64,000 nucleotides of DNA from contig NZ_JBGCUS010000001.1 in NCBI RefSeq assembly GCF_041415945.1, positions 1,550,001 to 1,614,000 of the forward strand, read 5' to 3'. How positions within the stretch are numbered: the stretch's first letter is position 1; every line of letters begins with the position of its first letter. This DNA is from Ancylobacter sp. IITR112. Its GTDB lineage: Bacteria > Pseudomonadota > Alphaproteobacteria > Rhizobiales > Xanthobacteraceae. This document shows positions 1 through 64,000 of the stretch, one piece after another. The position numbers and the translations under genes are program-made. Under the pieces are notes generated by a model. That model saw only the letters and a program-made list of their open reading frames with translations, had not been told where the DNA came from and ran no database searches.

Positions 1-789
1 CTGGTGTTCGGCCTGCAGGGCTGGCTGCGCCGGCGGCAGGGCGCGCCCGGGCATGAACTCGGTGCCGTGCCGCTGCCGGAAACCTCGCCGCGCCCGCGCC
101 AGCATCTGCCCTGGATCGGCGCCGACACCGGCGAGGCGGCTACGTGCGACGACCTGCCGAGCCCGCTGCGGCTATTGACGCGCGAACGCGAGCAGGCCGA
201 TCTCGCCCGGCTGGTGGAGCTGCGCGGCAGCGCCGCACGCCTCGTCACCGTCACCGGCAGCCGGCCGGACGAGTCCATCGCCCGTTGCGCGCTGGCCCTT
301 GGGCGCTCGCTCGCCGGCTCGGCCGAGCGGCGGGTGGTCGTCGTCTGCCTCGATGTCGCCTCGCCCGCGCTCGATGGGCTGACGGCCGATCCCCGTGCAC
401 CGGGACTGACCGACCTGCTGTCGGGGGTCTGCGGCTTTTCGGACGCCATTCACCGTGAAAGCGCCTCCCGCTGCCACGTCATCCCGCCAGGGCGTGGGGC
501 GCGCGAGGCGGATGGGCTTGTCACGGCCGACCGGCTTCCTCTGATTCTGACCGCGCTGAAGCAGACCTATGATCACGTGATTGTGGCCGCGCCGCCCTTG
601 GGCGGCATGGCGGGCGCGGAGCGTCTGGCGGGACTCAGCCCGACCACCATTCTGGTCACCCAGCCGGGAGGGATGGCGACCGACGCGGTGCAGGCCTTCG
701 ACGCGCTGGCATCGCTCGGCTTCGGCGAAATCGCCATGATCACCTTCACGCCGGAGACGGCCGAGCGGGCGCTCTCGCGCGCGGCGTGA
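1..789 (+). CDS. Exopolysaccharide BY-kinase-like protein, C-terminal part (5' truncated)
   Basis: The frame is open from the first base, so only the C-terminal 262 or so residues of a longer protein are visible. The fold reads like the cytoplasmic ATPase domain of Wzc/ExoP-type polysaccharide co-polymerases: an N-terminal linker, a strand ending VTVTGS, a VVVVCLDV strand matching Walker B, and a late DHVIVAAPP strand matching the third ATPase motif. The Walker A loop, normally PGEGKS/T, reads SRPDESIA, so the catalytic lysine is gone. No C-terminal tyrosine cluster is present. It probably regulates polysaccharide chain length or export as a catalytically inactive partner; this is inference from family resemblance. 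The upstream half with membrane helices lies outside the window. Confidence 0.6.
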
Positions 790-797
790 GGGCCCTT

Positions 798-1040
798 CTA
801 CAGCGTCTCGGAGCGTCGGTCGTGCCGCTGCATCCAGCGGATAAGCACGGCGGCCGGGACGATCCAGCCAATGCCGAGCACGACATAGGCGACGAACTGC
901 CAGAGGGCGGGCAGGGTGGTGACGCGCCCCTGCGCCAGCGCCATCGCCGCCAGCGCCCAGCCCAGCACCAGCAGCACCATCAGCACCGTGCCGACGAATT
1001 TGCGCGAGCGGGCGGAAAGACCGGGACGGGGGGCGGACAT
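798..1040 (-). CDS. DUF2842 small membrane protein
   Basis: An 80-residue protein starting MSAPRPGLS. It has two hydrophobic helices (about residues 14-35 and 46-67), the second with the pattern [14 protein letters not shown], and a positively charged tail [12 protein letters not shown]. This matches DUF2842, an inner-membrane family of unknown role common in Alphaproteobacteria. An upstream in-frame ATG at 1091 would add 17 non-conserved residues, so the internal ATG is preferred. It is convergent with the preceding polysaccharide gene and divergent from ctaA. Confidence 0.75.
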
Positions 1041-1190
1041 GGGCGGCTCCGGGCTGAACGGTCGCGCGAGACAATGAGTCCCGTTGCGCATGGGCGCCGG
1101 CCTCTATATCGCTCGCCGCGCCCGGGTGGAAGCCGCCCGGCGCGGGGTGGCCGGCGGGGCAGGCGGCCGCCAATGCAGGGAGCGCCCACC

Positions 1191-2279
1191 ATGGTTCAGC
1201 CTCACGTCGCCACCGACGTTCCTCCTCCTCTCGCCGTTTCGCCCGCCGCCGGACACGCCGCCGGAGACCGGCTGCGCCCGGTGCGGCTCTGGCTTTATGT
1301 CATGGCGGCGCTGGTGGTGCTGATGGTCGTGGTCGGCGGCGCCACACGACTGACCGAGTCGGGCCTTTCCATCACGGAATGGAAGCCGGTGACCGGCACA
1401 CTGCCGCCGCTGAGTGACGCGGCCTGGCAGGCCGAGTTCGACAAGTACCGGCAGATCCCGCAATACCAGCAGATTAACCGCGGCATGAGCCTGACGGAGT
1501 TCAAATACATCTTCTGGTGGGAATGGGGCCATCGCCTGCTCGGCCGTATCATCGGCTTCGCCTTCCTGCTGCCGTTCCTGTTCTTCCTCTGGCGCGGCGT
1601 CATCGACCGGCCGCTGCGCTGGAAGCTCGCCGGACTGTTCGTGCTCGGCGGCATGCAGGGGGCTGTCGGCTGGTGGATGGTGGCATCCGGGCTGGTGAAC
1701 CGGGTGGATGTGAGCCAATACCGGCTGGCCACGCATCTCACCCTTGCCTGCATCATTCTCGCTGCCATCGTCGCTGTGGCGGTGTCGCTGAAACCGCCGC
1801 GCGAAAGCCGGGCCTCGCCCGACTGGCTGCGCAACTATGCGCGCATCCTGTTCGCGGTCGTCCTCCTGCAGATATTCCTCGGAGGTCTCGTCGCCGGGCT
1901 CGACGCCGGGCTGACCTATACGACCTGGCCGCTGATGGACGGGCACCTGGTGCCGCCGCTGGACAATCTGTTCGTGCAGCAGCCGGCCTGGCGGAACCTG
2001 TTCGAGAATGTGCTGACCGTCCAGTTCAACCACCGGCTGGTCGCCTATCTGCTCCTCGCGCTGGCACTGGGGCACTGGCTGAGCGCGCGGCGGGTCGGCG
2101 GCGCGGTGCGCCAGCGGGCGACGCTCATCCTGCTGCTGGTGGCGGCGCAGGCAATGCTCGGCATTCTTACGCTGATCCATCAGGTGCCGATCGACATCGC
2201 GCTGGCGCATCAGTTCGGCGCCACGCTGGTGCTGATCGCGGTGACGGTGAACCTGGTGCGGTTGCACGAAGGCGCCTGA
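1191..2279 (+). CDS. ctaA: Heme A synthase (CtaA/Cox15)
   Basis: A 362-residue polytopic inner-membrane enzyme that oxidises heme O to heme A for aa3-type cytochrome oxidase. Eight hydrophobic helices are recognisable. Hallmarks are [18 protein letters not shown] after helix 1, [17 protein letters not shown], the second-half FNHRLVAY, and a terminal [10 protein letters not shown]; the histidines in these segments are the heme ligands of the family. Length and spacing fit the alphaproteobacterial (type 2) form. The frame is open back to base 786, but the ATG at 1191 follows AGGGAG at a suitable distance and matches the family start. It stands alone here, away from other cytochrome oxidase assembly genes. 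Confidence 0.93.
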
Positions 2280-2357
2280 GCGCGCCGCTCGGACCGGCCG
2301 CATGCGGCGGGTCCGGGGCATTGTCGCGGCCACTGGCGCCGTCGAAGGGCGCGACGC

Positions 2358-5261
<2,904 letters not shown>

Positions 5262-5357
5262 TCCGAACTCTTCTCGCCGGTTTCTACGGGCATCTACGCC
5301 GAACAACGGACTTTCGGGGCGGCGCAGTCCGGAGACGGGGCCCGCCCGGCGAAGGGA

Positions 5358-5510
5358 TCAGCCCCCGACGCCGTGCAGCGTTGCCAGACCCGCCGCGACA
5401 GCAAGTGCGCCGGCTACGGCCAGAAAGGCCCGGCGGATCAACGCCTGGCGCGCCTCTTCGGCACGGACGGCGATGGCACGGGCGCGCGGGGGGCGGCGCA
5501 TCTGGGTCAT
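5358..5510 (-). CDS. Small predicted membrane protein upstream of uvrA
   Basis: A possible 50-residue protein, [16 protein letters not shown]..., with an arginine-rich N-terminus and one hydrophobic helix (about residues 26-45). An AAGGGAG sequence lies about 12 bases before the chosen ATG; an upstream ATG at 5549 would extend it by 13 residues. It sits between the LexA-type box (5615-5629) and uvrA, in the same orientation, so it could be co-transcribed with uvrA. I do not recognise a family. It may be lineage-specific or spurious. Confidence 0.4.
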
Positions 5511-5614
5511 GATGGGGACAGGCTCCCTTTTAGAACACAGGGTAAACATAGTCCGGCGCGCGCGCTTCGCAATGTCGACTCAGCACTCTTGCAGCAGCTT
5601 AGCCACAATGCTAG

Positions 5615-5629
5615 GAACATAACAAGAAC
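5615..5629. promoter_or_regulatory. LexA (SOS) box between uvrA and ssb
   Basis: The sequence GAACATAACAAGAAC is a perfect GAAC-N7-GAAC direct repeat (GTTC-N7-GTTC on the other strand), the alphaproteobacterial LexA operator. It lies in the intergenic region between divergent uvrA and ssb. uvrA is a classical SOS gene, which makes a functional operator likely. Confidence 0.85.
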
Positions 5630-5780
5630 AATGTGCCCCTTGCGGCGGCCGGCCGACGCTCGGGGGCGCAAAGCGGTGGACAGACGGCCCCGGGGCGCGG
5701 CCAATCGGCGGCGGGTCTAGTATAGGTTTCCTTTCTCAAGCGCGCGCCAAGGCGGGCGTCCGGCAGTTTCGGAGGACAAG

Positions 5781-6344
5781 ATGGCGGGCAGCGTCAACAA
5801 GGTGATCCTGATCGGCAATCTCGGCCGCGATCCTGAAGTGCGCACGTTCCAGAATGGCGGGCGGGTGTGCAATCTGCGCATCGCCACTTCGGAAACCTGG
5901 CGCGACAAGGCCTCGGGCGAGCGCAAGGAGCGCACCGAATGGCACAGCGTGGTGATCTTCAACGAGAACCTGCTGCGCGTCGCCGAGCAGTATCTGCGCA
6001 AGGGCTCCAAGGTCTATATCGAAGGCCAGATCGAGACCCGCAAGGCGACCGACCAGAATGGCGGCGAGCGCTATTTCACCGAAGTGGTGCTGCGTCCGTT
6101 CCGTGGCGAACTCACCATTCTTGACAGCCGCGGCGGCGGCGGTGGGGAGGGCAGCGGTGACGATTACAGCGCCGGCGGCAGCGATTTCGGTTCCGGCGGC
6201 GGCTATGGCGGCGGTTCGGGCGGCGGGCGCTCCTTTGGCGGCGAGCGCCGCCCGGCACCGGCGAGCGGCGCCGGCGGTGCCGGCGGCGGCAAGTTCGGCG
6301 GCGGCTCCGGCGGCGGCGATCTCGACGACGAAATCCCGTTCTGA
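5781..6344 (+). CDS. ssb: Single-stranded DNA-binding protein
   Basis: A 187-residue protein. Residues 1-110 form the OB fold ([38 protein letters not shown]). A long glycine-rich disordered linker follows, and the protein ends in the acidic tip DLDDEIPF, through which SSB recruits replication and repair proteins. It coats ssDNA as a tetramer during replication, recombination and repair. The ATG follows GGAGGAC at good spacing. It is divergent from uvrA with a shared LexA-type box about 150 bases upstream, as in many proteobacteria. Confidence 0.97.
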
Positions 6345-6374
6345 CGCTTGAGAACGGGTGCGGGGCCGATCCAG

Positions 6375-6847
6375 ATGGACCTCGCCCCGCTCCTCGACGC
6401 TTCCGCAGCTATAAGGCTGCACGCCTTCAGCGCGATCGCGGCCCTGGCGCTGGACACGGTCCAGCTCGCCGCACCGAGGGGCACGCTGTCGCATCGGCCT
6501 TGAGCTGGCTGTGGGCCGGCCTCATGGTGATGGTGGCCATCTCGTCCTTCTGGATTCAGGGGATGCGCTGGATCGGGCCGTTCGGCCCCATCCACCTTCT
6601 CTCGCTATTGGTGCTCGGGACGCTGCCCCTCGCTCTGCTGAGGGCGCGGCGGGGCGACATTCGCCGCCACGCGGCGGGAATGACCGGCCTGTTCTATCGG
6701 GGGCTCGTCGCCGCCGGCCTCTTCACCTTCTGGCCGGGGCGAATGATGATCAGGCCCGGTTCGGCCCTTGAACCGGACGGGGCCGGCGTCAGCTCAGAAA
6801 CGACGCCCGGATGCCGTCGATCACGAACTGCACCGCCAATGCCGTAA
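6375..6847 (+). pseudogene. DUF2306-like membrane protein disrupted by a one-base frameshift
   Basis: The ATG at 6375 opens a frame reading LAPLLDASAAIRLHAFSAIAALALDTVQLA and stops at TGA 6501-6503, right after GTLSHR. In the -1 frame the family sequence continues as ALSWLWAGLMVMVAISSFWI, then PFGPIHLLSLLVL and GLFTFWPGR. The break lies at CATCGGCCTTG, where one extra G would restore a single frame. The joined product resembles short DUF2306 four-helix membrane proteins. Beyond base 6750 the second frame runs on to 6847 without family similarity, overlapping marC; another frame would end at 6771 (QARFGP), so a second indel is possible. It is either a true pseudogene or a sequencing or assembly error. 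Confidence 0.65.
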
Positions 6848-7415
6848 GCACCACGCCCAGCAGGCGCGAGAGAATGGCATTGCCGGTGACGCCGAGCAGT
6901 TTGTCCATCCGCCGCGCGGCGAGAAACACCGCAATGCAACTGGCGATGACGAGCGCGGTGATGGCGAACAGCGCGGCCAGCCGCGCCGGATCGCCATGCG
7001 CCTCGCCGGCCAGCAGCAGCATGGCGGTGATGGCGCCGGGCCCGGCCATGAGCGGGATGGCGAGCGGGAAGACGGCCAGCGTGCGCAGCAGCTTTTCGCG
7101 CTGCGCCACCTCGGAGGCGTCGAATTTGCGTTCGGTGCGGCGGCCGAACACCATTTCGAATGAGATCGCGAACAGCAGCAGCCCGCCGGCGATGCGGAAG
7201 GCGGGCAGGCTGATGCCCAGCGCCGCCAGCAGCGGCGCCCCTACCAGGCCGAAGGTGACGAGAATCGCGAGCGCGATGGCGGCCGAGCGCAGCGCCACCA
7301 GCCGTCGCTCCGCTGCGGTAAGATCCGAAGTCACCGCCAGGAACAGCGGAGCCAGCCCGATCGGGTCGATCACCACCGCCATGGTGACGATGGCCGAGAA
7401 CATATAATCGAGCAT
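6789..7415 (-). CDS. MarC family integral membrane protein
   Basis: A 208-residue protein with six hydrophobic helices and the family landmarks VVIDPIGLAPLFLAVT near the N-terminus and FPLAIPLMAGPGAITAMLLL in the middle. MarC/YhgN proteins are inner-membrane proteins of unknown transport role; the old link to multiple antibiotic resistance in E. coli has been withdrawn. The ATG at 7415 (MLDYMFSAIVTM) matches the usual family start. Its 3' end overlaps the run-out of the frameshifted DUF2306 gene on the other strand. Confidence 0.9.
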   Translation of the reverse strand: MLDYMFSAIVTMAVVIDPIGLAPLFLAVTSDLTAAERRLVALRSAAIALAILVTFGLVGAPLLAALGISLPAFRIAGGLLLFAISFEMVFGRRTERKFDASEVAQREKLLRTLAVFPLAIPLMAGPGAITAMLLLAGEAHGDPARLAALFAITALVIASCIAVFLAARRMDKLLGVTGNAILSRLLGVVLTALAVQFVIDGIRASFLS

Positions 7416-7755
7416 TCCGCCCCCATCCGTTCTGCATTGCCCGCCGCGCTGAGAACCGCGAGCCCGCGAGACGCGCCCCTTGGAACCGGCGCCGCCACAG
7501 CACTATACCTTTCACCCGACGCCAGCGGGCTGCCAATGGCTCGGCATCCGCGCCGGCTCACGCGCCGTGGCCCGGCCCTGCCGTGGCTCCGGGCGCCACG
7601 CTTTCGCCACCTTCCCGCAGCGCTGTGGACATGCGCCTGTAAACTATTGACTTAAAAAGGCTTTTGCCGCCACTGAAAAAGCCGGCTTGCTGGCCTTTCA
7701 GGGCGGAATCGTCTACACAAGCACATATGTTCCGCAACCACGGAAAGACGATTCC

Positions 7756-10539
<2,784 letters not shown>

Positions 10540-10562
10540 GCCAAGGTCATCATGAGAACACG

Positions 10563-10592
10563 GAACGGCGCCAGAAGGCGCCGTTCTTGTTT
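10563..10592 (+). terminator. Rho-independent terminator of gyrA
   Basis: A perfect 10-bp stem GAACGGCGCC / GGCGCCGTTC with an AGAA loop, followed by TTGTTT. It lies 24 bases after the gyrA stop codon. Confidence 0.85.
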
Positions 10593-10631
10593 CCACTGCT
10601 CGCCTCGTGCCCCTCCCGAGTGTCATCGCCA

Positions 10632-11669
10632 ATGCGAATCCTCTTCCTCCTTCTCGCGCTTGCGGTCATGGCGACCAGCGGTGGAGCTGCGCGCGCCGAC
10701 GGCGTCGGCTTTCGCCGACTGAGCCTCGCCGAGATGCCGGAGCGCCCACTGGAAGCGGCGGTCTGGTATCCGACGCCGGCGTCGGACCCGCAGACCTTGA
10801 TCGGTGACAACGCGGCATTGGTGGGCGAATCCGTCATCGTCGACGCCGCCCCGGCAGTCGGTCGCCACCGTCTCGTCGTGCTCTCCCACGGTTTTGGCGG
10901 CAATCTCGGCAATCAGGCCTGGCTGGCGGTCACGCTCGCGCGGCATGGCTTTGTCGTCGCGGCGGTGAATCATCCCGGCACCACCAGCCGCAACCTCAAG
11001 CCCGATACCGGCGCACGGCTATGGGAACGGCCGCGGGATCTGTCCCGTTTGATCGACCGGATCACCCGCGATCCCGCCTTCGGTGCGGATGCCGACAAGG
11101 TCGGTGTCATCGGCCATTCTCTCGGCGGCTGGACGGCCGTGGCGCTGGCCGGCGGGCGTTTCGATCCGACCCGTTTCGCGGCCGACTGCGAGGTTCATGC
11201 CCAACTCGCGGCCTGCGAGATATTTGGTCGGCTTGAGGCGGGAAGCACGGTCGAGGCGCGCGCGCTGCTGGCCGGTGATCTCGGCGACCGACGGGTCGGC
11301 GCGGCGGTCGCGCTTGATCTCGGCCTGGCACGCGGCTTCACGCCAGAAAGCCTCGCTGCCCTGAAGGTGCCCGTGCTGGTGATGTCGGCGGGCGAGGGCG
11401 ACGCACAGGTGCCCGCCGCGCTGGAGTCGCGTTATCTGGCCGCGCATCTCCCTTTCGGGTCGGGACGCTATATCGCCTTGGCCGGCGCGACGCATTTCAC
11501 CTTCCTGCCCTTGTGCAAGCCAGGGGCGGTCGCGTTGCTGGAGGCGGAGCAGCACGGCGATGGCCCGGTCTGCCATAACGGCACCGCTGCGGAGGGGCGC
11601 GCTGACCTCCACGCGCAGGTGGCCGAAGCGGTGCTGAACTTCCTCAATGCCGAGCTCGGTACACCCTGA
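10632..11669 (+). CDS. Secreted alpha/beta hydrolase (dienelactone hydrolase / PAF-acetylhydrolase-like)
   Basis: A 345-residue protein with a signal peptide (MRILFLLLALAVMATSG, probable cleavage after ARA). The mature part shows the alpha/beta-hydrolase order: LVVLSHGFGGN (oxyanion strand), VGVIGHSLGGWTA with the nucleophile Ser163, a late acid in the VLVMSAGEGD strand, and the catalytic His in GATHFTFLP. This layout resembles lipoprotein-type platelet-activating-factor acetylhydrolases and dienelactone hydrolases. Two cysteines near the end (LPLCKPG and PVCHNG) could form a disulfide. It is presumably a periplasmic esterase; the substrate is unknown. The start is the ATG before the signal peptide. 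Confidence 0.8.
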   Translation: MRILFLLLALAVMATSGGAARADGVGFRRLSLAEMPERPLEAAVWYPTPASDPQTLIGDNAALVGESVIVDAAPAVGRHRLVVLSHGFGGNLGNQAWLAVTLARHGFVVAAVNHPGTTSRNLKPDTGARLWERPRDLSRLIDRITRDPAFGADADKVGVIGHSLGGWTAVALAGGRFDPTRFAADCEVHAQLAACEIFGRLEAGSTVEARALLAGDLGDRRVGAAVALDLGLARGFTPESLAALKVPVLVMSAGEGDAQVPAALESRYLAAHLPFGSGRYIALAGATHFTFLPLCKPGAVALLEAEQHGDGPVCHNGTAAEGRADLHAQVAEAVLNFLNAELGTP

Positions 11670-11769
11670 GCGGACGCGGCACAGCGACCGGCGCGCAGGG
11701 TGGAAACCGCCGCGGCTTGCGTCCGGGGCCCGAGACCGCTAACCCTTGCCGCGCACCGAGAGGCCCGTG

Positions 11770-12279
11770 ATGAGCGCCATGCGCACCGCCTTCTACCCCG
11801 GCTCCTTCGACCCGCCGACCAATGGGCATGTCGAGGTCGCGCGCGCCGCCGCGCGGCTGGTGGACCGTCTGGTGGTGGGCGTCGGCATTCATCCCGGCAA
11901 GACGCCCCTCTTCGCTCCGGCGGAGAGGCTGGAAATGCTGCGCGAGATTTTCGAGCCGATCGCCCGCGAGGAGGGCGCGCATCTCGACTGCGTGACCTTC
12001 GACAATCTGGTGGTCGACGCGGCTGAGGCGCATGGCGCCAGCCTGCTGATCCGCGGCCTGCGTGACGGCACCGATCTCGACTATGAAATGCAGATGGCGG
12101 GAATGAACGCGACGCTGAAGCCCGGCGTGCAGACGGTGTTCCTGCCGGCTTCCCCCATCGCCCGCCCCATCACCGCCACTCTCGTGCGGCAGATCGCGGC
12201 GATGGGTGGCGATGTGTCCGCCTTCGTGCCCGACGCCGTGCTGGTCCGCCTCAGCGGCCGGTTCCGGCGCGAGGCTTAG
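11770..12279 (+). CDS. coaD: Phosphopantetheine adenylyltransferase
   Basis: A 169-residue nucleotidyltransferase making dephospho-CoA from 4'-phosphopantetheine and ATP, the fourth step of CoA biosynthesis in the cytoplasm. The family signature is clear: [12 protein letters not shown] (the T/HxGH motif), then [13 protein letters not shown], and [11 protein letters not shown] in place of the usual ISSTLVRE motif. The ATG at 11770 follows GAGAGG; a second ATG three codons later is also possible. Two cyclophilin genes follow in the same direction, so they may form one transcript. Confidence 0.94.
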
Positions 12280-12321
12280 CGGCGGGCCGTGCCCCGCCTT
12301 TGATCAACGGAGTTCGTGCCC

Positions 12322-12888
12322 ATGATCCGACGCCTCTTTGCGGCCTTCACCGTCGCCTGCGGCCTGGCCCTGATCGCCGCCGCCCCGGCCGCGGCGCAGG
12401 CGCCCAAGCTGCCGCCCAATGTCGATCCGCAGAACGCCATCATCATGCAGACCACCAAGGGTCCGGTGATCTTCGTGCTGCGCCCCGACATCGCCCCGCA
12501 GCACGCCGAGCGCATCAAGACGCTGGCGCGCGAGGGCTATTACGACAATGTCCCGTTCCACCGCGTCATCGAAGGCTTCATGGCGCAGACCGGCGACGGC
12601 CAGTATGGCAACGGCACCGGCGGCTCGCGCTACCCCAACCTGCCGGCGGAGTTTTCCAGCGTGCCGTTCAAGCGCGGCACGGTGGGCATGGCGCGTGCCT
12701 CCAGCCCGAACAGCGCCAATTCCCAGTTCTTCATCACCTTCGGCGACGCTTCTTTCCTCAATGGCCAGTACACGGTGATCGGCCAGGTCGTCTCCGGCAT
12801 GGAGAATGTGGACAAGATCAAGCGCGGCGAGCCGGTGCAGAACCCGGACAAGATCATTTCGATGAAGGTGGCTGCGGACGTCAAGTGA
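12322..12888 (+). CDS. Periplasmic cyclophilin-type peptidyl-prolyl isomerase
   Basis: A 188-residue protein with a signal peptide (IRRLFAAFTVACGLALIAAAPAAAQA). The cyclophilin core shows [14 protein letters not shown] (catalytic Arg in FHR), SANSQFFITFGD and NGQYTVIGQV. It accelerates proline isomerisation during folding of exported proteins. The next gene is a cytoplasmic paralogue with the same C-terminal block, so the pair arose by duplication. The ATG at 12322 follows GGAG; a GTG two codons upstream is less likely. Confidence 0.93.
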   Translation: MIRRLFAAFTVACGLALIAAAPAAAQAPKLPPNVDPQNAIIMQTTKGPVIFVLRPDIAPQHAERIKTLAREGYYDNVPFHRVIEGFMAQTGDGQYGNGTGGSRYPNLPAEFSSVPFKRGTVGMARASSPNSANSQFFITFGDASFLNGQYTVIGQVVSGMENVDKIKRGEPVQNPDKIISMKVAADVK

Positions 12889-12920
12889 CGCCGTCGACCT
12901 TCCAATAAAGGAGAGACACC

Positions 12921-13379
12921 ATGACCGACACCGCCGAAACCACGCTGCTGCTCGAAACGACGCAGGGGCCGGTCAAGATCCGCTTCCGCCCTGACCTCGC
13001 CCCCGGCCATGTCGCCCGCATCAGCGAGCTCGCCAAGCAGGGCTTTTATGACGGCGTGGTGTTCCATCGCGTCATTGACGGCTTCATGGCGCAGACCGGC
13101 GATCCCACCGGCACCGGCCGCGGCGGCTCGGGCAAGAACCTGAAGGCCGAGTTCAACAAGGGCCGGCATGTGCGCGGCACCGCCTCCATGGCTCGCGCCC
13201 AGCACCCGGACTCGGCGGATAGCCAGTTCTTCATCTGCTTCGCCGATGCCGGCTTCCTCGACGGCCAGTACACGGTGTGGGGCGAGGTGATCGAGGGCAT
13301 GGAGAACGTCGACAAGATCAAGCGCGGCGAGCCGGTGCAGAACCCGGACAAGATCGTCAAGGCGACCGTCTCCGCCTGA
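12921..13379 (+). CDS. ppiB: Cytoplasmic cyclophilin-type peptidyl-prolyl isomerase
   Basis: A 152-residue, single-domain cyclophilin without a signal peptide, starting [17 protein letters not shown]. Core motifs are [26 protein letters not shown] and [10 protein letters not shown]. The block [20 protein letters not shown] is identical to that of the preceding secreted paralogue. An AAAGGAGAG ribosome site sits before the ATG. It lies 32 bases after its paralogue, so the two are probably co-transcribed. It acts as a cytoplasmic folding catalyst. Confidence 0.94.
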
Positions 13380-13403
13380 TCCTCCTAGTCGAGAGCGACA
13401 TCA

Positions 13404-13435
13404 TCCCGGAGCGGCCGCGCGACCGCTCCGGGATC
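13404..13435. repeat. Dispersed ATCCCGG palindrome, copy 1
   Basis: A perfect 12-bp stem, ATCCCGGAGCGG / CCGCTCCGGGAT, with an 8-base loop between ppiB and queA. Its ends match other intergenic palindromes in this window at 15774, 26163 and 26217. It may also serve as a transcription terminator or mRNA stabiliser. Confidence 0.75.
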
Positions 13436-13497
13436 GTCTTATGTGGAGGCCCGTCCCGAGGTGCGACCCTGCGGCGCGCGGGACGACGGAAACAAGC

Positions 13498-14583
13498 ATG
13501 CGTGTCGACCTGTTCGATTTCGACCTGCCGCCCGAGCGCATCGCGCTCCGTCCCGTCACGCCGCGCGATGCGGCGCGGATGCTCGTCGTATGTGCCGGTG
13601 GTGAGCCGGAACTGCGGGACGCGCAGATACGCGACCTGCCCGAACTACTCGCACCCGGCGACGCGCTGGTCGTCAACGATACGCGCGTGCTGCCGGCACG
13701 TCTCGACGGCATCCGCCGCCGTGCCACCTCGCAGGGCGAAGGGGTGCAGGTCGAAGCCATGCTGCATAAGCGGCTCGGCCCCGACCGCTGGCTCGCGCTG
13801 GCCCGGCCCGGCAAGCGGCTGGCGCCGGACGACGTGATTGAATTCACCTCCGCCGACGGTGTCGCCACGCTCGCCGCGCGCGTCGAGGCGAAAGGCGAGG
13901 GCGGCGAGGTGACGCTACGCTTTGAGGCGGCAGGCGCCGCGCTCGATGCCGCCATCGCCGTCATCGGCCATATCCCGCTGCCGCCCTATATCGCCGCGAA
14001 ACGCGCCGACGACGCGCAGGACCGGGCCGATTACCAGACGATGTTCGCCGCGCATGAGGGCTCTGTCGCGGCGCCCACGGCGGGGCTTCATTTCACCCCG
14101 GAACTGATCACAAGACTGGAGGCGCGCGGCATCGAGACCCATCGCGTCACCCTGCATGTCGGCGCCGGCACTTTTCTCCCTGTCAAGGCCGACGACACGG
14201 CCGACCACCGGATGCATGCCGAATGGGGCGAAGTCTCCCATGAGGCCGCCGCCGCGCTGAACGCGGTGAAGGCGCGCGGCGGGAAGGTCGTCACCGTCGG
14301 GACCACGGCCACCCGGCTGATCGAGAGCGCCGCCTCGCAAGAGGGAGTGCTCAGCGCCTGGCGCGGCGAAACCGATATCTTCATCACCCCCGGCACCCGC
14401 TTCCGCTTCATTGGCGGCATGCTGACCAATTTCCACCTGCCGCGTTCGACGCTGGTGATGCTGGTCGCGGCGTTCATTGGTCATGAGACGCAGAAGCGCG
14501 CCTATGCCCACGCCATCGCGAGCGGGTATCGCTTCTATTCCTATGGCGATGCCTGCCTTTTGCTGCCACAAGCCCGGCCATGA
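13498..14583 (+). CDS. queA: S-adenosylmethionine:tRNA ribosyltransferase-isomerase
   Basis: A 361-residue cytoplasmic enzyme that moves and isomerises the ribosyl group of AdoMet onto preQ1 in tRNA to make epoxyqueuosine. Signatures are the N-terminal [13 protein letters not shown], the [12 protein letters not shown] segment, [30 protein letters not shown] and the C-terminal [21 protein letters not shown]. The chosen ATG (MRVDLFDFD) matches the family start; an ATG at 13441 would add 19 residues. The last four bases overlap tgt as ATGA, so the two queuosine genes are translationally coupled. Confidence 0.96.
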
Positions 14584-15734
14584 CCCTTTACCACACGCAC
14601 GAACCCCCCCCGTTTCATTATCGCCTGCACGCCACCGATGGCGCCGCCCGGCTCGGCGAGGTGGTGACGCCACGCGGTGTGGTGCGCACGCCCGCCTTCA
14701 TGCCGGTGGGGACCGCCGGTACCGTGAAAGGTATGTATCCTGGGCAGGTGCGCGAGCTCGGCGCCGACATCCTGCTCGGCAACACTTATCACTTGATGCT
14801 GCGCCCCGGCGCCGAGCGCGTCGCCCGGCTGGGCGGACTGCATGAGATGATGCGCTGGCCACACCCGATCCTCACCGATTCCGGCGGCTTCCAGGTCATG
14901 TCGTTGGCGGGGCTGCGGAAGATGAGCGAGAAGGGCGTTACCTTCCGCTCGCATATTGATGGCGCCTATCACGAATTGACCCCGGAGCGCTCGGTCGAGA
15001 TTCAGGGGCTGCTGGGCGCGGATATCCAGATGCAACTGGACGAGTGCGTGCGCCTGCCGGCGAGCCGCGACGAGATCGCTCGCGCGTTGCGCCTTTCCCT
15101 GCGCTGGGCGGAACGTTCGAAGAAGGCGTTCGAGGCGCAGCCGCCGGGGCGTGCGCTGTTCGGTATCGTGCAGGGTGGCGACGATTCGGAACTGCGCATC
15201 GAATCGGCACGCGGGCTGATCGACATCGACTTCCCCGGCTACTCCATCGGTGGCCTCGCGGTCGGCGAACCGCAGGAGGTCATGCTGGCGATGCTGGAGG
15301 TGGTGACGCCCATCCTGCCAGCGGAAAAGCCGCGTTATCTCATGGGCGTCGGCACGCCGGACGACATCATCGAAAGTGTGGCCCGAGGGGTCGACATGTT
15401 CGACTGCGTGATGCCGACGCGCGCCGGTCGCCACGCCACCGCCTTCACCCGCTTCGGCAAGATCAACCTGAAGAATGCGCGCCATGCCGAAGACCCGCGC
15501 CCGCTCGACGCGGAAAGCGACTGCCCGGCCGCGCGCGACTATTCCCGCGCCTATCTCCACCACCTCGTGCGCTGCGACGAGATGCTGGGCTCAATGCTGC
15601 TGACCTGGGTCAACCTCGCCTATTATCAGAGCCTGATGGCCGGCATCCGCGCCGCCATCGCCGAAGGCCGCTTCGAGGCGTTCAAGGCCGAGGTGAAGGA
15701 AGGCTGGGCGCGCGGGGACATCCCGGCGCGGTGA
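14580..15734 (+). CDS. tgt: tRNA-guanine transglycosylase
   Basis: A 384-residue enzyme that swaps the wobble guanine of GUN anticodons for preQ1, the step before QueA. TIM-barrel motifs are present: [11 protein letters not shown], the catalytic-site block [28 protein letters not shown] and the nucleophile Asp in MFDCVMPTR. In bacterial Tgt a zinc ion is held by CxCxxC plus a His. Here the segment reads [17 protein letters not shown], so only the middle cysteine (Cys315) remains; Ser313 and Ala318 replace the other two. The rest of the protein looks intact, so structure may be kept without zinc. It overlaps queA by four bases. Confidence 0.95.
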
Positions 15735-15773
15735 GCGCCGCGATCAAACGCGAGGTTCGGCCGTCGCGCCGTC

Positions 15774-15796
15774 ATCCCCGGGCTCGACCCGGGGAT
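15774..15796. repeat. Dispersed ATCCCGG palindrome, copy 2
   Basis: A perfect 9-bp stem, ATCCCCGGG / CCCGGGGAT, with a CTCGA loop, in the convergent gap between tgt and wrbA. It is the GTCATCCCCGGG-type palindrome often scattered through genomes of this order. Confidence 0.75.
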
Positions 15797-15830
15797 CCAT
15801 GTCTTTTCGATTGGCGAAGCAATGCCGTGG

Positions 15831-15852
15831 ATGCCCGGCACTGGCCGGGCAT
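15831..15852. terminator. Hairpin between tgt and wrbA
   Basis: A 9-bp stem, ATGCCCGGC / GCCGGGCAT, with a 4-base loop and no clear T-run. It lies 18 bases beyond the 3' end of wrbA and after copy 2 of the palindrome, so it could end transcription from either side. Confidence 0.45.
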
Positions 15853-15869
15853 CGCTATGCCTCGGCGCC

Positions 15870-16469
15870 TTACACCGCCAGCTTGCCCGCAATGGTGGCG
15901 ACATGCTTGCCCTGGAAGCGGGCGCCGGCCAGCTCGACATCGGAGGGCTGGCGCGAGCCGTCGCCATCGGCAATGGTGGAGGCGCCATAGGGCGAGCCGC
16001 CCTTGATCTCGTCAACGCCCATCTGCCCCTGGAAGGCATAGGGGAGGCCGACCACGACCATGCCGTGATGTAGCAGGGTGGGGACGAAGCCCAGGATGGT
16101 GGATTCCTGGCCGCCATGCTGGGTGGCCGAGGAGGTGAAGACCGACCCGACCTTGCCGACCAGCGCACCGGTGAACCACAGGCCGCCGGTCTGGTCGATG
16201 AAGCTGCGCATCTGCGAGGCCACCGTGCCGAAACGGGTGGGGGCGCCGAAGATGATGGCGTCGTACTCCTTCAGCTCGTCCACCGTGGCGACGGGCGCCT
16301 TCTGGTCGAGCTTGAAATGGTTCTGCCGGGCGATCTCCTCCGGCACCGTCTCCGGCACGCGCTTCACCACCACCTCGGCACCGGCCTCGCGGGCACCTTC
16401 GGCAACCGCCTCGGCCATCGTCTCGATGTGGCCATAGGTCGAATAATACAGCACCAGAACCTTCGCCAT
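15870..16469 (-). CDS. wrbA: NAD(P)H:quinone oxidoreductase, WrbA type
   Basis: A 199-residue flavodoxin-like enzyme that reduces quinones by two electrons using FMN, avoiding semiquinone radicals. The N-terminus [21 protein letters not shown] is the FMN phosphate-binding loop. [22 protein letters not shown] and [18 protein letters not shown] are diagnostic for WrbA. The ATG at 16469 follows AAGGAGC. The frame is open for 73 codons further upstream, but that extension is not family-like. It is convergent with tgt. Confidence 0.95.
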
Positions 16470-16695
16470 GTCTCTGCTCCTTGTCCCTAGGCTGGCCGGC
16501 GGCCGGCCTGAAATGTCGCGGCTGCAAGCTAATGGCGGTAAGGCCGGCTCGGAAGCGGCATGATCGACCGAGCATTCTTGCGCCCGTGCAATATGAAATA
16601 AAGGGAGGCTCGGGGGCGAGCCTTTGGACAGATGCTGCCGCGACGCGCCGTCCGCTTGCCTTCCCCGAACGAAACCCTTAAGCCCCACCCCGTGG

Positions 16696-16771
16696 GAGCC
16701 CGTAGCTCAGCCGGTAGAGCACGTGACTTTTAATCATGGGGTCCTGGGTTCGAGTCCCAGCGGGCTCACCA
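16696..16771 (+). tRNA. tRNA-Lys (anticodon TTT)
   Basis: A full cloverleaf: acceptor GAGCCCG / CGGGCTC, D-arm GCTC...GAGC, anticodon stem CGTGA / TCATG with loop CTTTTAA, T-arm CTGGG-TTCGAGT-CCCAG, discriminator A and an encoded CCA. Confidence 0.97.
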
Positions 16772-16818
16772 CGCGCAAAGCCGTGTCCTTGAAGCCGTTT
16801 TCCGCAGCAGGAGTTGAG

Positions 16819-17304
16819 ATGTCCTACGCACAGTTTCTCCCGGCCTCGGCGTTCGCTCTTGCCCTCGTGGCGGCGCAGCCGGCGTTTGCGGCCGATGCGT
16901 TCGAGTGCCCGAAGAGCACGCTGGAAGCCGCGCAGGCGGCGACGATCAAGAAGGTGCTGCCCTCGGGTGACGGTCTCGACCAGGCGGATGCGCTGGACGC
17001 GGCGGTCGATGGGCTGCGCGCCGCCGGTTTCGGTTCCGGCCTGATCATTGACGGCGTGATCGCCGCCTACTGCCCGAGCGTGGCCGCGAAGGCCGGCCTG
17101 ACGGATGCGCAGAAGCGGCAACAGGTTGCGACCTTTGCTTCGCGCGTCACCCGCACCGTCTACTCCCTCGACAGCGCCGACGCGGTGATCCTCGACGTGC
17201 CGTTCCCGCCGGAAATCCTCAACGCCATCAACGCCAAGGCGGCAGCCGCGAAGGTGTCGCCGGAAGCCTTCGTGCGCCAGGCGGTCGACGCCGCCCTCAA
17301 GTAA
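16819..17304 (+). CDS. Secreted hypothetical protein
   Basis: A 161-residue protein with a clear signal peptide (MSYAQFLPASAFALALVAAQPAFAA, cleavage near AFA-ADA). The mature part is mostly helical and alanine-rich, with two cysteines (FECPKS and AYCPSV) that could form a disulfide. I do not recognise a family. A CAGGAG ribosome site precedes the ATG. It begins 48 bases after tRNA-Lys and ends in a strong hairpin, so it is probably a single-gene unit exported to the periplasm. Confidence 0.8.
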   Translation: MSYAQFLPASAFALALVAAQPAFAADAFECPKSTLEAAQAATIKKVLPSGDGLDQADALDAAVDGLRAAGFGSGLIIDGVIAAYCPSVAAKAGLTDAQKRQQVATFASRVTRTVYSLDSADAVILDVPFPPEILNAINAKAAAAKVSPEAFVRQAVDAALK

Positions 17305-17310
17305 GCCTTT

Positions 17311-17339
17311 GCGCCGGCTCTCTTTTTGGGAGCCGGCGC
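17311..17339. terminator. Bidirectional hairpin between convergent genes
   Basis: A perfect 10-bp stem, GCGCCGGCTC / GAGCCGGCGC, with a T-rich loop (TCTTTTTGG). It lies exactly between the stops of the secreted protein (+) and the hydrolase (-), so it can serve both. Confidence 0.7.
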
Positions 17340-17340
17340 C

Positions 17341-17979
17341 TCAGTTTCCGGTCAGGCTTTCCAGCCGGGCGATGACAGTCTGGTGGAACTGGTCCATCGA
17401 GTCGATGCTCGTATGGTCGATACCCGGTTGGCCGGAAAGATCAATGTTCTCAAGGTCGCCCGTATAGCCCGGCGACGCCTCGACCGGCTTGCCGAAGCCG
17501 TCGGCGGCCCAGAAATTGATGAGAACCGCGACATTTTCCGGCACCGGATCGGGATCGGTGGCGTCGAAGGTCACCGCGAGATCGACCAGAATCTGTTGCG
17601 TTTGCAGGCTGTTAGCGATGGAGATCACCGCATTCGCGCCGAGCGAATGGCCGATCAGAATCGTTGGTCCCTCATGGCCCTCGATCTCCCGCCGCTCAAT
17701 CAGCGCAGTAACCTGCGCCGCCTCGTCCCAGCCATAGATTTCGGCGTGGTAGCCCTGCGCGACCAATTCCTGGGCGAGGGCGTCAAGCCCTTGAGAAAAA
17801 ACGCCAAAAAGACCGCGCAACAGATAGACATGGGTGTCCGCGCGCGACGGCAGCGGCGCCGCAGCGCTCTGGCCGTGATGCGGCACCTGCGCCGAATTGG
17901 CGTGACCAGTGAGTGCGGTGAGGTGGACAGTGAGGCCGACGAGGCCGGTGAGGGTGAACAGACGGCGCGTCAGTCTCAT
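17341..17979 (-). CDS. Secreted alpha/beta hydrolase / thioesterase-like protein
   Basis: A 212-residue protein with an N-terminal export signal (MRLTRRLFTLTGLVGLTVHLTALTGHANS). It has a compact alpha/beta-hydrolase core: YLLRGLFGVFSQGLDALAQEL, the nucleophile elbow TILIGHSLGANAV, LAVTFDATDP for the acid, and a late GIDHTSID that could give the histidine. The chosen start excludes a non-conserved 45-residue upstream extension. It resembles the secreted lipase-like protein at 45101 in size and layout. Substrate unknown; probably a periplasmic esterase. Confidence 0.7.
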   Translation of the reverse strand: MRLTRRLFTLTGLVGLTVHLTALTGHANSAQVPHHGQSAAAPLPSRADTHVYLLRGLFGVFSQGLDALAQELVAQGYHAEIYGWDEAAQVTALIERREIEGHEGPTILIGHSLGANAVISIANSLQTQQILVDLAVTFDATDPDPVPENVAVLINFWAADGFGKPVEASPGYTGDLENIDLSGQPGIDHTSIDSMDQFHQTVIARLESLTGN

Positions 17980-18010
17980 TCGCGGACCCCGGGGCTCGAT
18001 AATCGCCACG

Positions 18011-18295
18011 CTACATAGCCGGTTTCTGCGACGCTGTGTCGACCTCTCGCTCCTGCCCCTTGCGGATGAGGAAGGAGAGCACCTCACCCCGCCGCTCCTG
18101 CGCCACCAGCTCATGCCCGTCCTGGCGCACGAGATGGGGAATGTCGATGGCGGCCATCGGATCGGTGCAGTCGACGCGAATCAGCGCGCCCGGCGCGGCG
18201 CGCGCCAGCGCCCGGCGGGCGTGCAGCGCCGGCAGCGGGCATTTCAGCCCTTTGAGGTCGAGCCGGAGCGGGGTCTCGGAAATGGGGTCAGCCAT
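18011..18295 (-). CDS. TusA-family sulfur carrier protein
   Basis: A 94-residue protein of SirA/TusA fold. The signature LRLDLKGLKCPLPALHARRAL holds the active cysteine in the CPxP motif, followed by GALIRVDCTDPMAAIDIPH. TusA proteins pass persulfide sulfur in tRNA thiolation or molybdenum-cofactor routes. The position next to mobB/mobA, both molybdenum cofactor genes, fits a role in that pathway, as suggested for some TusA paralogues; this is inference from context. Confidence 0.88.
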   Translation of the reverse strand: MADPISETPLRLDLKGLKCPLPALHARRALARAAPGALIRVDCTDPMAAIDIPHLVRQDGHELVAQERRGEVLSFLIRKGQEREVDTASQKPAM

Positions 18296-18439
18296 GGCGC
18301 GCGGGTTACGCCGTGACGGAACATGAGGCAAGCGCTTCCCGTCCAACCCGGCGCAAGCGTGATCGGCGCAGCCGCCGGGGCGACTTGACGCCGGGGCCGC
18401 GAGGGCCGAAGTGCTGTGAAGAGGCGCGGGGAGGCGAGC

Positions 18440-18976
18440 ATGCGGCTGATCGGATTCGCGGGGTGGAGCGGCGCGGGCAAGACGACGCTGCTGGCGCGGC
18501 TCATTCCCGTTCTGGTCGGGCGCGGGCACCGCGTCTCGACGGTGAAGCACGCGCACCATAATTTCGATGTCGACAAGCCGGGCAAGGATTCGCACACCCA
18601 CCGCACTGTGGGCGCGAGCGAGGTGCTGATTTCCTCGGCCAATCGCTGGGCGCTGATGCATGAGCTGCGCGGCGCGGCGGAACCGGAACTGCCGGAACTG
18701 GTCGCCCGGCTCTCGCCGGTCGATCTCGTTCTGGTGGAAGGCTTCAAGCAGGACCATCACCCCAAGATCGAGATCAATCGGGCCGAACTCGGCAAGCCGT
18801 TCCTCTATCCCGACGACCCCTTCATCCTCGGCCTCGCCTCCGACCGCCCGGTGCCGGACTGCCCGCGCCCGGTGATCGACCTTAACGACATCGAGGCCAT
18901 CGCCGATTTCGCCGACCAGCACGCGATCGCCATCAACGCCATCGCCTGGCGCCCCGCCGATCACAGCGCGGGATAG
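18440..18976 (+). CDS. mobB: Molybdopterin-guanine dinucleotide biosynthesis adaptor protein
   Basis: A 178-residue P-loop GTPase that helps MobA attach GMP to molybdopterin. Walker A is GWSGAGKTTLLARL at the N-terminus, followed by STVKHAHHNFDVDKPGKDS and VDLVLVEGFKQ, all typical of MobB. The ATG at 18440 (MRLIGFAG) follows GGGGAGG; a GTG eight codons upstream is possible. Its last 16 bases overlap the 3' end of mobA on the opposite strand. Confidence 0.93.
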   Translation: MRLIGFAGWSGAGKTTLLARLIPVLVGRGHRVSTVKHAHHNFDVDKPGKDSHTHRTVGASEVLISSANRWALMHELRGAAEPELPELVARLSPVDLVLVEGFKQDHHPKIEINRAELGKPFLYPDDPFILGLASDRPVPDCPRPVIDLNDIEAIADFADQHAIAINAIAWRPADHSAG

Positions 18977-19581
18977 GCCGCGAGCAGGCGCTCGGCGGCG
19001 GCGAGGTCGTCGGGCGTGTTGAGGTTGAGGAAAGGGTCGAGCGGCGTCGCCGGCCATTCCACCGGTACGGCGCCGACCTCGCGCGTCCAGTGCATCATCC
19101 GCCGCTCGTCTTCCTCCACCAGCAGGCGGAGCAGCAGGGCGCGCGCCGCCACCGGCCACAGCCCGATGACGGGATGCTCACGCCCGCCGGAGGTCGCATA
19201 GGCGGCGCCCGTCTCCCCGGCAGCCGCCGCCAGACGTGCGGCCAGATCGCGCGGCAGGAAGGGGCAGTCGCTCGGCACGGTGAGCAGGTGGCGCGTCCCC
19301 GGCGCCTCGCGCGCGAGATGGTCGAGCCCGGCGAGCAGGCCGGCGAGGGGGCCAGGATGGCCGGGCAGGGTGTCCGCCACCACAGGCAGATTGAGCCCGA
19401 AGCGCGCCGCCGGCCCATTGGCATTGAGCAGAAGCGGAGAGACCTGCGGCGCGAGCCGTGCGGCGATGCGCGCGAGCACCGTCTCGCCGCCGAGCCGCTT
19501 CAGCCCCTTGTCGCCGCCGCCCATACGCCGCGACAGGCCGCCGGCGAGGATCAGCCCGGCGGGCCGCGCCGCGTCGCTCAT
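18961..19581 (-). CDS. mobA: Molybdenum cofactor guanylyltransferase
   Basis: A 206-residue cytoplasmic nucleotidyltransferase that joins GTP to Mo-molybdopterin to give the guanine dinucleotide form used by DMSO-reductase-type enzymes. It starts AGLILAGGLSRRMGGGDKGL, the nucleotide-binding signature, then DTLPGHPGPLAGLLAGLDH and PSDCPFLP with the metal-binding Asp, and ends NLNTPDDLAAAERLL. Its start overlaps the upstream DUF454 gene by four bases (ATGA). Its 3' end overlaps mobB tail-to-tail. Confidence 0.94.
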   Translation of the reverse strand: MSDAARPAGLILAGGLSRRMGGGDKGLKRLGGETVLARIAARLAPQVSPLLLNANGPAARFGLNLPVVADTLPGHPGPLAGLLAGLDHLAREAPGTRHLLTVPSDCPFLPRDLAARLAAAAGETGAAYATSGGREHPVIGLWPVAARALLLRLLVEEDERRMMHWTREVGAVPVEWPATPLDPFLNLNTPDDLAAAERLLAAYPAL

Positions 19582-19985
19582 GCGGTCGGCCGGGTCAGCA
19601 GATAGGCGCTGGTGCCGACGAAGATCGCGCCAATGATCGCCAGAACCGGCACGGAAAGGCCGATGACGACCAGCAGCACGAAACTGCCGGCCATGCTGCC
19701 GGTGGCGACAAGCTGAGCCCAGCGTGGGACCACGCCGTTCGCCCGCCACGCCACCACCGAGGGGCCGAGGCGGGGATGGGTGAGCAGCCAGCGCTCGAAG
19801 CGCGGCGAGGAGCGGGTGAACAGCCACGCCGCGAGAATGAGGAAAACTGTGCCGGGCATGACAGGGGTGACGAGCCCGATGATGCCCAGCCCGACGCAGA
19901 CCCAGGCGAGGGCAAACATCGCCCAGCGCAGGGGCGCCGTGAGAGAAGAACTCTTTCGTTCCGGGCCGGTCATCGCGCCGTGCAT
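19578..19985 (-). CDS. DUF454 (YbaN-type) membrane protein
   Basis: A 135-residue protein with four hydrophobic segments. The first contains the family signature LAWVCVGLGIIGLVTPVMPGTVFLILAA, followed by WLFTRSSPRFERWLLTHPRLGP. DUF454/YbaN proteins are inner-membrane proteins of unknown role. Its stop overlaps the mobA start as ATGA, so the two are translationally coupled. Starts at 19985 or 19970 are both possible; AAGG lies at fair distance from the first. Confidence 0.85.
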   Translation of the reverse strand: MHGAMTGPERKSSSLTAPLRWAMFALAWVCVGLGIIGLVTPVMPGTVFLILAAWLFTRSSPRFERWLLTHPRLGPSVVAWRANGVVPRWAQLVATGSMAGSFVLLVVIGLSVPVLAIIGAIFVGTSAYLLTRPTA

Positions 19986-20017
19986 CACCGCATCGCCTTG
20001 TTCGCCGCGCCCCCAGT

Positions 20018-22099
20018 TTAGCCCGCGCTCAGCAGCTTCACCGCCACGTCGCGCTCGAACACATGTAGCAACAGCCGCAGGGCCGCGCCACGCGGGCCCC
20101 GAAGATCAGAATCGTTCTTGACGATCTCCAGCGCCTCGGCCCGCGCCGCGACGAGAAGATCGCCATGCACCTCCAGCCGCGCCAGCTTGAAGCCGGGAAA
20201 GCCGCTCTGCCGCGTGCCGAGTACGTCGCCCTCGCCGCGCAGCTTCAGATCCTGCTCGGCCAGGAAGAACCCGTCCTCGGAGGAGCGCAGCGCCTCCAGC
20301 CGCTGCCGCGCGATCTCCCCCAGCGGGCGGCGGTAGAGCAGCACGCAGGTGGAGGCCTCCGAGCCGCGCCCGACGCGGCCGCGCAGCTGATGAAGCTGCG
20401 CGAGGCCGAAACGTTCCGCATGCTCGATCACGATGATGCTCGCCTCGGGCACATCGACGCCAACCTCGACCACGGTGGTGGCGACGAGAAGCTGCGTCTC
20501 CCCCGCCGCAAAGGCGGCCATGGCGGCGTCTTTCTCCGCCCCCTTCATCTTGCCGTGGACGAGGCCGACACGGGCGCCGAAATGCGCCGCGAGATCGGCG
20601 AAACGCGCCTCGGCGGCGGCGAGGTCGGAGGTTTCCGATTCCTCCACCAGCGGGCAGATCCAGTAGGCGCGCCGCCCCTCTTCCAGCGCGCGGCCGAGCC
20701 GGGCGACGATCTCGTCGATGCGGTCGGAGGGAATGGCGCGGGTGTCGATGGGCTGGCGCCCGGCTGGCTTCTCTCGCAATTCGCTGGAGTCCATGTCGCC
20801 GAAATAGGTCAGCACCAGCGTCCGCGGGATCGGCGTCGCGGTCATGACCAGCACATCCACCGCCTCGCCCTTGGCGGCCAAGGCGAGGCGCTGATGCACG
20901 CCGAAGCGGTGCTGCTCATCGACGATGGCGAGCGCGAGGTCGTGGAAATCCACCCCTTCCTGAAACAGCGCATGGGTGCCGATGACGAGGTCGATCTCAC
21001 CGGCCGCGAGGCGGGCCAGAAGCTCCGCCCGCCCGCGCCCTTTCTCCCGCCCGGTGAGCAGGGCGACGCGAAGGCCCGCCGCCTCCGCCAGCGGGGCGAT
21101 GGTCTTCATGTGCTGGCGGGCGAGGATTTCCGTCGGCGCCATCAATGCCGCCTGCCGGCCGGCCTCGATCACGCTCGCGGCCGCCAGCAGCGCCACCACG
21201 GTTTTGCCGGAGCCGACATCGCCCTGCAGCAGGCGCAGCATGCGGTCCTGCGAGCCGAGATCGGCGCGAATGGCTTTGAGCGCCTCGGTCTGCGATCCCG
21301 TGAGCGAGAAGGGCAGGGCGGCAAGGATGCGCGCCGAGAGCCGCCCGTCGCCCACGCTCGGCCGCCCGGCCTGCTTCACCGTGCTGGCGCGCAGAAGAGC
21401 GAGGGCGAGCTGGCCGGCGAGCAGTTCGTCATAGGCGAGGCGCTGCCACGCCGGCCCCTGCGGGCTGGCGTCCGACGTGTCCTGCGGCTGGTGCACGCTG
21501 CGCAGCGCCGCGAGGAAGCCGATGCCGGGCGGGTCGGCGCGCCATTCCGGCAGCTCCGGCACCTGGGTGAACGCGGCGTCGATGGCGCGGCGCAAATGGC
21601 CCTGTCCCAGCCCCTCGACGAGGGGATACAGCGGCTCGATCGGTGGCAGCCTGGCGAGGCCGGCGGCGTCCACCACCCGGTCGGGGTGAACCATCTGCGC
21701 CATGCCGTCGTAGAGCGTGACGGTGCCCGACACCCAGCGCGTCTCGCCGACCGGGAGCAGCCGCTCCATCCAGCTTCGGTCCGCCTTGAAGAAGGCGAGC
21801 GTCAGGTCGCCGGTGGCGTCGTGGCCATAGACCCGGTAGGGGGCGCGGGAGCCGCGCGGGGTGGGGACATGGCGGTCGACATGGATTTCCACCGTCACCA
21901 CCGTGTCGGGCACGATTTCCGCCAGGGTCGGGCGGGCGCGGCGGTCGATGGTGGAAGAGGGCAGGTGCAGCAGCAGGTCGAGCACCCGCGCGCCCTCCTC
22001 CCGCCCGAGCAGGCGGTTGAAGGGCCGGGCGAGCTTCGGGCCGATGCCGGGAAGGCCGGTGATTTCGGCGAAATAGGGATTGAGAATGTCGGGCCGCAC
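20018..22099 (-). CDS. recG: ATP-dependent DNA helicase RecG
   Basis: A helicase that reverses stalled forks and migrates branched DNA. The wedge/OB domain (residues about 60-160) is followed by superfamily 2 motifs: LLQGDVGSGKTVVAL (Walker A), IVDEQHRFGVHQR (the DEQH box), TATPIPRTL, VEVGVDVPEASI and QLRGRVGRG. The GTG at 22099 (RPDILNPYFAEITGLPGIGPK) aligns with the usual start of alphaproteobacterial RecG and gives 693 residues. An ATG at 22165 with an AGGTGG ribosome site would add 22 residues and cannot be excluded. It is divergent from sdhE-mfd. Confidence 0.95.
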   Translation of the reverse strand: MRPDILNPYFAEITGLPGIGPKLARPFNRLLGREEGARVLDLLLHLPSSTIDRRARPTLAEIVPDTVVTVEIHVDRHVPTPRGSRAPYRVYGHDATGDLTLAFFKADRSWMERLLPVGETRWVSGTVTLYDGMAQMVHPDRVVDAAGLARLPPIEPLYPLVEGLGQGHLRRAIDAAFTQVPELPEWRADPPGIGFLAALRSVHQPQDTSDASPQGPAWQRLAYDELLAGQLALALLRASTVKQAGRPSVGDGRLSARILAALPFSLTGSQTEALKAIRADLGSQDRMLRLLQGDVGSGKTVVALLAAASVIEAGRQAALMAPTEILARQHMKTIAPLAEAAGLRVALLTGREKGRGRAELLARLAAGEIDLVIGTHALFQEGVDFHDLALAIVDEQHRFGVHQRLALAAKGEAVDVLVMTATPIPRTLVLTYFGDMDSSELREKPAGRQPIDTRAIPSDRIDEIVARLGRALEEGRRAYWICPLVEESETSDLAAAEARFADLAAHFGARVGLVHGKMKGAEKDAAMAAFAAGETQLLVATTVVEVGVDVPEASIIVIEHAERFGLAQLHQLRGRVGRGSEASTCVLLYRRPLGEIARQRLEALRSSEDGFFLAEQDLKLRGEGDVLGTRQSGFPGFKLARLEVHGDLLVAARAEALEIVKNDSDLRGPRGAALRLLLHVFERDVAVKLLSAG

Positions 22100-22249
22100 G
22101 ATGCCGGGAAGGTGGACGATGGGCGCGCGGGGCGCAATCACCCTCGCGCGCGTTCTGTCAGCCATGCCGACAAGCCACCTGACAGCGGGCGCCGCCCGCG
22201 CTAGAACCGGCGCCTTCCACGGCCTTGAGAGACAGGGCACAGGACTCAC

Positions 22250-22546
22250 ATGACCGGAACCACGCGCTCCAGCGCGGGCCTCGATGCCCGCCGCCGCCGC
22301 ATCCTCTACCGCTCCTGGCACCGCGGCACCCGCGAGATGGACCTGCTGATGGGCCGTTTCGCCGATGCCTGCATCGGCGAATTGAGCGAGGAGGAGGTGG
22401 CCGATTTCGAGAGACTGATCGAGGTCGAGGATCCCGATCTGTTCGGCTGGCTCGGCAGCGGCGTGCCATCGCCGGATTTCGACACCCCCGTCTTTCACCG
22501 CTTCCGCCAGTTCCATCTGTCGGGCGAGGGCCTGCCGCCGATATGA
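22250..22546 (+). CDS. sdhE: Succinate dehydrogenase flavinylation factor SdhE (DUF339)
   Basis: A 98-residue helical protein that assists covalent FAD attachment to SdhA. It carries the family core RRRRILYRSWHRGTREMDLLMGRFAD, with the conserved RGTRE(M) motif, and ELSEEEVADFERLIEVEDPDLFGWL. The ATG at 22250 opens MTGTTRSSAG. Its stop overlaps the mfd start (ATGA), so mfd translation is coupled to it. This recG / sdhE-mfd layout is familiar in Rhizobiales. Confidence 0.93.
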   Translation: MTGTTRSSAGLDARRRRILYRSWHRGTREMDLLMGRFADACIGELSEEEVADFERLIEVEDPDLFGWLGSGVPSPDFDTPVFHRFRQFHLSGEGLPPI

Positions 22547-25500
22547 AGACCGCGTTCGCCACCCTGACCTCGAAGCTCGCCCCCGGCCGCACGGTCACGC
22601 TCGCCAATGTGCCGGGCGGGATGGAGGGCCTCGTCGTCGCCGACCTCGCCCGCGCGCTGGCGGCGCAGGACAAGGCCCCCTGGCCGACGCTGATGGTGAT
22701 CTGCCGCGACAGCGAGCGCATGGCGGAGCTGGAGCGCGCGCTTGGCTTCTTCGCGCCGGGCGTAGAGGTGCTGCCCTTCCCGGCCTGGGACTGCCTGCCC
22801 TATGACCGCGCCTCGCCCAACAGCGCGATCATCGCCCGCCGCATGACCACGCTGGCCCGGCTCGCCCGGGTGAAGGGCCGCGAGGCCGGCACCATCGTGC
22901 TCACCACGGTGAACGCCGCGCTGCAGCGCGTACCGAGCCGGGCGCTCATCGCCACCCAGTCCTTCTCCGCCGCGCCGGGCAACGCGCTCTCGCTCGACGA
23001 GGTGGTCGGCTGGGCGGAGATCAACGGCTTCCAGCGCACCTCCACCGTGCGCGACACCGGCGAATATGCGGTGCGCGGTGGCATTGTCGATCTGTTTCCG
23101 CCCGGCCTGCCGGCGCCGGTGCGGCTGGATTTCTTCGGCGACACGCTGGAATCGATCCGCTCCTTCGATCCCGAGACCCAGCGCACCGCCATGCAGATGC
23201 GCGCGCTCGATCTCGTGCCGATGAGCGAGGTGCAGCTCACCAGCGAGACGATGAAACGCTTCCGCATGGCCTATGTCGCCGCCTTCGGCGCGGCGCAGCG
23301 CGGCGACATGCTGTATGAGGCGGTGAGCGAAGGCCGGCGCTATCCCGGCATGGAACACTGGCTGCCGCTGTTCCATGAGGGGCTCGACACGCTGTTCGAC
23401 TACGCCCCGGACGCGCCGATCGTGATGGAGGCGCAGGACGACGAGGCCGCCGCTTCGCGGCTCGATCAGATCGCCGACTATTACGACGCCCGCCGCCACG
23501 GCATGGAGCATGGCGGCGGCACCCCTTACAAGCCGCTGCCGCCCGACGCGCTCTATCTCACCGCCGAAGAGTGGAAGGCCCGGCGCGAGGCGGCGAAGAA
23601 TGTCGCGCTCTCCGCCTATGCGCTCCCCGAATCGAAGGACGTGATCGACCTCGACGGCCGCCCCGCGCGCTCCTTCGCGCCGGAGCGCGCGGACCCGGAG
23701 GCCTCGCTGTTCGAGGTCGCCGCCGTCTATCTGCGCGACCTCGCCAAGAAGAAGCGCACCATCCTCGCCGCCTGGTCGGATGGGTCGCGTGACCGGTTGT
23801 CCACCGTGCTCGCCGATCACGGCCTCAAGGGCACGCAGACGGTGGGCTCGCGCGATGCGGCCGAGGCGCTGCCCAGGGGCACCATCGCGCTCGCCGTGCT
23901 CGGCATTGAAAGCGGCTTCGAAACCGACAGCCTCGCCGTCATCGGCGAGCAGGACATTCTCGGCGACAGGCTGGTGCGCCCCAAGCGCAAGGCGCGCCGG
24001 CCGCAGGACGTGATCGCGGAACTCGGCGCGCTCACCGCCGGCGATCTCGTCGTCCATGTCGACCACGGCATTGGCCGCTTCATCGGGCTGAAGACCATCG
24101 AGGCGATGGGCGCGCCGCATGACTGCCTCGAAATCCACTATGCGGAAGGCTCCAAGCTGTTCCTGCCGGTGGAAAACCTCGAACTTCTCTCGCGATACGG
24201 CTCGGAGGACACCGAGGCCCAGCTCGACCGGCTGGGCGGCGGCGGCTGGCAGGCGCGCAAGGCGCGGATGAAGAGCCGCATCCGCGAAATGGCGGCCGAA
24301 CTGATCAAGGTCGCGGCGCAGCGCCAGACGCAGGAGGCGCCGCGCCTCGTGCCGGCGGCCGGGCTGTATGACGAGTTCCGCGCCCGCTTCCCCTATGAGG
24401 AAACCGAGGACCAGGAGGCCGCCATCGAGGCGGTGTTCGACGATCTCGGCTCCGGCCATCCGATGGACCGGCTGGTGTGCGGCGATGTCGGCTTCGGCAA
24501 GACGGAAGTGGCGCTGCGCGCCGCCTTCGCCGTGGCGCTGAACGGCAAGCAGGTGGCGGTGGTGGTGCCGACCACGCTGCTGGCGCGCCAGCATTTCAAG
24601 ACGTTTTCGGAGCGCTTCAAGGGGCTGCCCGTCGTGGTGCGGCAGGCGTCCCGCCTCGTCACCGGCAAGGAGCTTTCCGACACCAAGAAGGGCCTTGCCG
24701 ACGGCGCGGTGGACATTGTGGTCGGCACCCATGCGCTGCTGGGCAAGGCGATCTCGTTCCGCGATCTCGGCCTCGTCATCGTCGATGAGGAGCAGCATTT
24801 CGGCGTCGGCCACAAGGAACGGCTGAAGCAGATGCGCGCCGAGGTGCATGTGCTCACCCTCACCGCCACGCCGATTCCGCGCACGCTGCAATTGGCCATG
24901 ACCGGGGTGCGCGAACTCTCCATCATCGCCTCGCCGCCGGTGGACCGGCTGGCGGTGCGCAGCTTCGTAACCCCGTTCGATCCCTTGATCGTGCGCGAGG
25001 CACTGCTGCGCGAGCGCTATCGCGGCGGGCAGAGCTTCTATGTCTGCCCGCGCATCGAGGACCTCGCCGAGGTGAAGGATTTCCTCGACAAGAGTGTGCC
25101 GGAGGTGAAGGTCGCGGTGGCGCATGGCCAGATGGCGGCGACGCAGCTCGAAGAGATCATGTCCGCCTTCTATGACGGGCAGTTCGACGTGCTGCTCTCC
25201 ACCACCATCGTCGAATCCGGCCTCGATATTCCGACCGCCAACACGCTGATCATCCACCGCGCCGACATGTTCGGCCTTGCCCAGCTTTACCAGCTACGCG
25301 GGCGTGTCGGCCGTTCCAAGACGCGCGCCTATGCGATCTTCACCCTGCCGGCGGAAAAGCAGGTGACGGCGCAGGCCGACCGGCGGCTCAAGGTGCTGCA
25401 GTCGCTCGACACGCTGGGGGCGGGCTTCCAGCTCGCCAGCCACGATCTCGACATTCGCGGCGCCGGCAATCTGCTGGGCGACGAGCAGTCCGGCCATATC

Positions 25501-26055
25501 AAGGAGGTCGGCTACGAGCTCTATCAGGAGATGCTGGAGGAGGCGATCGCCAACCTCAAGGCCGGCATCACCGCGCCGGCGGCGGACAAATGGTCGCCGA
25601 CCATCTCCATCGGCACGCCGGTGCTGATCCCCGAGGACTATGTGACGGACCTGCATGTCCGCCTCAGCCTCTATCGCCGGCTGGCCGACATGGAGACCGA
25701 CGCGGAGATCGAATCCATGGGCGCGGAGATGGTCGACCGCTTCGGCACGCTGCCCGAAGAGGTGGAACAGCTTCTGAAGCTGGTGGCGATCAAGGCGCTG
25801 TGCCGCCGCGCCAATGTGGAGAAGGTGGATGCCGGCCCGCGCGGCATGGTGCTGACCTTCCGCGACGGGCGCTTCCCCAACCCGGCGGGCTTCATCACCT
25901 ATGTCGGCAAGCCGCACGTGGTGGCGAAGATGCGCCCGGACGGCAAGGTGGTGTTCTCGGAGGACTGGCCGAGCGCCAATGCGCGGCTGAAGGGCAGCGC
26001 CGGCATTCTGAAGGAGCTGGCGAAGATCGCCGAGCAGGGGGCGAAGGCGGCGTAA
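22543..26055 (+). CDS. mfd: Transcription-repair coupling factor
   Basis: A 1170-residue ATPase that removes RNA polymerase stalled at lesions and recruits UvrA. The N-terminal UvrB-like part includes VEVLPFPAWDCLPYDRASPN and GEYAVRGGIVDLFPPG. A CarD-like polymerase-interaction domain contains GDLVVHVDHGIGRFIGL, and the RecG-like translocase shows GDVGFGKTEVAL (about residues 647-658), DEEQHFGVGHKE, TATPIPRTLQLA and QLRGRVGRS. The TRCF domain lies at the C-terminus. The ATG overlaps the sdhE stop. Its own stop codon lies inside a tandem hairpin repeat. Confidence 0.97.
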   Translation: MKTAFATLTSKLAPGRTVTLANVPGGMEGLVVADLARALAAQDKAPWPTLMVICRDSERMAELERALGFFAPGVEVLPFPAWDCLPYDRASPNSAIIARRMTTLARLARVKGREAGTIVLTTVNAALQRVPSRALIATQSFSAAPGNALSLDEVVGWAEINGFQRTSTVRDTGEYAVRGGIVDLFPPGLPAPVRLDFFGDTLESIRSFDPETQRTAMQMRALDLVPMSEVQLTSETMKRFRMAYVAAFGAAQRGDMLYEAVSEGRRYPGMEHWLPLFHEGLDTLFDYAPDAPIVMEAQDDEAAASRLDQIADYYDARRHGMEHGGGTPYKPLPPDALYLTAEEWKARREAAKNVALSAYALPESKDVIDLDGRPARSFAPERADPEASLFEVAAVYLRDLAKKKRTILAAWSDGSRDRLSTVLADHGLKGTQTVGSRDAAEALPRGTIALAVLGIESGFETDSLAVIGEQDILGDRLVRPKRKARRPQDVIAELGALTAGDLVVHVDHGIGRFIGLKTIEAMGAPHDCLEIHYAEGSKLFLPVENLELLSRYGSEDTEAQLDRLGGGGWQARKARMKSRIREMAAELIKVAAQRQTQEAPRLVPAAGLYDEFRARFPYEETEDQEAAIEAVFDDLGSGHPMDRLVCGDVGFGKTEVALRAAFAVALNGKQVAVVVPTTLLARQHFKTFSERFKGLPVVVRQASRLVTGKELSDTKKGLADGAVDIVVGTHALLGKAISFRDLGLVIVDEEQHFGVGHKERLKQMRAEVHVLTLTATPIPRTLQLAMTGVRELSIIASPPVDRLAVRSFVTPFDPLIVREALLRERYRGGQSFYVCPRIEDLAEVKDFLDKSVPEVKVAVAHGQMAATQLEEIMSAFYDGQFDVLLSTTIVESGLDIPTANTLIIHRADMFGLAQLYQLRGRVGRSKTRAYAIFTLPAEKQVTAQADRRLKVLQSLDTLGAGFQLASHDLDIRGAGNLLGDEQSGHIKEVGYELYQEMLEEAIANLKAGITAPAADKWSPTISIGTPVLIPEDYVTDLHVRLSLYRRLADMETDAEIESMGAEMVDRFGTLPEEVEQLLKLVAIKALCRRANVEKVDAGPRGMVLTFRDGRFPNPAGFITYVGKPHVVAKMRPDGKVVFSEDWPSANARLKGSAGILKELAKIAEQGAKAA

Positions 26056-26101
26056 CACGCCGCCTCGCGGAGAAGGCGGCGTAACACGCCGCCTCGTGGA
26101 G
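26044..26101 (+). repeat. Tandem 29-bp hairpin repeat across the mfd stop codon
   Basis: Two adjacent 29-base units (26044-26072 and 26073-26101) differ by one base. Each holds the hairpin GGCGGCGT-AAC-ACGCCGCC. The TAA stop of mfd is in the loop region of the first unit. A third, degenerate hairpin follows (GCGGCC-TAA-GGGCCGC). It may act as a transcription terminator or protect the mRNA 3' end. Confidence 0.8.
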
Positions 26102-26162
26102 AAAGCGGCCTAAGGGCCGCGTCGGGGCGCAAGTGCCGCGTCTCGTTCACGCCACGGGCGTC

Positions 26163-26194
26163 ATCCCGGAAGGACCGCAGGTCCTATCCGGGAT
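26163..26194. repeat. Dispersed ATCCCGG palindrome, copy 3
   Basis: Stem ATCCCGGA-AGGACC pairs with GGTCCT-(A)-TCCGGGAT around a GCA loop with one bulged base, downstream of mfd. The outer arms match copies 1 and 4. Confidence 0.7.
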
Positions 26195-26216
26195 CGGTAC
26201 GGCATGTCGGACGACG

Positions 26217-26250
26217 ATCCCGGCTCTCCGCCTGCGGCTGCGGCCGGGAT
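26217..26250. repeat. Dispersed ATCCCGG palindrome, copy 4
   Basis: Outer arms ATCCCGGC / GCCGGGAT enclose a CG-rich centre. It lies 22 bases after copy 3 and before the 3' end of the next minus-strand gene. Confidence 0.65.
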
Positions 26251-26306
26251 GACGGTGTTCTCAGGGGCAGTGGACCTTCCGCACGACCGCCGCTCTCAGC
26301 CGACGC

Positions 26307-26612
26307 TCACTCCAGCGGGCTCTCATAGGCGCCGTCGGTGTCGGGCATCACGTCGGCGTCGACATCCGAGCCCGGCCCGCTCAGATTCTCATAATTGCCG
26401 CCGGCCTGATCCATATAGTCCTCGCTCTTGCCCGAGCCGGGCGTGTCCGGCAGCGGGCCGTAATCGAGGTAATTCGGGTCGTTGATCGGCGGAATGGTGA
26501 TTTCGAGCCCCCCGGTCGCCGGCTGGTTGGGGTGCACCTCGATCGGCTGCTGCGCAGCGGCGGACAGGGTGCCGGCCACGAGGAGAGCGGCAGAGAGGAC
26601 GGCGTAACGCAT
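26307..26612 (-). CDS. Small secreted acidic protein
   Basis: A 101-residue protein with a signal peptide (MRYAVLSAALLVAGTLSAAAQ). The mature part is acidic and rich in Pro, Gly, Asn and Asp (NDPNYLDYGPLPDTPGSGKSEDYMDQ), with no cysteines, and is probably largely disordered in the periplasm. A GGAG sequence is eight bases before the chosen ATG; the ATG two codons upstream is too close to it. I do not recognise a family. Confidence 0.7.
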   Translation of the reverse strand: MRYAVLSAALLVAGTLSAAAQQPIEVHPNQPATGGLEITIPPINDPNYLDYGPLPDTPGSGKSEDYMDQAGGNYENLSGPGSDVDADVMPDTDGAYESPLE

Positions 26613-26798
26613 GGACATGGCTCCAGCAGTGCACTCGCGCGCCGCCGTTCCGGCCCCTGCCGGCCGACCGCGCGCCTTTCGCCCTTAAGGAACAGGTGAA
26701 GGCCCGGCTGTCCAGCGCTTCATGCACCGGCCCGGCGGATTCGACCTGACGCAGCGCCCCCGGGGGCGCCCCGGCCACGCCGGCGCGGGCCACGCCAC

Positions 26799-28637
26799 TC
26801 ACCCCGGGCCCTGCCACCAGCTTTCGGCCAGCGTGCCCTGAAGCGCCAGCGTCTGCGGGCGCTCGACCTTGCGCCAGCGGGCCACCCACTGGCCGGGCGT
26901 GTAGAACAGCGGCACGGAGAATTGCGCGGAGATCAGCACCCGGTCGAGCGCGCGCACGGCGGAGACGAAATCCTCCTTGCCCTGCGCTGCCAGCAGCGCC
27001 TCGATCATCGCGTCGGCCGCCTGGCTCTTCAGCCCCATGAAATTGCGCGTGCCGGGCGTGTCGGCGGCGGCGGAGCCGAAATAGAACGCCTGCTCATTGC
27101 CGGGGGAGAGCGACTGGTCCCAGATATAGGGCACCATGTCGTAGTCATAGGTCTGCTTGCGGGCCTCGAACTGAACATTGTCGACGAGGCGGATGTCGAG
27201 CCGCACTCCGGCGCGGCGCAGCATGTTCTGATAGGCCAGCGCCAGCCGCTCCTGATCCTTCGAGCCGACGAGGAGTTCGGCGGCGAAGGGCTGGCCGGTG
27301 GCGCGGCTGGTGAGCGCGCCGCCCTTCAGTTCCCAGCCGGCGGCGGCGAACAGGTCGAGCGCCTCGCGCAGCCGGGCGCGGTCGCGGCCCGAGCCGTCCG
27401 AGCGCGGGGCGTGCCAGGTGCCGGCCATCACGTCAGGCAGCACCGCATCGGGATAGGGCGCCAGCAATTCGCGCTCGCGCGCCCCGGCCGGGCGGCCGAG
27501 CGAGGAGAGTTCTGAATCGTCGTAGAAGCTGCCATTGCGGCGGTAGAGGCTGAAATAGAGGTTCTGGTTCGCCCATTCGAAGTCGAACAGCGCCACCATC
27601 GCCTGGCGCACCCGCAGATCGGCGAAGAGCGGGCGGCGCATGTTGAAGATGAGCGCGGAATAGGGTTTCGGCGTGCCGGTGGCGATCTCCTCGGTGACGA
27701 TGCGCCCGTCGCGCACGGCGGGGATGTCGTAGCCGGTCTTCCAGCGGCCGGGGTCGGTCTCGAAGCGTATGTCGTAGAGGCCGCGCTTGAAGGCTTCGAA
27801 CTGCGCATTCACGTCCCGGTAGAAGTCGTAGCGCAGGCTGTCGAAATTGAAATTGCCGCGATTGACCGGCAGTTCCGCGCCCCAATAGGCGGGCGAGCGG
27901 GTGAGCAGCACGCTCTCGCCCGGCTTCACCTCGGAGGCGACATAGGGCCCGCTGCCGAGCGGGGCCTTGAACGTCGTCTGCTCGAAGGTTTCCGTATCGG
28001 TGGCGCGGCGGGCGAGCACCGGCATCAGCGCGAGGATCAGCGGCAATTCGCGGTCAATCACGGCGAAGGTGAAGCGGATGGCGAGCGGGCCGGTCACCTC
28101 CGCCTTCGCCACCTTGCCGTAATAGGTGCGGTGGTTCGGCCGGCCCTTGGCCCGCAGCAGCTCGTAGGAGAACAGCACGTCGTCGGCCGTCACCGGCGTG
28201 CCGTCGGAAAAGCGGGCGCGCGGGTCGATCTCGAAGGCGACATAGGAGCGCGCCGCGTCCGTCTCCACCCGGCGCGCCAGCAGGGCGTAGCAGGTGAACG
28301 CCTCGTCCGGGCTGCGCGCCATCAGGCTTTCGACGATGTTCCAGCGGATGAAGGGCGGGGCGGTGCCGCGCACGATGAAGGGGTTCAGGCTGTCAAACGT
28401 GCCGACCGCGCCCTGAACGAGCCGCCCGCCTTTCGGCGCCTGCGGATTGACGCTGCGGTAATGGGGGAAATCGGCGGGGTAGAGCGGTTCGCCATGCATG
28501 GCGATGCCGTGCCCGGAGACGAGGGCTTGTGCCGCGCTCTCCTGCGCCCGCGCCGCGCCGATCAGCGGGTAGCTCGCCGCCGCGCCGCCGGCGATTAAGA
28601 CATTGCGCGCAAAAGCCCGCCGGGTGATACCGCTCAC
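26799..28637 (-). CDS. Extracellular solute-binding protein, family 5 (YejA-like)
   Basis: A 612-residue periplasmic binding protein of peptide/nickel-type ABC importers. The N-terminus ITRRAFARNVLIAGGAAAS carries a twin-arginine pair and a hydrophobic core, consistent with Tat export. GIAMHGEPLYPADFPHYRSVNPQAPKGG and FDSLNPFIVRG are typical of YejA relatives, which take up oligopeptides and microcin C. No permease or ATPase genes adjoin it, so it would have to work with a transporter encoded elsewhere. The start is the ATG before the Tat motif. Confidence 0.9.
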   Translation of the reverse strand: MSGITRRAFARNVLIAGGAAASYPLIGAARAQESAAQALVSGHGIAMHGEPLYPADFPHYRSVNPQAPKGGRLVQGAVGTFDSLNPFIVRGTAPPFIRWNIVESLMARSPDEAFTCYALLARRVETDAARSYVAFEIDPRARFSDGTPVTADDVLFSYELLRAKGRPNHRTYYGKVAKAEVTGPLAIRFTFAVIDRELPLILALMPVLARRATDTETFEQTTFKAPLGSGPYVASEVKPGESVLLTRSPAYWGAELPVNRGNFNFDSLRYDFYRDVNAQFEAFKRGLYDIRFETDPGRWKTGYDIPAVRDGRIVTEEIATGTPKPYSALIFNMRRPLFADLRVRQAMVALFDFEWANQNLYFSLYRRNGSFYDDSELSSLGRPAGARERELLAPYPDAVLPDVMAGTWHAPRSDGSGRDRARLREALDLFAAAGWELKGGALTSRATGQPFAAELLVGSKDQERLALAYQNMLRRAGVRLDIRLVDNVQFEARKQTYDYDMVPYIWDQSLSPGNEQAFYFGSAAADTPGTRNFMGLKSQAADAMIEALLAAQGKEDFVSAVRALDRVLISAQFSVPLFYTPGQWVARWRKVERPQTLALQGTLAESWWQGPG

Positions 28638-28818
28638 GCATCGGCTCCTGTTCGAGATTCGGCTCGAATTTGACTTCGACTTCTAGCATGAACCGGAGAC
28701 CGATATGTCCCGGGGTCACTCTGTCGCCTCAATTGCGCTTGAGACAGCCCCACGATCGCGTTATGGCGGCGAGGCGTCCGCTGTTGTCTCTACCCGGTTC
28801 GCTCGACAGGAACTCGAC

Positions 28819-29568
28819 ATGATCCACCGCTCCACTCTCGCGCGCAGCCTGGCTGGCGCCGCCCTGACGCTGGCCCTTGCCAGCGGCGCCGCGCTCGCCC
28901 AGACCGCGCCGGCCAAGCCCGGTGCCAAGCCGGCCGCTCCCGCCGCGCAACCGGCGCCGGCCAATGGCCAGCAGGCCGCCGCCCCGCAGCAGATTCCCGC
29001 CATCCCGATTCCGTGGCTGAAGCGCTGCCGGATGGAGCCGTCGATCAACAAGAATGTCTGCGAAATGGAGCAGACCATCATCACCGATACCGGGCAGTTC
29101 CTCGTCCGCTTCGGCATCTTCGAAGTGCAGGATGACCCGAAGAAGGCCTTCACCGTCGCCTTCCCGACCGGGCTTCTGCTGCGCAACGGCTTCCGCGTCG
29201 CCCTCGCCGGCGAGCAGCCGATTCTCGGCACCTTCGTGATGTGCGACCAGCAGTTCTGCCGTGGCGACATCCAGGTCGACCAGGGCTTCGTCGACCGCAT
29301 GAAGAAGGCGCCCGGCCTGACCCTGCAGGTCGCCAATGCGGTCGGCCGGCTGATCTCCTACCCGATCGGTCTCGGCGATTTCGCCAAGGTCTATGACGGC
29401 CCGCAAACCGACCAGAAGGCGTTCGAGGCGCAGATCGCCAAGATCCAGGAACAGGTGAAGGCCCGCCAGGACCAGCTCAAGGCCGAGGCCGAGCAGCGCG
29501 AACAGCAGACCAAGGCTGGTCTCGAAAAGCTCGGCGCCGAGAAGCTGAAGAACGCCCCGGCCCAGTAA
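28819..29568 (+). CDS. Invasion-associated locus B (IalB) family protein
   Basis: A 249-residue exported protein. The signal peptide ends near ALA-QTA and is followed by a Pro/Ala-rich linker to about residue 60. The IalB domain then holds paired cysteines (KRCRMEPSINKNVCEM and FVMCDQQFCRGDIQV) and GLLLRNGFRVAL. A charged coiled-coil tail rich in Lys, Glu and Gln ends the protein. IalB was named in Bartonella invasion, but family members are widespread in free-living Rhizobiales. AGGA lies before the chosen ATG. A strong terminator follows. Confidence 0.9.
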   Translation: MIHRSTLARSLAGAALTLALASGAALAQTAPAKPGAKPAAPAAQPAPANGQQAAAPQQIPAIPIPWLKRCRMEPSINKNVCEMEQTIITDTGQFLVRFGIFEVQDDPKKAFTVAFPTGLLLRNGFRVALAGEQPILGTFVMCDQQFCRGDIQVDQGFVDRMKKAPGLTLQVANAVGRLISYPIGLGDFAKVYDGPQTDQKAFEAQIAKIQEQVKARQDQLKAEAEQREQQTKAGLEKLGAEKLKNAPAQ

Positions 29569-29591
29569 GGCCCGCATACCTCCCGATACAG

Positions 29592-29625
29592 AAACGCCCG
29601 GCGGTGAGCCGGGCGTTTTCGTTTG
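29592..29625 (+). terminator. Rho-independent terminator after the IalB gene
   Basis: A perfect 11-bp stem, AAACGCCCGGC / GCCGGGCGTTT, with a GGTGA loop and a following TCGTTT tract. It lies 23 bases past the stop codon. Because the stem is symmetric it may also end hspQ transcription from the other side. Confidence 0.85.
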
Positions 29626-29649
29626 GGGCAGATGCGGAAGAGGCGAGAG

Positions 29650-29979
29650 CTATTGCAGCCGGTCGCGGCGCACCCGCCAGCCGCCATCGCCATCCGCTGC
29701 CAGCATTTCGGCGAGCTGGGGATGACGCAGAGGCTCGCCCGTGGTGTCGAGTTCCAGATTCTGCTCGGAGACATAGGCGACGTATTCCGTCTCCGCGTTC
29801 TCGGCCAGCAGGTGGTAAAATGGCTGGTCTTTGGTGGGGCGGATGTGTTCGGGGATCGATTCCCACCATTCGTCGGTGTTGGAAAATTCCGGGTCCACGT
29901 CGAACACCACGCCGCGGAACGGATAGTGCCGATGCCGGACCACTTCGCCGATCCGGTATTTGGCGTTCCGCTCTCTCAT
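29650..29979 (-). CDS. hspQ: Heat shock protein HspQ
   Basis: A 109-residue YccV/HspQ-domain protein. The signature reads AKYRIGEVVRHRHYPFRGVVFDVDPEFSNTDEWW, then RPTKDQPFYHLLAENAETEYVAYVSEQNL. HspQ is a heat-induced hemimethylated-DNA-binding protein that in enterobacteria also acts as a specificity factor for Lon. The start MRERNAKYR is preferred; an ATG six codons upstream is possible. It is convergent with the IalB gene. Confidence 0.92.
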   Translation of the reverse strand: MRERNAKYRIGEVVRHRHYPFRGVVFDVDPEFSNTDEWWESIPEHIRPTKDQPFYHLLAENAETEYVAYVSEQNLELDTTGEPLRHPQLAEMLAADGDGGWRVRRDRLQ

Positions 29980-30168
29980 CCTGAACCCGCCCGCCATCCT
30001 GAACTTTCTGCGACAAAGGAGAGGCGACCCCGTAGCGGGCGGCGCCTGAACCTGTCAACCGCGCCCCAACAGCCGGACGAATGCAACCGGCGTGCCCCGC
30101 CGCCTCGCCGGGCGCCGATTTCGAAGATGGCGATTGACCGCAACCGAGCGAGCCGGTAGCGAGCGGCT

Positions 30169-31131
30169 ATGGACGAGGTCCTCGCGCTCGCGCTTCCCTT
30201 CTTCGGCGTCATCTTCCTGGGGCTGGGATGCGGCCGGCTGGCGCGCATCCCGGAAAGCGGCCTCGCCTGGCTGAGCTTCTTCATCATCTATGTCGCCCTG
30301 CCGGCCCTGTTTTACTCGCTGGTGGCGCGGACGCCGTTTCACGAGCTCACCAATGGCCGCTTCATCCTCGCCACCACGGCGACGACGGCGGTGTGCTTCA
30401 CCCTCTCGCTGCTGGTGGGGCTTTGGCTGCGGCGCGGCAATCTGCCGGAAGCCGCCATCGCCGCGATCGTCGGTTCCTATGCCAATGTCGGCTATATGGG
30501 GCCGGGGCTGACTCTGGGCGCGCTCGGCGCGGGCGCCTCGGTGCCGACCGCGCTGATCTTCGTCTTCGACAGCCTGTTCTTCTTCACCATCGTCCCGGTG
30601 CTGATGGCGATCGGCGGGCGCGACCGGCGCGGGCTCGGCCACACGCTGCTCCTCGTGGTGCGCCGCGTGGTGACGCACCCGTTCAATGTCGCGACCTTCC
30701 TCGGCGTGCTTTCGGCCTATGCCGAGTTCCATCCGCCGGCCGCGATGGAAAAGACCATGGAGTTCCTGCGCAACGCCGCCGCGCCCTGCGCGCTGTTCAC
30801 GCTCGGCGTTTCCGTCGCGCTGCGGCCGATGGGGAAGATGCAGAGCGAAGTGCCGTGGCTGCTGGCCATCAAGCTCGTCATTCATCCCGCCCTGGTCTGG
30901 CTGGTGCTGAGCCTGGTCGGCGGCTTCGATCCGGTGTGGATCGCCACCGCCGTGCTCATGGCGAGCCTGCCGCCGGCGCTGAACGCCTTCATCATGGCCA
31001 AGCAGTACGACACCTATGTCGCCGGCGCCTCCGGCGGCGTGCTGGTCGGCACGGTGGTGTCCGTCGCCACCGTCACCGCCATGCTCTACGCCCTGCAGCA
31101 CGACATGCTGCCGCACGGCCTGCTGCAGTAA
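30169..31131 (+). CDS. AEC family transporter
   Basis: A 320-residue inner-membrane protein with about ten hydrophobic helices in two related halves. Family landmarks include FFGVIFLGLGCGRLARIPESGLAWLSFFIIYVALPALFY, the NVGYMGPGL motif in the first half and LPPALNAFIMAKQYD in the second. The auxin efflux carrier family moves organic anions such as malate or malonate in bacteria; the substrate here cannot be read from the sequence. Its stop lies one base from the stop of the convergent UbiH-like gene. Confidence 0.9.
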   Translation: MDEVLALALPFFGVIFLGLGCGRLARIPESGLAWLSFFIIYVALPALFYSLVARTPFHELTNGRFILATTATTAVCFTLSLLVGLWLRRGNLPEAAIAAIVGSYANVGYMGPGLTLGALGAGASVPTALIFVFDSLFFFTIVPVLMAIGGRDRRGLGHTLLLVVRRVVTHPFNVATFLGVLSAYAEFHPPAAMEKTMEFLRNAAAPCALFTLGVSVALRPMGKMQSEVPWLLAIKLVIHPALVWLVLSLVGGFDPVWIATAVLMASLPPALNAFIMAKQYDTYVAGASGGVLVGTVVSVATVTAMLYALQHDMLPHGLLQ

Positions 31132-31132
31132 C

Positions 31133-32344
31133 TTAAAGCCGCGCCCCCGCCAGCAGGCGCGGCACGTCGCTTGTCGGACCGACGCCCTCGCGCATCACCA
31201 GCCGCCGCAGGGCGGGGGACTGGCCGAGCATCCACAGGCCGAGCCCACGCAGGCCGGCGACGGGCAGAAAATCCGTCAGCAGCGAACGGTTGAACAGGTC
31301 GATGGCGACGCCGCGCGCCCCGACATCGCGGCGGCGCCGCCGCTCATAGGCGTCCATCGCCTCCGCCCCGCCAATGTCGCGGCTGGCGCGCCGCGCGTCG
31401 CTGGCGATCTCCGCCAGAGTGGCGGCGTCGCGCACGCCGAGATTGAGCCCCTGCGCGCCGATGGGCGGAATGATGTGGGCGGCTTCGCCAATCAGCGCGA
31501 TTCGGCCGCGGGCGAAGCGCGTGGCGGTGCGCTGGCTGAGCGGAAAGCTGCCGCGCGGCGAATCGAGCCGCATCGTCCCGAGCAGCGAATGCGCCTTGCG
31601 CTCCATCTCCCGCGCGAAGGCGGCATCATCCAGCGCCGCCAGCGCTTCCGCCTCCGCCGCCGAAACGACGCAGACCACGCTGGCGCGATTCCCGGGGAGG
31701 GGCACGAGGGTGAACGGGCCGGTGCGGGTGTGAAACTCGGTCGAGACATCGCGATGCGGGCGGCTATGGGCGAGGGTGGCGGTGACGGCGACCTGCGGAT
31801 AGTCGCGGCTCGTCACCTCGATGCTGGCGGCGCGGCGGCAGGGCGAGTTGCGCCCGTCCGCCGCAGCGATCAGCGCGGCGATGACGCGGCTGCCATCGTC
31901 CAGTTCCAGCGTTGCGTGGGTTCCGGTCTCGGCGATGCCGGTGACGCTGGCGGCGCGGCGGGTGATGGCGGGCGTCGCCGCTACCGCCGCGTCGAGCGCG
32001 GCCAGCAGCGCCTCGTTCTCGACATTCCAGGCGAAGCCCTCCAGCCCCAGTTCGCCGGCGCGGAACTCCACTTCCGGCGCGCGGATCAGCCGGCCCGTAT
32101 CGTCGATGAGCCGCATAACCCGCAGCGGCGAGGAATCGCGGCGCAGCAGCGGCCAGACGCCGAGCGCGTCGAGCGCCTTCACCGAGCCGTCCATCAATGC
32201 CGTGGTGCGCGCGTCCGGCGCGCGGGGCGGGGCGACCAGCGTGACGGGAAGCCCGCCCGCCGCCAGCGCCAGGGCCGCGATGAGACCGCTGGCGCCGCCG
32301 CCAACCACCGCCGCCGCCTGTTCCGTGTGCAGTTCGGATGACAT
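31133..32344 (-). CDS. UbiH/UbiF-family FAD-dependent monooxygenase
   Basis: A 403-residue flavoprotein hydroxylase of the ubiquinone-biosynthesis type. The FAD-binding GxGxxG motif is AAVVGGGASGLIAALALA, the DG motif is ALIAAADGRNS, and the second FAD motif reads ALIGEAAHIIPPIGAQGLNLGVRDA, with Glu in place of the common Asp. Such enzymes hydroxylate the ring of ubiquinone precursors; the exact carbon cannot be decided. A perfect AAGGAGG ribosome site precedes the ATG at 32344. It is divergent from pcs. Confidence 0.88.
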   Translation of the reverse strand: MSSELHTEQAAAVVGGGASGLIAALALAAGGLPVTLVAPPRAPDARTTALMDGSVKALDALGVWPLLRRDSSPLRVMRLIDDTGRLIRAPEVEFRAGELGLEGFAWNVENEALLAALDAAVAATPAITRRAASVTGIAETGTHATLELDDGSRVIAALIAAADGRNSPCRRAASIEVTSRDYPQVAVTATLAHSRPHRDVSTEFHTRTGPFTLVPLPGNRASVVCVVSAAEAEALAALDDAAFAREMERKAHSLLGTMRLDSPRGSFPLSQRTATRFARGRIALIGEAAHIIPPIGAQGLNLGVRDAATLAEIASDARRASRDIGGAEAMDAYERRRRRDVGARGVAIDLFNRSLLTDFLPVAGLRGLGLWMLGQSPALRRLVMREGVGPTSDVPRLLAGARL

Positions 32345-32515
32345 GTGAACCTCCTTGTGCATCACCGGGACTATAAGCCGGACCTGGAGTGTGGGATAAG
32401 CAGCCCGGCGTGGTCTGGCAATGCGGATCGCGGCGGGCGCATGTATATGTCAGAAATAGAAGAGGCAGGCGGCGGCCCCAGCGGTCGACCGGGCGGGGGA
32501 GGAGAGCCGGTGGCG

Positions 32516-33247
32516 ATGACAACCAAGTCGCTCAATGCGGGGCCGGCCGGCCGTCGCACCCTCGCTTTCGCCGTGCACATCTTCACCGCCTCCGGCGCGG
32601 TATGCGGCCTGATGGCGCTGATGGCGGCAGTTGAAGGCCATTGGGCGATCATGTTCACCTGGCTCGGCATCGCGCTGTTCGTCGACGGCATTGACGGCAC
32701 CATGGCGCGGCGCGCCAAGGTGGGCGAGGTGCTGCCGCGCTGGTCGGGCGACACGCTGGACCTCGTGGTCGACTACCTCACCTATTGCCTGGTGCCGGCT
32801 TTCGCTGTCGCCTCGGGCGGGCTGATGCCGTTCTGGCTGGCGGTGGCGGCGAGCGCCACCATCCTGCTGACCAGCGCGCTCTATTTCGCCGACACCTCGA
32901 TGAAGACCGACGACCTGTATTTCCAGGGCTTTCCGGCGGTGTGGAACGTCGTCGTGTTCTATTTCTTCCTCGTGCCGCTCAACCCGTTCGTGATCGCCGG
33001 CATCATCGCGCTGCTGGCGGTGCTGACCTTCCTGCCGATCAAGTTCGTGCACCCGTTCCGCGTCGTGCGGCTGCGCCTGCTCACCCTCGCGCTGCTGGCG
33101 CTGTGGGCGGTGCTGGCGATCGTCGCCGTGGTCGAGAACATGCGGCCGGATGTATGGGTGACGGTCGGGCTGTGCGCCTGCGCGCTCTATTTCGCGCTGT
33201 TCGGGGTGATCCCGGCGCGCCTGCGCCGCGCCGGTCCCCAGGGCTGA
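32516..33247 (+). CDS. pcs: Phosphatidylcholine synthase
   Basis: A 243-residue inner-membrane enzyme that condenses CDP-diacylglycerol with choline, a route special to bacteria such as rhizobia and Brucella. The modified CDP-alcohol phosphotransferase motif DGIDGTMARRAKVGEVLPRWSGD is followed by LDLVVDYLTY; TSALYFADTSMKTDD and LTFLPIKFVHPFRVVRLR are also typical of Pcs. About eight hydrophobic helices are seen. The chosen ATG (MTTKSLNAG) gives the usual family length and follows GGAG; in-frame ATGs at 32441 and 32447 would add a Gly-rich, probably non-native tail. Confidence 0.93.
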   Translation: MTTKSLNAGPAGRRTLAFAVHIFTASGAVCGLMALMAAVEGHWAIMFTWLGIALFVDGIDGTMARRAKVGEVLPRWSGDTLDLVVDYLTYCLVPAFAVASGGLMPFWLAVAASATILLTSALYFADTSMKTDDLYFQGFPAVWNVVVFYFFLVPLNPFVIAGIIALLAVLTFLPIKFVHPFRVVRLRLLTLALLALWAVLAIVAVVENMRPDVWVTVGLCACALYFALFGVIPARLRRAGPQG

Positions 33248-33287
33248 GCGGCATCCTCACCTTTCCCTTCTAGCGCAGGAGAGCACG

Positions 33288-34265
33288 ATGGCGGTGGCGA
33301 TTCGCGTCCATGAAGTCGGGGGGCCGGAGGTCCTGCGCCTGGACGAGGTGACGCTCGGAGCGCCCGGACCGGGCGAGGTGCGGCTGCGCCACACCGCGGT
33401 CGGGCTCAACTTCATCGACACCTATTTCCGCAGCGGGCTCTACCCGGCGCCCAACGGCCTGCCCTTCATCCCGGGCAATGAGGCGGCGGGTGTCGTCGTC
33501 GAAGTGGGCGAGGGCGTGGACGGGCTCAAGCCCGGCGACCGCGTCGCCTATGGCTCCTCGCTCGGCGCCTATTGCAGCGAGCGCGTCATGTCCGCCGCGC
33601 CGCTGGTGAAGCTGCCCGATTCGATCGCCGACGAGACCGCCGCCGCGATGATGCTGAAGGGCATGACCGCGCGCTATCTGCTGCGCCAGACGCACAAGGT
33701 GAAGGCCGGCGACACGCTGCTCGTCCATGCGGCGGCCGGCGGTGTCGGGCAGATCCTGTGCCAGTGGGCGACGCATCTTGGCGCCACCGTCATCGCCACG
33801 GTGGGCTCGGCGGCGAAGGCGGAGATCGCCAAGGAGTGCGGCGCCGCCTATGTCATCAATTACAGCGAGGAGGATTTTGTCGCACGAGTGCGCGAAATCA
33901 CGGAGGGCGCGCTGTGCGATGTCGTCTATGACGGGGTGGGGCAGGCGACCTACCCGGCCTCGCTCGACTGCATCAAGCCGCGCGGCCTGTTCGCCAGCTT
34001 CGGCAATGCCTCCGGCGCGATCAAGGATTTCAGCCTGCTCGCCCTGTCGAGCAAGGGCTCGCTCTACGCCACCCGCCCGACCCTGTTCACCCATGTCTCG
34101 AACCGTGCGGACCTGCTCGCCAATGCCGCCGATCTGTTCGAGGTGGTGTCGTCCGGTGTGGTGAAGATCCCGGTGAACCAGCGCTACGCGCTCGCCGACG
34201 CGGCCCAGGCGCATCGCGACCTCGAAGCGCGGCGCACCACCGGTTCCACCGTGCTGCTGCCGTGA
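33288..34265 (+). CDS. NADPH:quinone reductase, zinc-independent MDR family
   Basis: A 325-residue medium-chain dehydrogenase/reductase. The N-terminal catalytic domain includes GLNFIDTYFRSGLYP and PFIPGNEAAGVVVEVG; the Rossmann domain has LLVHAAAGGVGQILCQWA. The zinc-binding cysteines of alcohol dehydrogenases are absent, placing it with zeta-crystallin-like quinone oxidoreductases that reduce quinones with NADPH. The ATG follows GGAGAGC. A hairpin terminator lies 20 bases downstream. Confidence 0.92.
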   Translation: MAVAIRVHEVGGPEVLRLDEVTLGAPGPGEVRLRHTAVGLNFIDTYFRSGLYPAPNGLPFIPGNEAAGVVVEVGEGVDGLKPGDRVAYGSSLGAYCSERVMSAAPLVKLPDSIADETAAAMMLKGMTARYLLRQTHKVKAGDTLLVHAAAGGVGQILCQWATHLGATVIATVGSAAKAEIAKECGAAYVINYSEEDFVARVREITEGALCDVVYDGVGQATYPASLDCIKPRGLFASFGNASGAIKDFSLLALSSKGSLYATRPTLFTHVSNRADLLANAADLFEVVSSGVVKIPVNQRYALADAAQAHRDLEARRTTGSTVLLP

Positions 34266-34285
34266 TGGTATCTTGTTGCCGCAAG

Positions 34286-34308
34286 CTGGCGAAAAATGCG
34301 CCAGTTTT
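34286..34308 (+). terminator. Rho-independent terminator after the quinone reductase
   Basis: A 6-bp stem, CTGGCG / CGCCAG, with an A-rich 7-base loop and a TTTT tail. It separates the quinone reductase from the transporter operon that follows. Confidence 0.7.
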
Positions 34309-34481
34309 CGAAGTTTTCGGGCCAGACTTTAGGCTTGCCCCGCGTGCCTCCCATGCCATGCTGCCGCTGACCGCCTCCACAGCGTGCTGCGCATGACCCT
34401 CGATCGCTCCCCGCTCTCCCAGATCTTTTGCCCGCGCGGTGCCCGTCACCGCCGGCTTTGCCGCTGACGTGGAGCGCGGGC

Positions 34482-36047
34482 ATGGGGGAGGCGCCGCACA
34501 AGCCGGACTCGCTGCTTGAAGCGGTGGAGCTCACCAAGCGCTTCGGCGCGCTTGTGGCCAATGACCATGTGAGCCTCGCCATCCGCGCCGGCGAGACGCA
34601 TGCCCTTCTCGGCGAGAACGGCGCCGGCAAGTCCACGCTGGTGAAGATGATGTGCGGCCTGCTGCAGCCCGATTCGGGCGAGCTGCTCTATGAGGGCGCA
34701 CCGATCGTCTTCCCCGATCCCGCGAGTTCCCGCGCCAAGGGCGTCGGCGTCGTGTTCCAGCATTTCGCGCTGTTCGACGCGATGACCGTGGTGGAAAACG
34801 TCGCGCTCGGCCTGCCCGGCCACCAGCCGCTCTCGGTGCTGGCGGCCCGCATCGACGATTGCGTGCGCCGCTATGGCCTTGCCGTCGAGCCCTATCGCCG
34901 CGTCGGCGAACTCTCCGTCGGCGAGCGCCAGCGGGTGGAGATCGTCCGCTGCCTGCTCGGCGACCCGCGCGTGCTGATCCTCGACGAGCCGACCTCCGTG
35001 CTCACCCCCGACGAATCGGAAAACCTGTTCCGCACCGTCGATGTGCTCACCGGCGAGGGCCGGGCGGTGCTGTTCATCAGCCACAAGCTGGACGAGGTGC
35101 GCCGGCTCTGCCACCGCGCCACCGTGCTGCGCGGCGGCAAGTTCATTGCCGAGGTCGATCCCAAGCGCGAGTCCTCCGCCAGCCTCGCCCGGCTGATGGT
35201 CGGCGCCGAGGTGCCGCGCACGCCGCGCGCCACCACCCACGCGCTGGGCGAGCCGCGCCTGCTGCTGCGCCACCTCAACCTTCCCGGCGACGGGTCGCGC
35301 GGTTCGGCGCTGCACGACATCAATATCGAGGTGCGCGCCGGCGAGATCGTCGGCATCGCCGGTGTGGCGGGCAATGGCCAGACGGCGCTGTTCAACGTGC
35401 TGTCCGGCGAAACCCTGGTCGAGGACCAAGAAAGCATCGTCATCGACAAGGTGGCCGCCGGCGGGCTCGGCCCCACGGAGCGCCGTGCGCTGGGCGCCGG
35501 CTTCGTGCCGGAGGAGCGGCTGGGCCATGCCGCCGCCCCCGATATGCGCCTGTCCGACAATGTGCTGTTGACCACCCATGGCGACGGCGAGATCGTCACG
35601 GCGGATGTCATTCGCCGCACCACGCTGTTCGGCCGCTTCCAGAAGATCGTGAAGGGCTTCGACGTGCGCTTCGGCGGCAAGGACCCGAAGGCGCGGCGGC
35701 TTTCCGGTGGCAATCTGCAGAAATTCGTCATCGGGCGCGAAGTGCTGCGCAACCCGGTCCTCATCGTCGTCGACCAGCCGACCTGGGGCGTGGATGCCGC
35801 GGCCGCCGGCTTCATCCGCACCACGCTGCGCGAGCGCGCGGCGCAGGGCTGCGCGGTGCTGGTGGTGAGCCAGGACCTCGACGAGCTGCTGGAATTCACC
35901 GACCGCATCGCCGTGATGAGCGAGGGGCGCCTCACCGCGCCGGTGCCGGTGGAAGAGACCTCGCGCGAGGCGATCGGCCTCGCCATGGGCGGCGCCCATG
36001 GCGCGCATGACAGCGACGCGGAGGGGGAGGGCCACCATGCCGCTTAG
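34482..36047 (+). CDS. Nucleoside-type ABC transporter, ATP-binding protein
   Basis: A 521-residue ATPase with two fused ABC modules, as in sugar and nucleoside importers. The first has Walker A GENGAGKSTL and Walker B VLILDEPTSVLTP with a degenerate signature LSVGERQRVEI. The second has GVAGNGQTALF in place of a canonical P-loop and LSGGNLQKFVIGRE as signature, the usual asymmetry in this family. It energises uptake through the two permeases encoded downstream. The ATG at 34482 follows GGAGCG. Its 3' end overlaps the next gene by 11 bases. Confidence 0.94.
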   Translation: MGEAPHKPDSLLEAVELTKRFGALVANDHVSLAIRAGETHALLGENGAGKSTLVKMMCGLLQPDSGELLYEGAPIVFPDPASSRAKGVGVVFQHFALFDAMTVVENVALGLPGHQPLSVLAARIDDCVRRYGLAVEPYRRVGELSVGERQRVEIVRCLLGDPRVLILDEPTSVLTPDESENLFRTVDVLTGEGRAVLFISHKLDEVRRLCHRATVLRGGKFIAEVDPKRESSASLARLMVGAEVPRTPRATTHALGEPRLLLRHLNLPGDGSRGSALHDINIEVRAGEIVGIAGVAGNGQTALFNVLSGETLVEDQESIVIDKVAAGGLGPTERRALGAGFVPEERLGHAAAPDMRLSDNVLLTTHGDGEIVTADVIRRTTLFGRFQKIVKGFDVRFGGKDPKARRLSGGNLQKFVIGREVLRNPVLIVVDQPTWGVDAAAAGFIRTTLRERAAQGCAVLVVSQDLDELLEFTDRIAVMSEGRLTAPVPVEETSREAIGLAMGGAHGAHDSDAEGEGHHAA

Positions 36048-37113
36048 GCTCGAACGGCAGGAGAACATCTCCGCCCTGCGCCACGCGCTGGCGCCGCTGG
36101 TGGCGCTCCTCGTCACGCTGGTGGTCGGGGCGGTGATGTTCGTGCTGCTGGGCCACGATCCCCTCCGCGCCTTCGCCATCTATTTCATCGAGCCGCTGGG
36201 CGACGCCTACACGCTGCAGGAACTGGTGGTGAAGGCGACGCCGCTGCTCCTGATCGGTGTCGGCCTCGCCTTCTGCTACCGCGCCAATCGCTGGAACATC
36301 GGCGCGGAGGGCCAGTATGTCGCCGGCGCCGTGCTCGGCTCCTGGCTGGCGCTGGCGACGCATGCCAGCGAGGCCGGCCCCTGGGTGCTGCCGGCGATGC
36401 TGGTGCTGGGCGCCATTGGCGGGGCGCTGTGGGGGCTGATCCCGGCCTTTCTGCGCGTGCGCTTTGGCTCCAGCGAAATCCTCACCAGCCTGATGCTGGT
36501 CTATGTCGCGCAGCTCGGGCTGGATTATCTCGTGCGCGGTCCGTGGCGCGACCCGCAGGGCTTCAATTTCCCGCAGAGCGTGACCTTCGACGATGTGGCG
36601 TTGATGCCGCTGCTGATGGGCGAGGGGCGGCTGCATGCCGGCATCGTTATCGCGCTGATCGTGGTGATCGCCGCCACCTTCGTGCTCGGGCGGACGCTGA
36701 TCGGCTTCTCGATCGAACTCGCCGGCTCGGCGCCGCGCGCCGCCGCCTTTGCCGGCTTCGACGAGAAGCGCGTCACCTATGGCGTGTTCGCCGTTTCCGG
36801 CGCGCTGGCGGGGCTGGCCGGCATCATCGAGGTGGCCGGCCCGATCGGTCAGTTGCAGCCGACCATCTCGCCCGGCTACGGCTTCACCGCCATCATTGCG
36901 GCGATGCTCGGCCGGCTGCACCCGGTGGGCATCCTCATCGCCAGCCTCGTGCTCGCCCTCACCTATATCGGCGGCGAGGCGGCGCAGATCAGCATGCGGC
37001 TGCCCTTCGACGTGACGCGGGTGTTTCAGGGCACGCTGCTGATCGCCATTCTCGCGGCCGATGTTCTGGTGCGCTACCGCATCCGCCGGGTGGAGGGAAC
37101 CAGCCATGCTTGA
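36037..37113 (+). CDS. Nucleoside-type ABC transporter, permease 1
   Basis: A 358-residue inner-membrane permease of the BMP/nucleoside (branched-chain-like) group, with eight to ten hydrophobic helices. RANRWNIGAEGQYVAGAV and FGSSEILTSLMLVYVAQ are family hallmarks. In NupB-type permeases this longer subunit pairs with a shorter partner, here the next gene. The ATG at 36037 has GGGGGAGGG upstream and lies inside the end of the ATPase gene, which favours coupled translation. Confidence 0.94.
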   Translation: MPLRLERQENISALRHALAPLVALLVTLVVGAVMFVLLGHDPLRAFAIYFIEPLGDAYTLQELVVKATPLLLIGVGLAFCYRANRWNIGAEGQYVAGAVLGSWLALATHASEAGPWVLPAMLVLGAIGGALWGLIPAFLRVRFGSSEILTSLMLVYVAQLGLDYLVRGPWRDPQGFNFPQSVTFDDVALMPLLMGEGRLHAGIVIALIVVIAATFVLGRTLIGFSIELAGSAPRAAAFAGFDEKRVTYGVFAVSGALAGLAGIIEVAGPIGQLQPTISPGYGFTAIIAAMLGRLHPVGILIASLVLALTYIGGEAAQISMRLPFDVTRVFQGTLLIAILAADVLVRYRIRRVEGTSHA

Positions 37114-38029
37114 TGCGGCGATCCTCGGAGCGGTGCTCGCCAGCATCGTGGCGGCGGCGACGACGCTGCTCATCGCCGCGCTGGGCGAACTGGTGGCCGA
37201 GCGCGCCGGCACGCTCAATCTCGGCGTCGAGGGCATGATGATCGTCGGCGCGGCTGTGGGCTATGCCACCGCCTATGGATCGGGCAGCCTGCTGCTCGGC
37301 ACGCTGGCGGCGGTGCTGGCCGGAGTGATGCTCTCCCTCGTCTTTGCCGGCCTCGCCATCTGGCTGGCGACCAACCAGGTCGCCTCGGGCCTTGCCACCA
37401 CCATTCTCGGCCTTGGCGTCGCCGGGTTGATCGGTTCCAATTTCGTCGGCACACGGCTCGACGGCGCGCCCGAACTGGCGATCCCCGGCCTCACCGACCT
37501 TCCGATCATCGGCGAAGCAGTGTTCGGGCAGAATGCCTATGTCTACGCCTCGCTGCTGCTGCTCGCCGCCGTCACCTACACGCTGGCGCGCACCCGTATC
37601 GGCCTCGTGCTGCGGGCGGTGGGCGAGAACCACGCGGCGGCGCACGCTCTCGGCCATCCCGTCCGCCCCATCCGCACGCTGGCGGTGATGTTCGGCGGCG
37701 CCTGCGCCGGGCTGGCCGGGGCGCATCTTTCCCTGGCCTATACGCCGTTCTGGGCCAGCGACATGACCGCCGGGCGCGGCTGGATCGCGCTGGCGCTGGT
37801 GGTATTCTCCGCCTGGCGGCCGCTCTGGCTGCTCGGGGGCGCCTATCTCTTCGGCGCGGTCTCGATCTTGCAACTGCACGCGCAGGGGTTCGGGCTGGGC
37901 ATTCCCTCGCAACTGCTCTCCTCGCTGCCCTATCTCGCGACGATCGCCGCGCTGGTGGTGATCTCGGCGCTGAAGCACGGGCAGGGGGCGCCGGCCTCGC
38001 TGGGCGTGCCCTTCGTGCCGGACCGCTGA
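37106..38029 (+). CDS. Nucleoside-type ABC transporter, permease 2
   Basis: A 307-residue permease, the shorter partner of the pair, with about eight hydrophobic helices. It shows the conserved GELVAERAGTLNLGVEGMMIVGA and a second block TRIGLVLRAVGENHAAAHALG. The start overlaps the preceding permease by eight bases and the gene for the binding protein follows 102 bases later, so all four components form one operon. Confidence 0.94.
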   Translation: MLDAAILGAVLASIVAAATTLLIAALGELVAERAGTLNLGVEGMMIVGAAVGYATAYGSGSLLLGTLAAVLAGVMLSLVFAGLAIWLATNQVASGLATTILGLGVAGLIGSNFVGTRLDGAPELAIPGLTDLPIIGEAVFGQNAYVYASLLLLAAVTYTLARTRIGLVLRAVGENHAAAHALGHPVRPIRTLAVMFGGACAGLAGAHLSLAYTPFWASDMTAGRGWIALALVVFSAWRPLWLLGGAYLFGAVSILQLHAQGFGLGIPSQLLSSLPYLATIAALVVISALKHGQGAPASLGVPFVPDR

Positions 38030-38131
38030 CGACGACCACAGACCCGGCCGCACGGTGCGGCCCCCCGGTGCGCGAGGCGGTCGCGCGTGCCGGTGATCCC
38101 TCCGGCCGCGACTGACGGAGCGGAGACGTTC

Positions 38132-39217
38132 ATGCGCAAGATTCTCTCCATGGCGATGACCATCGCCACGGGCTTCGCCCTCGCCGGGGCGGCGGTGCCG
38201 GCGGCCCAGGCGGCGGAGAAGCTGAAAGCGGCCTGGGTCTATGTCGGGCCGGTCGGCGATTTCGGCTGGTCCTACCAGCACGACCAGGGCCGCCAGGCGG
38301 TTCAGAAGAAGTTCGGCGACCAGGTGGAGACCACTTTCGTCGAGAACGTCTCCGAAGGGCCGGACGCCGAGCGCGTGATCGAGCAACTGGCGCGCGCCGG
38401 CAACAAGATCATCTTCACCACCTCCTTCGGCTTCATGGAGCCGACGCTGAAGGTGGCCAAGCGTCATCCCGACGTCTATTTCGAGCACGCCACCGGCTTC
38501 AAGCGGGCCAAGAACGTCGCGACCTACAACGCCAAGTTCCATGAGGGCCGTTACGTCCTCGGCCAGATCGCGGCGAAGATGTCGAAGACCGGCACGGTCG
38601 GCTACATCGCCTCGTTCCCGATCCCGGAAGTGATCTCCGGCATCAACGCGCTGATGCTCGGCGCGCAGTCGGTCAATCCCGACATGAAGATCAAGATCGT
38701 CTGGGTGAACTCCTGGTTCGACCCGGCCAAGGAAGCCGACGCCGCCAAGGCGCTGATCGACCAGGGCGCCGACGTGATCTCCCAGCACACCGACAGCCCC
38801 GCCGCCATGCAGGCCGCCGAGCAGCGCGGCGTGAAGGCGTTCGGCCAGGCCTCGGACATGATCAAGTTCGGCCCCGAGGCGCAGCTCACCGCCATCGTCG
38901 ACGACTGGGCGCCTTATTACATCGAGCGCGTGCAGGCGGCGCTCGACGGCACCTGGACCTCCACCGACACCTGGGGCGGCATGAAGGATGGCGAGGTGGT
39001 GATGGCCCCCTACACCAACATGCCCGACGAGGTGAAGAAGATGGCCGAGGCCACCCAGGCGGCGATCACCTCCGGCGCGCTGCACCCGTTCAAGGGCCCG
39101 ATCCTCAACCAGAAGGGCGAGGTCGTGGTGAAGGAGGGCGAGGTGCTGGCCGACAAGGACATCCTGTCGATGAACTGGTACGTGAAGGGCATCGACGACA
39201 CCGTGCCGGGCAAGTAA
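38132..39217 (+). CDS. BMP family ABC transporter substrate-binding protein
   Basis: A 361-residue periplasmic binding protein with signal peptide MRKILSMAMTIATGFALAGAAVPAAQAA. The mature part is of the Bmp/PnrA type: WVYVGPVGDFGWSYQHDQGRQAV, FTTSFGFMEPTLKVAKRHPDVYFEHATGF and GYIASFPIPEVISGINALMLGAQS. Relatives bind purine nucleosides or related bases. It completes the importer encoded just upstream. The downstream M20 deacylase suggests the ligand may be a modified nucleobase or an amide, but that is speculation from context. Confidence 0.93.
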   Translation: MRKILSMAMTIATGFALAGAAVPAAQAAEKLKAAWVYVGPVGDFGWSYQHDQGRQAVQKKFGDQVETTFVENVSEGPDAERVIEQLARAGNKIIFTTSFGFMEPTLKVAKRHPDVYFEHATGFKRAKNVATYNAKFHEGRYVLGQIAAKMSKTGTVGYIASFPIPEVISGINALMLGAQSVNPDMKIKIVWVNSWFDPAKEADAAKALIDQGADVISQHTDSPAAMQAAEQRGVKAFGQASDMIKFGPEAQLTAIVDDWAPYYIERVQAALDGTWTSTDTWGGMKDGEVVMAPYTNMPDEVKKMAEATQAAITSGALHPFKGPILNQKGEVVVKEGEVLADKDILSMNWYVKGIDDTVPGK

Positions 39218-39542
39218 TCCGTCCGTTGCGAGAGGCGGCGGCACGGCCCCGGCCGCGCCGTCGCGATTGCCAAAGCCGGCGCCATATGCGATGCGCAGGC
39301 GGGACGCCCTGTCCCGACCGGAGGCGCAGTGTCGACGCGATGACGATCCCCGCGTATTTCGCCAGGCCCGAAATCGCCGCCACGGCCAGCCGCGTGCCGA
39401 TCGGCCGCCTCCGCCCCGCGCCGGCCCCGCGCTCCCCTTCCTTTCTGACATTCGGCCTCTCGCCGTGGATCGGCGCGCTCGTTCCATTCGTCATCGGGGC
39501 ACGGCGCGCCCGAACCGATGGCAGCCCAGGCGGAGCACAGAT
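39218..39542. other. Intergenic stretch without a recognisable gene
   Basis: These 325 bases between the binding-protein gene and the M20 gene show no protein-like frame on either strand; the longer open frames are arginine- and proline-rich, as expected from GC-rich non-coding DNA. A GGAG ribosome site for the M20 gene lies at the right end. A promoter for the following two genes may lie here, but no clear boxes are seen. Confidence 0.5.
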
Positions 39543-40760
39543 GTGAGCACTTCCGGCGACGACGACTGGCTGGACCGTGAGGTCGCCTTCCTCAAGGCTC
39601 TGGTGCGCACACCCAGCGACAACCCGCCGGGTGATTGCGCCCCGCACGCCGAAGTCACCGCCCGGCTGCTGGAGGAATTCGGCTTCACCGTCGAACGCCA
39701 CGCCGTGCCGGAGCCCTTCGTCCGTGCGCACGGCATGAAATCGGTGGTCAATCTCATCGTCCGCGAGCGCTTCGGCAGCGGCAGCGGCCCGGTGATCGCG
39801 CTCAATGCCCATGGCGACGTGGTGCCGCCGGGCGAGGGCTGGACCTACGACCCCTATGGCGCCGTTGAGAAGGGCGGGGCGATCTATGGGCGCGGCGCGG
39901 CGGTGTCGAAGTCCGACTTCGCCACCTATGCCTTCGCCCTGCTGGCGCTGAAGCAGCGTCCGGAGGGCCTCGACGGCACGGTGGAACTGCATTTCACCTA
40001 TGACGAGGAGGCTGGCGGCTTCGTCGGCCCGCAATGGCTGCTGCAGCACGGCATCAGCGCGCCGGACCTCGCCATCTCCGCCGGCTTCTCCTATGCCGTG
40101 GTGGTCGCGCATAATGGCTGCCTGCACATGGAAATCGTGGTGCGCGGCCGGCAGGCGCATGCGGCGATGCCGGAGACGGGGGCGGACGCGCTGGAGGCCG
40201 CCACCGGCATTCTCTCCGCGCTTTATGCCGAGCGCCGGCGCCTGAGTGGCCTCACCAGCGCGACGCCGGGGATCGGCTCGCCGAAGATCACCGTCGGCCT
40301 CATCTCCGGCGGCATCAACACCAATGTGGTTCCCGACCGCATCGTGCTGCGCGTCGACCGCCGGCTGACCCCGGAGGAAGATGGCGAGAGCGTCGAGGCG
40401 GAACTGCATGCGCTGGTGGAGGGCGCGGTGGCGGGCCAGGCGGGCATCGACATCGAATGCCGCCGCCTCATCCTCGCCGAGCCGCTGCGGACCCTGCCGG
40501 GCACGGAGCGGCTGGTGGAGACGATTCAGAAACACGCCGCCGAGGTGCTGGGCGAAACCCCGCCGGCCACGGCGGTGCCGCTCTATACCGATGCGCGCCA
40601 CTACACGGCCGCGGGCGTGCCGACCGTGCTCTACGGCGCCGGTCCGCGCTCCATACTCGACGCCCACGCTCACGCCGCCGATGAGCATGTGCGCATCCGC
40701 GATCTCAAGGCCGCGACGCAGGTGATCGAAGCCGCGCTGCGCGACCTGCTGAAACCCTGA
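39543..40760 (+). CDS. M20 family metallopeptidase / deacylase
   Basis: A 405-residue di-zinc hydrolase of the ArgE/DapE/CPG2 group. The metal-binding LNAHGDVVPPGEGW (His and Asp), the YDEEAGG general-base and metal glutamates, and the dimerisation-domain HNGCLHMEIVVRGRQAHAAMPETG are all present; a late DAHAHAADEH could supply the last His. It removes acyl or aminoacyl groups from amides, substrate unknown. The GTG start at 39543 follows GGAG; the open frame extends 92 codons further upstream but is not protein-like there. It is probably co-transcribed with the next gene. Confidence 0.88.
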   Translation: MSTSGDDDWLDREVAFLKALVRTPSDNPPGDCAPHAEVTARLLEEFGFTVERHAVPEPFVRAHGMKSVVNLIVRERFGSGSGPVIALNAHGDVVPPGEGWTYDPYGAVEKGGAIYGRGAAVSKSDFATYAFALLALKQRPEGLDGTVELHFTYDEEAGGFVGPQWLLQHGISAPDLAISAGFSYAVVVAHNGCLHMEIVVRGRQAHAAMPETGADALEAATGILSALYAERRRLSGLTSATPGIGSPKITVGLISGGINTNVVPDRIVLRVDRRLTPEEDGESVEAELHALVEGAVAGQAGIDIECRRLILAEPLRTLPGTERLVETIQKHAAEVLGETPPATAVPLYTDARHYTAAGVPTVLYGAGPRSILDAHAHAADEHVRIRDLKAATQVIEAALRDLLKP

Positions 40761-40773
40761 GCGGAGACGCGAC

Positions 40774-41538
40774 GTGACGTGGACCCGCGTGTTCGTCAGC
40801 GAGTATTTCCCGCTGTTCGTCGCTTTCATCGCCACCGTGCCGCTGCTGGCGGGCTGGGCCTGCTACCGGGTAGCGATGCACCCGCGTCTCGTCGCGGTGT
40901 TCGTGCCGCGCGACCTGCAGACCTCCTATCTCGGCGCGCTGACGCTGCCCTTCGCGCTGTTCCTCGCCTTCATGGTGAGCGACATCTGGAACCGCGAGAC
41001 GCTCTACGCCAAGACCGTGCTGCAGGAAGTACAGAAGCTCGACGCCATGCTCGATGTCGCCCGCGTGTGCGGTCCGGTCTGCGCACCGATCGACGACGCG
41101 GTCGGCGTCTATGCCCGCGCGCTGTCGCGCTATGAATGGGACGAGGGTTGGGTGCGGCCCAATGCCGAGGTGTCAGCCACCTTCGAGGCACTGGTCGATG
41201 CCATCGGCCGGGCCGAGGCGGACGCCGCCATTCCGACCTATATCCGCACGATACTGCTCAATGGACAGATCGAGCTGCGCCGGCTGCGCACCGATCGCTA
41301 CTTCATTCTGCATGCGGATCTGGCGCCGCACCGCTGGATCGTGGTGATGGTACTGGGCCTTCTGTCACTGATCGGCCTCGCGGCGCTGCATGTCGGCAAG
41401 CCCTATCAGCTCATCCTCGGCCTATCGACCTTCGCCATCGCCTTCTCGATGACGCTGGCCTACACCGTGGTGCTGGCGTGGCCGACCGTCGACGAGAGCA
41501 TCATTCCCTCCGAGCAGTTGCGCCGGGTGCTGGAATAG
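40774..41538 (+). CDS. DUF4239-like membrane protein
   Basis: A 254-residue protein with an N-terminal helix (FPLFVAFIATVPLLAGWACY), a second hydrophobic segment (YLGALTLPFALFLAFMVSDIW), a soluble middle, and two C-terminal helices (WIVVMVLGLLSLIGLAAL and LILGLSTFAIAFSMTLAYTVVLAW). The layout is that of DUF4239, a bestrophin-like family. It has a GTG start 13 bases after the M20 stop with GGAG upstream. The link to the deacylase is positional only. Confidence 0.65.
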   Translation: MTWTRVFVSEYFPLFVAFIATVPLLAGWACYRVAMHPRLVAVFVPRDLQTSYLGALTLPFALFLAFMVSDIWNRETLYAKTVLQEVQKLDAMLDVARVCGPVCAPIDDAVGVYARALSRYEWDEGWVRPNAEVSATFEALVDAIGRAEADAAIPTYIRTILLNGQIELRRLRTDRYFILHADLAPHRWIVVMVLGLLSLIGLAALHVGKPYQLILGLSTFAIAFSMTLAYTVVLAWPTVDESIIPSEQLRRVLE

Positions 41539-41565
41539 CGCCGCCCGGCGCCACGCAGGCGACCG

Positions 41566-42948
41566 TCAGTACCCGACCGCCGTGCCGTGCAGGTCATAGG
41601 CGTCGGCGCGCTCGATCTTGACGGTGACGATCTCGCCGACACGCAGCGGACGGCGGGCGGCGACATGCACCACGCCGTCGATTTCCGGCGCATCCGCCTT
41701 GGAGCGGCCGAGGGCGACGGTGGGGCCGACGCTGTCGATGATCACCTGCTGGCGGGTGCCGACCTTGCGCTTGAGGCGGCGGGCGCTGACGCGCTGCTGC
41801 ACCTCCATGAAGCGCTTCCAGCGCTCCTCCTTCACCTCGTCCGGCACCATCTCGGCGCCGAGCGCATTGGCGGGGGCGCCGTCCACCGGCTCATATTTGA
41901 AGCAGCCGACACGGTCGAGTTCCGCCTCTTCGAGGAAGGCAATGAGTTCCTCGAACTCCGCCTCGGTCTCGCCGGGGAAGCCGACGATGAAGGTGGAGCG
42001 CAGGGTGAGGTCCGGGCAGGCGGCGCGCCACGCCTGCACGCGGGCGAGCGTCTTCTCGTTCGAGGCCGGGCGCTTCATGCGCTTGAGCACGGTGGGGGAG
42101 GCGTGCTGGAAGGGGATGTCGAGATAGGGGAGGATGACGCCTTCCGCCATCAGCCCGATCACCTCGTCGACATGGGGGTAGGGGTAGACATAGTGCATGC
42201 GCACCCAGGCGCCGAGGCTGCCAAGTTCGCGCGCCAGATCGAAGAAGCGAGCGCGGACCTCCCGGTCCTTCCACTGGCTCGGCGCGTAGCGCAGATCCAC
42301 GCCATAGGCCGAGGTGTCCTGCGAGATGACGAGGAGTTCCTTCACCCCGGCATTCACCAGCCGTTCCGCCTCGCGCAGCACATCCGCCGCCGGCCGGCTG
42401 ACGAGATCGCCGCGCAGCTTGGGGATGATGCAGAATGTGCAGCGGTTGCTGCAGCCCTCGGAAATCTTGAGATAGGCGTAATGGCGCGGGGTGAGCTTGA
42501 TGCCCTGCGGCGGCACCAGATCGACGAAGGGATCGTGCTGCGGCGGCACCGCCTGATGCACGGCGGCGAGCACGCTCTCATATTGCTGCGGCCCGGTGAC
42601 GGCGAGCACGCCCGGATGCACATCGCGAATCTGCTCGGGCTCGGCGCCCATGCAGCCGGTGACGATGACCTTGCCATTCTCCTTCAGCGCGTCGCCGATG
42701 GCGGCGAGGCTTTCGGCCTTGGCGCTGTCGAGAAAGCCGCAGGTGTTGACGATGACCAGATCGGCGCCCTCGTGATGGCGCGACAGCTCATAGCCTTCCG
42801 AGCGCAGGCTGGTGATGATCCGTTCGCTGTCGACCAGTGCCTTCGGGCAGCCGAGCGAAACGAAGGAGATGCGCGGCGCCTCACCGCGCGCGGGGGAGAA
42901 GGCGTCGGAGGACGCGATGTCGGCCATGATCGTGGGGATACCCGGCAT
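41566..42948 (-). CDS. rimO: Ribosomal protein uS12 methylthiotransferase
   Basis: A 460-residue radical-SAM enzyme that methylthiolates an aspartate of ribosomal protein S12. It has the N-terminal MTTase domain with cysteines in [22 protein letters not shown] and VTGCMGAEP (second Fe-S cluster), the radical-SAM motif [18 protein letters not shown], and a C-terminal TRAM domain. The [11 protein letters not shown] and [11 protein letters not shown] motifs separate it from MiaB. The start at 42948 or the ATG seven codons later (MADIASSD) are both possible; neither has a strong ribosome site. Confidence 0.95.
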
Positions 42949-43068
42949 TTCAGGATCGCGAGGCGTTACGGCACGCCGCCCGATCCGTCAACTGCGCCGG
43001 GCGCCACCCCGCCATGCGGCACCGCCGAAGATGGCCGCCCGGCCTGCGGAGGTCCCCCGACGCCGCGC

Positions 43069-43398
43069 TCAGGCCGCCGCGTCCTCGACCGACTGGGCGA
43101 GCACGCTCTCGAACAGTTCCACCTCGGGATGACCGAGATAGAGCGGCTTGTTGGCGCCGGCGCTGCCATGCGCCTTGCGGAAGGCTTCCGAGCGCGTCCA
43201 CGCCTCGAAATCCGCCCGCGACGCCCATTCGGAATGCGAGGCGTAGAGCGTGTGGTCGTCCTTGGTCGGGCCGCGCAGCAGATGGAATGACTTGAAGCCC
43301 GGCACGGTGCGCAGATGGCTGTCGCGCTCGCGCCAGACGGTTTCGAAATCGGCTTCCGAGCCGAGCTTTACCTTGAAACGGTTCATTGCGAGGAACAT
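43069..43398 (-). CDS. Antibiotic biosynthesis monooxygenase (ABM)-domain protein
   Basis: A 109-residue ferredoxin-like fold protein: MFLAMNRFKVKLGSEADFETVW, ERDSHLRTVPGFKSFHLLRGP, HTLYASHSEWASRADFEAW. The pattern is that of IsdG/HmoB-like ABM proteins, some of which degrade heme; the Asn in MNRFKV and Trp in SEWAS match positions conserved in that group. AAGGAG precedes the ATG. It stands 120 bases from rimO in the same orientation. Function as a heme oxygenase is plausible but unproven. Confidence 0.8.
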   Translation of the reverse strand: MFLAMNRFKVKLGSEADFETVWRERDSHLRTVPGFKSFHLLRGPTKDDHTLYASHSEWASRADFEAWTRSEAFRKAHGSAGANKPLYLGHPEVELFESVLAQSVEDAAA

Positions 43399-43548
43399 GG
43401 CGCTCTCCTTGATGTGACCCGGCGGGGGCAGACTTAACCCATCGGGAGGGCCGGGTCGATGCGGCGCGTGGCGCCGTGGCGCCGGCAAAAAAGAAGGGCG
43501 GCTCGCGCCGCCCGCCAATATCCGGGAGAGACACATCCGGAACTGGGC

Positions 43549-44118
43549 TTACTTCAGCTTGTCAACGTCGATGCCGAAAGTGACGGCGCCGATCGCCACG
43601 TCCTTGTCGGAAATGGTGACGCTGACCTGGGCGATCTTCTTGCCGTCCTCTTCCTCGACCTTGTCGACGAAGATGGTGCCGGGACCGACCGCATAGGTCT
43701 TCTGCCACTTCGCCTCATCGGCCTGCCAGAGGTCCGAGGTGCCGTCGGTCTGGCCGACATTGAGGCCGCGATTATCCATCACGAAGGCCTCGGTGATGAC
43801 ACCGCCGGAAGCATCCTTCTTCTGGATGAGGAATTCGGACAGCTTGTTCTTGCGGACCGGATCGACCACTGCCGGGTCCTTGGCGACCCACGCCTTGTCG
43901 AGGGCGATGATGTCTTCCTGCATGAGGCGCTTATGCGCCTTGTTCGACTCGATGATGGCGGTGATCACCACCGGATCGTTGAGCCACGGGGTGATCTTCT
44001 CCTGCACATAGGCCGTCGCCGGCTTCACATGCGCCGCCTGTTCCTGCGCGAAGGCGGGGGCGACGGCGAAAAGGCTCGTCGCCGCGGCGAGGGCGACGAA
44101 CGTGCTGCGGATCTTCAT
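43549..44118 (-). CDS. Secreted PDC/Cache-type sensor-domain protein
   Basis: A 189-residue exported protein with signal peptide MKIRSTFVALAAATSLFAVAPAFAQ. The mature part resembles a single PDC (Cache-like) ligand-binding domain: a long helix with AIIESNKAHKRLMQEDIIALDKAW, then EAFVMDNRGLNVGQTDGTSDLWQADEAKW and a C-terminal ISDKDVAIGAVTFGIDV. In receptors this domain is fused to membrane and signalling parts; here it stands alone in the periplasm. AGGAGG lies before the ATG. It may be a partner of a separate membrane signalling protein. Confidence 0.78.
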   Translation of the reverse strand: MKIRSTFVALAAATSLFAVAPAFAQEQAAHVKPATAYVQEKITPWLNDPVVITAIIESNKAHKRLMQEDIIALDKAWVAKDPAVVDPVRKNKLSEFLIQKKDASGGVITEAFVMDNRGLNVGQTDGTSDLWQADEAKWQKTYAVGPGTIFVDKVEEEDGKKIAQVSVTISDKDVAIGAVTFGIDVDKLK

Positions 44119-44680
44119 TGGCGTTTCCTCCTCAGGACGGTCTTCTGCCGTCCGTCCGCAGCGTAGCATGATGTAACGATGGGGACGCAAGAGGTATTCA
44201 ACGCTGCAGGGCAGCACAAATAATGGCATTAATTCGCACTCGCGAAATACTAGAGGCTGACGAAGTATAGTTTATACTCATCCGCCACTCCTGAAGACAG
44301 AATGACTATGTGCAACGAAAGAAATCCGTCGATCATACCCCCGCCAAAATGGTGATAGCTGACCAAGCGGAAGAAGCACGCTCCGAGAGCCAGCATCATC
44401 GTTCGCCCCGCTCCGATACCGCCACACTAAGCATGAGGGCGGGCCTGGGATGCCGCATTACATGTACGATGTTCCGTATTCTTCATGAGGCACCTCAAGG
44501 CTTCACGCAAAAGTGCGGCCGGGCCGTCGCCAGTTTCGCCATGATCGCGCCCAAGCGTGCCCAGATACTTCTTGACTGCGTCATTTGGGTGCCAAGATCA
44601 TCAGCCTAGGATGCGCCTGCCCGCCGAGGGACACGGCCCCGCCCCGACGGGTTTCACAAAGGCCGGAACGGGAGGTTCTC
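44119..44680. other. AT-richer intergenic region without a convincing gene
   Basis: These 562 bases are clearly less GC-rich than their flanks. A frame on the plus strand at 44310-44609 encodes a 99-residue product without family-like or structured features, so I do not call it. The perfect inverted repeat at 44264-44278 and several AT-rich hexamers suggest regulatory content or decayed foreign DNA. Confidence 0.5.
44264..44278. promoter_or_regulatory. Perfect 6-3-6 inverted repeat, possible operator
   Basis: AGTATA-GTT-TATACT is a perfect inverted repeat in AT-rich intergenic DNA, about 145 bases upstream of the PDC-domain gene start. The size and symmetry suit a dimeric helix-turn-helix regulator. 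No regulator gene is adjacent. Confidence 0.35.
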
Positions 44681-44956
44681 ATGACCAACTTGCTTGAAGG
44701 CCCCGCCTTTCGCCCCGAACCGCTGCACGTGCTGATCGGCCAGGAAGACCTGACCATCGACTCGCTCGACGGCGCCATCGGCTTCATTCGCTCGCTGCGC
44801 CACGACCGCCTCGGCCGTTTCGCGGAAATGCTGCTCACCCAGTTGGAAGCGGCGCATCTGCCGCAGCAGAAAAACGACGCCTGGGTGGCCTTCGCCACCT
44901 GGACCGAAGCCTGCCACCTGCGCAATGACGCGCATCACTGGAGCCGCGCGGCCTGA
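44681..44956 (+). CDS. Hypothetical protein, possibly DUF982-like
   Basis: A 91-residue protein starting MTNLLEGPAFRPEPLHVLIG. It has a beta-strand start, then DSLDGAIGFIRSLRHDRLGRFAEMLLTQLEAAHLPQQ and DAWVAFATWTEACHL. The plan (a short strand, then helices ending in an AFxxWxEA segment) recalls DUF982 proteins of rhizobia, but the match is weak. GGGAGG lies before the ATG. Codon use is normal for this genome, so the gene looks real. Confidence 0.6.
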   Translation: MTNLLEGPAFRPEPLHVLIGQEDLTIDSLDGAIGFIRSLRHDRLGRFAEMLLTQLEAAHLPQQKNDAWVAFATWTEACHLRNDAHHWSRAA

Positions 44957-45100
44957 GCGCCGGCGCCCCGTTCACGACGCGGCGGGAAGACCTATGCGCT
45001 TCCCGCACGTCGTTATCCCGGCTAAGTCGATGGCGGTTCCCGCGACGTTGGGTTAAGCGTGACGCGGGGGACTAGCGTTTCGTAACGTCGAGCAACCGCC

Positions 45101-45889
45101 TTGAAGCTTCGTACTGCCGCTTTCGCCGCGCTCGCCGTCGGCGCCGCCCTTCTGGCTTCCCCCTTTGCGCGGGCCCAGACCACCAGCCGTCCCGCCGACC
45201 CGGCGGCGGAGCCGCAGACCGCCCCCCAGGCAGCGCCCCCGCCGCTCGTGCTGCTGCTTGACGGGCTCGGCGTCTATGTCGAGAACGACTATATCGGCGT
45301 CTCGTCGCTGGCGCGCCCTCTCGCCCGGCAGGGCTTCCGCACCCGCACCGATTCGCATCTGATGCTGAAGTCGAAGGGCCTCGTGCCCGATGTTATCATC
45401 GGCCATTCCATGGGCGGCGAAAGCGCGCTGCGCTACGCCGCCGAACTGGCCCGCGCCGGCTACACGCCGCCGCTCGTGATCACCATCGACGCGGCGCCGG
45501 CGCCGCCGGCCTGCACGGTGCCGCGCTGTATCAACATCGCCGGACCGGGCTTCGCCCGCGTGCGCGGCGCGCGCAACATCAGCGCCTGGGACCAGGGCGC
45601 GCGTTTCGTCAACCATGCCCAGTTGCCGACCCACCCGGCCGTTCAGCAACTGATCCTCGACGAGACGGCCGCCTGGATGGCAACGTGGCGGGCGAGCCAG
45701 CCGCAAATCGCCCGCAGCGCCACCCCCAAGCCGGCCTCGCGCCAGGCCCGGCCCGAACCGGCGCCAAGGCCCGACGCCGCTCCCGCGCCCGCCCCGTCAC
45801 CCGCCGGGCCGAAAATGTGGACCATGCCGGGTTGGACCCTTCCCGACGGGTCTGCGCCGGGCTGGCCGGGCCTGCGCCAGGGGGGCTGA
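45101..45889 (+). CDS. Secreted lipase/thioesterase-like alpha/beta hydrolase
   Basis: A 262-residue protein with a signal peptide (LRTAAFAALAVGAALLASPFARAQ) and TTG start. The hydrolase core runs from LVLLLDGLGVYVENDYIGVSSLARPLARQG to the nucleophile elbow VIIGHSMGGESALRYAAEL, then VITIDAAPAPPACTVPRC and a final FVNHAQLPTHPAV that may provide the histidine. The last 80 residues are Pro/Ala-rich and probably disordered. It resembles the shorter protein at 17341. It is convergent with the LysR gene; substrate unknown. Confidence 0.68.
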   Translation: MKLRTAAFAALAVGAALLASPFARAQTTSRPADPAAEPQTAPQAAPPPLVLLLDGLGVYVENDYIGVSSLARPLARQGFRTRTDSHLMLKSKGLVPDVIIGHSMGGESALRYAAELARAGYTPPLVITIDAAPAPPACTVPRCINIAGPGFARVRGARNISAWDQGARFVNHAQLPTHPAVQQLILDETAAWMATWRASQPQIARSATPKPASRQARPEPAPRPDAAPAPAPSPAGPKMWTMPGWTLPDGSAPGWPGLRQGG

Positions 45890-45906
45890 GCCGGGCAGGG
45901 GCGGCA

Positions 45907-46800
45907 TCAGCCCCGGGGCTGCCGGACATGGTCGATCAGCGCCCGCAGCTTGGGGGCGAGATTGCGGCGGCTGGGGTAGTAGAGATAGAAGCCCGCGAAG
46001 GGTGGGCAGTAAGCGCCGAGCACCTCGACCAGTTCGCCGCGCGCGAGGAAGGGGCGGAACGTCTCTTCCATCCCGCAGGTGAGTCCGGCCCCGGCAACCG
46101 CCAGCTTGACCATCAGCGCCATGTCGTTGGTGGTGATCTCCGGCGCCACCGCCACCGCGAAATCGCGGCCATCCTCGGTGAACTCCCAGCGATAGGGCGC
46201 GACCTTCGGCGCGGGCCGCCAGCCGATGCAGCGAAAGCCGGCGAGGTCGCGCGGATGCGCCGGCGCTCCGGCGCGGGCGAGAAAGGCGGGCGCCCCGACC
46301 ACGATCTGGCGCTGCTCACCGGAGACCGGCACCGCGATCATGTCCTGCTCGATCACCTCGCCAAGCCGCACCCCGGCATCGAACCCCTCGGCGACAATGT
46401 CGAACTCGGCATCCGTCACCGTCACATCGAGCTGGATTCCGGGATGGGCGGCGGCGAAGCCTGCCAGAAGCGGCCCGGCGAGAAAGCGCTCGGCGATGGA
46501 GGAGACGGCGAGCCGAAGCTGGCCGCGCGGCTGCCCCGCATGTGCGCCCGCGTTCTCCACCGCCGCCGTGATGTCGGCCAGCGCCGGGGCCAGCGCGGCG
46601 TTGAGCCGCTCGCCCGCCTCGGTGAGGCTGACGCTGCGCGTGGTGCGGCGCACCAGCGCCAGGCCGAGCGTCGCTTCCAGCCGCCCGATGGTCTGGCTCA
46701 CCGCCGAACGTGTGACGCCCAGACGGTCGGCCGCCGCGCGGAAGCTGCGTTCCTGCGCGACGAGGGCGAACACCGAAAGTGCGTTGAGATCCGTCGCCAT
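45907..46800 (-). CDS. LysR family transcriptional regulator
   Basis: A 297-residue regulator. The winged helix-turn-helix lies at residues 1-60 (LNALSVFALVAQERSFRAAADRLGVTRSAVSQTIGRLEATLG), followed by the substrate-binding effector domain typical of the DsdA/CrgA-like subgroup (LRLAVSSIAERFLAGPLLAGFAAAHPGIQLDV). It is divergent from the short-chain dehydrogenase gene with about 106 bases between, the classic layout for a LysR protein controlling its neighbour. The inducer is unknown. Confidence 0.92.
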   Translation of the reverse strand: MATDLNALSVFALVAQERSFRAAADRLGVTRSAVSQTIGRLEATLGLALVRRTTRSVSLTEAGERLNAALAPALADITAAVENAGAHAGQPRGQLRLAVSSIAERFLAGPLLAGFAAAHPGIQLDVTVTDAEFDIVAEGFDAGVRLGEVIEQDMIAVPVSGEQRQIVVGAPAFLARAGAPAHPRDLAGFRCIGWRPAPKVAPYRWEFTEDGRDFAVAVAPEITTNDMALMVKLAVAGAGLTCGMEETFRPFLARGELVEVLGAYCPPFAGFYLYYPSRRNLAPKLRALIDHVRQPRG

Positions 46801-46906
46801 TGGTTAGTTCTCCTTCCCAACATGTCGCCTCTGGAACGGCTTATCGCAACAATGGCGGCTCGCTACCTTCCTGCCAACCACACCGGAGCAGAAAAGGAGA
46901 CGTGAC

Positions 46907-47623
46907 ATGGCTCTCGACAAGGTGGTTCTGATCACCGGCGCTTCCAGCGGCATCGGCGCCGGCATTGCCCGCGAACTCGGCCGGGCCGGGGCGCGGCTAG
47001 CGCTCGGCGCCCGCCGCACCGAGCGGCTCGACGCGCTGGCCGGCGAGATCGGCGGCGAGGTGCTGACCCGCCGTCTCGACGTGACCGACCGCGCCGATGT
47101 CGCCGCCTTCGTGGAGGCGGCCCGCGCGCACTACGGCCGGGTTGATGTGCTCATCAACAATGCCGGCATCATGCCGCTCTCACCCATGGTCTCGCTCAAG
47201 GTGGAGGAATGGGACCGCATGATCGACGTGAATATCAAGGGCGTGCTCCATGGCATCGCCGCCGTGCTGCCTGACATGACGGCGCGCGGCGCCGGCCACA
47301 TCGTCAACATCGCCTCGATCGGCGCCCTGTCGGTTGTGCCAACGGCCGCGGTCTACTGCGCCACCAAATTCGCCGTGCGCGCCCTTTCCGATGGGCTGCG
47401 GCAGGAAAACAACAAGCTGCGCGTCACCTGCATCCATCCCGGCGTGGTGGAGAGCGAACTCGCCGACACCATCACCGATCCCGTGGCGGCGGCGGCGATG
47501 AAGAGCTACCGCGCCATCGCACTGACGCCGGACGCGATCGGCCGCGCGGTGCGCTTCGCGATCGAACAGCCCGATGAGGTCGATGTCAGCGAGATCGTCG
47601 TCCGCCCCACCGCCAGCACGTGA
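46907..47623 (+). CDS. Short-chain dehydrogenase/reductase
   Basis: A 238-residue NAD(P)-dependent oxidoreductase of the classical SDR group. The cofactor motif is VLITGASSGIGAGIA, followed by INNAGIMPLSP (NNAG), the catalytic Ser in NIASIGALS, and YCATKFAV with the YxxxK pair. The basic residue in GARRTERL suggests NADP(H) preference. AAAAGGAG precedes the ATG. It is likely controlled by the divergent LysR regulator. Ten bases separate it from the Atu4866-like gene, suggesting co-transcription. Confidence 0.92.
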   Translation: MALDKVVLITGASSGIGAGIARELGRAGARLALGARRTERLDALAGEIGGEVLTRRLDVTDRADVAAFVEAARAHYGRVDVLINNAGIMPLSPMVSLKVEEWDRMIDVNIKGVLHGIAAVLPDMTARGAGHIVNIASIGALSVVPTAAVYCATKFAVRALSDGLRQENNKLRVTCIHPGVVESELADTITDPVAAAAMKSYRAIALTPDAIGRAVRFAIEQPDEVDVSEIVVRPTAST

Positions 47624-47632
47624 GGGTGAGAG

Positions 47633-48064
47633 ATGACGCGCCCCATCCTCCCGCCGCTGCTCGCCGCCTGCGCGGCCGGCAGCCTTCTCGCCCCTCCTAC
47701 CGGAGCCAACCCCGCCATGAGCACCCAAAGCACGACCACCCAGAGCATCAGCACCCCAGGCATGCCCGCTCAAACCGCGCACGCTCCCGGGGCGGCCGGC
47801 GACGCAGCCCGCACAGGCCCCGACACCGACCACCCCTATGTCGGACTGTGGGTGACGGCCGACCGCTATGTCCGCCACGAACTCCTCCCCAATGGCCGCT
47901 ATGACGAGGCGCGCGGGGCGCGGCAGAGCGCGTATCGCGGCCGCTACGAGGTGCGTGGCACCCAGATCGACTATTGGGACGATACCGGCTTCACCGCCGA
48001 CGGCGTGTTCGTTGATGCCGACACGCTGCACCATGGCGGCATGGTGCTGCGCCGGGTGAAGTGA
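47633..48064 (+). CDS. Atu4866-family protein with an export signal
   Basis: A 143-residue protein. The N-terminus (ILPPLLAACAAGSLLA) may be a signal peptide or lipoprotein signal, followed by a Ser/Thr/Gln linker. The C-terminal domain HPYVGLWVTADRYVRHELLPNGRYDEARGARQSAY and YWDDTGFTADGVFVDADTLHHGGM matches the small beta-barrel family named after Agrobacterium Atu4866. SDR genes commonly adjoin this family. Function is unknown. Confidence 0.85.
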   Translation: MTRPILPPLLAACAAGSLLAPPTGANPAMSTQSTTTQSISTPGMPAQTAHAPGAAGDAARTGPDTDHPYVGLWVTADRYVRHELLPNGRYDEARGARQSAYRGRYEVRGTQIDYWDDTGFTADGVFVDADTLHHGGMVLRRVK

Positions 48065-48343
48065 GCAACCGCGCCGCGGCGGATGAACTGCGGCGCGTCA
48101 TCCCGGCGAAGGGGCGACGCGACGGCTTGACGAGCGGGCGCCGCCTGGGGCATGGCTCGCCGGCGATCGTGCCCGGGGCCTGTGGCCCTCTCTTCGAGAC
48201 GGATGACACGCAGTCTCCACCATGGAGGCCACGCTCATCGGTCCACCATGAGAGCGCCCGGTGCCAATGCGGCGCCAATCCGGCGCCACGTCCCGGCACC
48301 CCGGTCGCCGGCACCAGCGACAATGTTGCTGGTATCGCCAGAA

Positions 48344-48433
48344 GGAAGGGTGGCCGAGTGGTTTAAGGCAGCGGTCTTGAAAACCGCCGTGGGTTCACGC
48401 CCACCGTGGGTTCGAATCCCACCCCTTCCGCCA
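48344..48433 (+). tRNA. tRNA-Ser (anticodon TGA)
   Basis: A class II tRNA with acceptor GGAAGGG / CCCTTCC, D-arm GCCGAGTGG, anticodon loop CTTGAAA within stem GCGGT / ACCGC, a long variable arm, T-arm GTGGG-TTCGAAT-CCCAC, discriminator G and encoded CCA. It borders the prophage, so its 3' end is the likely attachment site. Confidence 0.97.
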
Positions 48434-48733
48434 ATTTCATTTTTTCGATCAATAGCTTGCGGCAATCTCCCGGCGCACAATAGGGGCTGCGATTGCCGGG
48501 AACAAACGGCGACAGATCGCATTGGAATGCACGTTACGGTGCAAGAAGTCCCGAAATAGTCCCGAACAGCGTTCACGGCGTGTTCTCGGTCTGGAGCGTC
48601 CCGGCGCCCTGGCATGGCCTTCCGGAAGGAAGCCGCCGACCCGTGCCCGGTCAATGGGATATCCCAAAGTGGGAAACGAATTGAGCGCATCGGAAAGCAA
48701 GGCTTTGCAGCCGGTTCTTTCCCACTTTTGACT
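48434..48733. promoter_or_regulatory. Gene-free prophage margin with repeats and a LexA-type box
   Basis: No convincing gene is present in these 300 bases. They hold a 9-base direct repeat, AGTCCCGAA, at 48547-48555 and 48558-48566 (11-base period); a GTTC-N7-GTTC box at 48571-48585; and an 11-base perfect inverted repeat, AAAGTGGGAAA / TTTCCCACTTT, at 48666-48676 and 48718-48728. The direct repeat resembles integrase arm sites in spacing, but this is conjecture. Confidence 0.45.
48571..48585. promoter_or_regulatory. Possible LexA box in the prophage margin
   Basis: GTTCACGGCGTGTTC is a perfect GTTC-N7-GTTC repeat, but its spacer is GC-rich, unlike the AT-rich spacers of strong boxes. A chance match is possible in a window of this size. 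Confidence 0.35.
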
Positions 48734-48991
48734 TTAGGTTGGCTCCTCCCGCTCAAACTGCGCGCTGACCACCCTGTCAGTGCAAATCCAAAGGTGGCTA
48801 TGGGCGGTGTCAGGGAAGGGATACGGCCCGGCGGGCGTCTTCTCGCCACAGACCGTGCATCGCATCCTTAGCCGCACGTCGTGGATCGTCTCGCCCGGGC
48901 GCGCCCATAAATCCATCACCGAGGCGCGGACATAGACGCCTCGGTGGCCGCAGCGGCATTGAAAGCCGACCAAGGGGCTGGGGTGGCTCAT
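48734..48991 (-). CDS. Zinc-ribbon hypothetical protein
   Basis: An 85-residue protein, MSHPSPLVGFQCRCGHRGVYVRASVMD. It has two cysteine pairs, CRCGHRG near the N-terminus and RCTVCGEKTP in the middle, and a late HSHLWICTDRV. The spacing suggests a zinc ribbon, possibly DNA- or RNA-binding. A LexA-type box lies two bases upstream of the chosen ATG, so the promoter must lie further out, or the transcript is very short-leadered. No ribosome site is obvious. I do not recognise a family; such proteins are common cargo at prophage ends. Confidence 0.6.
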   Translation of the reverse strand: MSHPSPLVGFQCRCGHRGVYVRASVMDLWARPGETIHDVRLRMRCTVCGEKTPAGPYPFPDTAHSHLWICTDRVVSAQFEREEPT

Positions 48992-48993
48992 GA

Positions 48994-49008
48994 GAACATA
49001 CTGAGAAC
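48994..49008. promoter_or_regulatory. LexA-type box between divergent prophage-edge genes
   Basis: GAACATACTGAGAAC is a perfect GAAC-N7-GAAC repeat; on the minus strand it reads GTTCTCAGTATGTTC, close to the uvrA box GTTCTTGTTATGTTC. It lies between the zinc-ribbon gene (-) and the orphan gene at 49089 (+) and could control either. Confidence 0.6.
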
Positions 49009-49088
49009 GCGCCCACCGAGAGTCAATGACCGCGCTAGCGCCGGTCGTCGGTTGCCGTCCCAGGTGCGAATCGCCGATAGCAGCCGCC

Positions 49089-49355
49089 ATGCAGCCCTAC
49101 GAAATCACGCGGAAGAAGCTCATCAAGTCCGATGGCGAGTGGCGGATAGCGCCGGAGCCGCCTCCGGCAGACGCGCGCACATGGACCGGCAACCTCGCCT
49201 TCGTGCCTGGCACCGTGGCGGAGGTTCGCAAGAGCGTCGACGCGGTCAAGATCAGCTTCGCTGCTGATGTCCTGCCGGCCGAAGGCGGAGCGTGGGTATG
49301 GGCAGGCATCAGTGATCTGGAGAAGATCGTCCGCGCGCTGAAAGGGTCGGGCTAG
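49089..49355 (+). CDS. Orphan hypothetical protein at the prophage edge
   Basis: An 88-residue protein, MQPYEITRKKLIKSDGEWRIAPEPP. It has a mixed composition with a likely alpha/beta fold (VAEVRKSVDAVKISFAADV, WVWAGISDLEKIVRALKG). It has no signal, helices or recognised motif. It lies 80 bases downstream of a LexA-type box and is opposite in direction to the late operon, with which it is convergent at a terminator. An in-frame ATG at 49026 would add 21 residues. If SOS-controlled it could be an antirepressor or accessory gene, but nothing in its sequence proves that. Confidence 0.5.
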   Translation: MQPYEITRKKLIKSDGEWRIAPEPPPADARTWTGNLAFVPGTVAEVRKSVDAVKISFAADVLPAEGGAWVWAGISDLEKIVRALKGSG

Positions 49356-49367
49356 TCGAAGACGACG

Positions 49368-49401
49368 AAAATGCCCCGCCGCCCCGGAGGGCAGCGGGGC
49401 G
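49368..49401 (-). terminator. Terminator of the prophage late operon
   Basis: Read on the minus strand, a stem of GCCCCGC / GCGGGGC with further internal GC pairing is followed by ATTTTC. It lies about 80 bases past the last late gene and 13 bases beyond the stop of the convergent plus-strand gene. Confidence 0.75.
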
Positions 49402-49478
49402 AGTTGACAGGGTAGGATCGCCAGAAGGCAATGAGCCGGGAGAAGTCCCGGCAGCTATCCGCGCGGCTCGCGCGAATC

Positions 49479-49712
49479 TCAGAACTCAGGCGGCAGCGCC
49501 GGCGGGGCCGGCCATTTGCCCTCATAGGCATCGGCCCGCACCTGGTGCCGGGCCTGCCGGATGAAGCGTTCAATCCGCTCCATCTGTTCCAGCGTGCCGA
49601 TGCCGAAAAAGGCCGGCCCGGCAATGAGCAGCCGGCCCGTGGCTTCGTGGAAATCCGCCCGCAGGCCGGTCGCGCTATCGACGATCACCGCGGCCACGGC
49701 GGCGGCCTCCAT
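49479..49712 (-). CDS. Small phage protein of unknown function
   Basis: A 77-residue protein, MEAAAVAAVIVDSATGLRADFHEATGRLLIAGPAFFGIGTLEQMERIERFIRQ in outline: a short beta-rich start and a charged helix. Its start overlaps the end of the preceding membrane protein gene by 28 bases. It is the last gene of the late operon. No family recognised. Confidence 0.55.
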   Translation of the reverse strand: MEAAAVAAVIVDSATGLRADFHEATGRLLIAGPAFFGIGTLEQMERIERFIRQARHQVRADAYEGKWPAPPALPPEF

Positions 49713-50038
49713 CCCCGCGGCGGGCCGTCGCGCCACCGGCGCACCCAGCGGATCGCCGCCTCGCACAGCGACATGCCGATGAGCCCCAGCACGAAGCCCA
49801 CCATGCCCTCGACCGAGGCCGGGGATATCTCCGGCGCCGCCAGCCAGCGCGCCGCGAAATGCGCGCCGATGGGCGTGCCATAGCCGGCGACGACCGTGCC
49901 GACGACGGCGGCGCTGATATGCCGGGGAAGCGAACCACCGGGATTGGTGAGCGAGCGGGCCAGCCCGCCGATGAAGCCGGCGGCAAGGTGCGCGATCTTG
50001 ATGCCCCACAGGGCTGGGTCAGGCGGGATATCGGCCAT
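49685..50038 (-). CDS. Phage small membrane protein near the holin
   Basis: A 117-residue protein starting MADIPPDPALWGIKIAHLAAGFIGG. It has three hydrophobic segments (about residues 11-24, 42-62 and 80-98) and a basic, proline-rich tail. The position directly after the holin, with a four-base start-stop overlap (ATGA), suggests a second holin, antiholin or lysis accessory. The sequence alone does not decide. The chosen ATG fits the overlap; another ATG four codons upstream exists. Confidence 0.65.
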   Translation of the reverse strand: MADIPPDPALWGIKIAHLAAGFIGGLARSLTNPGGSLPRHISAAVVGTVVAGYGTPIGAHFAARWLAAPEISPASVEGMVGFVLGLIGMSLCEAAIRWVRRWRDGPPRGWRPPPWPR

Positions 50039-50460
50039 CACCGCCCCCACCGTGCAGAAAGGGTGCTGGCGACCTTTTCAACGGTGCGCCCACCGACATA
50101 GGTGGTGACGATGGCGCCCGCCCATTCGGCCGCCGCGCCGGTGAGAGGGTCAGTCGTGCCCCAGCCGAACACCTTGTCCCAAACAATCACCTTCCAGAAG
50201 AAGATGATGACGGGCAGCGCCAGAAGCGGGCGGATGATCGCCGTGTACCAGCGCCCCTGTTCGGCGATCAGCACATCGCGCCCGGCCCTCTGGGCTTCCA
50301 CTTCGGCGCGGATGGCCTCCCGAGTGACCTCCGCCGCCACGCGCTCGCGCTCGGTCTGCGCGTCAGCCCGCTTGTCGAGCGTGTCGAGCACCCGAGCGAC
50401 CGTGCCGCTGGAGGCAAAGGACAACGCCCAGGTGGCCAGCTTCCAGACAGTGCCCCACAT
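50038..50460 (-). CDS. 3TM-type phage holin
   Basis: A 140-residue protein: MWGTVWKLATWALSFASSGTVARVLDTLDKRADAQTERERVAAEV in outline, with a charged helix, then YTAIIRPLLALPVIIFFWKVIVWDKVFGWG and GAIVTTYVGGRTVEKV. The central RPxLA hydrophobic segment and terminal GGRTVEK element match the family described as 3TM holins for gene-transfer-agent release. It would permeabilise the inner membrane so the endolysin can act. It overlaps its downstream neighbour by four bases and sits three bases after the endolysin stop. Confidence 0.82.
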   Translation of the reverse strand: MWGTVWKLATWALSFASSGTVARVLDTLDKRADAQTERERVAAEVTREAIRAEVEAQRAGRDVLIAEQGRWYTAIIRPLLALPVIIFFWKVIVWDKVFGWGTTDPLTGAAAEWAGAIVTTYVGGRTVEKVASTLSARWGR

Positions 50461-50463
50461 GAC

Positions 50464-51615
50464 CTAGGCCCCCGTGTCGCGGCCGAGGCGCACCGCCCGC
50501 ACCGTCTGGTCGACGGCATTGCGCGAGCGCAGCCACAGCACGAGCGAAATGCCGATCACCGCGGCGAAGAACAGCCAAGGCCCGGCGGCGAGCAGATCCT
50601 CCTTGAAGGGCGAAAGCGACGACAGCGCGTCGCCGGACCTCTCCCATGCGCCGTAGAGCGCCATGGCAATGGCGCCGAGCACCGCCTGCACTTTGGCCCA
50701 GAAGCCGCCCTTGAGGGCCGCCTGCGCCGCCGGCGGAAGACGGCCGGCCTCGGCGAGGCTCGCAGCCGTCGCGCTCTCGCGCTCCGGCGCCAGCTGCCGC
50801 GTCGGCACGCCGTGGGCGAGGATGAAGGCTCGCGTCTCTGAGTTCATCTCGCCGGTCGCCGGCAGGGCGTTGTCGGTCTGAAAGGCGAACAGCGCCGCAC
50901 GGGTGCGGGTGCCGATCTTTCCGTCGACGAATCCGACCTCGGCATAGAGGGCGTCGTGCAGCTGCCGCTGCAGCGCGCGGACCTCGTATTCGGTCATCGT
51001 GGGTGCAGGCACGGGCGCGGGCGGCGCCTTGGCCGGGCGCGGCGCGGCGGGCACAGGTGCACCAGAAGAAAGCGCGGCCGTGAGGGCCGCCCGCGCATCG
51101 ACGCGCCGGCCGCTCTTCCAGTCCGGCGTCATCTTGGCCGTGAGGCGGGTGTATTCCGTGATCTTGCCGTCGTTGGACCATTTGCCATCGAAGAAGAGAT
51201 CGCGCTCCTTTTCCCGACGCGGGATGATGTCGGCCGGCTTACGCCAATCCATGAAGGCTTTGCGAGCGCCCTCGACATCGCCCGCCAACCATTTCTTCAC
51301 CCAGCTGGCGCGGCCGATCGCGCCGGTGTTGTAGTGGAACGACAGCGCGGCGGCGAACTGCGCCTGCGTCAGATCCCGCCCGCCGAAGGCTTTGCGCACT
51401 GCCGGCGCGTACTTGTTTTCCAGCAGCCAGGCGAACACGGCGAGGCAGTGCTCAAGCGACTGCGGCTTGCCGATGTAGCGGTCAACATCGTGCCCGCTGG
51501 CGCTGGTGACGCCGATGGACCACGTCAGAATGCCCTTGCTGTCCTTATAGGTCTGGCGCACCAGCCCCTCATGCGACGCAACTTCCAGCGCCACATCGAC
51601 ATCGACGCGGTTCAT
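50464..51615 (-). CDS. Phage endolysin: GH24 lysozyme with peptidoglycan-binding domain and C-terminal membrane helix
   Basis: A 383-residue muralytic enzyme. The N-terminal T4-type lysozyme domain has the triad Glu16-x8-Asp25-x5-Thr31 in HEGLVRQTYKDSKGILTWSIG, and the expected IPRREKERDLFF later. A Pro/Ala linker (near residue 190) leads to a PG-binding-1 domain (EVRALQRQLHDALYAEVGFVDGKIGTRTRAALFAFQ). Near the end a hydrophobic helix, LFFAAVIGISLVLWL, is followed by a basic tail. There is no N-terminal signal, so release should depend on the holin. The C-terminal membrane anchor is unusual for a soluble endolysin. Confidence 0.88.
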   Translation of the reverse strand: MNRVDVDVALEVASHEGLVRQTYKDSKGILTWSIGVTSASGHDVDRYIGKPQSLEHCLAVFAWLLENKYAPAVRKAFGGRDLTQAQFAAALSFHYNTGAIGRASWVKKWLAGDVEGARKAFMDWRKPADIIPRREKERDLFFDGKWSNDGKITEYTRLTAKMTPDWKSGRRVDARAALTAALSSGAPVPAAPRPAKAPPAPVPAPTMTEYEVRALQRQLHDALYAEVGFVDGKIGTRTRAALFAFQTDNALPATGEMNSETRAFILAHGVPTRQLAPERESATAASLAEAGRLPPAAQAALKGGFWAKVQAVLGAIAMALYGAWERSGDALSSLSPFKEDLLAAGPWLFFAAVIGISLVLWLRSRNAVDQTVRAVRLGRDTGA

Positions 51616-51674
51616 GGTCTCTCTCCAGGGTGCGAAATGAAAAAGGCCGCCCGGAGGGGCGGCCATGAAGGCGG

Positions 51675-51860
51675 TCAGTGTCGTCGCGCCGTTCGTCGTG
51701 GCGCCTCGTCGCCGGCGGCGTCGGCTATGTGCTCGGCGAGAGCCAGCACCAGCATGGAGGCGAGATAGGCGGCGAGCCGCAGGTCGGGATCGCTTTGCAA
51801 GATGTCGTGGAGCCTCTGCGCTGTCTGGCGCAGGGTCAGCAGTGCGTCGATGTTTGGCAT
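51675..51860 (-). CDS. Small phage helical protein
   Basis: A 61-residue protein, MPNIDALLTLRQTAQRLHDILQSDPDLRL in outline, followed by a hydrophobic helix (AAYLASMLVLALAEHIADAAG) and a basic end. AAGGGG lies nine bases upstream of the ATG. Its position just before the endolysin suggests a lysis or tail accessory role, unproven. Confidence 0.6.
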   Translation of the reverse strand: MPNIDALLTLRQTAQRLHDILQSDPDLRLAAYLASMLVLALAEHIADAAGDEAPRRTARRH

Positions 51861-51937
51861 GTCCCGTGTCCCCTTGGGTTGCAACGGAACACGATCACAC
51901 GCGGATGCCGTACCGGGTTACGCTGGATAGCCGCCGG

Positions 51938-52210
51938 TCAGAGTTCCGGCATGGCCCAGTCGTCCGGCAGCGGATAGGTCAGCCGCGCCCGCTCACCCTC
52001 GTCGAGCAGCGCATCATAGTCGCCCTGCGGCATGTCGATCTGCGCGCCCTGCGGCGTGGGCGGAATGATGAGCGCCGCTCGCCCGTCGGTGGGGTGCACA
52101 TGCCAGGCCCAGAGGAATCGCGTCGCCCCGGCGGGAGCGTCGAGAGCCTGCCACCCCACCGCACTGCGGGCGGCAGCGTCGATGGCTGAGGCGAAGAGTA
52201 GATAGCTCAT
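51938..52210 (-). CDS. Small phage protein after the lectin-like tail gene
   Basis: A 90-residue protein, MSYLLFASAIDAAARSAVGWQALDAP, with TRFLWAWHVHPTDGRAALIIPPTPQGAQ and an acidic end. It overlaps the upstream gene by four bases (ATGA), so it is translated with it. The position after the last fibre-like gene recalls tail fibre assembly or cap proteins, but no motif supports that. Confidence 0.6.
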   Translation of the reverse strand: MSYLLFASAIDAAARSAVGWQALDAPAGATRFLWAWHVHPTDGRAALIIPPTPQGAQIDMPQGDYDALLDEGERARLTYPLPDDWAMPEL

Positions 52211-53079
52211 GGCATGATCCCCTGCAGGGCCGTGTCGAGGGCCGCGATATCGAGCGCGCTGCGGGACAGCACCAGAGCGGACATCTGCCCGTAGAGCGGA
52301 GCGCTGCCATTGGGACCGGCTCCGATCCGCACCACGGTGCTGTCGCTGTCAACCGAGGCTGTCGAAGTGCCGGGTGCCGCCGTTGTCGTGGCGCCGTTAA
52401 CGGCGAGGTCGAGACCATCTTCAAGGAAGCGCGCCCGGCCGATGAGCCGGGCCCATGAAGCCGTCACATAGCCCCGCGAGGCAATCGGCGGGTTATCCAC
52501 GTCATTGGCGGACGCGGCGAAGCGGGCCGCCGCCAGTGTCGGCGTATGCAGGATCCCCGCACGATACCAGGACAGGTTTGCCCCCCTTGAGGCGCTGAAG
52601 AAGGCTGCGGAGCCGCCGGTGGCCGACGACATTCCCACCACGCCGACCGTGAGATTGCTGGCATTGCGCGCAAAGCCCGCCGCGCCAGTAATGTCGAAAT
52701 TCTGGCTGCCGGAAAAGACGAGGACCGGGTGCCCATTGGGGCCGGTGTCGAGCGCGCCGGCATTCACCAGGCGTGGCTGGGCGGCCGTTACGGCCTGCGT
52801 CGCGTGGCGCCCGTTGCCGCTCTGGTCGTACCAGGTCACGACATAGGCGCTGGCAGACCCAATGAACGCCAGCAAATCGGCTTCATCGAGCGCCCCCCGC
52901 GCGGTGAAGCCGAAATCCGCCTCTCCGCCGGTGGAGCGGCGGACGCGCACGCAAGGCCCCGTATAGCTTGAATAACAGCGCGCAAGGGCGAAAGCGGCGT
53001 AAGTCTGGCCTGTGAAAATATCGAAGGGCCGCGGCGGGATCACGGGTGCGCCAAGCCCCAGATAGGAAAGTGTCGGCAT
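52207..53079 (-). CDS. Phage tail protein with arabinofuranosidase B / LamG-like domain
   Basis: A 290-residue protein. Residues 20-110 read ALARCYSSYTGPCVRVRRSTGGEADFGFTARGALDEADLLAFIG and YVVTWYDQSGNGRHATQ, the pattern shared with the catalytic-domain family of alpha-L-arabinofuranosidase B and many phage tail lectin domains. The rest is a concanavalin-like beta sandwich (GHPVLVFSGSQNFDI, LYGQMSALVLSRSALD). It probably binds surface sugars as a fibre or tip ornament. It overlaps both neighbours at start and stop. Confidence 0.75.
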   Translation of the reverse strand: MPTLSYLGLGAPVIPPRPFDIFTGQTYAAFALARCYSSYTGPCVRVRRSTGGEADFGFTARGALDEADLLAFIGSASAYVVTWYDQSGNGRHATQAVTAAQPRLVNAGALDTGPNGHPVLVFSGSQNFDITGAAGFARNASNLTVGVVGMSSATGGSAAFFSASRGANLSWYRAGILHTPTLAAARFAASANDVDNPPIASRGYVTASWARLIGRARFLEDGLDLAVNGATTTAAPGTSTASVDSDSTVVRIGAGPNGSAPLYGQMSALVLSRSALDIAALDTALQGIMP

Positions 53080-53831
53080 CAGGTCCTCCCATCCAGTTGG
53101 ACCAGCATCATCCATGGCCCGGTGATCGTGCCCCCCGGCGCGCGATGCACCGAGACCGCGTCTCCCGCCGCCAGCACCAAAGCGAGGCCCGTCACCAGGG
53201 TGGGCGCCGACCCGTGCACTGCGTAGGGGCCGGCGACGGTCACGCCGTTGCGCTCGACGGTGATGGACACCCCGTCCGCAGTGCCCAGCAGCATCTCGGC
53301 GCGCAGATGCGTGACAGTCGCGGCGGCGTGATAGTCGCGGGCGATCCACCATCCGCCCGGGCCAATATCCGTCGCATCGCTCACCACCAGCAGCAGTGGC
53401 TCTCCGGGCGCGCCGGCCGCGCCGGGCTCACCTTGAGGCCCCGGCCCGCCGGGCGGCCCCATTACGCCAGGCACCTCCACCGAGACCCCTGCGTCCTCCA
53501 TCCAGTCGCCATCGCCGCCAACCCACACCTTGCCGGCGCCGATCCGCTCACGGGCGCCGGCAAGCACGCGGTAGGCCTGCCAGAGCGCCACCCTGCCCGC
53601 AGGCAACGAAGAAACGAAGGCGTCTGTGTACGTAAGGAGGACACGCGCAGGCGGGTCGATCGACAGAGCTGCAGCACCGCCAGCGGAGGAAAACACGGTC
53701 GCGGCAGCGCCAGGCACCGGCACGATCTCCACTTCGACAACCGATCCCGTCAGATCGATATCGCCGAGGAAGGTGATCGGCACGGGCGGGGCGTTCGCTC
53801 CGCGGTAAAGGCGGATCGTCGAGGAGGTCAT
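53079..53831 (-). CDS. Phage tail fibre-like protein with a collagen-like repeat
   Basis: A 250-residue protein. The N-terminal 115 residues form a beta-rich domain (TIRLYRGANAPPVPITF, VEVEIVPVPGAAATVF). A short collagen-like stretch, GPPGGPGPQGEPGAAGAPGEP, follows, then a C-terminal beta domain (VSITVERNGVTVAGPYAV). Collagen-like GXY runs trimerise fibre proteins in many phages. The position among fibre genes agrees. It touches the next gene by one base (TGATG). Confidence 0.72.
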   Translation of the reverse strand: MTSSTIRLYRGANAPPVPITFLGDIDLTGSVVEVEIVPVPGAAATVFSSAGGAAALSIDPPARVLLTYTDAFVSSLPAGRVALWQAYRVLAGARERIGAGKVWVGGDGDWMEDAGVSVEVPGVMGPPGGPGPQGEPGAAGAPGEPLLLVVSDATDIGPGGWWIARDYHAAATVTHLRAEMLLGTADGVSITVERNGVTVAGPYAVHGSAPTLVTGLALVLAAGDAVSVHRAPGGTITGPWMMLVQLDGRT

Positions 53832-53852
53832 GACAAGCTCCGAGAGTGGTCG

Positions 53853-54326
53853 TCAGAACGAATAGGGGCCGGACCAGCCGGCCGATTCCTTGCGCGTCAG
53901 CGTGAGCGGATAGCCCGTCTCCACCCGCAACCAGAACGATCCGGCGGGCGGCTGCGGCGCCAGCGCGTCGCGCTCGGCGATCGTGCCGCTGCCATAGGGG
54001 GCGATGGCGCACAGCGACAGGTCGCGGATCACCTTCGCCAGCGCATTGCTGGCAAAGAGCGCGTCGGCGGCGAGGGCGCTCTCGCGGGTGATCACATAGG
54101 CCGAACCCGTCACGCTTGGCCCCTGCCAGGCGAAGGCGAGCTTGCCCGCGCCGTCGGCGCTGATCTCGCGGATCGGGGCGTTGTAGCTCGCGCCGCCCGA
54201 CACCACCCACAGCGTGCCGCCGGCCACGCCATTGACCAGCCAGCCGGTGCCCGCGCCATTGAGATCGACCGACCCGTTGGCGAGCGTGATCGTGCCTTCC
54301 TCATAGAGGGAGGGTGAGACGGGCAT
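53853..54326 (-). CDS. Phage tail fibre-associated protein
   Basis: A 157-residue protein starting MPVSPSLYEEGTITLANGSVDLNGAGTGWL, with GGTLWVVSGGASYNAPIREISADGAGKLAFAWQGPSVTG and AYVITRESALAADAL. This resembles an N-terminal domain found in tail fibre proteins of several proteobacterial phages. The C-terminus FWLRVETGYPLTLTRKESAGWSGPY could be a receptor- or partner-binding part. Confidence is moderate. Confidence 0.65.
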   Translation of the reverse strand: MPVSPSLYEEGTITLANGSVDLNGAGTGWLVNGVAGGTLWVVSGGASYNAPIREISADGAGKLAFAWQGPSVTGSAYVITRESALAADALFASNALAKVIRDLSLCAIAPYGSGTIAERDALAPQPPAGSFWLRVETGYPLTLTRKESAGWSGPYSF

Positions 54327-54343
54327 GGCGATGTCCTTTGTGT

Positions 54344-55666
54344 CTAGAAATCCGAGACGTTCATGGTCGCGTGAAAGCCGACAGAAACGCCGGAGTTCGC
54401 CGGCCTCAGCCAGCTATAGGTCGTTCTCGACGAGACCCACGCTTTCGTCGTCGGCGCCGCGACATAGGCCCCAATGCCCGAGTTCCATTGAAGAACCTCG
54501 GTCATGTTGTGATTGCCGCAACCACACCACCAATGGTTCAGGCCATCCTGCAAAATGAAAAAGTTGAACGGCGGCCCAGATCCTGTCGGAGGCGGCGAAG
54601 GAAGTGAGTATACCCCTGTTGAAAGACCACCGGCGATTTGCGCGTACCCTTTGAGATAAGGGCTTAAGCGTCGCGACTTGAAGATGAAATCGTTCTCGCC
54701 GGCGCTGTCGAAGTCAACATTGTGCTTGGTCACCGCCAAGCCATGCTCTGGTGAGATGAAACACCTAGTGATCCCCTCGACGCTATCGACGCCAGGCGTG
54801 TACGCGGCATCCGTAGCAATGACGGCATATCTGACCTGCACAGCGGGGATGCCCTGAGATGGGATCCCCGAACTCGCCCCGGTGACCAGAATGCGGCTCG
54901 GGTTGATCCAGAAAACGCCGGTGTGCGCCCCCGTCGATGGCTCGCCCATGCGGTAGACGATCACAGGCGGGTAGTGAGGGTATGACCCCTCAAGGTCTAT
55001 GATGCTGGCACCATTGTAGAGATAGTCGATGAACGGGCCGGCAGTCACGCCGATTGTCGCGCTAGCCAGCCCGGTTTCGTAGATCTGGAAGTGGTTTCGC
55101 CGGGTCGTCAGCGGCATATCATCGAGCGAGCAGGTGTCGACGTCGAAACCGGGCTTCGAAATAAACAGACCGTGCCCGTAGGCATCATGCTTTCCGAAGA
55201 TGACGCCGTTCGGTCCACCCGCTTCTGCGGAAGAGCCGGCGTTCCCGAACAGGTAGTAAAGATAATCGACCCCCGACAGTTGGGGTGAGAAATACATGTT
55301 CGCCGCTGTCAGGGACACACTCAGCGTGAGATAGCCCCGCTGAAAAGACTGGAAAGCACCCGAAGACAGCGTGAGAGTTCCGGAGCCGCGACGAGCCCAG
55401 GCAAGCACAGGCGTCGCCAGATTCGCGGCGGGATTGACCATCCATTTGCACGCTCGCTGCCAGCCGTTGCCGTAGTTCAGCGTCAGATTTGGTAGGGAGT
55501 TCGACGCCACGACGCCGTTAGCTACTAGACGTAGTCTGCCGATGTTGGTGCTGTCGAAGGTCACATAGCGCTCCGGCAGGGACGGGTCGGCAGCGTCGAA
55601 CCCCGGAACCACCGTTCGAAGGCGGGCGACGCCATTCATGGCGCCGATAAAAATCTGATCAGGCAT
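54344..55666 (-). CDS. Putative phage receptor-binding protein, AT-richer than neighbours
   Basis: A 440-residue protein without recognisable family motifs. It is rich in Gly, Ser, Asn, Tyr and aromatic residues, as in beta-structured adhesins (NYGNGWQRACKWMV, YLYYLFGNAGSS, HWWCGCGNHNMTEVLQW). Its base composition is visibly less GC-rich than that of the flanking phage genes, with more TTT, ATA and AAA codons, which suggests recent exchange. The position right after the J-like tip protein fits a host-range determinant. Confidence 0.6.
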   Translation of the reverse strand: MPDQIFIGAMNGVARLRTVVPGFDAADPSLPERYVTFDSTNIGRLRLVANGVVASNSLPNLTLNYGNGWQRACKWMVNPAANLATPVLAWARRGSGTLTLSSGAFQSFQRGYLTLSVSLTAANMYFSPQLSGVDYLYYLFGNAGSSAEAGGPNGVIFGKHDAYGHGLFISKPGFDVDTCSLDDMPLTTRRNHFQIYETGLASATIGVTAGPFIDYLYNGASIIDLEGSYPHYPPVIVYRMGEPSTGAHTGVFWINPSRILVTGASSGIPSQGIPAVQVRYAVIATDAAYTPGVDSVEGITRCFISPEHGLAVTKHNVDFDSAGENDFIFKSRRLSPYLKGYAQIAGGLSTGVYSLPSPPPTGSGPPFNFFILQDGLNHWWCGCGNHNMTEVLQWNSGIGAYVAAPTTKAWVSSRTTYSWLRPANSGVSVGFHATMNVSDF

Positions 55667-55668
55667 GC

Positions 55669-58173
55669 TCAGCTCGAAATCCGAAGCGTGCCGGCAGCCA
55701 CATTGAAGACGGTCTTGCTGTCGGTCGACCGGATGATGCCGGCGGTGAGTTCGCCTGCGTCCACCGATAGGGCAGAGAGGGTGGGAACCCTCAGCAGCCC
55801 GACATTGATCACCACCTGATCCGTCGCGGCATCGACGACGAAGAGCGGCGCCGCGCTGTTGTCGAGCGGGTTCACAACCATGTACTGGGTGGCGAAGTTG
55901 GTGACGCGGGCGAAAGGCTCGCCCCCGCTAAATCCCGTCTCCCATGCCGTGCCAACCTCCACCCATTCATCGGCGAGCGTCGCCCGCATGAAGATGACGA
56001 GACGAGCCACCACGTCCCCGCTGCCAGCCACCACCTCCATCTTCCAGAGGCCTTCGCCGCGGATGTCGCCCACCTGCGCGCTGAGGCTGCTGACGACCTC
56101 CGCATTGGCGGTCACGACGCCGTTGAGATCGGTCACCGATGCCGAGAGGCCCACCAGCGCGGCGGCGTTGGCATTCCCGGCCCGAACGGCAACCGCCGTG
56201 TCACGCGCCTGCGCTCCCATGCCGGCGGCGGTCTGCCGCACCAGATCGTCAAGCCGCTGGCCGGCCGCGTTGATATCGGCCCGGAGCGACAGCAGCGCCC
56301 GGTAGGCATCACCCTTGATCTGGTCGAGATACACCCCGAAATCCGGGTCCGGCAGGTCGCTGGTCGTGACGAGTTCGCCCACGCTCCAGCCAACGGTGCG
56401 GGGCGGATCGGTCACCAGCCGCGTGCGCACCCGGTACTGCGTCGCCGAGAGCACGCCGTCGAGCAGCGCCACCGTCTGGCTCACCGGCACGCTGCGCAGG
56501 ATCACCGCATCCGGCTGGGCCGTCGGGAAATACATCAGGTCGACGCCGGTCACGGTCACATCGTCCACCGCCTCCCAGGCCGCGCGGATTCCGGCCTGCA
56601 TGCGCCCATCCGTCCCCGTGAGCAGGATCGGGAGCGCCGTGAAGGACTGCACCTCGGCAAGGTAGGCAGGCGCGCCGGGCGGCAGCGGCAGGGTCACCAC
56701 CGGCGCGGAGACGCCGTCATAGATCGAGCCGTCACGCTCCTCGAGCGTCAGCTGCACATTGCGCGGCCCCTCGCCGTCGAGTGAAACCAGCGTCACCGCT
56801 TTCACCAGATACACCCGGTTGCCATACCGCGCGCTGTTCCAGCGCGCCCAGTCGCCCGGCTCGAGCACCAGAAAGCGCGGGCGCAGCGTCACCTCGGCGC
56901 TCGCCTCATACCGGTTCTCCTTGAAATAGATCGCCGCCAGCGCCGCAGCCTGCCCACTCACGCGCACCTGCGGAAAGTCGATCGTCAGGTCACGATTGCG
57001 CCGGTCGAGCGCCAGCAGCACCGGGCTGGTCTGCGTCTCATAGTCCACCATCGACCAGACTTCTTCCGGGCTGGCGACCTTGCCGGCAACCGAGTTGACG
57101 AGCTCGCTCATGGAGCGCCGCGCCTGCCAGCGCACCGGCGCGGTCGAGATCAGATCGTCATCGGTAAAGGTGATCGCCACCGGCTGATCGTGGCCCACCA
57201 CGGGCCAGGAGCCGGCTATGCCGTCGACCGTCGCCGCGCCGCACGCCATCTGGATCGAGGCGATGTTCTCGCCATGCTCGGCCGTGCAGTCGAGCATGAT
57301 CGAGCAGCGGTAGCGCGGCCCGTAATCGGTCGCCTCATCGCTGATGTTCGCGGCTGGCGTCCACTTGTCGAGCGGCAGGTCCGCCGGCGCCATCCCCATG
57401 CCGCAGAACATATCGCCATTGATCGCGAACCCTCGGCGGTAATTGTACTCGATCACCTGTGGGTTTTCGCTGAACTCATGCGTCGACGGGTCATCCCAGC
57501 GATGCGGGCCGGAACCGCCAGCGGTCGAATCCTTCCGCCAGTCATAGAGGCGCGCGCCCCGGAACTCGAAAAAGAAGTCGGGGAATGACGAATTGCGCTC
57601 ATCATTGAACGTCATGCTCACCAGCACCGCGGTCTGGCCGATGCCGATATGGTTCGCCGTCCAGCGCCCCACCGGGTTGGCAAAGTTGACCAGCGGCGAA
57701 AGCGCGGCCGTCTGCCGACCGTCCAGGAACTTGATCCACACCAGCCCGGCAAAGGGTCCGGTCATCACCACCCGCCCGCGCGCCGGGCTGCTTTCCGTCG
57801 GCTCCAGCGTCACCCACTTGCCATTGATGGCGACGCGCGACAGCCCGTCGCTCGGGTAATCCGACAGGGTGTAAAGCTGGTGCATCTCATAGTTGGCGGG
57901 GCCATAGGTGCTGCAATAGGTGTCGTGCCCGGCGATGCCCACCAGCCCGCAGGCCACCTGCCGCGGCACCGCGCCGCCATATTGCCGCTCGAACTGCACG
58001 CCGCCGGGCGTCTTCGGCGTCTTGCCGGCGAGCGCCTTGGAGGCGTAACTCGCCGCCACGCTGAGGCCGATGCCGAGCACCGCTTGGCCGACGACGCCGA
58101 TGCCCGCCACGAAAGAGCCGACCGCAGCGGCACCGGCACCGATGGCGGCGACGACAGGAGCGATGAAGGGCAT
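55669..58173 (-). CDS. Phage tail tip / host-specificity protein (J-like)
   Basis: An 834-residue protein. The N-terminus has a Gly/Ala-rich hydrophobic start (APVVAAIGAGAAAVGSFVAGIGVVGQAVLGIGLSVAASY), a hub-like region (GHDTYCSTYGPANYEMHQLYTLSDYPSDGL), and the tip attachment region LGIAYFKE-like AAIYFKENRYEASAEVTLRPRFLVLEPGDW. Fibronectin-type parts follow, and the C-terminus PLFVVDAATDQVVINVGLLRVPTL matches DUF1983 ends of J-type proteins. It forms the central tip of the tail and contacts the host. It overlaps the DUF6950 gene by one base. Confidence 0.82.
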   Translation of the reverse strand: MPFIAPVVAAIGAGAAAVGSFVAGIGVVGQAVLGIGLSVAASYASKALAGKTPKTPGGVQFERQYGGAVPRQVACGLVGIAGHDTYCSTYGPANYEMHQLYTLSDYPSDGLSRVAINGKWVTLEPTESSPARGRVVMTGPFAGLVWIKFLDGRQTAALSPLVNFANPVGRWTANHIGIGQTAVLVSMTFNDERNSSFPDFFFEFRGARLYDWRKDSTAGGSGPHRWDDPSTHEFSENPQVIEYNYRRGFAINGDMFCGMGMAPADLPLDKWTPAANISDEATDYGPRYRCSIMLDCTAEHGENIASIQMACGAATVDGIAGSWPVVGHDQPVAITFTDDDLISTAPVRWQARRSMSELVNSVAGKVASPEEVWSMVDYETQTSPVLLALDRRNRDLTIDFPQVRVSGQAAALAAIYFKENRYEASAEVTLRPRFLVLEPGDWARWNSARYGNRVYLVKAVTLVSLDGEGPRNVQLTLEERDGSIYDGVSAPVVTLPLPPGAPAYLAEVQSFTALPILLTGTDGRMQAGIRAAWEAVDDVTVTGVDLMYFPTAQPDAVILRSVPVSQTVALLDGVLSATQYRVRTRLVTDPPRTVGWSVGELVTTSDLPDPDFGVYLDQIKGDAYRALLSLRADINAAGQRLDDLVRQTAAGMGAQARDTAVAVRAGNANAAALVGLSASVTDLNGVVTANAEVVSSLSAQVGDIRGEGLWKMEVVAGSGDVVARLVIFMRATLADEWVEVGTAWETGFSGGEPFARVTNFATQYMVVNPLDNSAAPLFVVDAATDQVVINVGLLRVPTLSALSVDAGELTAGIIRSTDSKTVFNVAAGTLRISS

Positions 58174-58577
58174 CAGGCCACCCGGAAGGCGCGAGTGACA
58201 GCGGAGATCGGCAGCACCAGCGCGCTCGCCGGCCCGCGGGTGAAGAAGCCGGAGCCGGTGAACACGCCGCCGGACACCTCGCCATTGCCTTGGTGGATCA
58301 CGCCGATATCGCCGCGCTGCGCCTGCGCCACCGGAATGGCGGGGAAGCGATCGGCGAAGGCGTCTTCCACGGTCAGGAAGCCATGGCGGCGCAGCACCCG
58401 GGCGGCGCCCTTGGCGGTGCGGTAGCGCCGAGCGTCCCGGAACATCCGCGCGCCGGTCACCGCTTCCACGGCGTCGTCGGCGATCACATAGCAGTCGCTC
58501 ACCCCGTACTGCGTCGGGAGCGCAAGATGCTTCTCCACGACGAGCCGGAGCGCACGCTCCCAGCCCTTCACGCGCAT
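58173..58577 (-). CDS. DUF6950 phage tail protein (NlpC/P60-like)
   Basis: A 134-residue protein. YGVSDCYVIADDAVEAVTGARMF places a Cys in the position of NlpC/P60 catalytic cysteines, and RGDIGVIHQGNGEVSGGVFTGSGFFTRGP matches the later part of the DUF6950 family. In phages this gene replaces the cell-wall peptidase found between distal-tail and tip genes. The active-site histidine is not obvious, so it may be a structural derivative. The ATG (MRVKGWERAL) is followed by the family-like sequence. Confidence 0.75.
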   Translation of the reverse strand: MRVKGWERALRLVVEKHLALPTQYGVSDCYVIADDAVEAVTGARMFRDARRYRTAKGAARVLRRHGFLTVEDAFADRFPAIPVAQAQRGDIGVIHQGNGEVSGGVFTGSGFFTRGPASALVLPISAVTRAFRVA

Positions 58578-58602
58578 GGTCGATTCCCTGATGTGCGAAA
58601 GA

Positions 58603-59238
58603 TCAGACGTTGGTGACGCCAGCGATGAAGCCGCGCCCGGCGACGACGGGCGCGCTGCCGGAAACGGTGCGGGCGCGGCCCCAGAAGATTTCTTCCCGGC
58701 CCCGCATCGCGCAGTGTTCGAAGAACAGGTCGCCCGGCGCGCGCCGCGCCTGATCGGCCACGGTGCGACGGCGCTCATTGCGCCGGGTATAGTCGAGCGC
58801 CCGGCTCTCACAGGCGGCCGAGATGGTATAGCCCGTGGACGGATCGTCTTCATGCGCGATCACGTCGACATAGCCGCGCCGCATCGGCTGCACATGCAGC
58901 AGCGCCCCGGTGTCGGGGTGGAAATAGGCGTCGTACACGGTCACGGGACGGTCCCGGTATTCCTCCGCCTCGATGCTCTGGAGCACCGCCGGCGTTAGCC
59001 CGCCGGGCGCTGCGGCCAGCGTGACGGTGAAGCCGCCGGCCGAACGGTCCACGTCGCCGGCGAGGTCCGATACCGCGATCAGCCCGCCGGGCTGATAGGT
59101 CAGCCCCGCCCAGGTGAGCGGCTGCTGGGCGCGGATGAAACCATACTGGCCGGTGCCGAAGGCGAAGCGGATCATGCCGCGGATGGAAATCCGCCCGGCA
59201 TCGAGCAGGGCGAGCACGTCTTCGGGCAGCACGATCAT
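58603..59238 (-). CDS. Phage tail protein, DUF2163-like
   Basis: A 211-residue protein starting MIVLPEDVLALLDAGRISIRGMIRFAFGTG. Features such as LTWAGLTYQPGGLIAVSDL, EYRDRPVTVYDAYFHPDTG and the C-terminal ALDYTRRNERRRTVADQARRAPGDLFFEHC resemble the DUF2163/BR0599 proteins at this position in tail operons of alphaproteobacterial phages and GTAs. It is probably part of the distal tail hub. It lies three bases from its upstream neighbour. Confidence 0.72.
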   Translation of the reverse strand: MIVLPEDVLALLDAGRISIRGMIRFAFGTGQYGFIRAQQPLTWAGLTYQPGGLIAVSDLAGDVDRSAGGFTVTLAAAPGGLTPAVLQSIEAEEYRDRPVTVYDAYFHPDTGALLHVQPMRRGYVDVIAHEDDPSTGYTISAACESRALDYTRRNERRRTVADQARRAPGDLFFEHCAMRGREEIFWGRARTVSGSAPVVAGRGFIAGVTNV

Positions 59239-59241
59239 GGC

Positions 59242-59898
59242 CTAGATCCTCTGCCAGGCGCTGAAGGTGAAAGTGCCGAGGCTCGGCAGCGCGCCGTTCT
59301 CGTCACCGCCGCTGGTCCAATCGAGCACAAGCTCGCACACAGGGCGCCACAGCCGCGCCACGGCGCCGGCAGTGAACAGCGCCGTGTGAAGGAACGGCGC
59401 CACAGTCACGGTGGCCGCTCCCGCCGCGTCGGCATCCGCCCCCTCGATCACCTCATAGTAGCCCCGGCGCAGCGGCGCGCCCTGCTCGATGCCGATCCGG
59501 TCACCGGGCGTGAGCCGGTAGCGCGGCGGCAGGCCGGAGAGGGTGAGCACCCCCGCCGTGCCGAGCGTCACCACCACCGCCGTGCCCGCCCAGCCGGCCT
59601 TGATGTCCGATGGCGCCCGCGCACCGGCATAGGCCAGCGGCGTACGGCGCCGGCTGTCGGAGGCGAGGAAGCTGCGCAGCCCGCCCTGCAGGCTCAGCTT
59701 CCACGCTCCCCATTCCGCTCGCAGCGCCGGGCGCAGGGTGTAGGTTTCGCCGGCGAACAGCCACACCGGATCGTTCACCTGCGTCAGGTTGGCGAAGGCG
59801 CCCTTGCCGGAGGGCGACATGGCGACATTCTCGGCCAGCGTGAGCGTGCCGCTGCGCAGGCCGCATTCCGGCAGCGGACGGGGGAAGGTGAGCGCCAT
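59242..59898 (-). CDS. Phage distal tail protein, hypothetical
   Basis: A 218-residue protein: MALTFPRPLPECGLRSGTLTLAENVAMSPSGKGAFANLTQVNDPVWLFAGETYTL in outline. It is rich in beta-strand patterns, with no helices or catalytic motif, and ends VCELVLDWTSGGDENGALPSLGTFTFSAWQRI. The position directly after the tape measure implies a distal tail (Dit-like) role. The stop of the tape measure gene is one base away. Confidence 0.7.
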   Translation of the reverse strand: MALTFPRPLPECGLRSGTLTLAENVAMSPSGKGAFANLTQVNDPVWLFAGETYTLRPALRAEWGAWKLSLQGGLRSFLASDSRRRTPLAYAGARAPSDIKAGWAGTAVVVTLGTAGVLTLSGLPPRYRLTPGDRIGIEQGAPLRRGYYEVIEGADADAAGAATVTVAPFLHTALFTAGAVARLWRPVCELVLDWTSGGDENGALPSLGTFTFSAWQRI

Positions 59899-59899
59899 A

Positions 59900-62602
59900 T
59901 CAGATCTTCGTATTGCGCAGGCGAGCCTGCTGGATCGTTTGAACCACCTGCCGTGGTAGGGTCTTCTCGAACTTGTCGAACCTCTTGGTCAGCAGTTCCA
60001 CGGCGTCAGGGGTGGCGCCGCGCGCATCGATCGAAATCGGCATGGAGAGGCTCAACCGGTCACCGCCCCGCCCCATGCCCGCCAGCGTAGGAATGCGCGG
60101 CGCCCCGCCCACCAGGCCGCCGGCGGCCATCTTGCCAATCCGGCCGGAATTGATGGCTTCCAGCAGCGGGGCGAATTTCTTCGCCTGCGCCGCCCGCACC
60201 ACATACTCGCCATCCGACAGCATCATCGGGATGCTGTCGCTGGTGCCGGTGCCCGGCCCACGGATACGCCCGCCCGTGGCGGCGCGGCCGATGCCGCCGC
60301 TCACCGGCCCGCCCTGCGCCATGCCACCGAACAGCTTGGCCAGGAACCCGCCGCCGGTCGGGTCGAACAGCGCGTTCAACGCCATGTCGAGCAGCTTGTC
60401 GGCGACATTGTCGAGGGCGTTGGCGAGGGCCACCGCCCCGTCGACGCCGGCTTTCAGATCCGAGACGAACCCGCCGAGCACGTCGCGGCTTGCGTAGGAG
60501 AAATTCTCCGCCGCCTGCTGGGTCTTTCCCTGCTGTTCCGCCAGCTGCGCCGCCGACACCGAGGCCGAGGCATAGGCCGTCGCCAGTTGGTCGATCTGCT
60601 CCCGAAGCTCGGGGGTGATCGTCAGGCCGGCGCGCTGGGCGGAGGAAAGCAGGTCATACTCCGCCCGCGCCTTCTCAACCGCGAAACCATAGTCATTGAT
60701 CAGCGGGTTGAGCCCGGCCTGCGCCGCCGTCTCCGCCTCGATGGCGGCGGTACGGTCGGCAATGGCCGCCGTCATCTGCTTGTAGTCGTCCGCGTTGCGG
60801 TCGACCTTGGTCCGCCCGCCAGTGCCTTTCAGCGCCTTCCCGGTGTTACGGGCATAGGCGATATCGTCGGGCATGTCCGGCGGGCGCGGCGCGTTGCGGG
60901 CGAACTCTGCGAGGGGCGAACGGGCATAGCCCCTGCGGGTCTCGCGGTCGGCCTCGCCGGGGTTCTGCGCGGCATAGTCCATGGCGCCCACCTGCGCCGC
61001 CAGCTGGCGCTCGCCTTCGCGCACCAATGCCAACTGCGCCACTGCGTCCTTCAGAGCCTCGACCAGCTTGAGGGTCGGCGCGTCGAGGCCCTTGAAGTCG
61101 CTGATGGCATTCATCTGCTTCAGGATCGCCTCAGTATCGCTGCCGGCCACCTGCGCTTGGCGGCCGAGAGCGATGAAGGTGTCGACCACCTCCTTGGGCG
61201 CCCTCTCCGCGATCGCGTCCATGTAGCGGGAGACATCACCGAGCCACGTCAGATAATCCTCGATATCCTCGCCGCTGGTGGCGACATAGACGCTCGGATC
61301 GCTCGGCGCTTCCTGCCGCATCCGCTCCCGACGCAACAGCTCCAGCTTGGTGCGCAGATCGTCGGCTTTCTTGGCCTGCTGATCCATCGACGCGCCCAGC
61401 GCGTCGATTCCGCTGGCTGCGTCGGGCGCGATAAGCCCCAACTCGCGCAGCACCGCATTGACTTTGCTGGTCTGCTCTTCGCCCGCGCTCTGCCCATCGG
61501 CGAAAAGATAAAGGGCCGCCGTCAGGCTGGCGAGCACGAGGCCGATAGGCCCCGCCACAGAGGTGAACCCGCCGATGGCGGCGGCCACACCGCCTGCCGT
61601 AGCAGCGGTACGAAGCGCGAGGGTCAACTTTCCGACCGCCGTCACAGCGAGCCCAAGGCTGGCGATCATCCCACCGATGGATCGCCCCACGAGCGCGGCA
61701 GCTATGACGCCCGCGAGCTTAAGGGCGACATCGGCGGTGTTGTTGAAGTTATCCGCCAGCAGGTTGAGCCCCTGCACCAAGCGCTGCGAGGCGCCGAGGC
61801 TCGCGTCAGTCTCGCCTATGTACCGCGTGAAGGCGTTATTCACCTTCGTCATACCCTGGTCGATCGTCTGCGTGGCGTTCGCCGCCATCGACTGAATCGC
61901 CGGAAGACCGCGCAGGAAGGCGCGGAAGAACGCCTGCCCCGACACCTCGCCGTCATTCACCAGCTGCTTCAGCTTGTTGACCGAGCCTCCGGCCGCATCG
62001 AGGCCGTTCGCCACCGCAATCAGGATCGGCCGCGCGCCCTCATTCACGCTGTTGAACTCTTCCGCCTGCACGCGGGCCGACCCCAGAATCTGCCCCAGCT
62101 GCGTGAGAGCCCCGGAGGCCGCGCTAGCAGAGGTGCCCGCCACGCGCAGCGCCACCGCCACGCCGTCGCTGAATTGCAGGAGGTCGTCCTGGCTGGCGGC
62201 AAGGTTGTCTGAGGCCTGTGCCGCCTTGCCGTAAAGGTCGGACAGAGCGCCGATCGGCGTCGCGTTGCGCTGGGCACTCTCGAAAAGCCGGTCGAGCGTC
62301 TCGGCTTGAGCCCGCCCGGTCACGCCCGCCACGGCAAGGCTGTTCTTCGCGCTGGTCCACGCATCCGCATAGGCCAGAACCTCGCGAACGGACAGTGCCG
62401 CCCCGATCCCTGACAGCGGCGCGATCAGCCCCTTGGCCACATTGCGGCCAATGCCGTCGAGCCGACGGTTCATCTGGAAAAAGCGGTTTTCGATGGCACG
62501 GGCTTGACGGTTTGTGACACCATTCATGCGCTGCAGTTCGCGCTCGTAGGACTTCATGTCCGCGCTCATCTGCACAACGAGTTTTTCGAGGTCGGTCGCC
62601 AT
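59900..62602 (-). CDS. Phage tail tape measure protein
   Basis: A 900-residue protein. The N-terminus MATDLEKLVVQMSADMKSYERELQRMNGVTNRQARAIENRFF is a coiled coil; the middle holds Ala/Gly-rich hydrophobic segments (VALKLAGVIAAALVGRSIGGMIASLGLAVTAVG), then helical repeats and a C-terminal Gly-rich part, GGPVSGGIGRAATGGRIRGPGTGTSD. Tape measure length sets tail length; with the usual ratio of roughly 0.15 nm per residue this would give a tail of about 135 nm. It starts 27 bases from the inverted small gene at 62630. Confidence 0.88.
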   Translation of the reverse strand: MATDLEKLVVQMSADMKSYERELQRMNGVTNRQARAIENRFFQMNRRLDGIGRNVAKGLIAPLSGIGAALSVREVLAYADAWTSAKNSLAVAGVTGRAQAETLDRLFESAQRNATPIGALSDLYGKAAQASDNLAASQDDLLQFSDGVAVALRVAGTSASAASGALTQLGQILGSARVQAEEFNSVNEGARPILIAVANGLDAAGGSVNKLKQLVNDGEVSGQAFFRAFLRGLPAIQSMAANATQTIDQGMTKVNNAFTRYIGETDASLGASQRLVQGLNLLADNFNNTADVALKLAGVIAAALVGRSIGGMIASLGLAVTAVGKLTLALRTAATAGGVAAAIGGFTSVAGPIGLVLASLTAALYLFADGQSAGEEQTSKVNAVLRELGLIAPDAASGIDALGASMDQQAKKADDLRTKLELLRRERMRQEAPSDPSVYVATSGEDIEDYLTWLGDVSRYMDAIAERAPKEVVDTFIALGRQAQVAGSDTEAILKQMNAISDFKGLDAPTLKLVEALKDAVAQLALVREGERQLAAQVGAMDYAAQNPGEADRETRRGYARSPLAEFARNAPRPPDMPDDIAYARNTGKALKGTGGRTKVDRNADDYKQMTAAIADRTAAIEAETAAQAGLNPLINDYGFAVEKARAEYDLLSSAQRAGLTITPELREQIDQLATAYASASVSAAQLAEQQGKTQQAAENFSYASRDVLGGFVSDLKAGVDGAVALANALDNVADKLLDMALNALFDPTGGGFLAKLFGGMAQGGPVSGGIGRAATGGRIRGPGTGTSDSIPMMLSDGEYVVRAAQAKKFAPLLEAINSGRIGKMAAGGLVGGAPRIPTLAGMGRGGDRLSLSMPISIDARGATPDAVELLTKRFDKFEKTLPRQVVQTIQQARLRNTKI

Positions 62603-62629
62603 TATATTGGTCCCGTCGGGAGGCGCAAA

Positions 62630-62917
62630 GTGAGCAGTTTGTTATTGCTGGTTGGAATAATTCAGATCCTTGGCGGGATACTGGTTTGGGCCATCGCCAA
62701 GTCGGCAGTGCACGAAATACTTGGCTCCATATCGTTTGGCTTTGGAATACTATGCGTTCCGCTCGCCATGTTGATGAAGTACGTTGCCGACATCAGGGAT
62801 ATCGCAAGAGAGGCGGCGCGGACGAAAGGTGAGAGCCGGAGTGTGCACATGTCGGATGCGCCGGTGCGTCCGCAGATCCCGCTTGATGACCCATCCGCCT
62901 TGGCGCGGCGCCGATAG
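62630..62917 (+). CDS. Inverted small membrane protein gene within the tail operon (moron candidate)
   Basis: A 95-residue protein on the strand opposite to all surrounding tail genes. Two hydrophobic helices (about residues 4-24, LLLLVGIIQILGGILVWAIA, and 33-52, ISFGFGILCVPLAMLM) are followed by a basic cytoplasmic-type tail with Arg and Pro. It has its own GGGAGG ribosome site before a GTG start. Codons such as TTA, TTG and ATA, and the base composition, set it apart from the GC-rich phage genes. It lies precisely between the second chaperone and the tape measure. Such cargo often alters the host surface or excludes other phages; that role is inferred only from context. Confidence 0.72.
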   Translation: MSSLLLLVGIIQILGGILVWAIAKSAVHEILGSISFGFGILCVPLAMLMKYVADIRDIAREAARTKGESRSVHMSDAPVRPQIPLDDPSALARRR

Positions 62918-62931
62918 AGAGAACGCGCCAC

Positions 62932-63096
62932 TCAGTTCAGCCGCCGCGACCTGACCTTCTCCACCAGCGCCAGATGCTCTTCCGCCGTCGGCGCCGGCGG
63001 CTTGTCCTCGGCGCCGTGGGCTTTGGCATAGCCGGCCGCGCAAGCGGCGAGTTCCCACAGACTCATGTCGTCCACCTCACGCGGCGTGAATCCCAT
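62932..63096 (-). CDS. Phage tail assembly chaperone, second component
   Basis: A 54-residue frame starting at the ATG that overlaps the upstream stop (TGATG): MGFTPREVDDMSLWELAACAAGYAKAHG, then an acidic/Pro linker and EEHLALVEKVRSRRLN. The MSLWEL-x-A-x-xGY pattern is typical of the second tail chaperone in this position. The same frame stays open upstream of the ATG and reads LDEGETRLVFSALYGTGAV, also family-like, so a -1 frameshift product with the first chaperone is possible. It may be made alone by coupling, as a fusion, or both. Confidence 0.72.
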   Translation of the reverse strand: MGFTPREVDDMSLWELAACAAGYAKAHGAEDKPPAPTAEEHLALVEKVRSRRLN

Positions 63097-63497
63097 CACC
63101 GCGCCAGTGCCGTAGAGCGCCGAGAAGACGAGGCGCGTTTCGCCTTCGTCGAGGTCTTCCCGGCCGCCCGTTCCCCCACCGCGTCGCGCGCCGCGCCGGT
63201 GAGGGCGGCGCCGAGGATCACGGTCGCCGGCAGCACGTTTTCCACCAGCGGGCGCTCGTCGACAAAGCGCCGCACGAGCACGAGGGCATCGGTCGGCGTC
63301 TTGCCGCCACCGATGAGGCCGAGAAGGATCGTCTCGCGGATATCATCCACCCGCCACGAGCCATCCACCAGCCGCGCATGGATTTGCGCCGGCCCCGCCT
63401 CGCACTTGGTCTGAAGGCTACGCAGCCCACCGATGGGGAGGCGGAAAGCGTGCTCGCCGTCGCCCCAGTCGAAACTCACCTTTGCCGAGCCGTCCAT
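63096..63497 (-). CDS. Phage tail assembly chaperone, GTA-type (TAC_11-like)
   Basis: A 133-residue protein: KVSFDWGDGEHAFRLPIGGLRSLQTKCEAGPAQIHARLVDGSWRVDDIRETILLGLIGGG in outline, and PLVENVLPATVILGAAL. This matches the small protein between tube and tape measure in alphaproteobacterial GTAs and related phages, thought to chaperone the tape measure. Its ATG overlaps the stop of the tail tube gene (TGATG), and its own stop overlaps the next chaperone in the same way. Confidence 0.85.
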   Translation of the reverse strand: MDGSAKVSFDWGDGEHAFRLPIGGLRSLQTKCEAGPAQIHARLVDGSWRVDDIRETILLGLIGGGKTPTDALVLVRRFVDERPLVENVLPATVILGAALTGAARDAVGERAAGKTSTKAKRASSSRRSTALAR

Positions 63498-63931
63498 CAC
63501 GCGGCATCCGTCCACACGATGGCGCCATCGCTGGCCAGCGAGACCGAGCACGACACGAAGCCGCGCCCTTCCTTCGCAACGCCGAGATTGGTCATGATGA
63601 AAGCGCCCTGGAAGTGACCACCACCCTGCGCGCCCGGCAGATCGAGCGTGATGCGACAGTTGAAGGCCACGGCCGCCAGCATGCGATCACGCAGCGCACC
63701 CCACGAGATCGGGTCCATCGTACCTTCGCCGGTGATGCCGGCGGACAGCGTATCGACCACGCGGGCGACCCAGGCGGGGGCGTCGGGGTCAACGCAGTTC
63801 GGTTCGGTGGCCTCGACGGTGGAAGCCTCGAGCGTGAACTCGCGGGTGGTGTTGATCGAGCAGTTGAAGGCGAATTCTTCAGGGGCCTCGCCGTCACCGA
63901 ATTCGATAAGCAGTTTCTGCGTCTTGGCCAT
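63497..63931 (-). CDS. Phage major tail tube protein
   Basis: A 144-residue protein: MAKTQKLLIEFGDGEAPEEFAFNCSINTTREFTLEASTVEATEPNCVDPDAPAWVARV in outline, with GGGHFQGAFIMTNLGVAKEGRGFVSCSVSLASDG. The N-terminal strand and the EATEPNCVDPDAPAW element are typical of the tube protein of GTA-type and related siphophages. It polymerises into the tail tube. A GGAAGG-type ribosome site lies before the ATG. Confidence 0.88.
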   Translation of the reverse strand: MAKTQKLLIEFGDGEAPEEFAFNCSINTTREFTLEASTVEATEPNCVDPDAPAWVARVVDTLSAGITGEGTMDPISWGALRDRMLAAVAFNCRITLDLPGAQGGGHFQGAFIMTNLGVAKEGRGFVSCSVSLASDGAIVWTDAA

Positions 63932-63942
63932 TGGAAGGCTCC

Positions 63943-64000
63943 TCAGTCCGGCTGTGTGGTGAAAAGAAGCTCGATGCGGGCACGGCTCGTGATCCCGTCG
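63943..64000 (-). CDS. Phage tail completion protein (DUF3168-like), C-terminal end only
   Basis: Only the last 18 or so codons are inside the window: DGITSRARIELLFTTQPD and a TGA stop. The TSRxRIELL ending is like DUF3168 (tail terminator/completion) proteins, which normally precede the tube gene in this type of operon. The call rests on this short tail and on the gene order. Confidence 0.55.
   Translation of the reverse strand, partial: DGITSRARIELLFTTQPD

Follow-up and report, generated by a model that had tools for sequence, protein, structure and literature searches.

An inverted gene between tail chaperone and tape measure in an Ancylobacter prophage, and the exchangeable slot in which it lies

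Introduction

Why does one small gene in the tail region of a prophage of Ancylobacter sp. IITR112 point against the genes around it, and what does it encode? The window analyzed here is the whole stretch of 64,000 nucleotides (contig NZ_JBGCUS010000001.1, positions 1,550,001 to 1,614,000), and positions are counted from its first letter. The gene, at 62630..62917, had been read in a preliminary description as a phage moron, that is, cargo expressed from the lysogen. Morons and exclusion genes in tail regions are already known; what appears to be new here is a mostly inverted cargo slot that is defined by its position and holds many families. We consider it reasonably probable that the gene is a moron and one tenant of this interchangeable, orientation-biased slot, with superinfection exclusion as its likeliest function. 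Superinfection-exclusion genes are hard to spot, being small and without a common sequence. Position and orientation find candidates without homology, and about half of the examined related tail modules hold an insert.

An inverted gene in the tail region of a prophage

The tape measure protein (TMP; 900 aa; PF20155, E 3.1e-50; phrog_17300) is encoded on the minus strand at 59900..62602. On the other side of the inverted gene, and also on the minus strand, are a small ORF (62932..63099; phrog_18467, E 2.5e-17), a GTA-gp10-type protein (TAC_11; 63096..63551; PF11836, E 1.1e-22), which we take as the tail chaperone, and the tail tube protein (63497..63931; PF06199, E 1.8e-10). Distal tail protein, tail/hub protein and tail-fibre genes were also recognised using Pfam and PHROGs, all on the minus strand, and minus-strand connector, protease, portal, terminase and D5-type primase genes follow past the window end. 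The earlier statement that the surrounding genes are on the minus strand holds for the lysozyme gene (50464-51666) and for the tail and head genes recognised from 55669 onwards, past the window end. The left attachment repeat, formed by the 3′ part of tRNA-Ser(TGA), lies at 48372..48433 on the plus strand. Its imperfect second copy is found beyond the window, near 90443-90504 in extended coordinates, and a match to a tyrosine integrase falls at about 89867-90319 in the same coordinates. The tRNA-Ser repeat and the integrase indicate that the region is a prophage. The chaperone gene and the small ORF overlap by 4 bp (63096-63099) in the window. They are fused in one frame in RHph_X2_26 (L007:2242-2814), and this fusion suggests that the small ORF may be the second part of the chaperone system. 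Elsewhere in the prophage, the minus-strand gene 54344-55666 has a GC content of 58.7%, well under that of its neighbours, and looks as if it had been exchanged recently.

The inverted gene sits inside a gap of 329 bp (62603..62931), which runs from the TMP start to the stop of the small ORF, as in the roughly 330-base gap noted before, and which is empty or differently filled in relatives. It is a plus-strand gene of 95 aa with a GTG start and a TAG stop, and the sequence GGGAGG (62618..62623, plus strand) provides its ribosome-binding site. Its GC content is 56.2%, compared with 64.8-72.1% in eight of nine tested neighbours (67% in the TMP gene) and 58.7% in the ninth, 54344-55666, and its codon score was as low in none of 5000 same-length neighbour windows. 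Together with the TATATT at 62603-62608, these values bear out the preliminary description of an AT-richer gene with its own ribosome site, AT-rich upstream bases and foreign codon use. The two-helix membrane character proposed earlier is likewise reflected in two hydrophobic segments of the protein, as called with a Kyte-Doolittle threshold. The protein also contains a conserved AKSAVHEIL loop, and its C-terminal tail is basic.

Full-length matches among 5.8 billion proteins were two in number, P0001 (98%), possibly a near-identical copy of this locus itself, and P0002 (66%). A profile search added three further, shorter homologues, and genome searches found homologues in other families of the same order. 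The motif AKSA[V/I]HEIL between the two hydrophobic stretches was kept in P0002-P0004 and in the homologue of genome G210, and variants were seen in P0005 (SKSAVHEIL), G228 (QGAIHEG) and G349 (AQSAIHQIL); a weak match in G126 was without the motif. As shown by the full-length identity of P0002 and the same motif in shorter homologues, the frame is conserved in relatives. The preliminary description had recognised no family for the protein. This stands for Pfam and NCBIfam, which gave zero matches, and for PADLOC-DB, which gave no family at E <= 0.1, but not for PHROGs, in which a family without assigned function (PHROG 27345, phrog_27345) matched residues 5-53 with E 4.7e-13. Relatives were absent in the searched viral contigs and GenBank phages, and none was found among solved structures. 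A structure model built from three sequences, with the L252 homologue left out, was shallow and showed one long helix (pLDDT 71.9, pTM 0.28); no evidential weight is placed on it.

The family is rare, being present in 1 of 101 relatives, namely the window's own genome, and in 1 of 385 genomes of the class; within the order it was detected in 3 of 397 genomes, or in 4 when the profile was used. In G228, which belongs to the same order and another family, a homologue (E 6.9e-8) is inverted between the tail chaperone and a long TMP of another type, which was missed by the N-terminal TMP profile and had PHROG 24 as its best match. The G349 homologue is inverted in a tail module of the present type at a different junction, and the weak G126 match is inverted between head-tail genes. 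These contexts indicate that the window family recurs as an inverted phage gene, with two cases at the chaperone/TMP junction. The surroundings of the G210 homologue gave no TMP or chaperone match.

The junction is empty in some tail modules and filled in others

Opposite-strand genes of unrelated sequence are annotated at the exact chaperone/TMP junction in the phages RHph_TM3_3_14B, vB_MseS-P1 and RHph_X2_25, and the junction carries no annotated gene in vB_LagS-V1 and RHph_X2_26. Of the 245 loci surveyed, seven belong to named phages; two scans with the TMP added 80 new loci each and a scan with the chaperone added 78, the best 80 per scan being kept of 568, 178 and 575 confirmed candidates. 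Iterated profiles located the TMP in 241, the chaperone in 194 and the small ORF in 187 of the 246 sequences including the window. After near-identical regions were merged, 162 distinct junctions were obtained, and the gap from the small ORF to the TMP was bimodal. There were 72 empty junctions (-22 to 68 bp) and 82 filled ones (166-1281 bp), and in 8 the gap was longer than 1300 bp. The moron reading had called for a comparison of presence and absence in related tail operons, and the 72 empty junctions are in line with it; they rule out that the insert is part of a conserved tail operon. We regard it as almost certain that a slot lies between the chaperone pair and the TMP in alphaproteobacterial siphophage-type phages and prophages.

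Beside TMP genes without a detected upstream GTA-gp10-type chaperone, a membrane-like reverse ORF was present in 7 of 47 loci. Among these seven, L040 combines a strong ribosome site with a FAM0 sequence (see below), L164 scores 4, and the other five score 0. On this count, the idea that the same pattern occurs beside any TMP was rejected, and the slot seems to be bound to the tail type with a GTA-gp10-type chaperone. A larger inverted insert was seen in a distant relative, Synechococcus phage Ssp-JY40 (L009:1252-2883), in which four annotated reverse-strand genes lie between the forward genes and the TMP.

The promoter-like scores of the reverse strand around the TMP start were then compared. 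Their median was 7.7 in filled junctions (n = 75) and 5.5 in empty ones (n = 72), with p 1e-7, or p 4e-4 inside the TMP alone; these scores come from weight matrices, and kinship is ignored. The best-scoring site of the window (TTTTTC, 15 bp, TATATT; 62582..62608, plus strand) spans the TMP start codon and is a candidate only, with short, poor spacing. The reverse orientation would take the cargo gene out of the late operon and permit expression in the lysogen. We predict as likely that the gene has a promoter of its own and is transcribed in the lysogen, when the late operon would be silent.

Inserts are exchanged mostly at the gene ends

For the analysis of exchange, 11 locus pairs were picked for high TMP identity and different contents, of which eight had different inserts and three were empty/filled pairs. 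The flanking DNA was 80-99% identical in these pairs. Counted from the small-ORF stop, identity ended somewhere from 22 bp ahead of it to 5 bp past it. It was regained no more than 16 bp from the TMP start in nine of the 11 pairs, and at 41 bp (L095/L100) and 135 bp (L096/L102) upstream of that start in the other two. DNA-level similarity between the inserts of the compared pairs was not found. In L037/L038, for instance, different inserts stand between flanks that are more than 99% identical, and the empty L205 and the filled L206 share flanks of 93-95% identity. Among 43 pairs with TMP N-termini at least 90% identical, 12 had occupants of the same family, four were empty/filled, one was empty on both sides, and at most 26 had different occupants. 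The last number is an upper bound, because singletons were labelled by locus, and at least L179/L185 and L050/L125 share a gene or layout.

Relatives of the window's own TMP were present in 17 of 151 related genomes, at 21 loci in all, and the small ORF was located in eight of these. Four were empty (L378, L384, L390 and L395) and four filled, namely the window (L376), L377, L383 and L386. L377, from the same genus and with a TMP N-terminus 75% identical, carries another membrane gene, in the same DNA as in L090; L383 has a membrane-type reverse ORF, and L386 (gap 396) is without one. The closest empty site to the window is that of L378, a prophage of the same bacterial family with likewise 75% identity in the TMP N-terminus. 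This agrees with the moron reading of an extra gene between otherwise adjacent genes. Taken with the empty related junctions in general and the conserved frame, it lends support to the moron interpretation of the preliminary description.

Contents of the slot

A reverse ORF covered at least 60% of the gap in 74 of the 82 filled gaps, compared with 35 of 82 for a forward ORF, and an SD score of at least 4 was reached by 46 of the best reverse and 16 of the best forward ORFs. According to a Kyte-Doolittle threshold, rather than a trained predictor, the best reverse ORF was membrane or secreted-like in 66 of 82 gaps. The same call was made for 14 of 162 antisense TMP windows of equal size (Fisher p 4e-30) and for 11 of the 82 forward ORFs of the same gaps (p 1e-18), with kinship ignored in both values. 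These two controls reject the view that the reverse ORFs are antisense shadows of GC-rich DNA. By inspection, a clear reverse gene was present in 70 of the 82 filled gaps, and 64 of the 70 passed the membrane/secreted threshold; HicB was among the six below it. In the remaining 12 gaps no reverse gene was both clear and intact. Several of them had a plausible forward gene (L051, L058, L115 and L194); one, at L141:3739-4000, contains a frame-broken FAM2 occupant that appears to be a decayed cargo copy, and in the others no gene stood out. At L108:2712-3954 one slot holds two reverse-strand genes in tandem, both with a hydrophobic stretch at the N-terminus, indicating that there is room for more than one cargo gene.

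All-against-all comparison of 88 best reverse ORFs, a set that includes doubtful ones and those of the eight large gaps, placed 51 in nine families (FAM0-FAM8) and left 37 singletons, one of which is the window gene. Four libraries were searched with 68 occupants, from 67 loci and the window but not from the near-duplicates L083 and L229, and the clear named matches were HicB, a SLATT effector, and zinc-ribbon and FxLYD-type domains. The other scanned occupants matched PHROGs without function or gave weak matches. FAM0 has two conserved cysteines, many occupants resemble soluble secreted domains, and some are lipoprotein-like by eye. A fold search with a FAM0 model (pLDDT 82.7; the GenBank copy L004 left out) gave no match in the PDB or in BFVD at E <= 0.001. 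The two-helix look-alike FAM5 was considered as a relative of the window protein and rejected, as profile comparison gave a probability of only 0.8%.

Defence and toxin-antitoxin genes are a minority of the occupants. In Agrobacterium vitis CG118, L095:929-2428 is a reverse-strand CD-NTase (PADLOC cyclase, E 2.5e-196), beside which no other ORF of at least 80 aa was listed, and L100:739-1305, on another contig of CG118, is a reverse-strand SLATT 2TM effector (3.2e-32). The TMP N-termini of these two loci are 99% identical, with different genes in the slot. In L102 the slot is occupied by a forward-strand gene for an Mrr-type type IV restriction enzyme, and in L023 by HicB.

Interpretation and comparison with known systems

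Fixed sites with swapped cargo and defence genes are known from the phage defence hotspots of P2/P4-type elements. In contrast to these, the slot described here is inside a tail operon, is biased in orientation, and mostly holds small membrane or secreted-like proteins. The gene of Ltp, a lipoprotein of phage TP-J34, lies at a position that differs from this slot. The nearest parallel in gene order is gp15 of the temperate siphophage HK97, a small membrane protein gene between the chaperone (gp13/14) and the TMP (gp16). However, gp15 is on the forward strand and is followed by an annotated putative terminator, whereas the occupants of the present slot are mostly inverted and belong to many unrelated families. 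Moreover, gp15 has 62 aa and one hydrophobic segment by eye, compared with 95 aa and two in the window protein, and the two proteins gave no alignment at E <= 100. Prophage-encoded gp15 is described as blocking DNA injection, hybrids with the HK022 tail tube and TMP genes as escaping gp15, and Ltp exclusion as being overcome by TMP changes (PMC10883804). Ltp resembles the present case as a prophage-encoded membrane protein with a DNA-injection block and differs in its Gram-positive hosts (PMC10883804). SNIPE is described as a membrane-located defence at the TMP-dependent injection step; it carries a nuclease and DUF4041 (PMC13190303), unlike the window protein, which is without a Pfam match. 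A description of the slot was not found in searches of the openly accessible full-text literature, nor in passages of PMC9658991, PMC11893012, PMC10783043, PMC12429752 and PMC8601537.

By analogy with these systems, we lean slightly towards superinfection exclusion at DNA injection as the function of the window protein. Judging from its hydrophobicity, the protein would form a two-helix hairpin in the inner membrane, in which the AKSAVHEIL loop joins the helices, and the basic tail may be cytoplasmic. It would block injection by related siphophages, probably via the incoming TMP or its membrane partner. For the junction as a whole, we propose more tentatively, and with some doubt, that it could be an inverted slot reserved for proteins that block DNA injection mediated by the TMP. 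FAM0-FAM8 and the AKSAVHEIL family would then each be a new superinfection-exclusion family, exchanged beside the gene for its target protein, and larger defence genes (CD-NTases) would also be accepted. The slot yields a short list of unnamed membrane or secreted-like families to set against siphophages from soil and plant-associated bacteria. It also raises the question of whether injection blockers are kept beside the TMP gene because its product is their target.

Among the other explanations, the one with most in its favour is lysogenic conversion apart from phage competition, in which envelope genes alter the host surface or stress or symbiosis traits. Occupants are mostly membrane or secreted-like proteins without known function, with few known defence families, as this would predict; nevertheless, CD-NTase, SLATT, Mrr and HicB are found in the slot, and its position beside the TMP parallels HK97 gp15, so that we regard conversion as unlikely. 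Still less likely is cargo of small membrane toxins or toxin-antitoxin genes that would stabilise the prophage or cause abortive infection by membrane depolarisation. The two hydrophobic segments and the basic tail of the window protein would suit a toxin, and the slot can evidently take up effector or addiction genes, SLATT and HicB being examples. However, the window slot contains no second protein gene, although an RNA antitoxin may be present, and many occupants resemble soluble secreted domains, such as FAM0 with its two cysteines.

An accessory role in the late phase or in virion assembly, where the reverse gene or its transcript would tune the tail genes by antisense or act in lysis, appears very improbable. 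The stop of the cargo gene is 14 bp from the convergent small ORF, which leaves no room for a terminator, so a transcript could run antisense into the tail genes. Yet the occupants are unrelated proteins, and the 72 empty junctions out of 162 indicate that the cargo is dispensable for the tail module. The probability that 62630..62917 is a chance open frame or decayed intergenic DNA is negligible. A minus-strand ORF of 89 aa (62662-62931) overlaps it, but that ORF is without a ribosome site (SD score 0), and the gene has its own ribosome site, a PHROG match and homologues at 66% and below with a shared motif; the protein-level conservation already refutes this reading.

Occupant families away from the junction

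The specificity of the families for the junction was analyzed using viral contigs. A search with FAM0 only gave 27 loci. In 24 of them the gene adjoins the TMP start and/or the chaperone and is on the other strand, 20 being placed between both. The three loci off the junction were L255, L262 and L266, the last with its gene beyond the 3′ end of the TMP. FAM5 had an opposite-strand TMP or chaperone in two of five retained loci, and none was detected in the other three. For FAM2, a TMP or chaperone was found on the opposite strand in 28 of the best 80 of 120 loci, and none was detected in 52; at one locus, L351, the TMP was on the strand of the FAM2 gene itself. Among the 31 best FAM2 matches, 27 occupied the junction. 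Distant relatives of FAM2 are found at other sites and in mixed orientations on many viral contigs (L302-L360), and FAM2-type proteins show a CxxC near the membrane stretch, with the sequence TPNHLLHLLLS..GLWLPVW.
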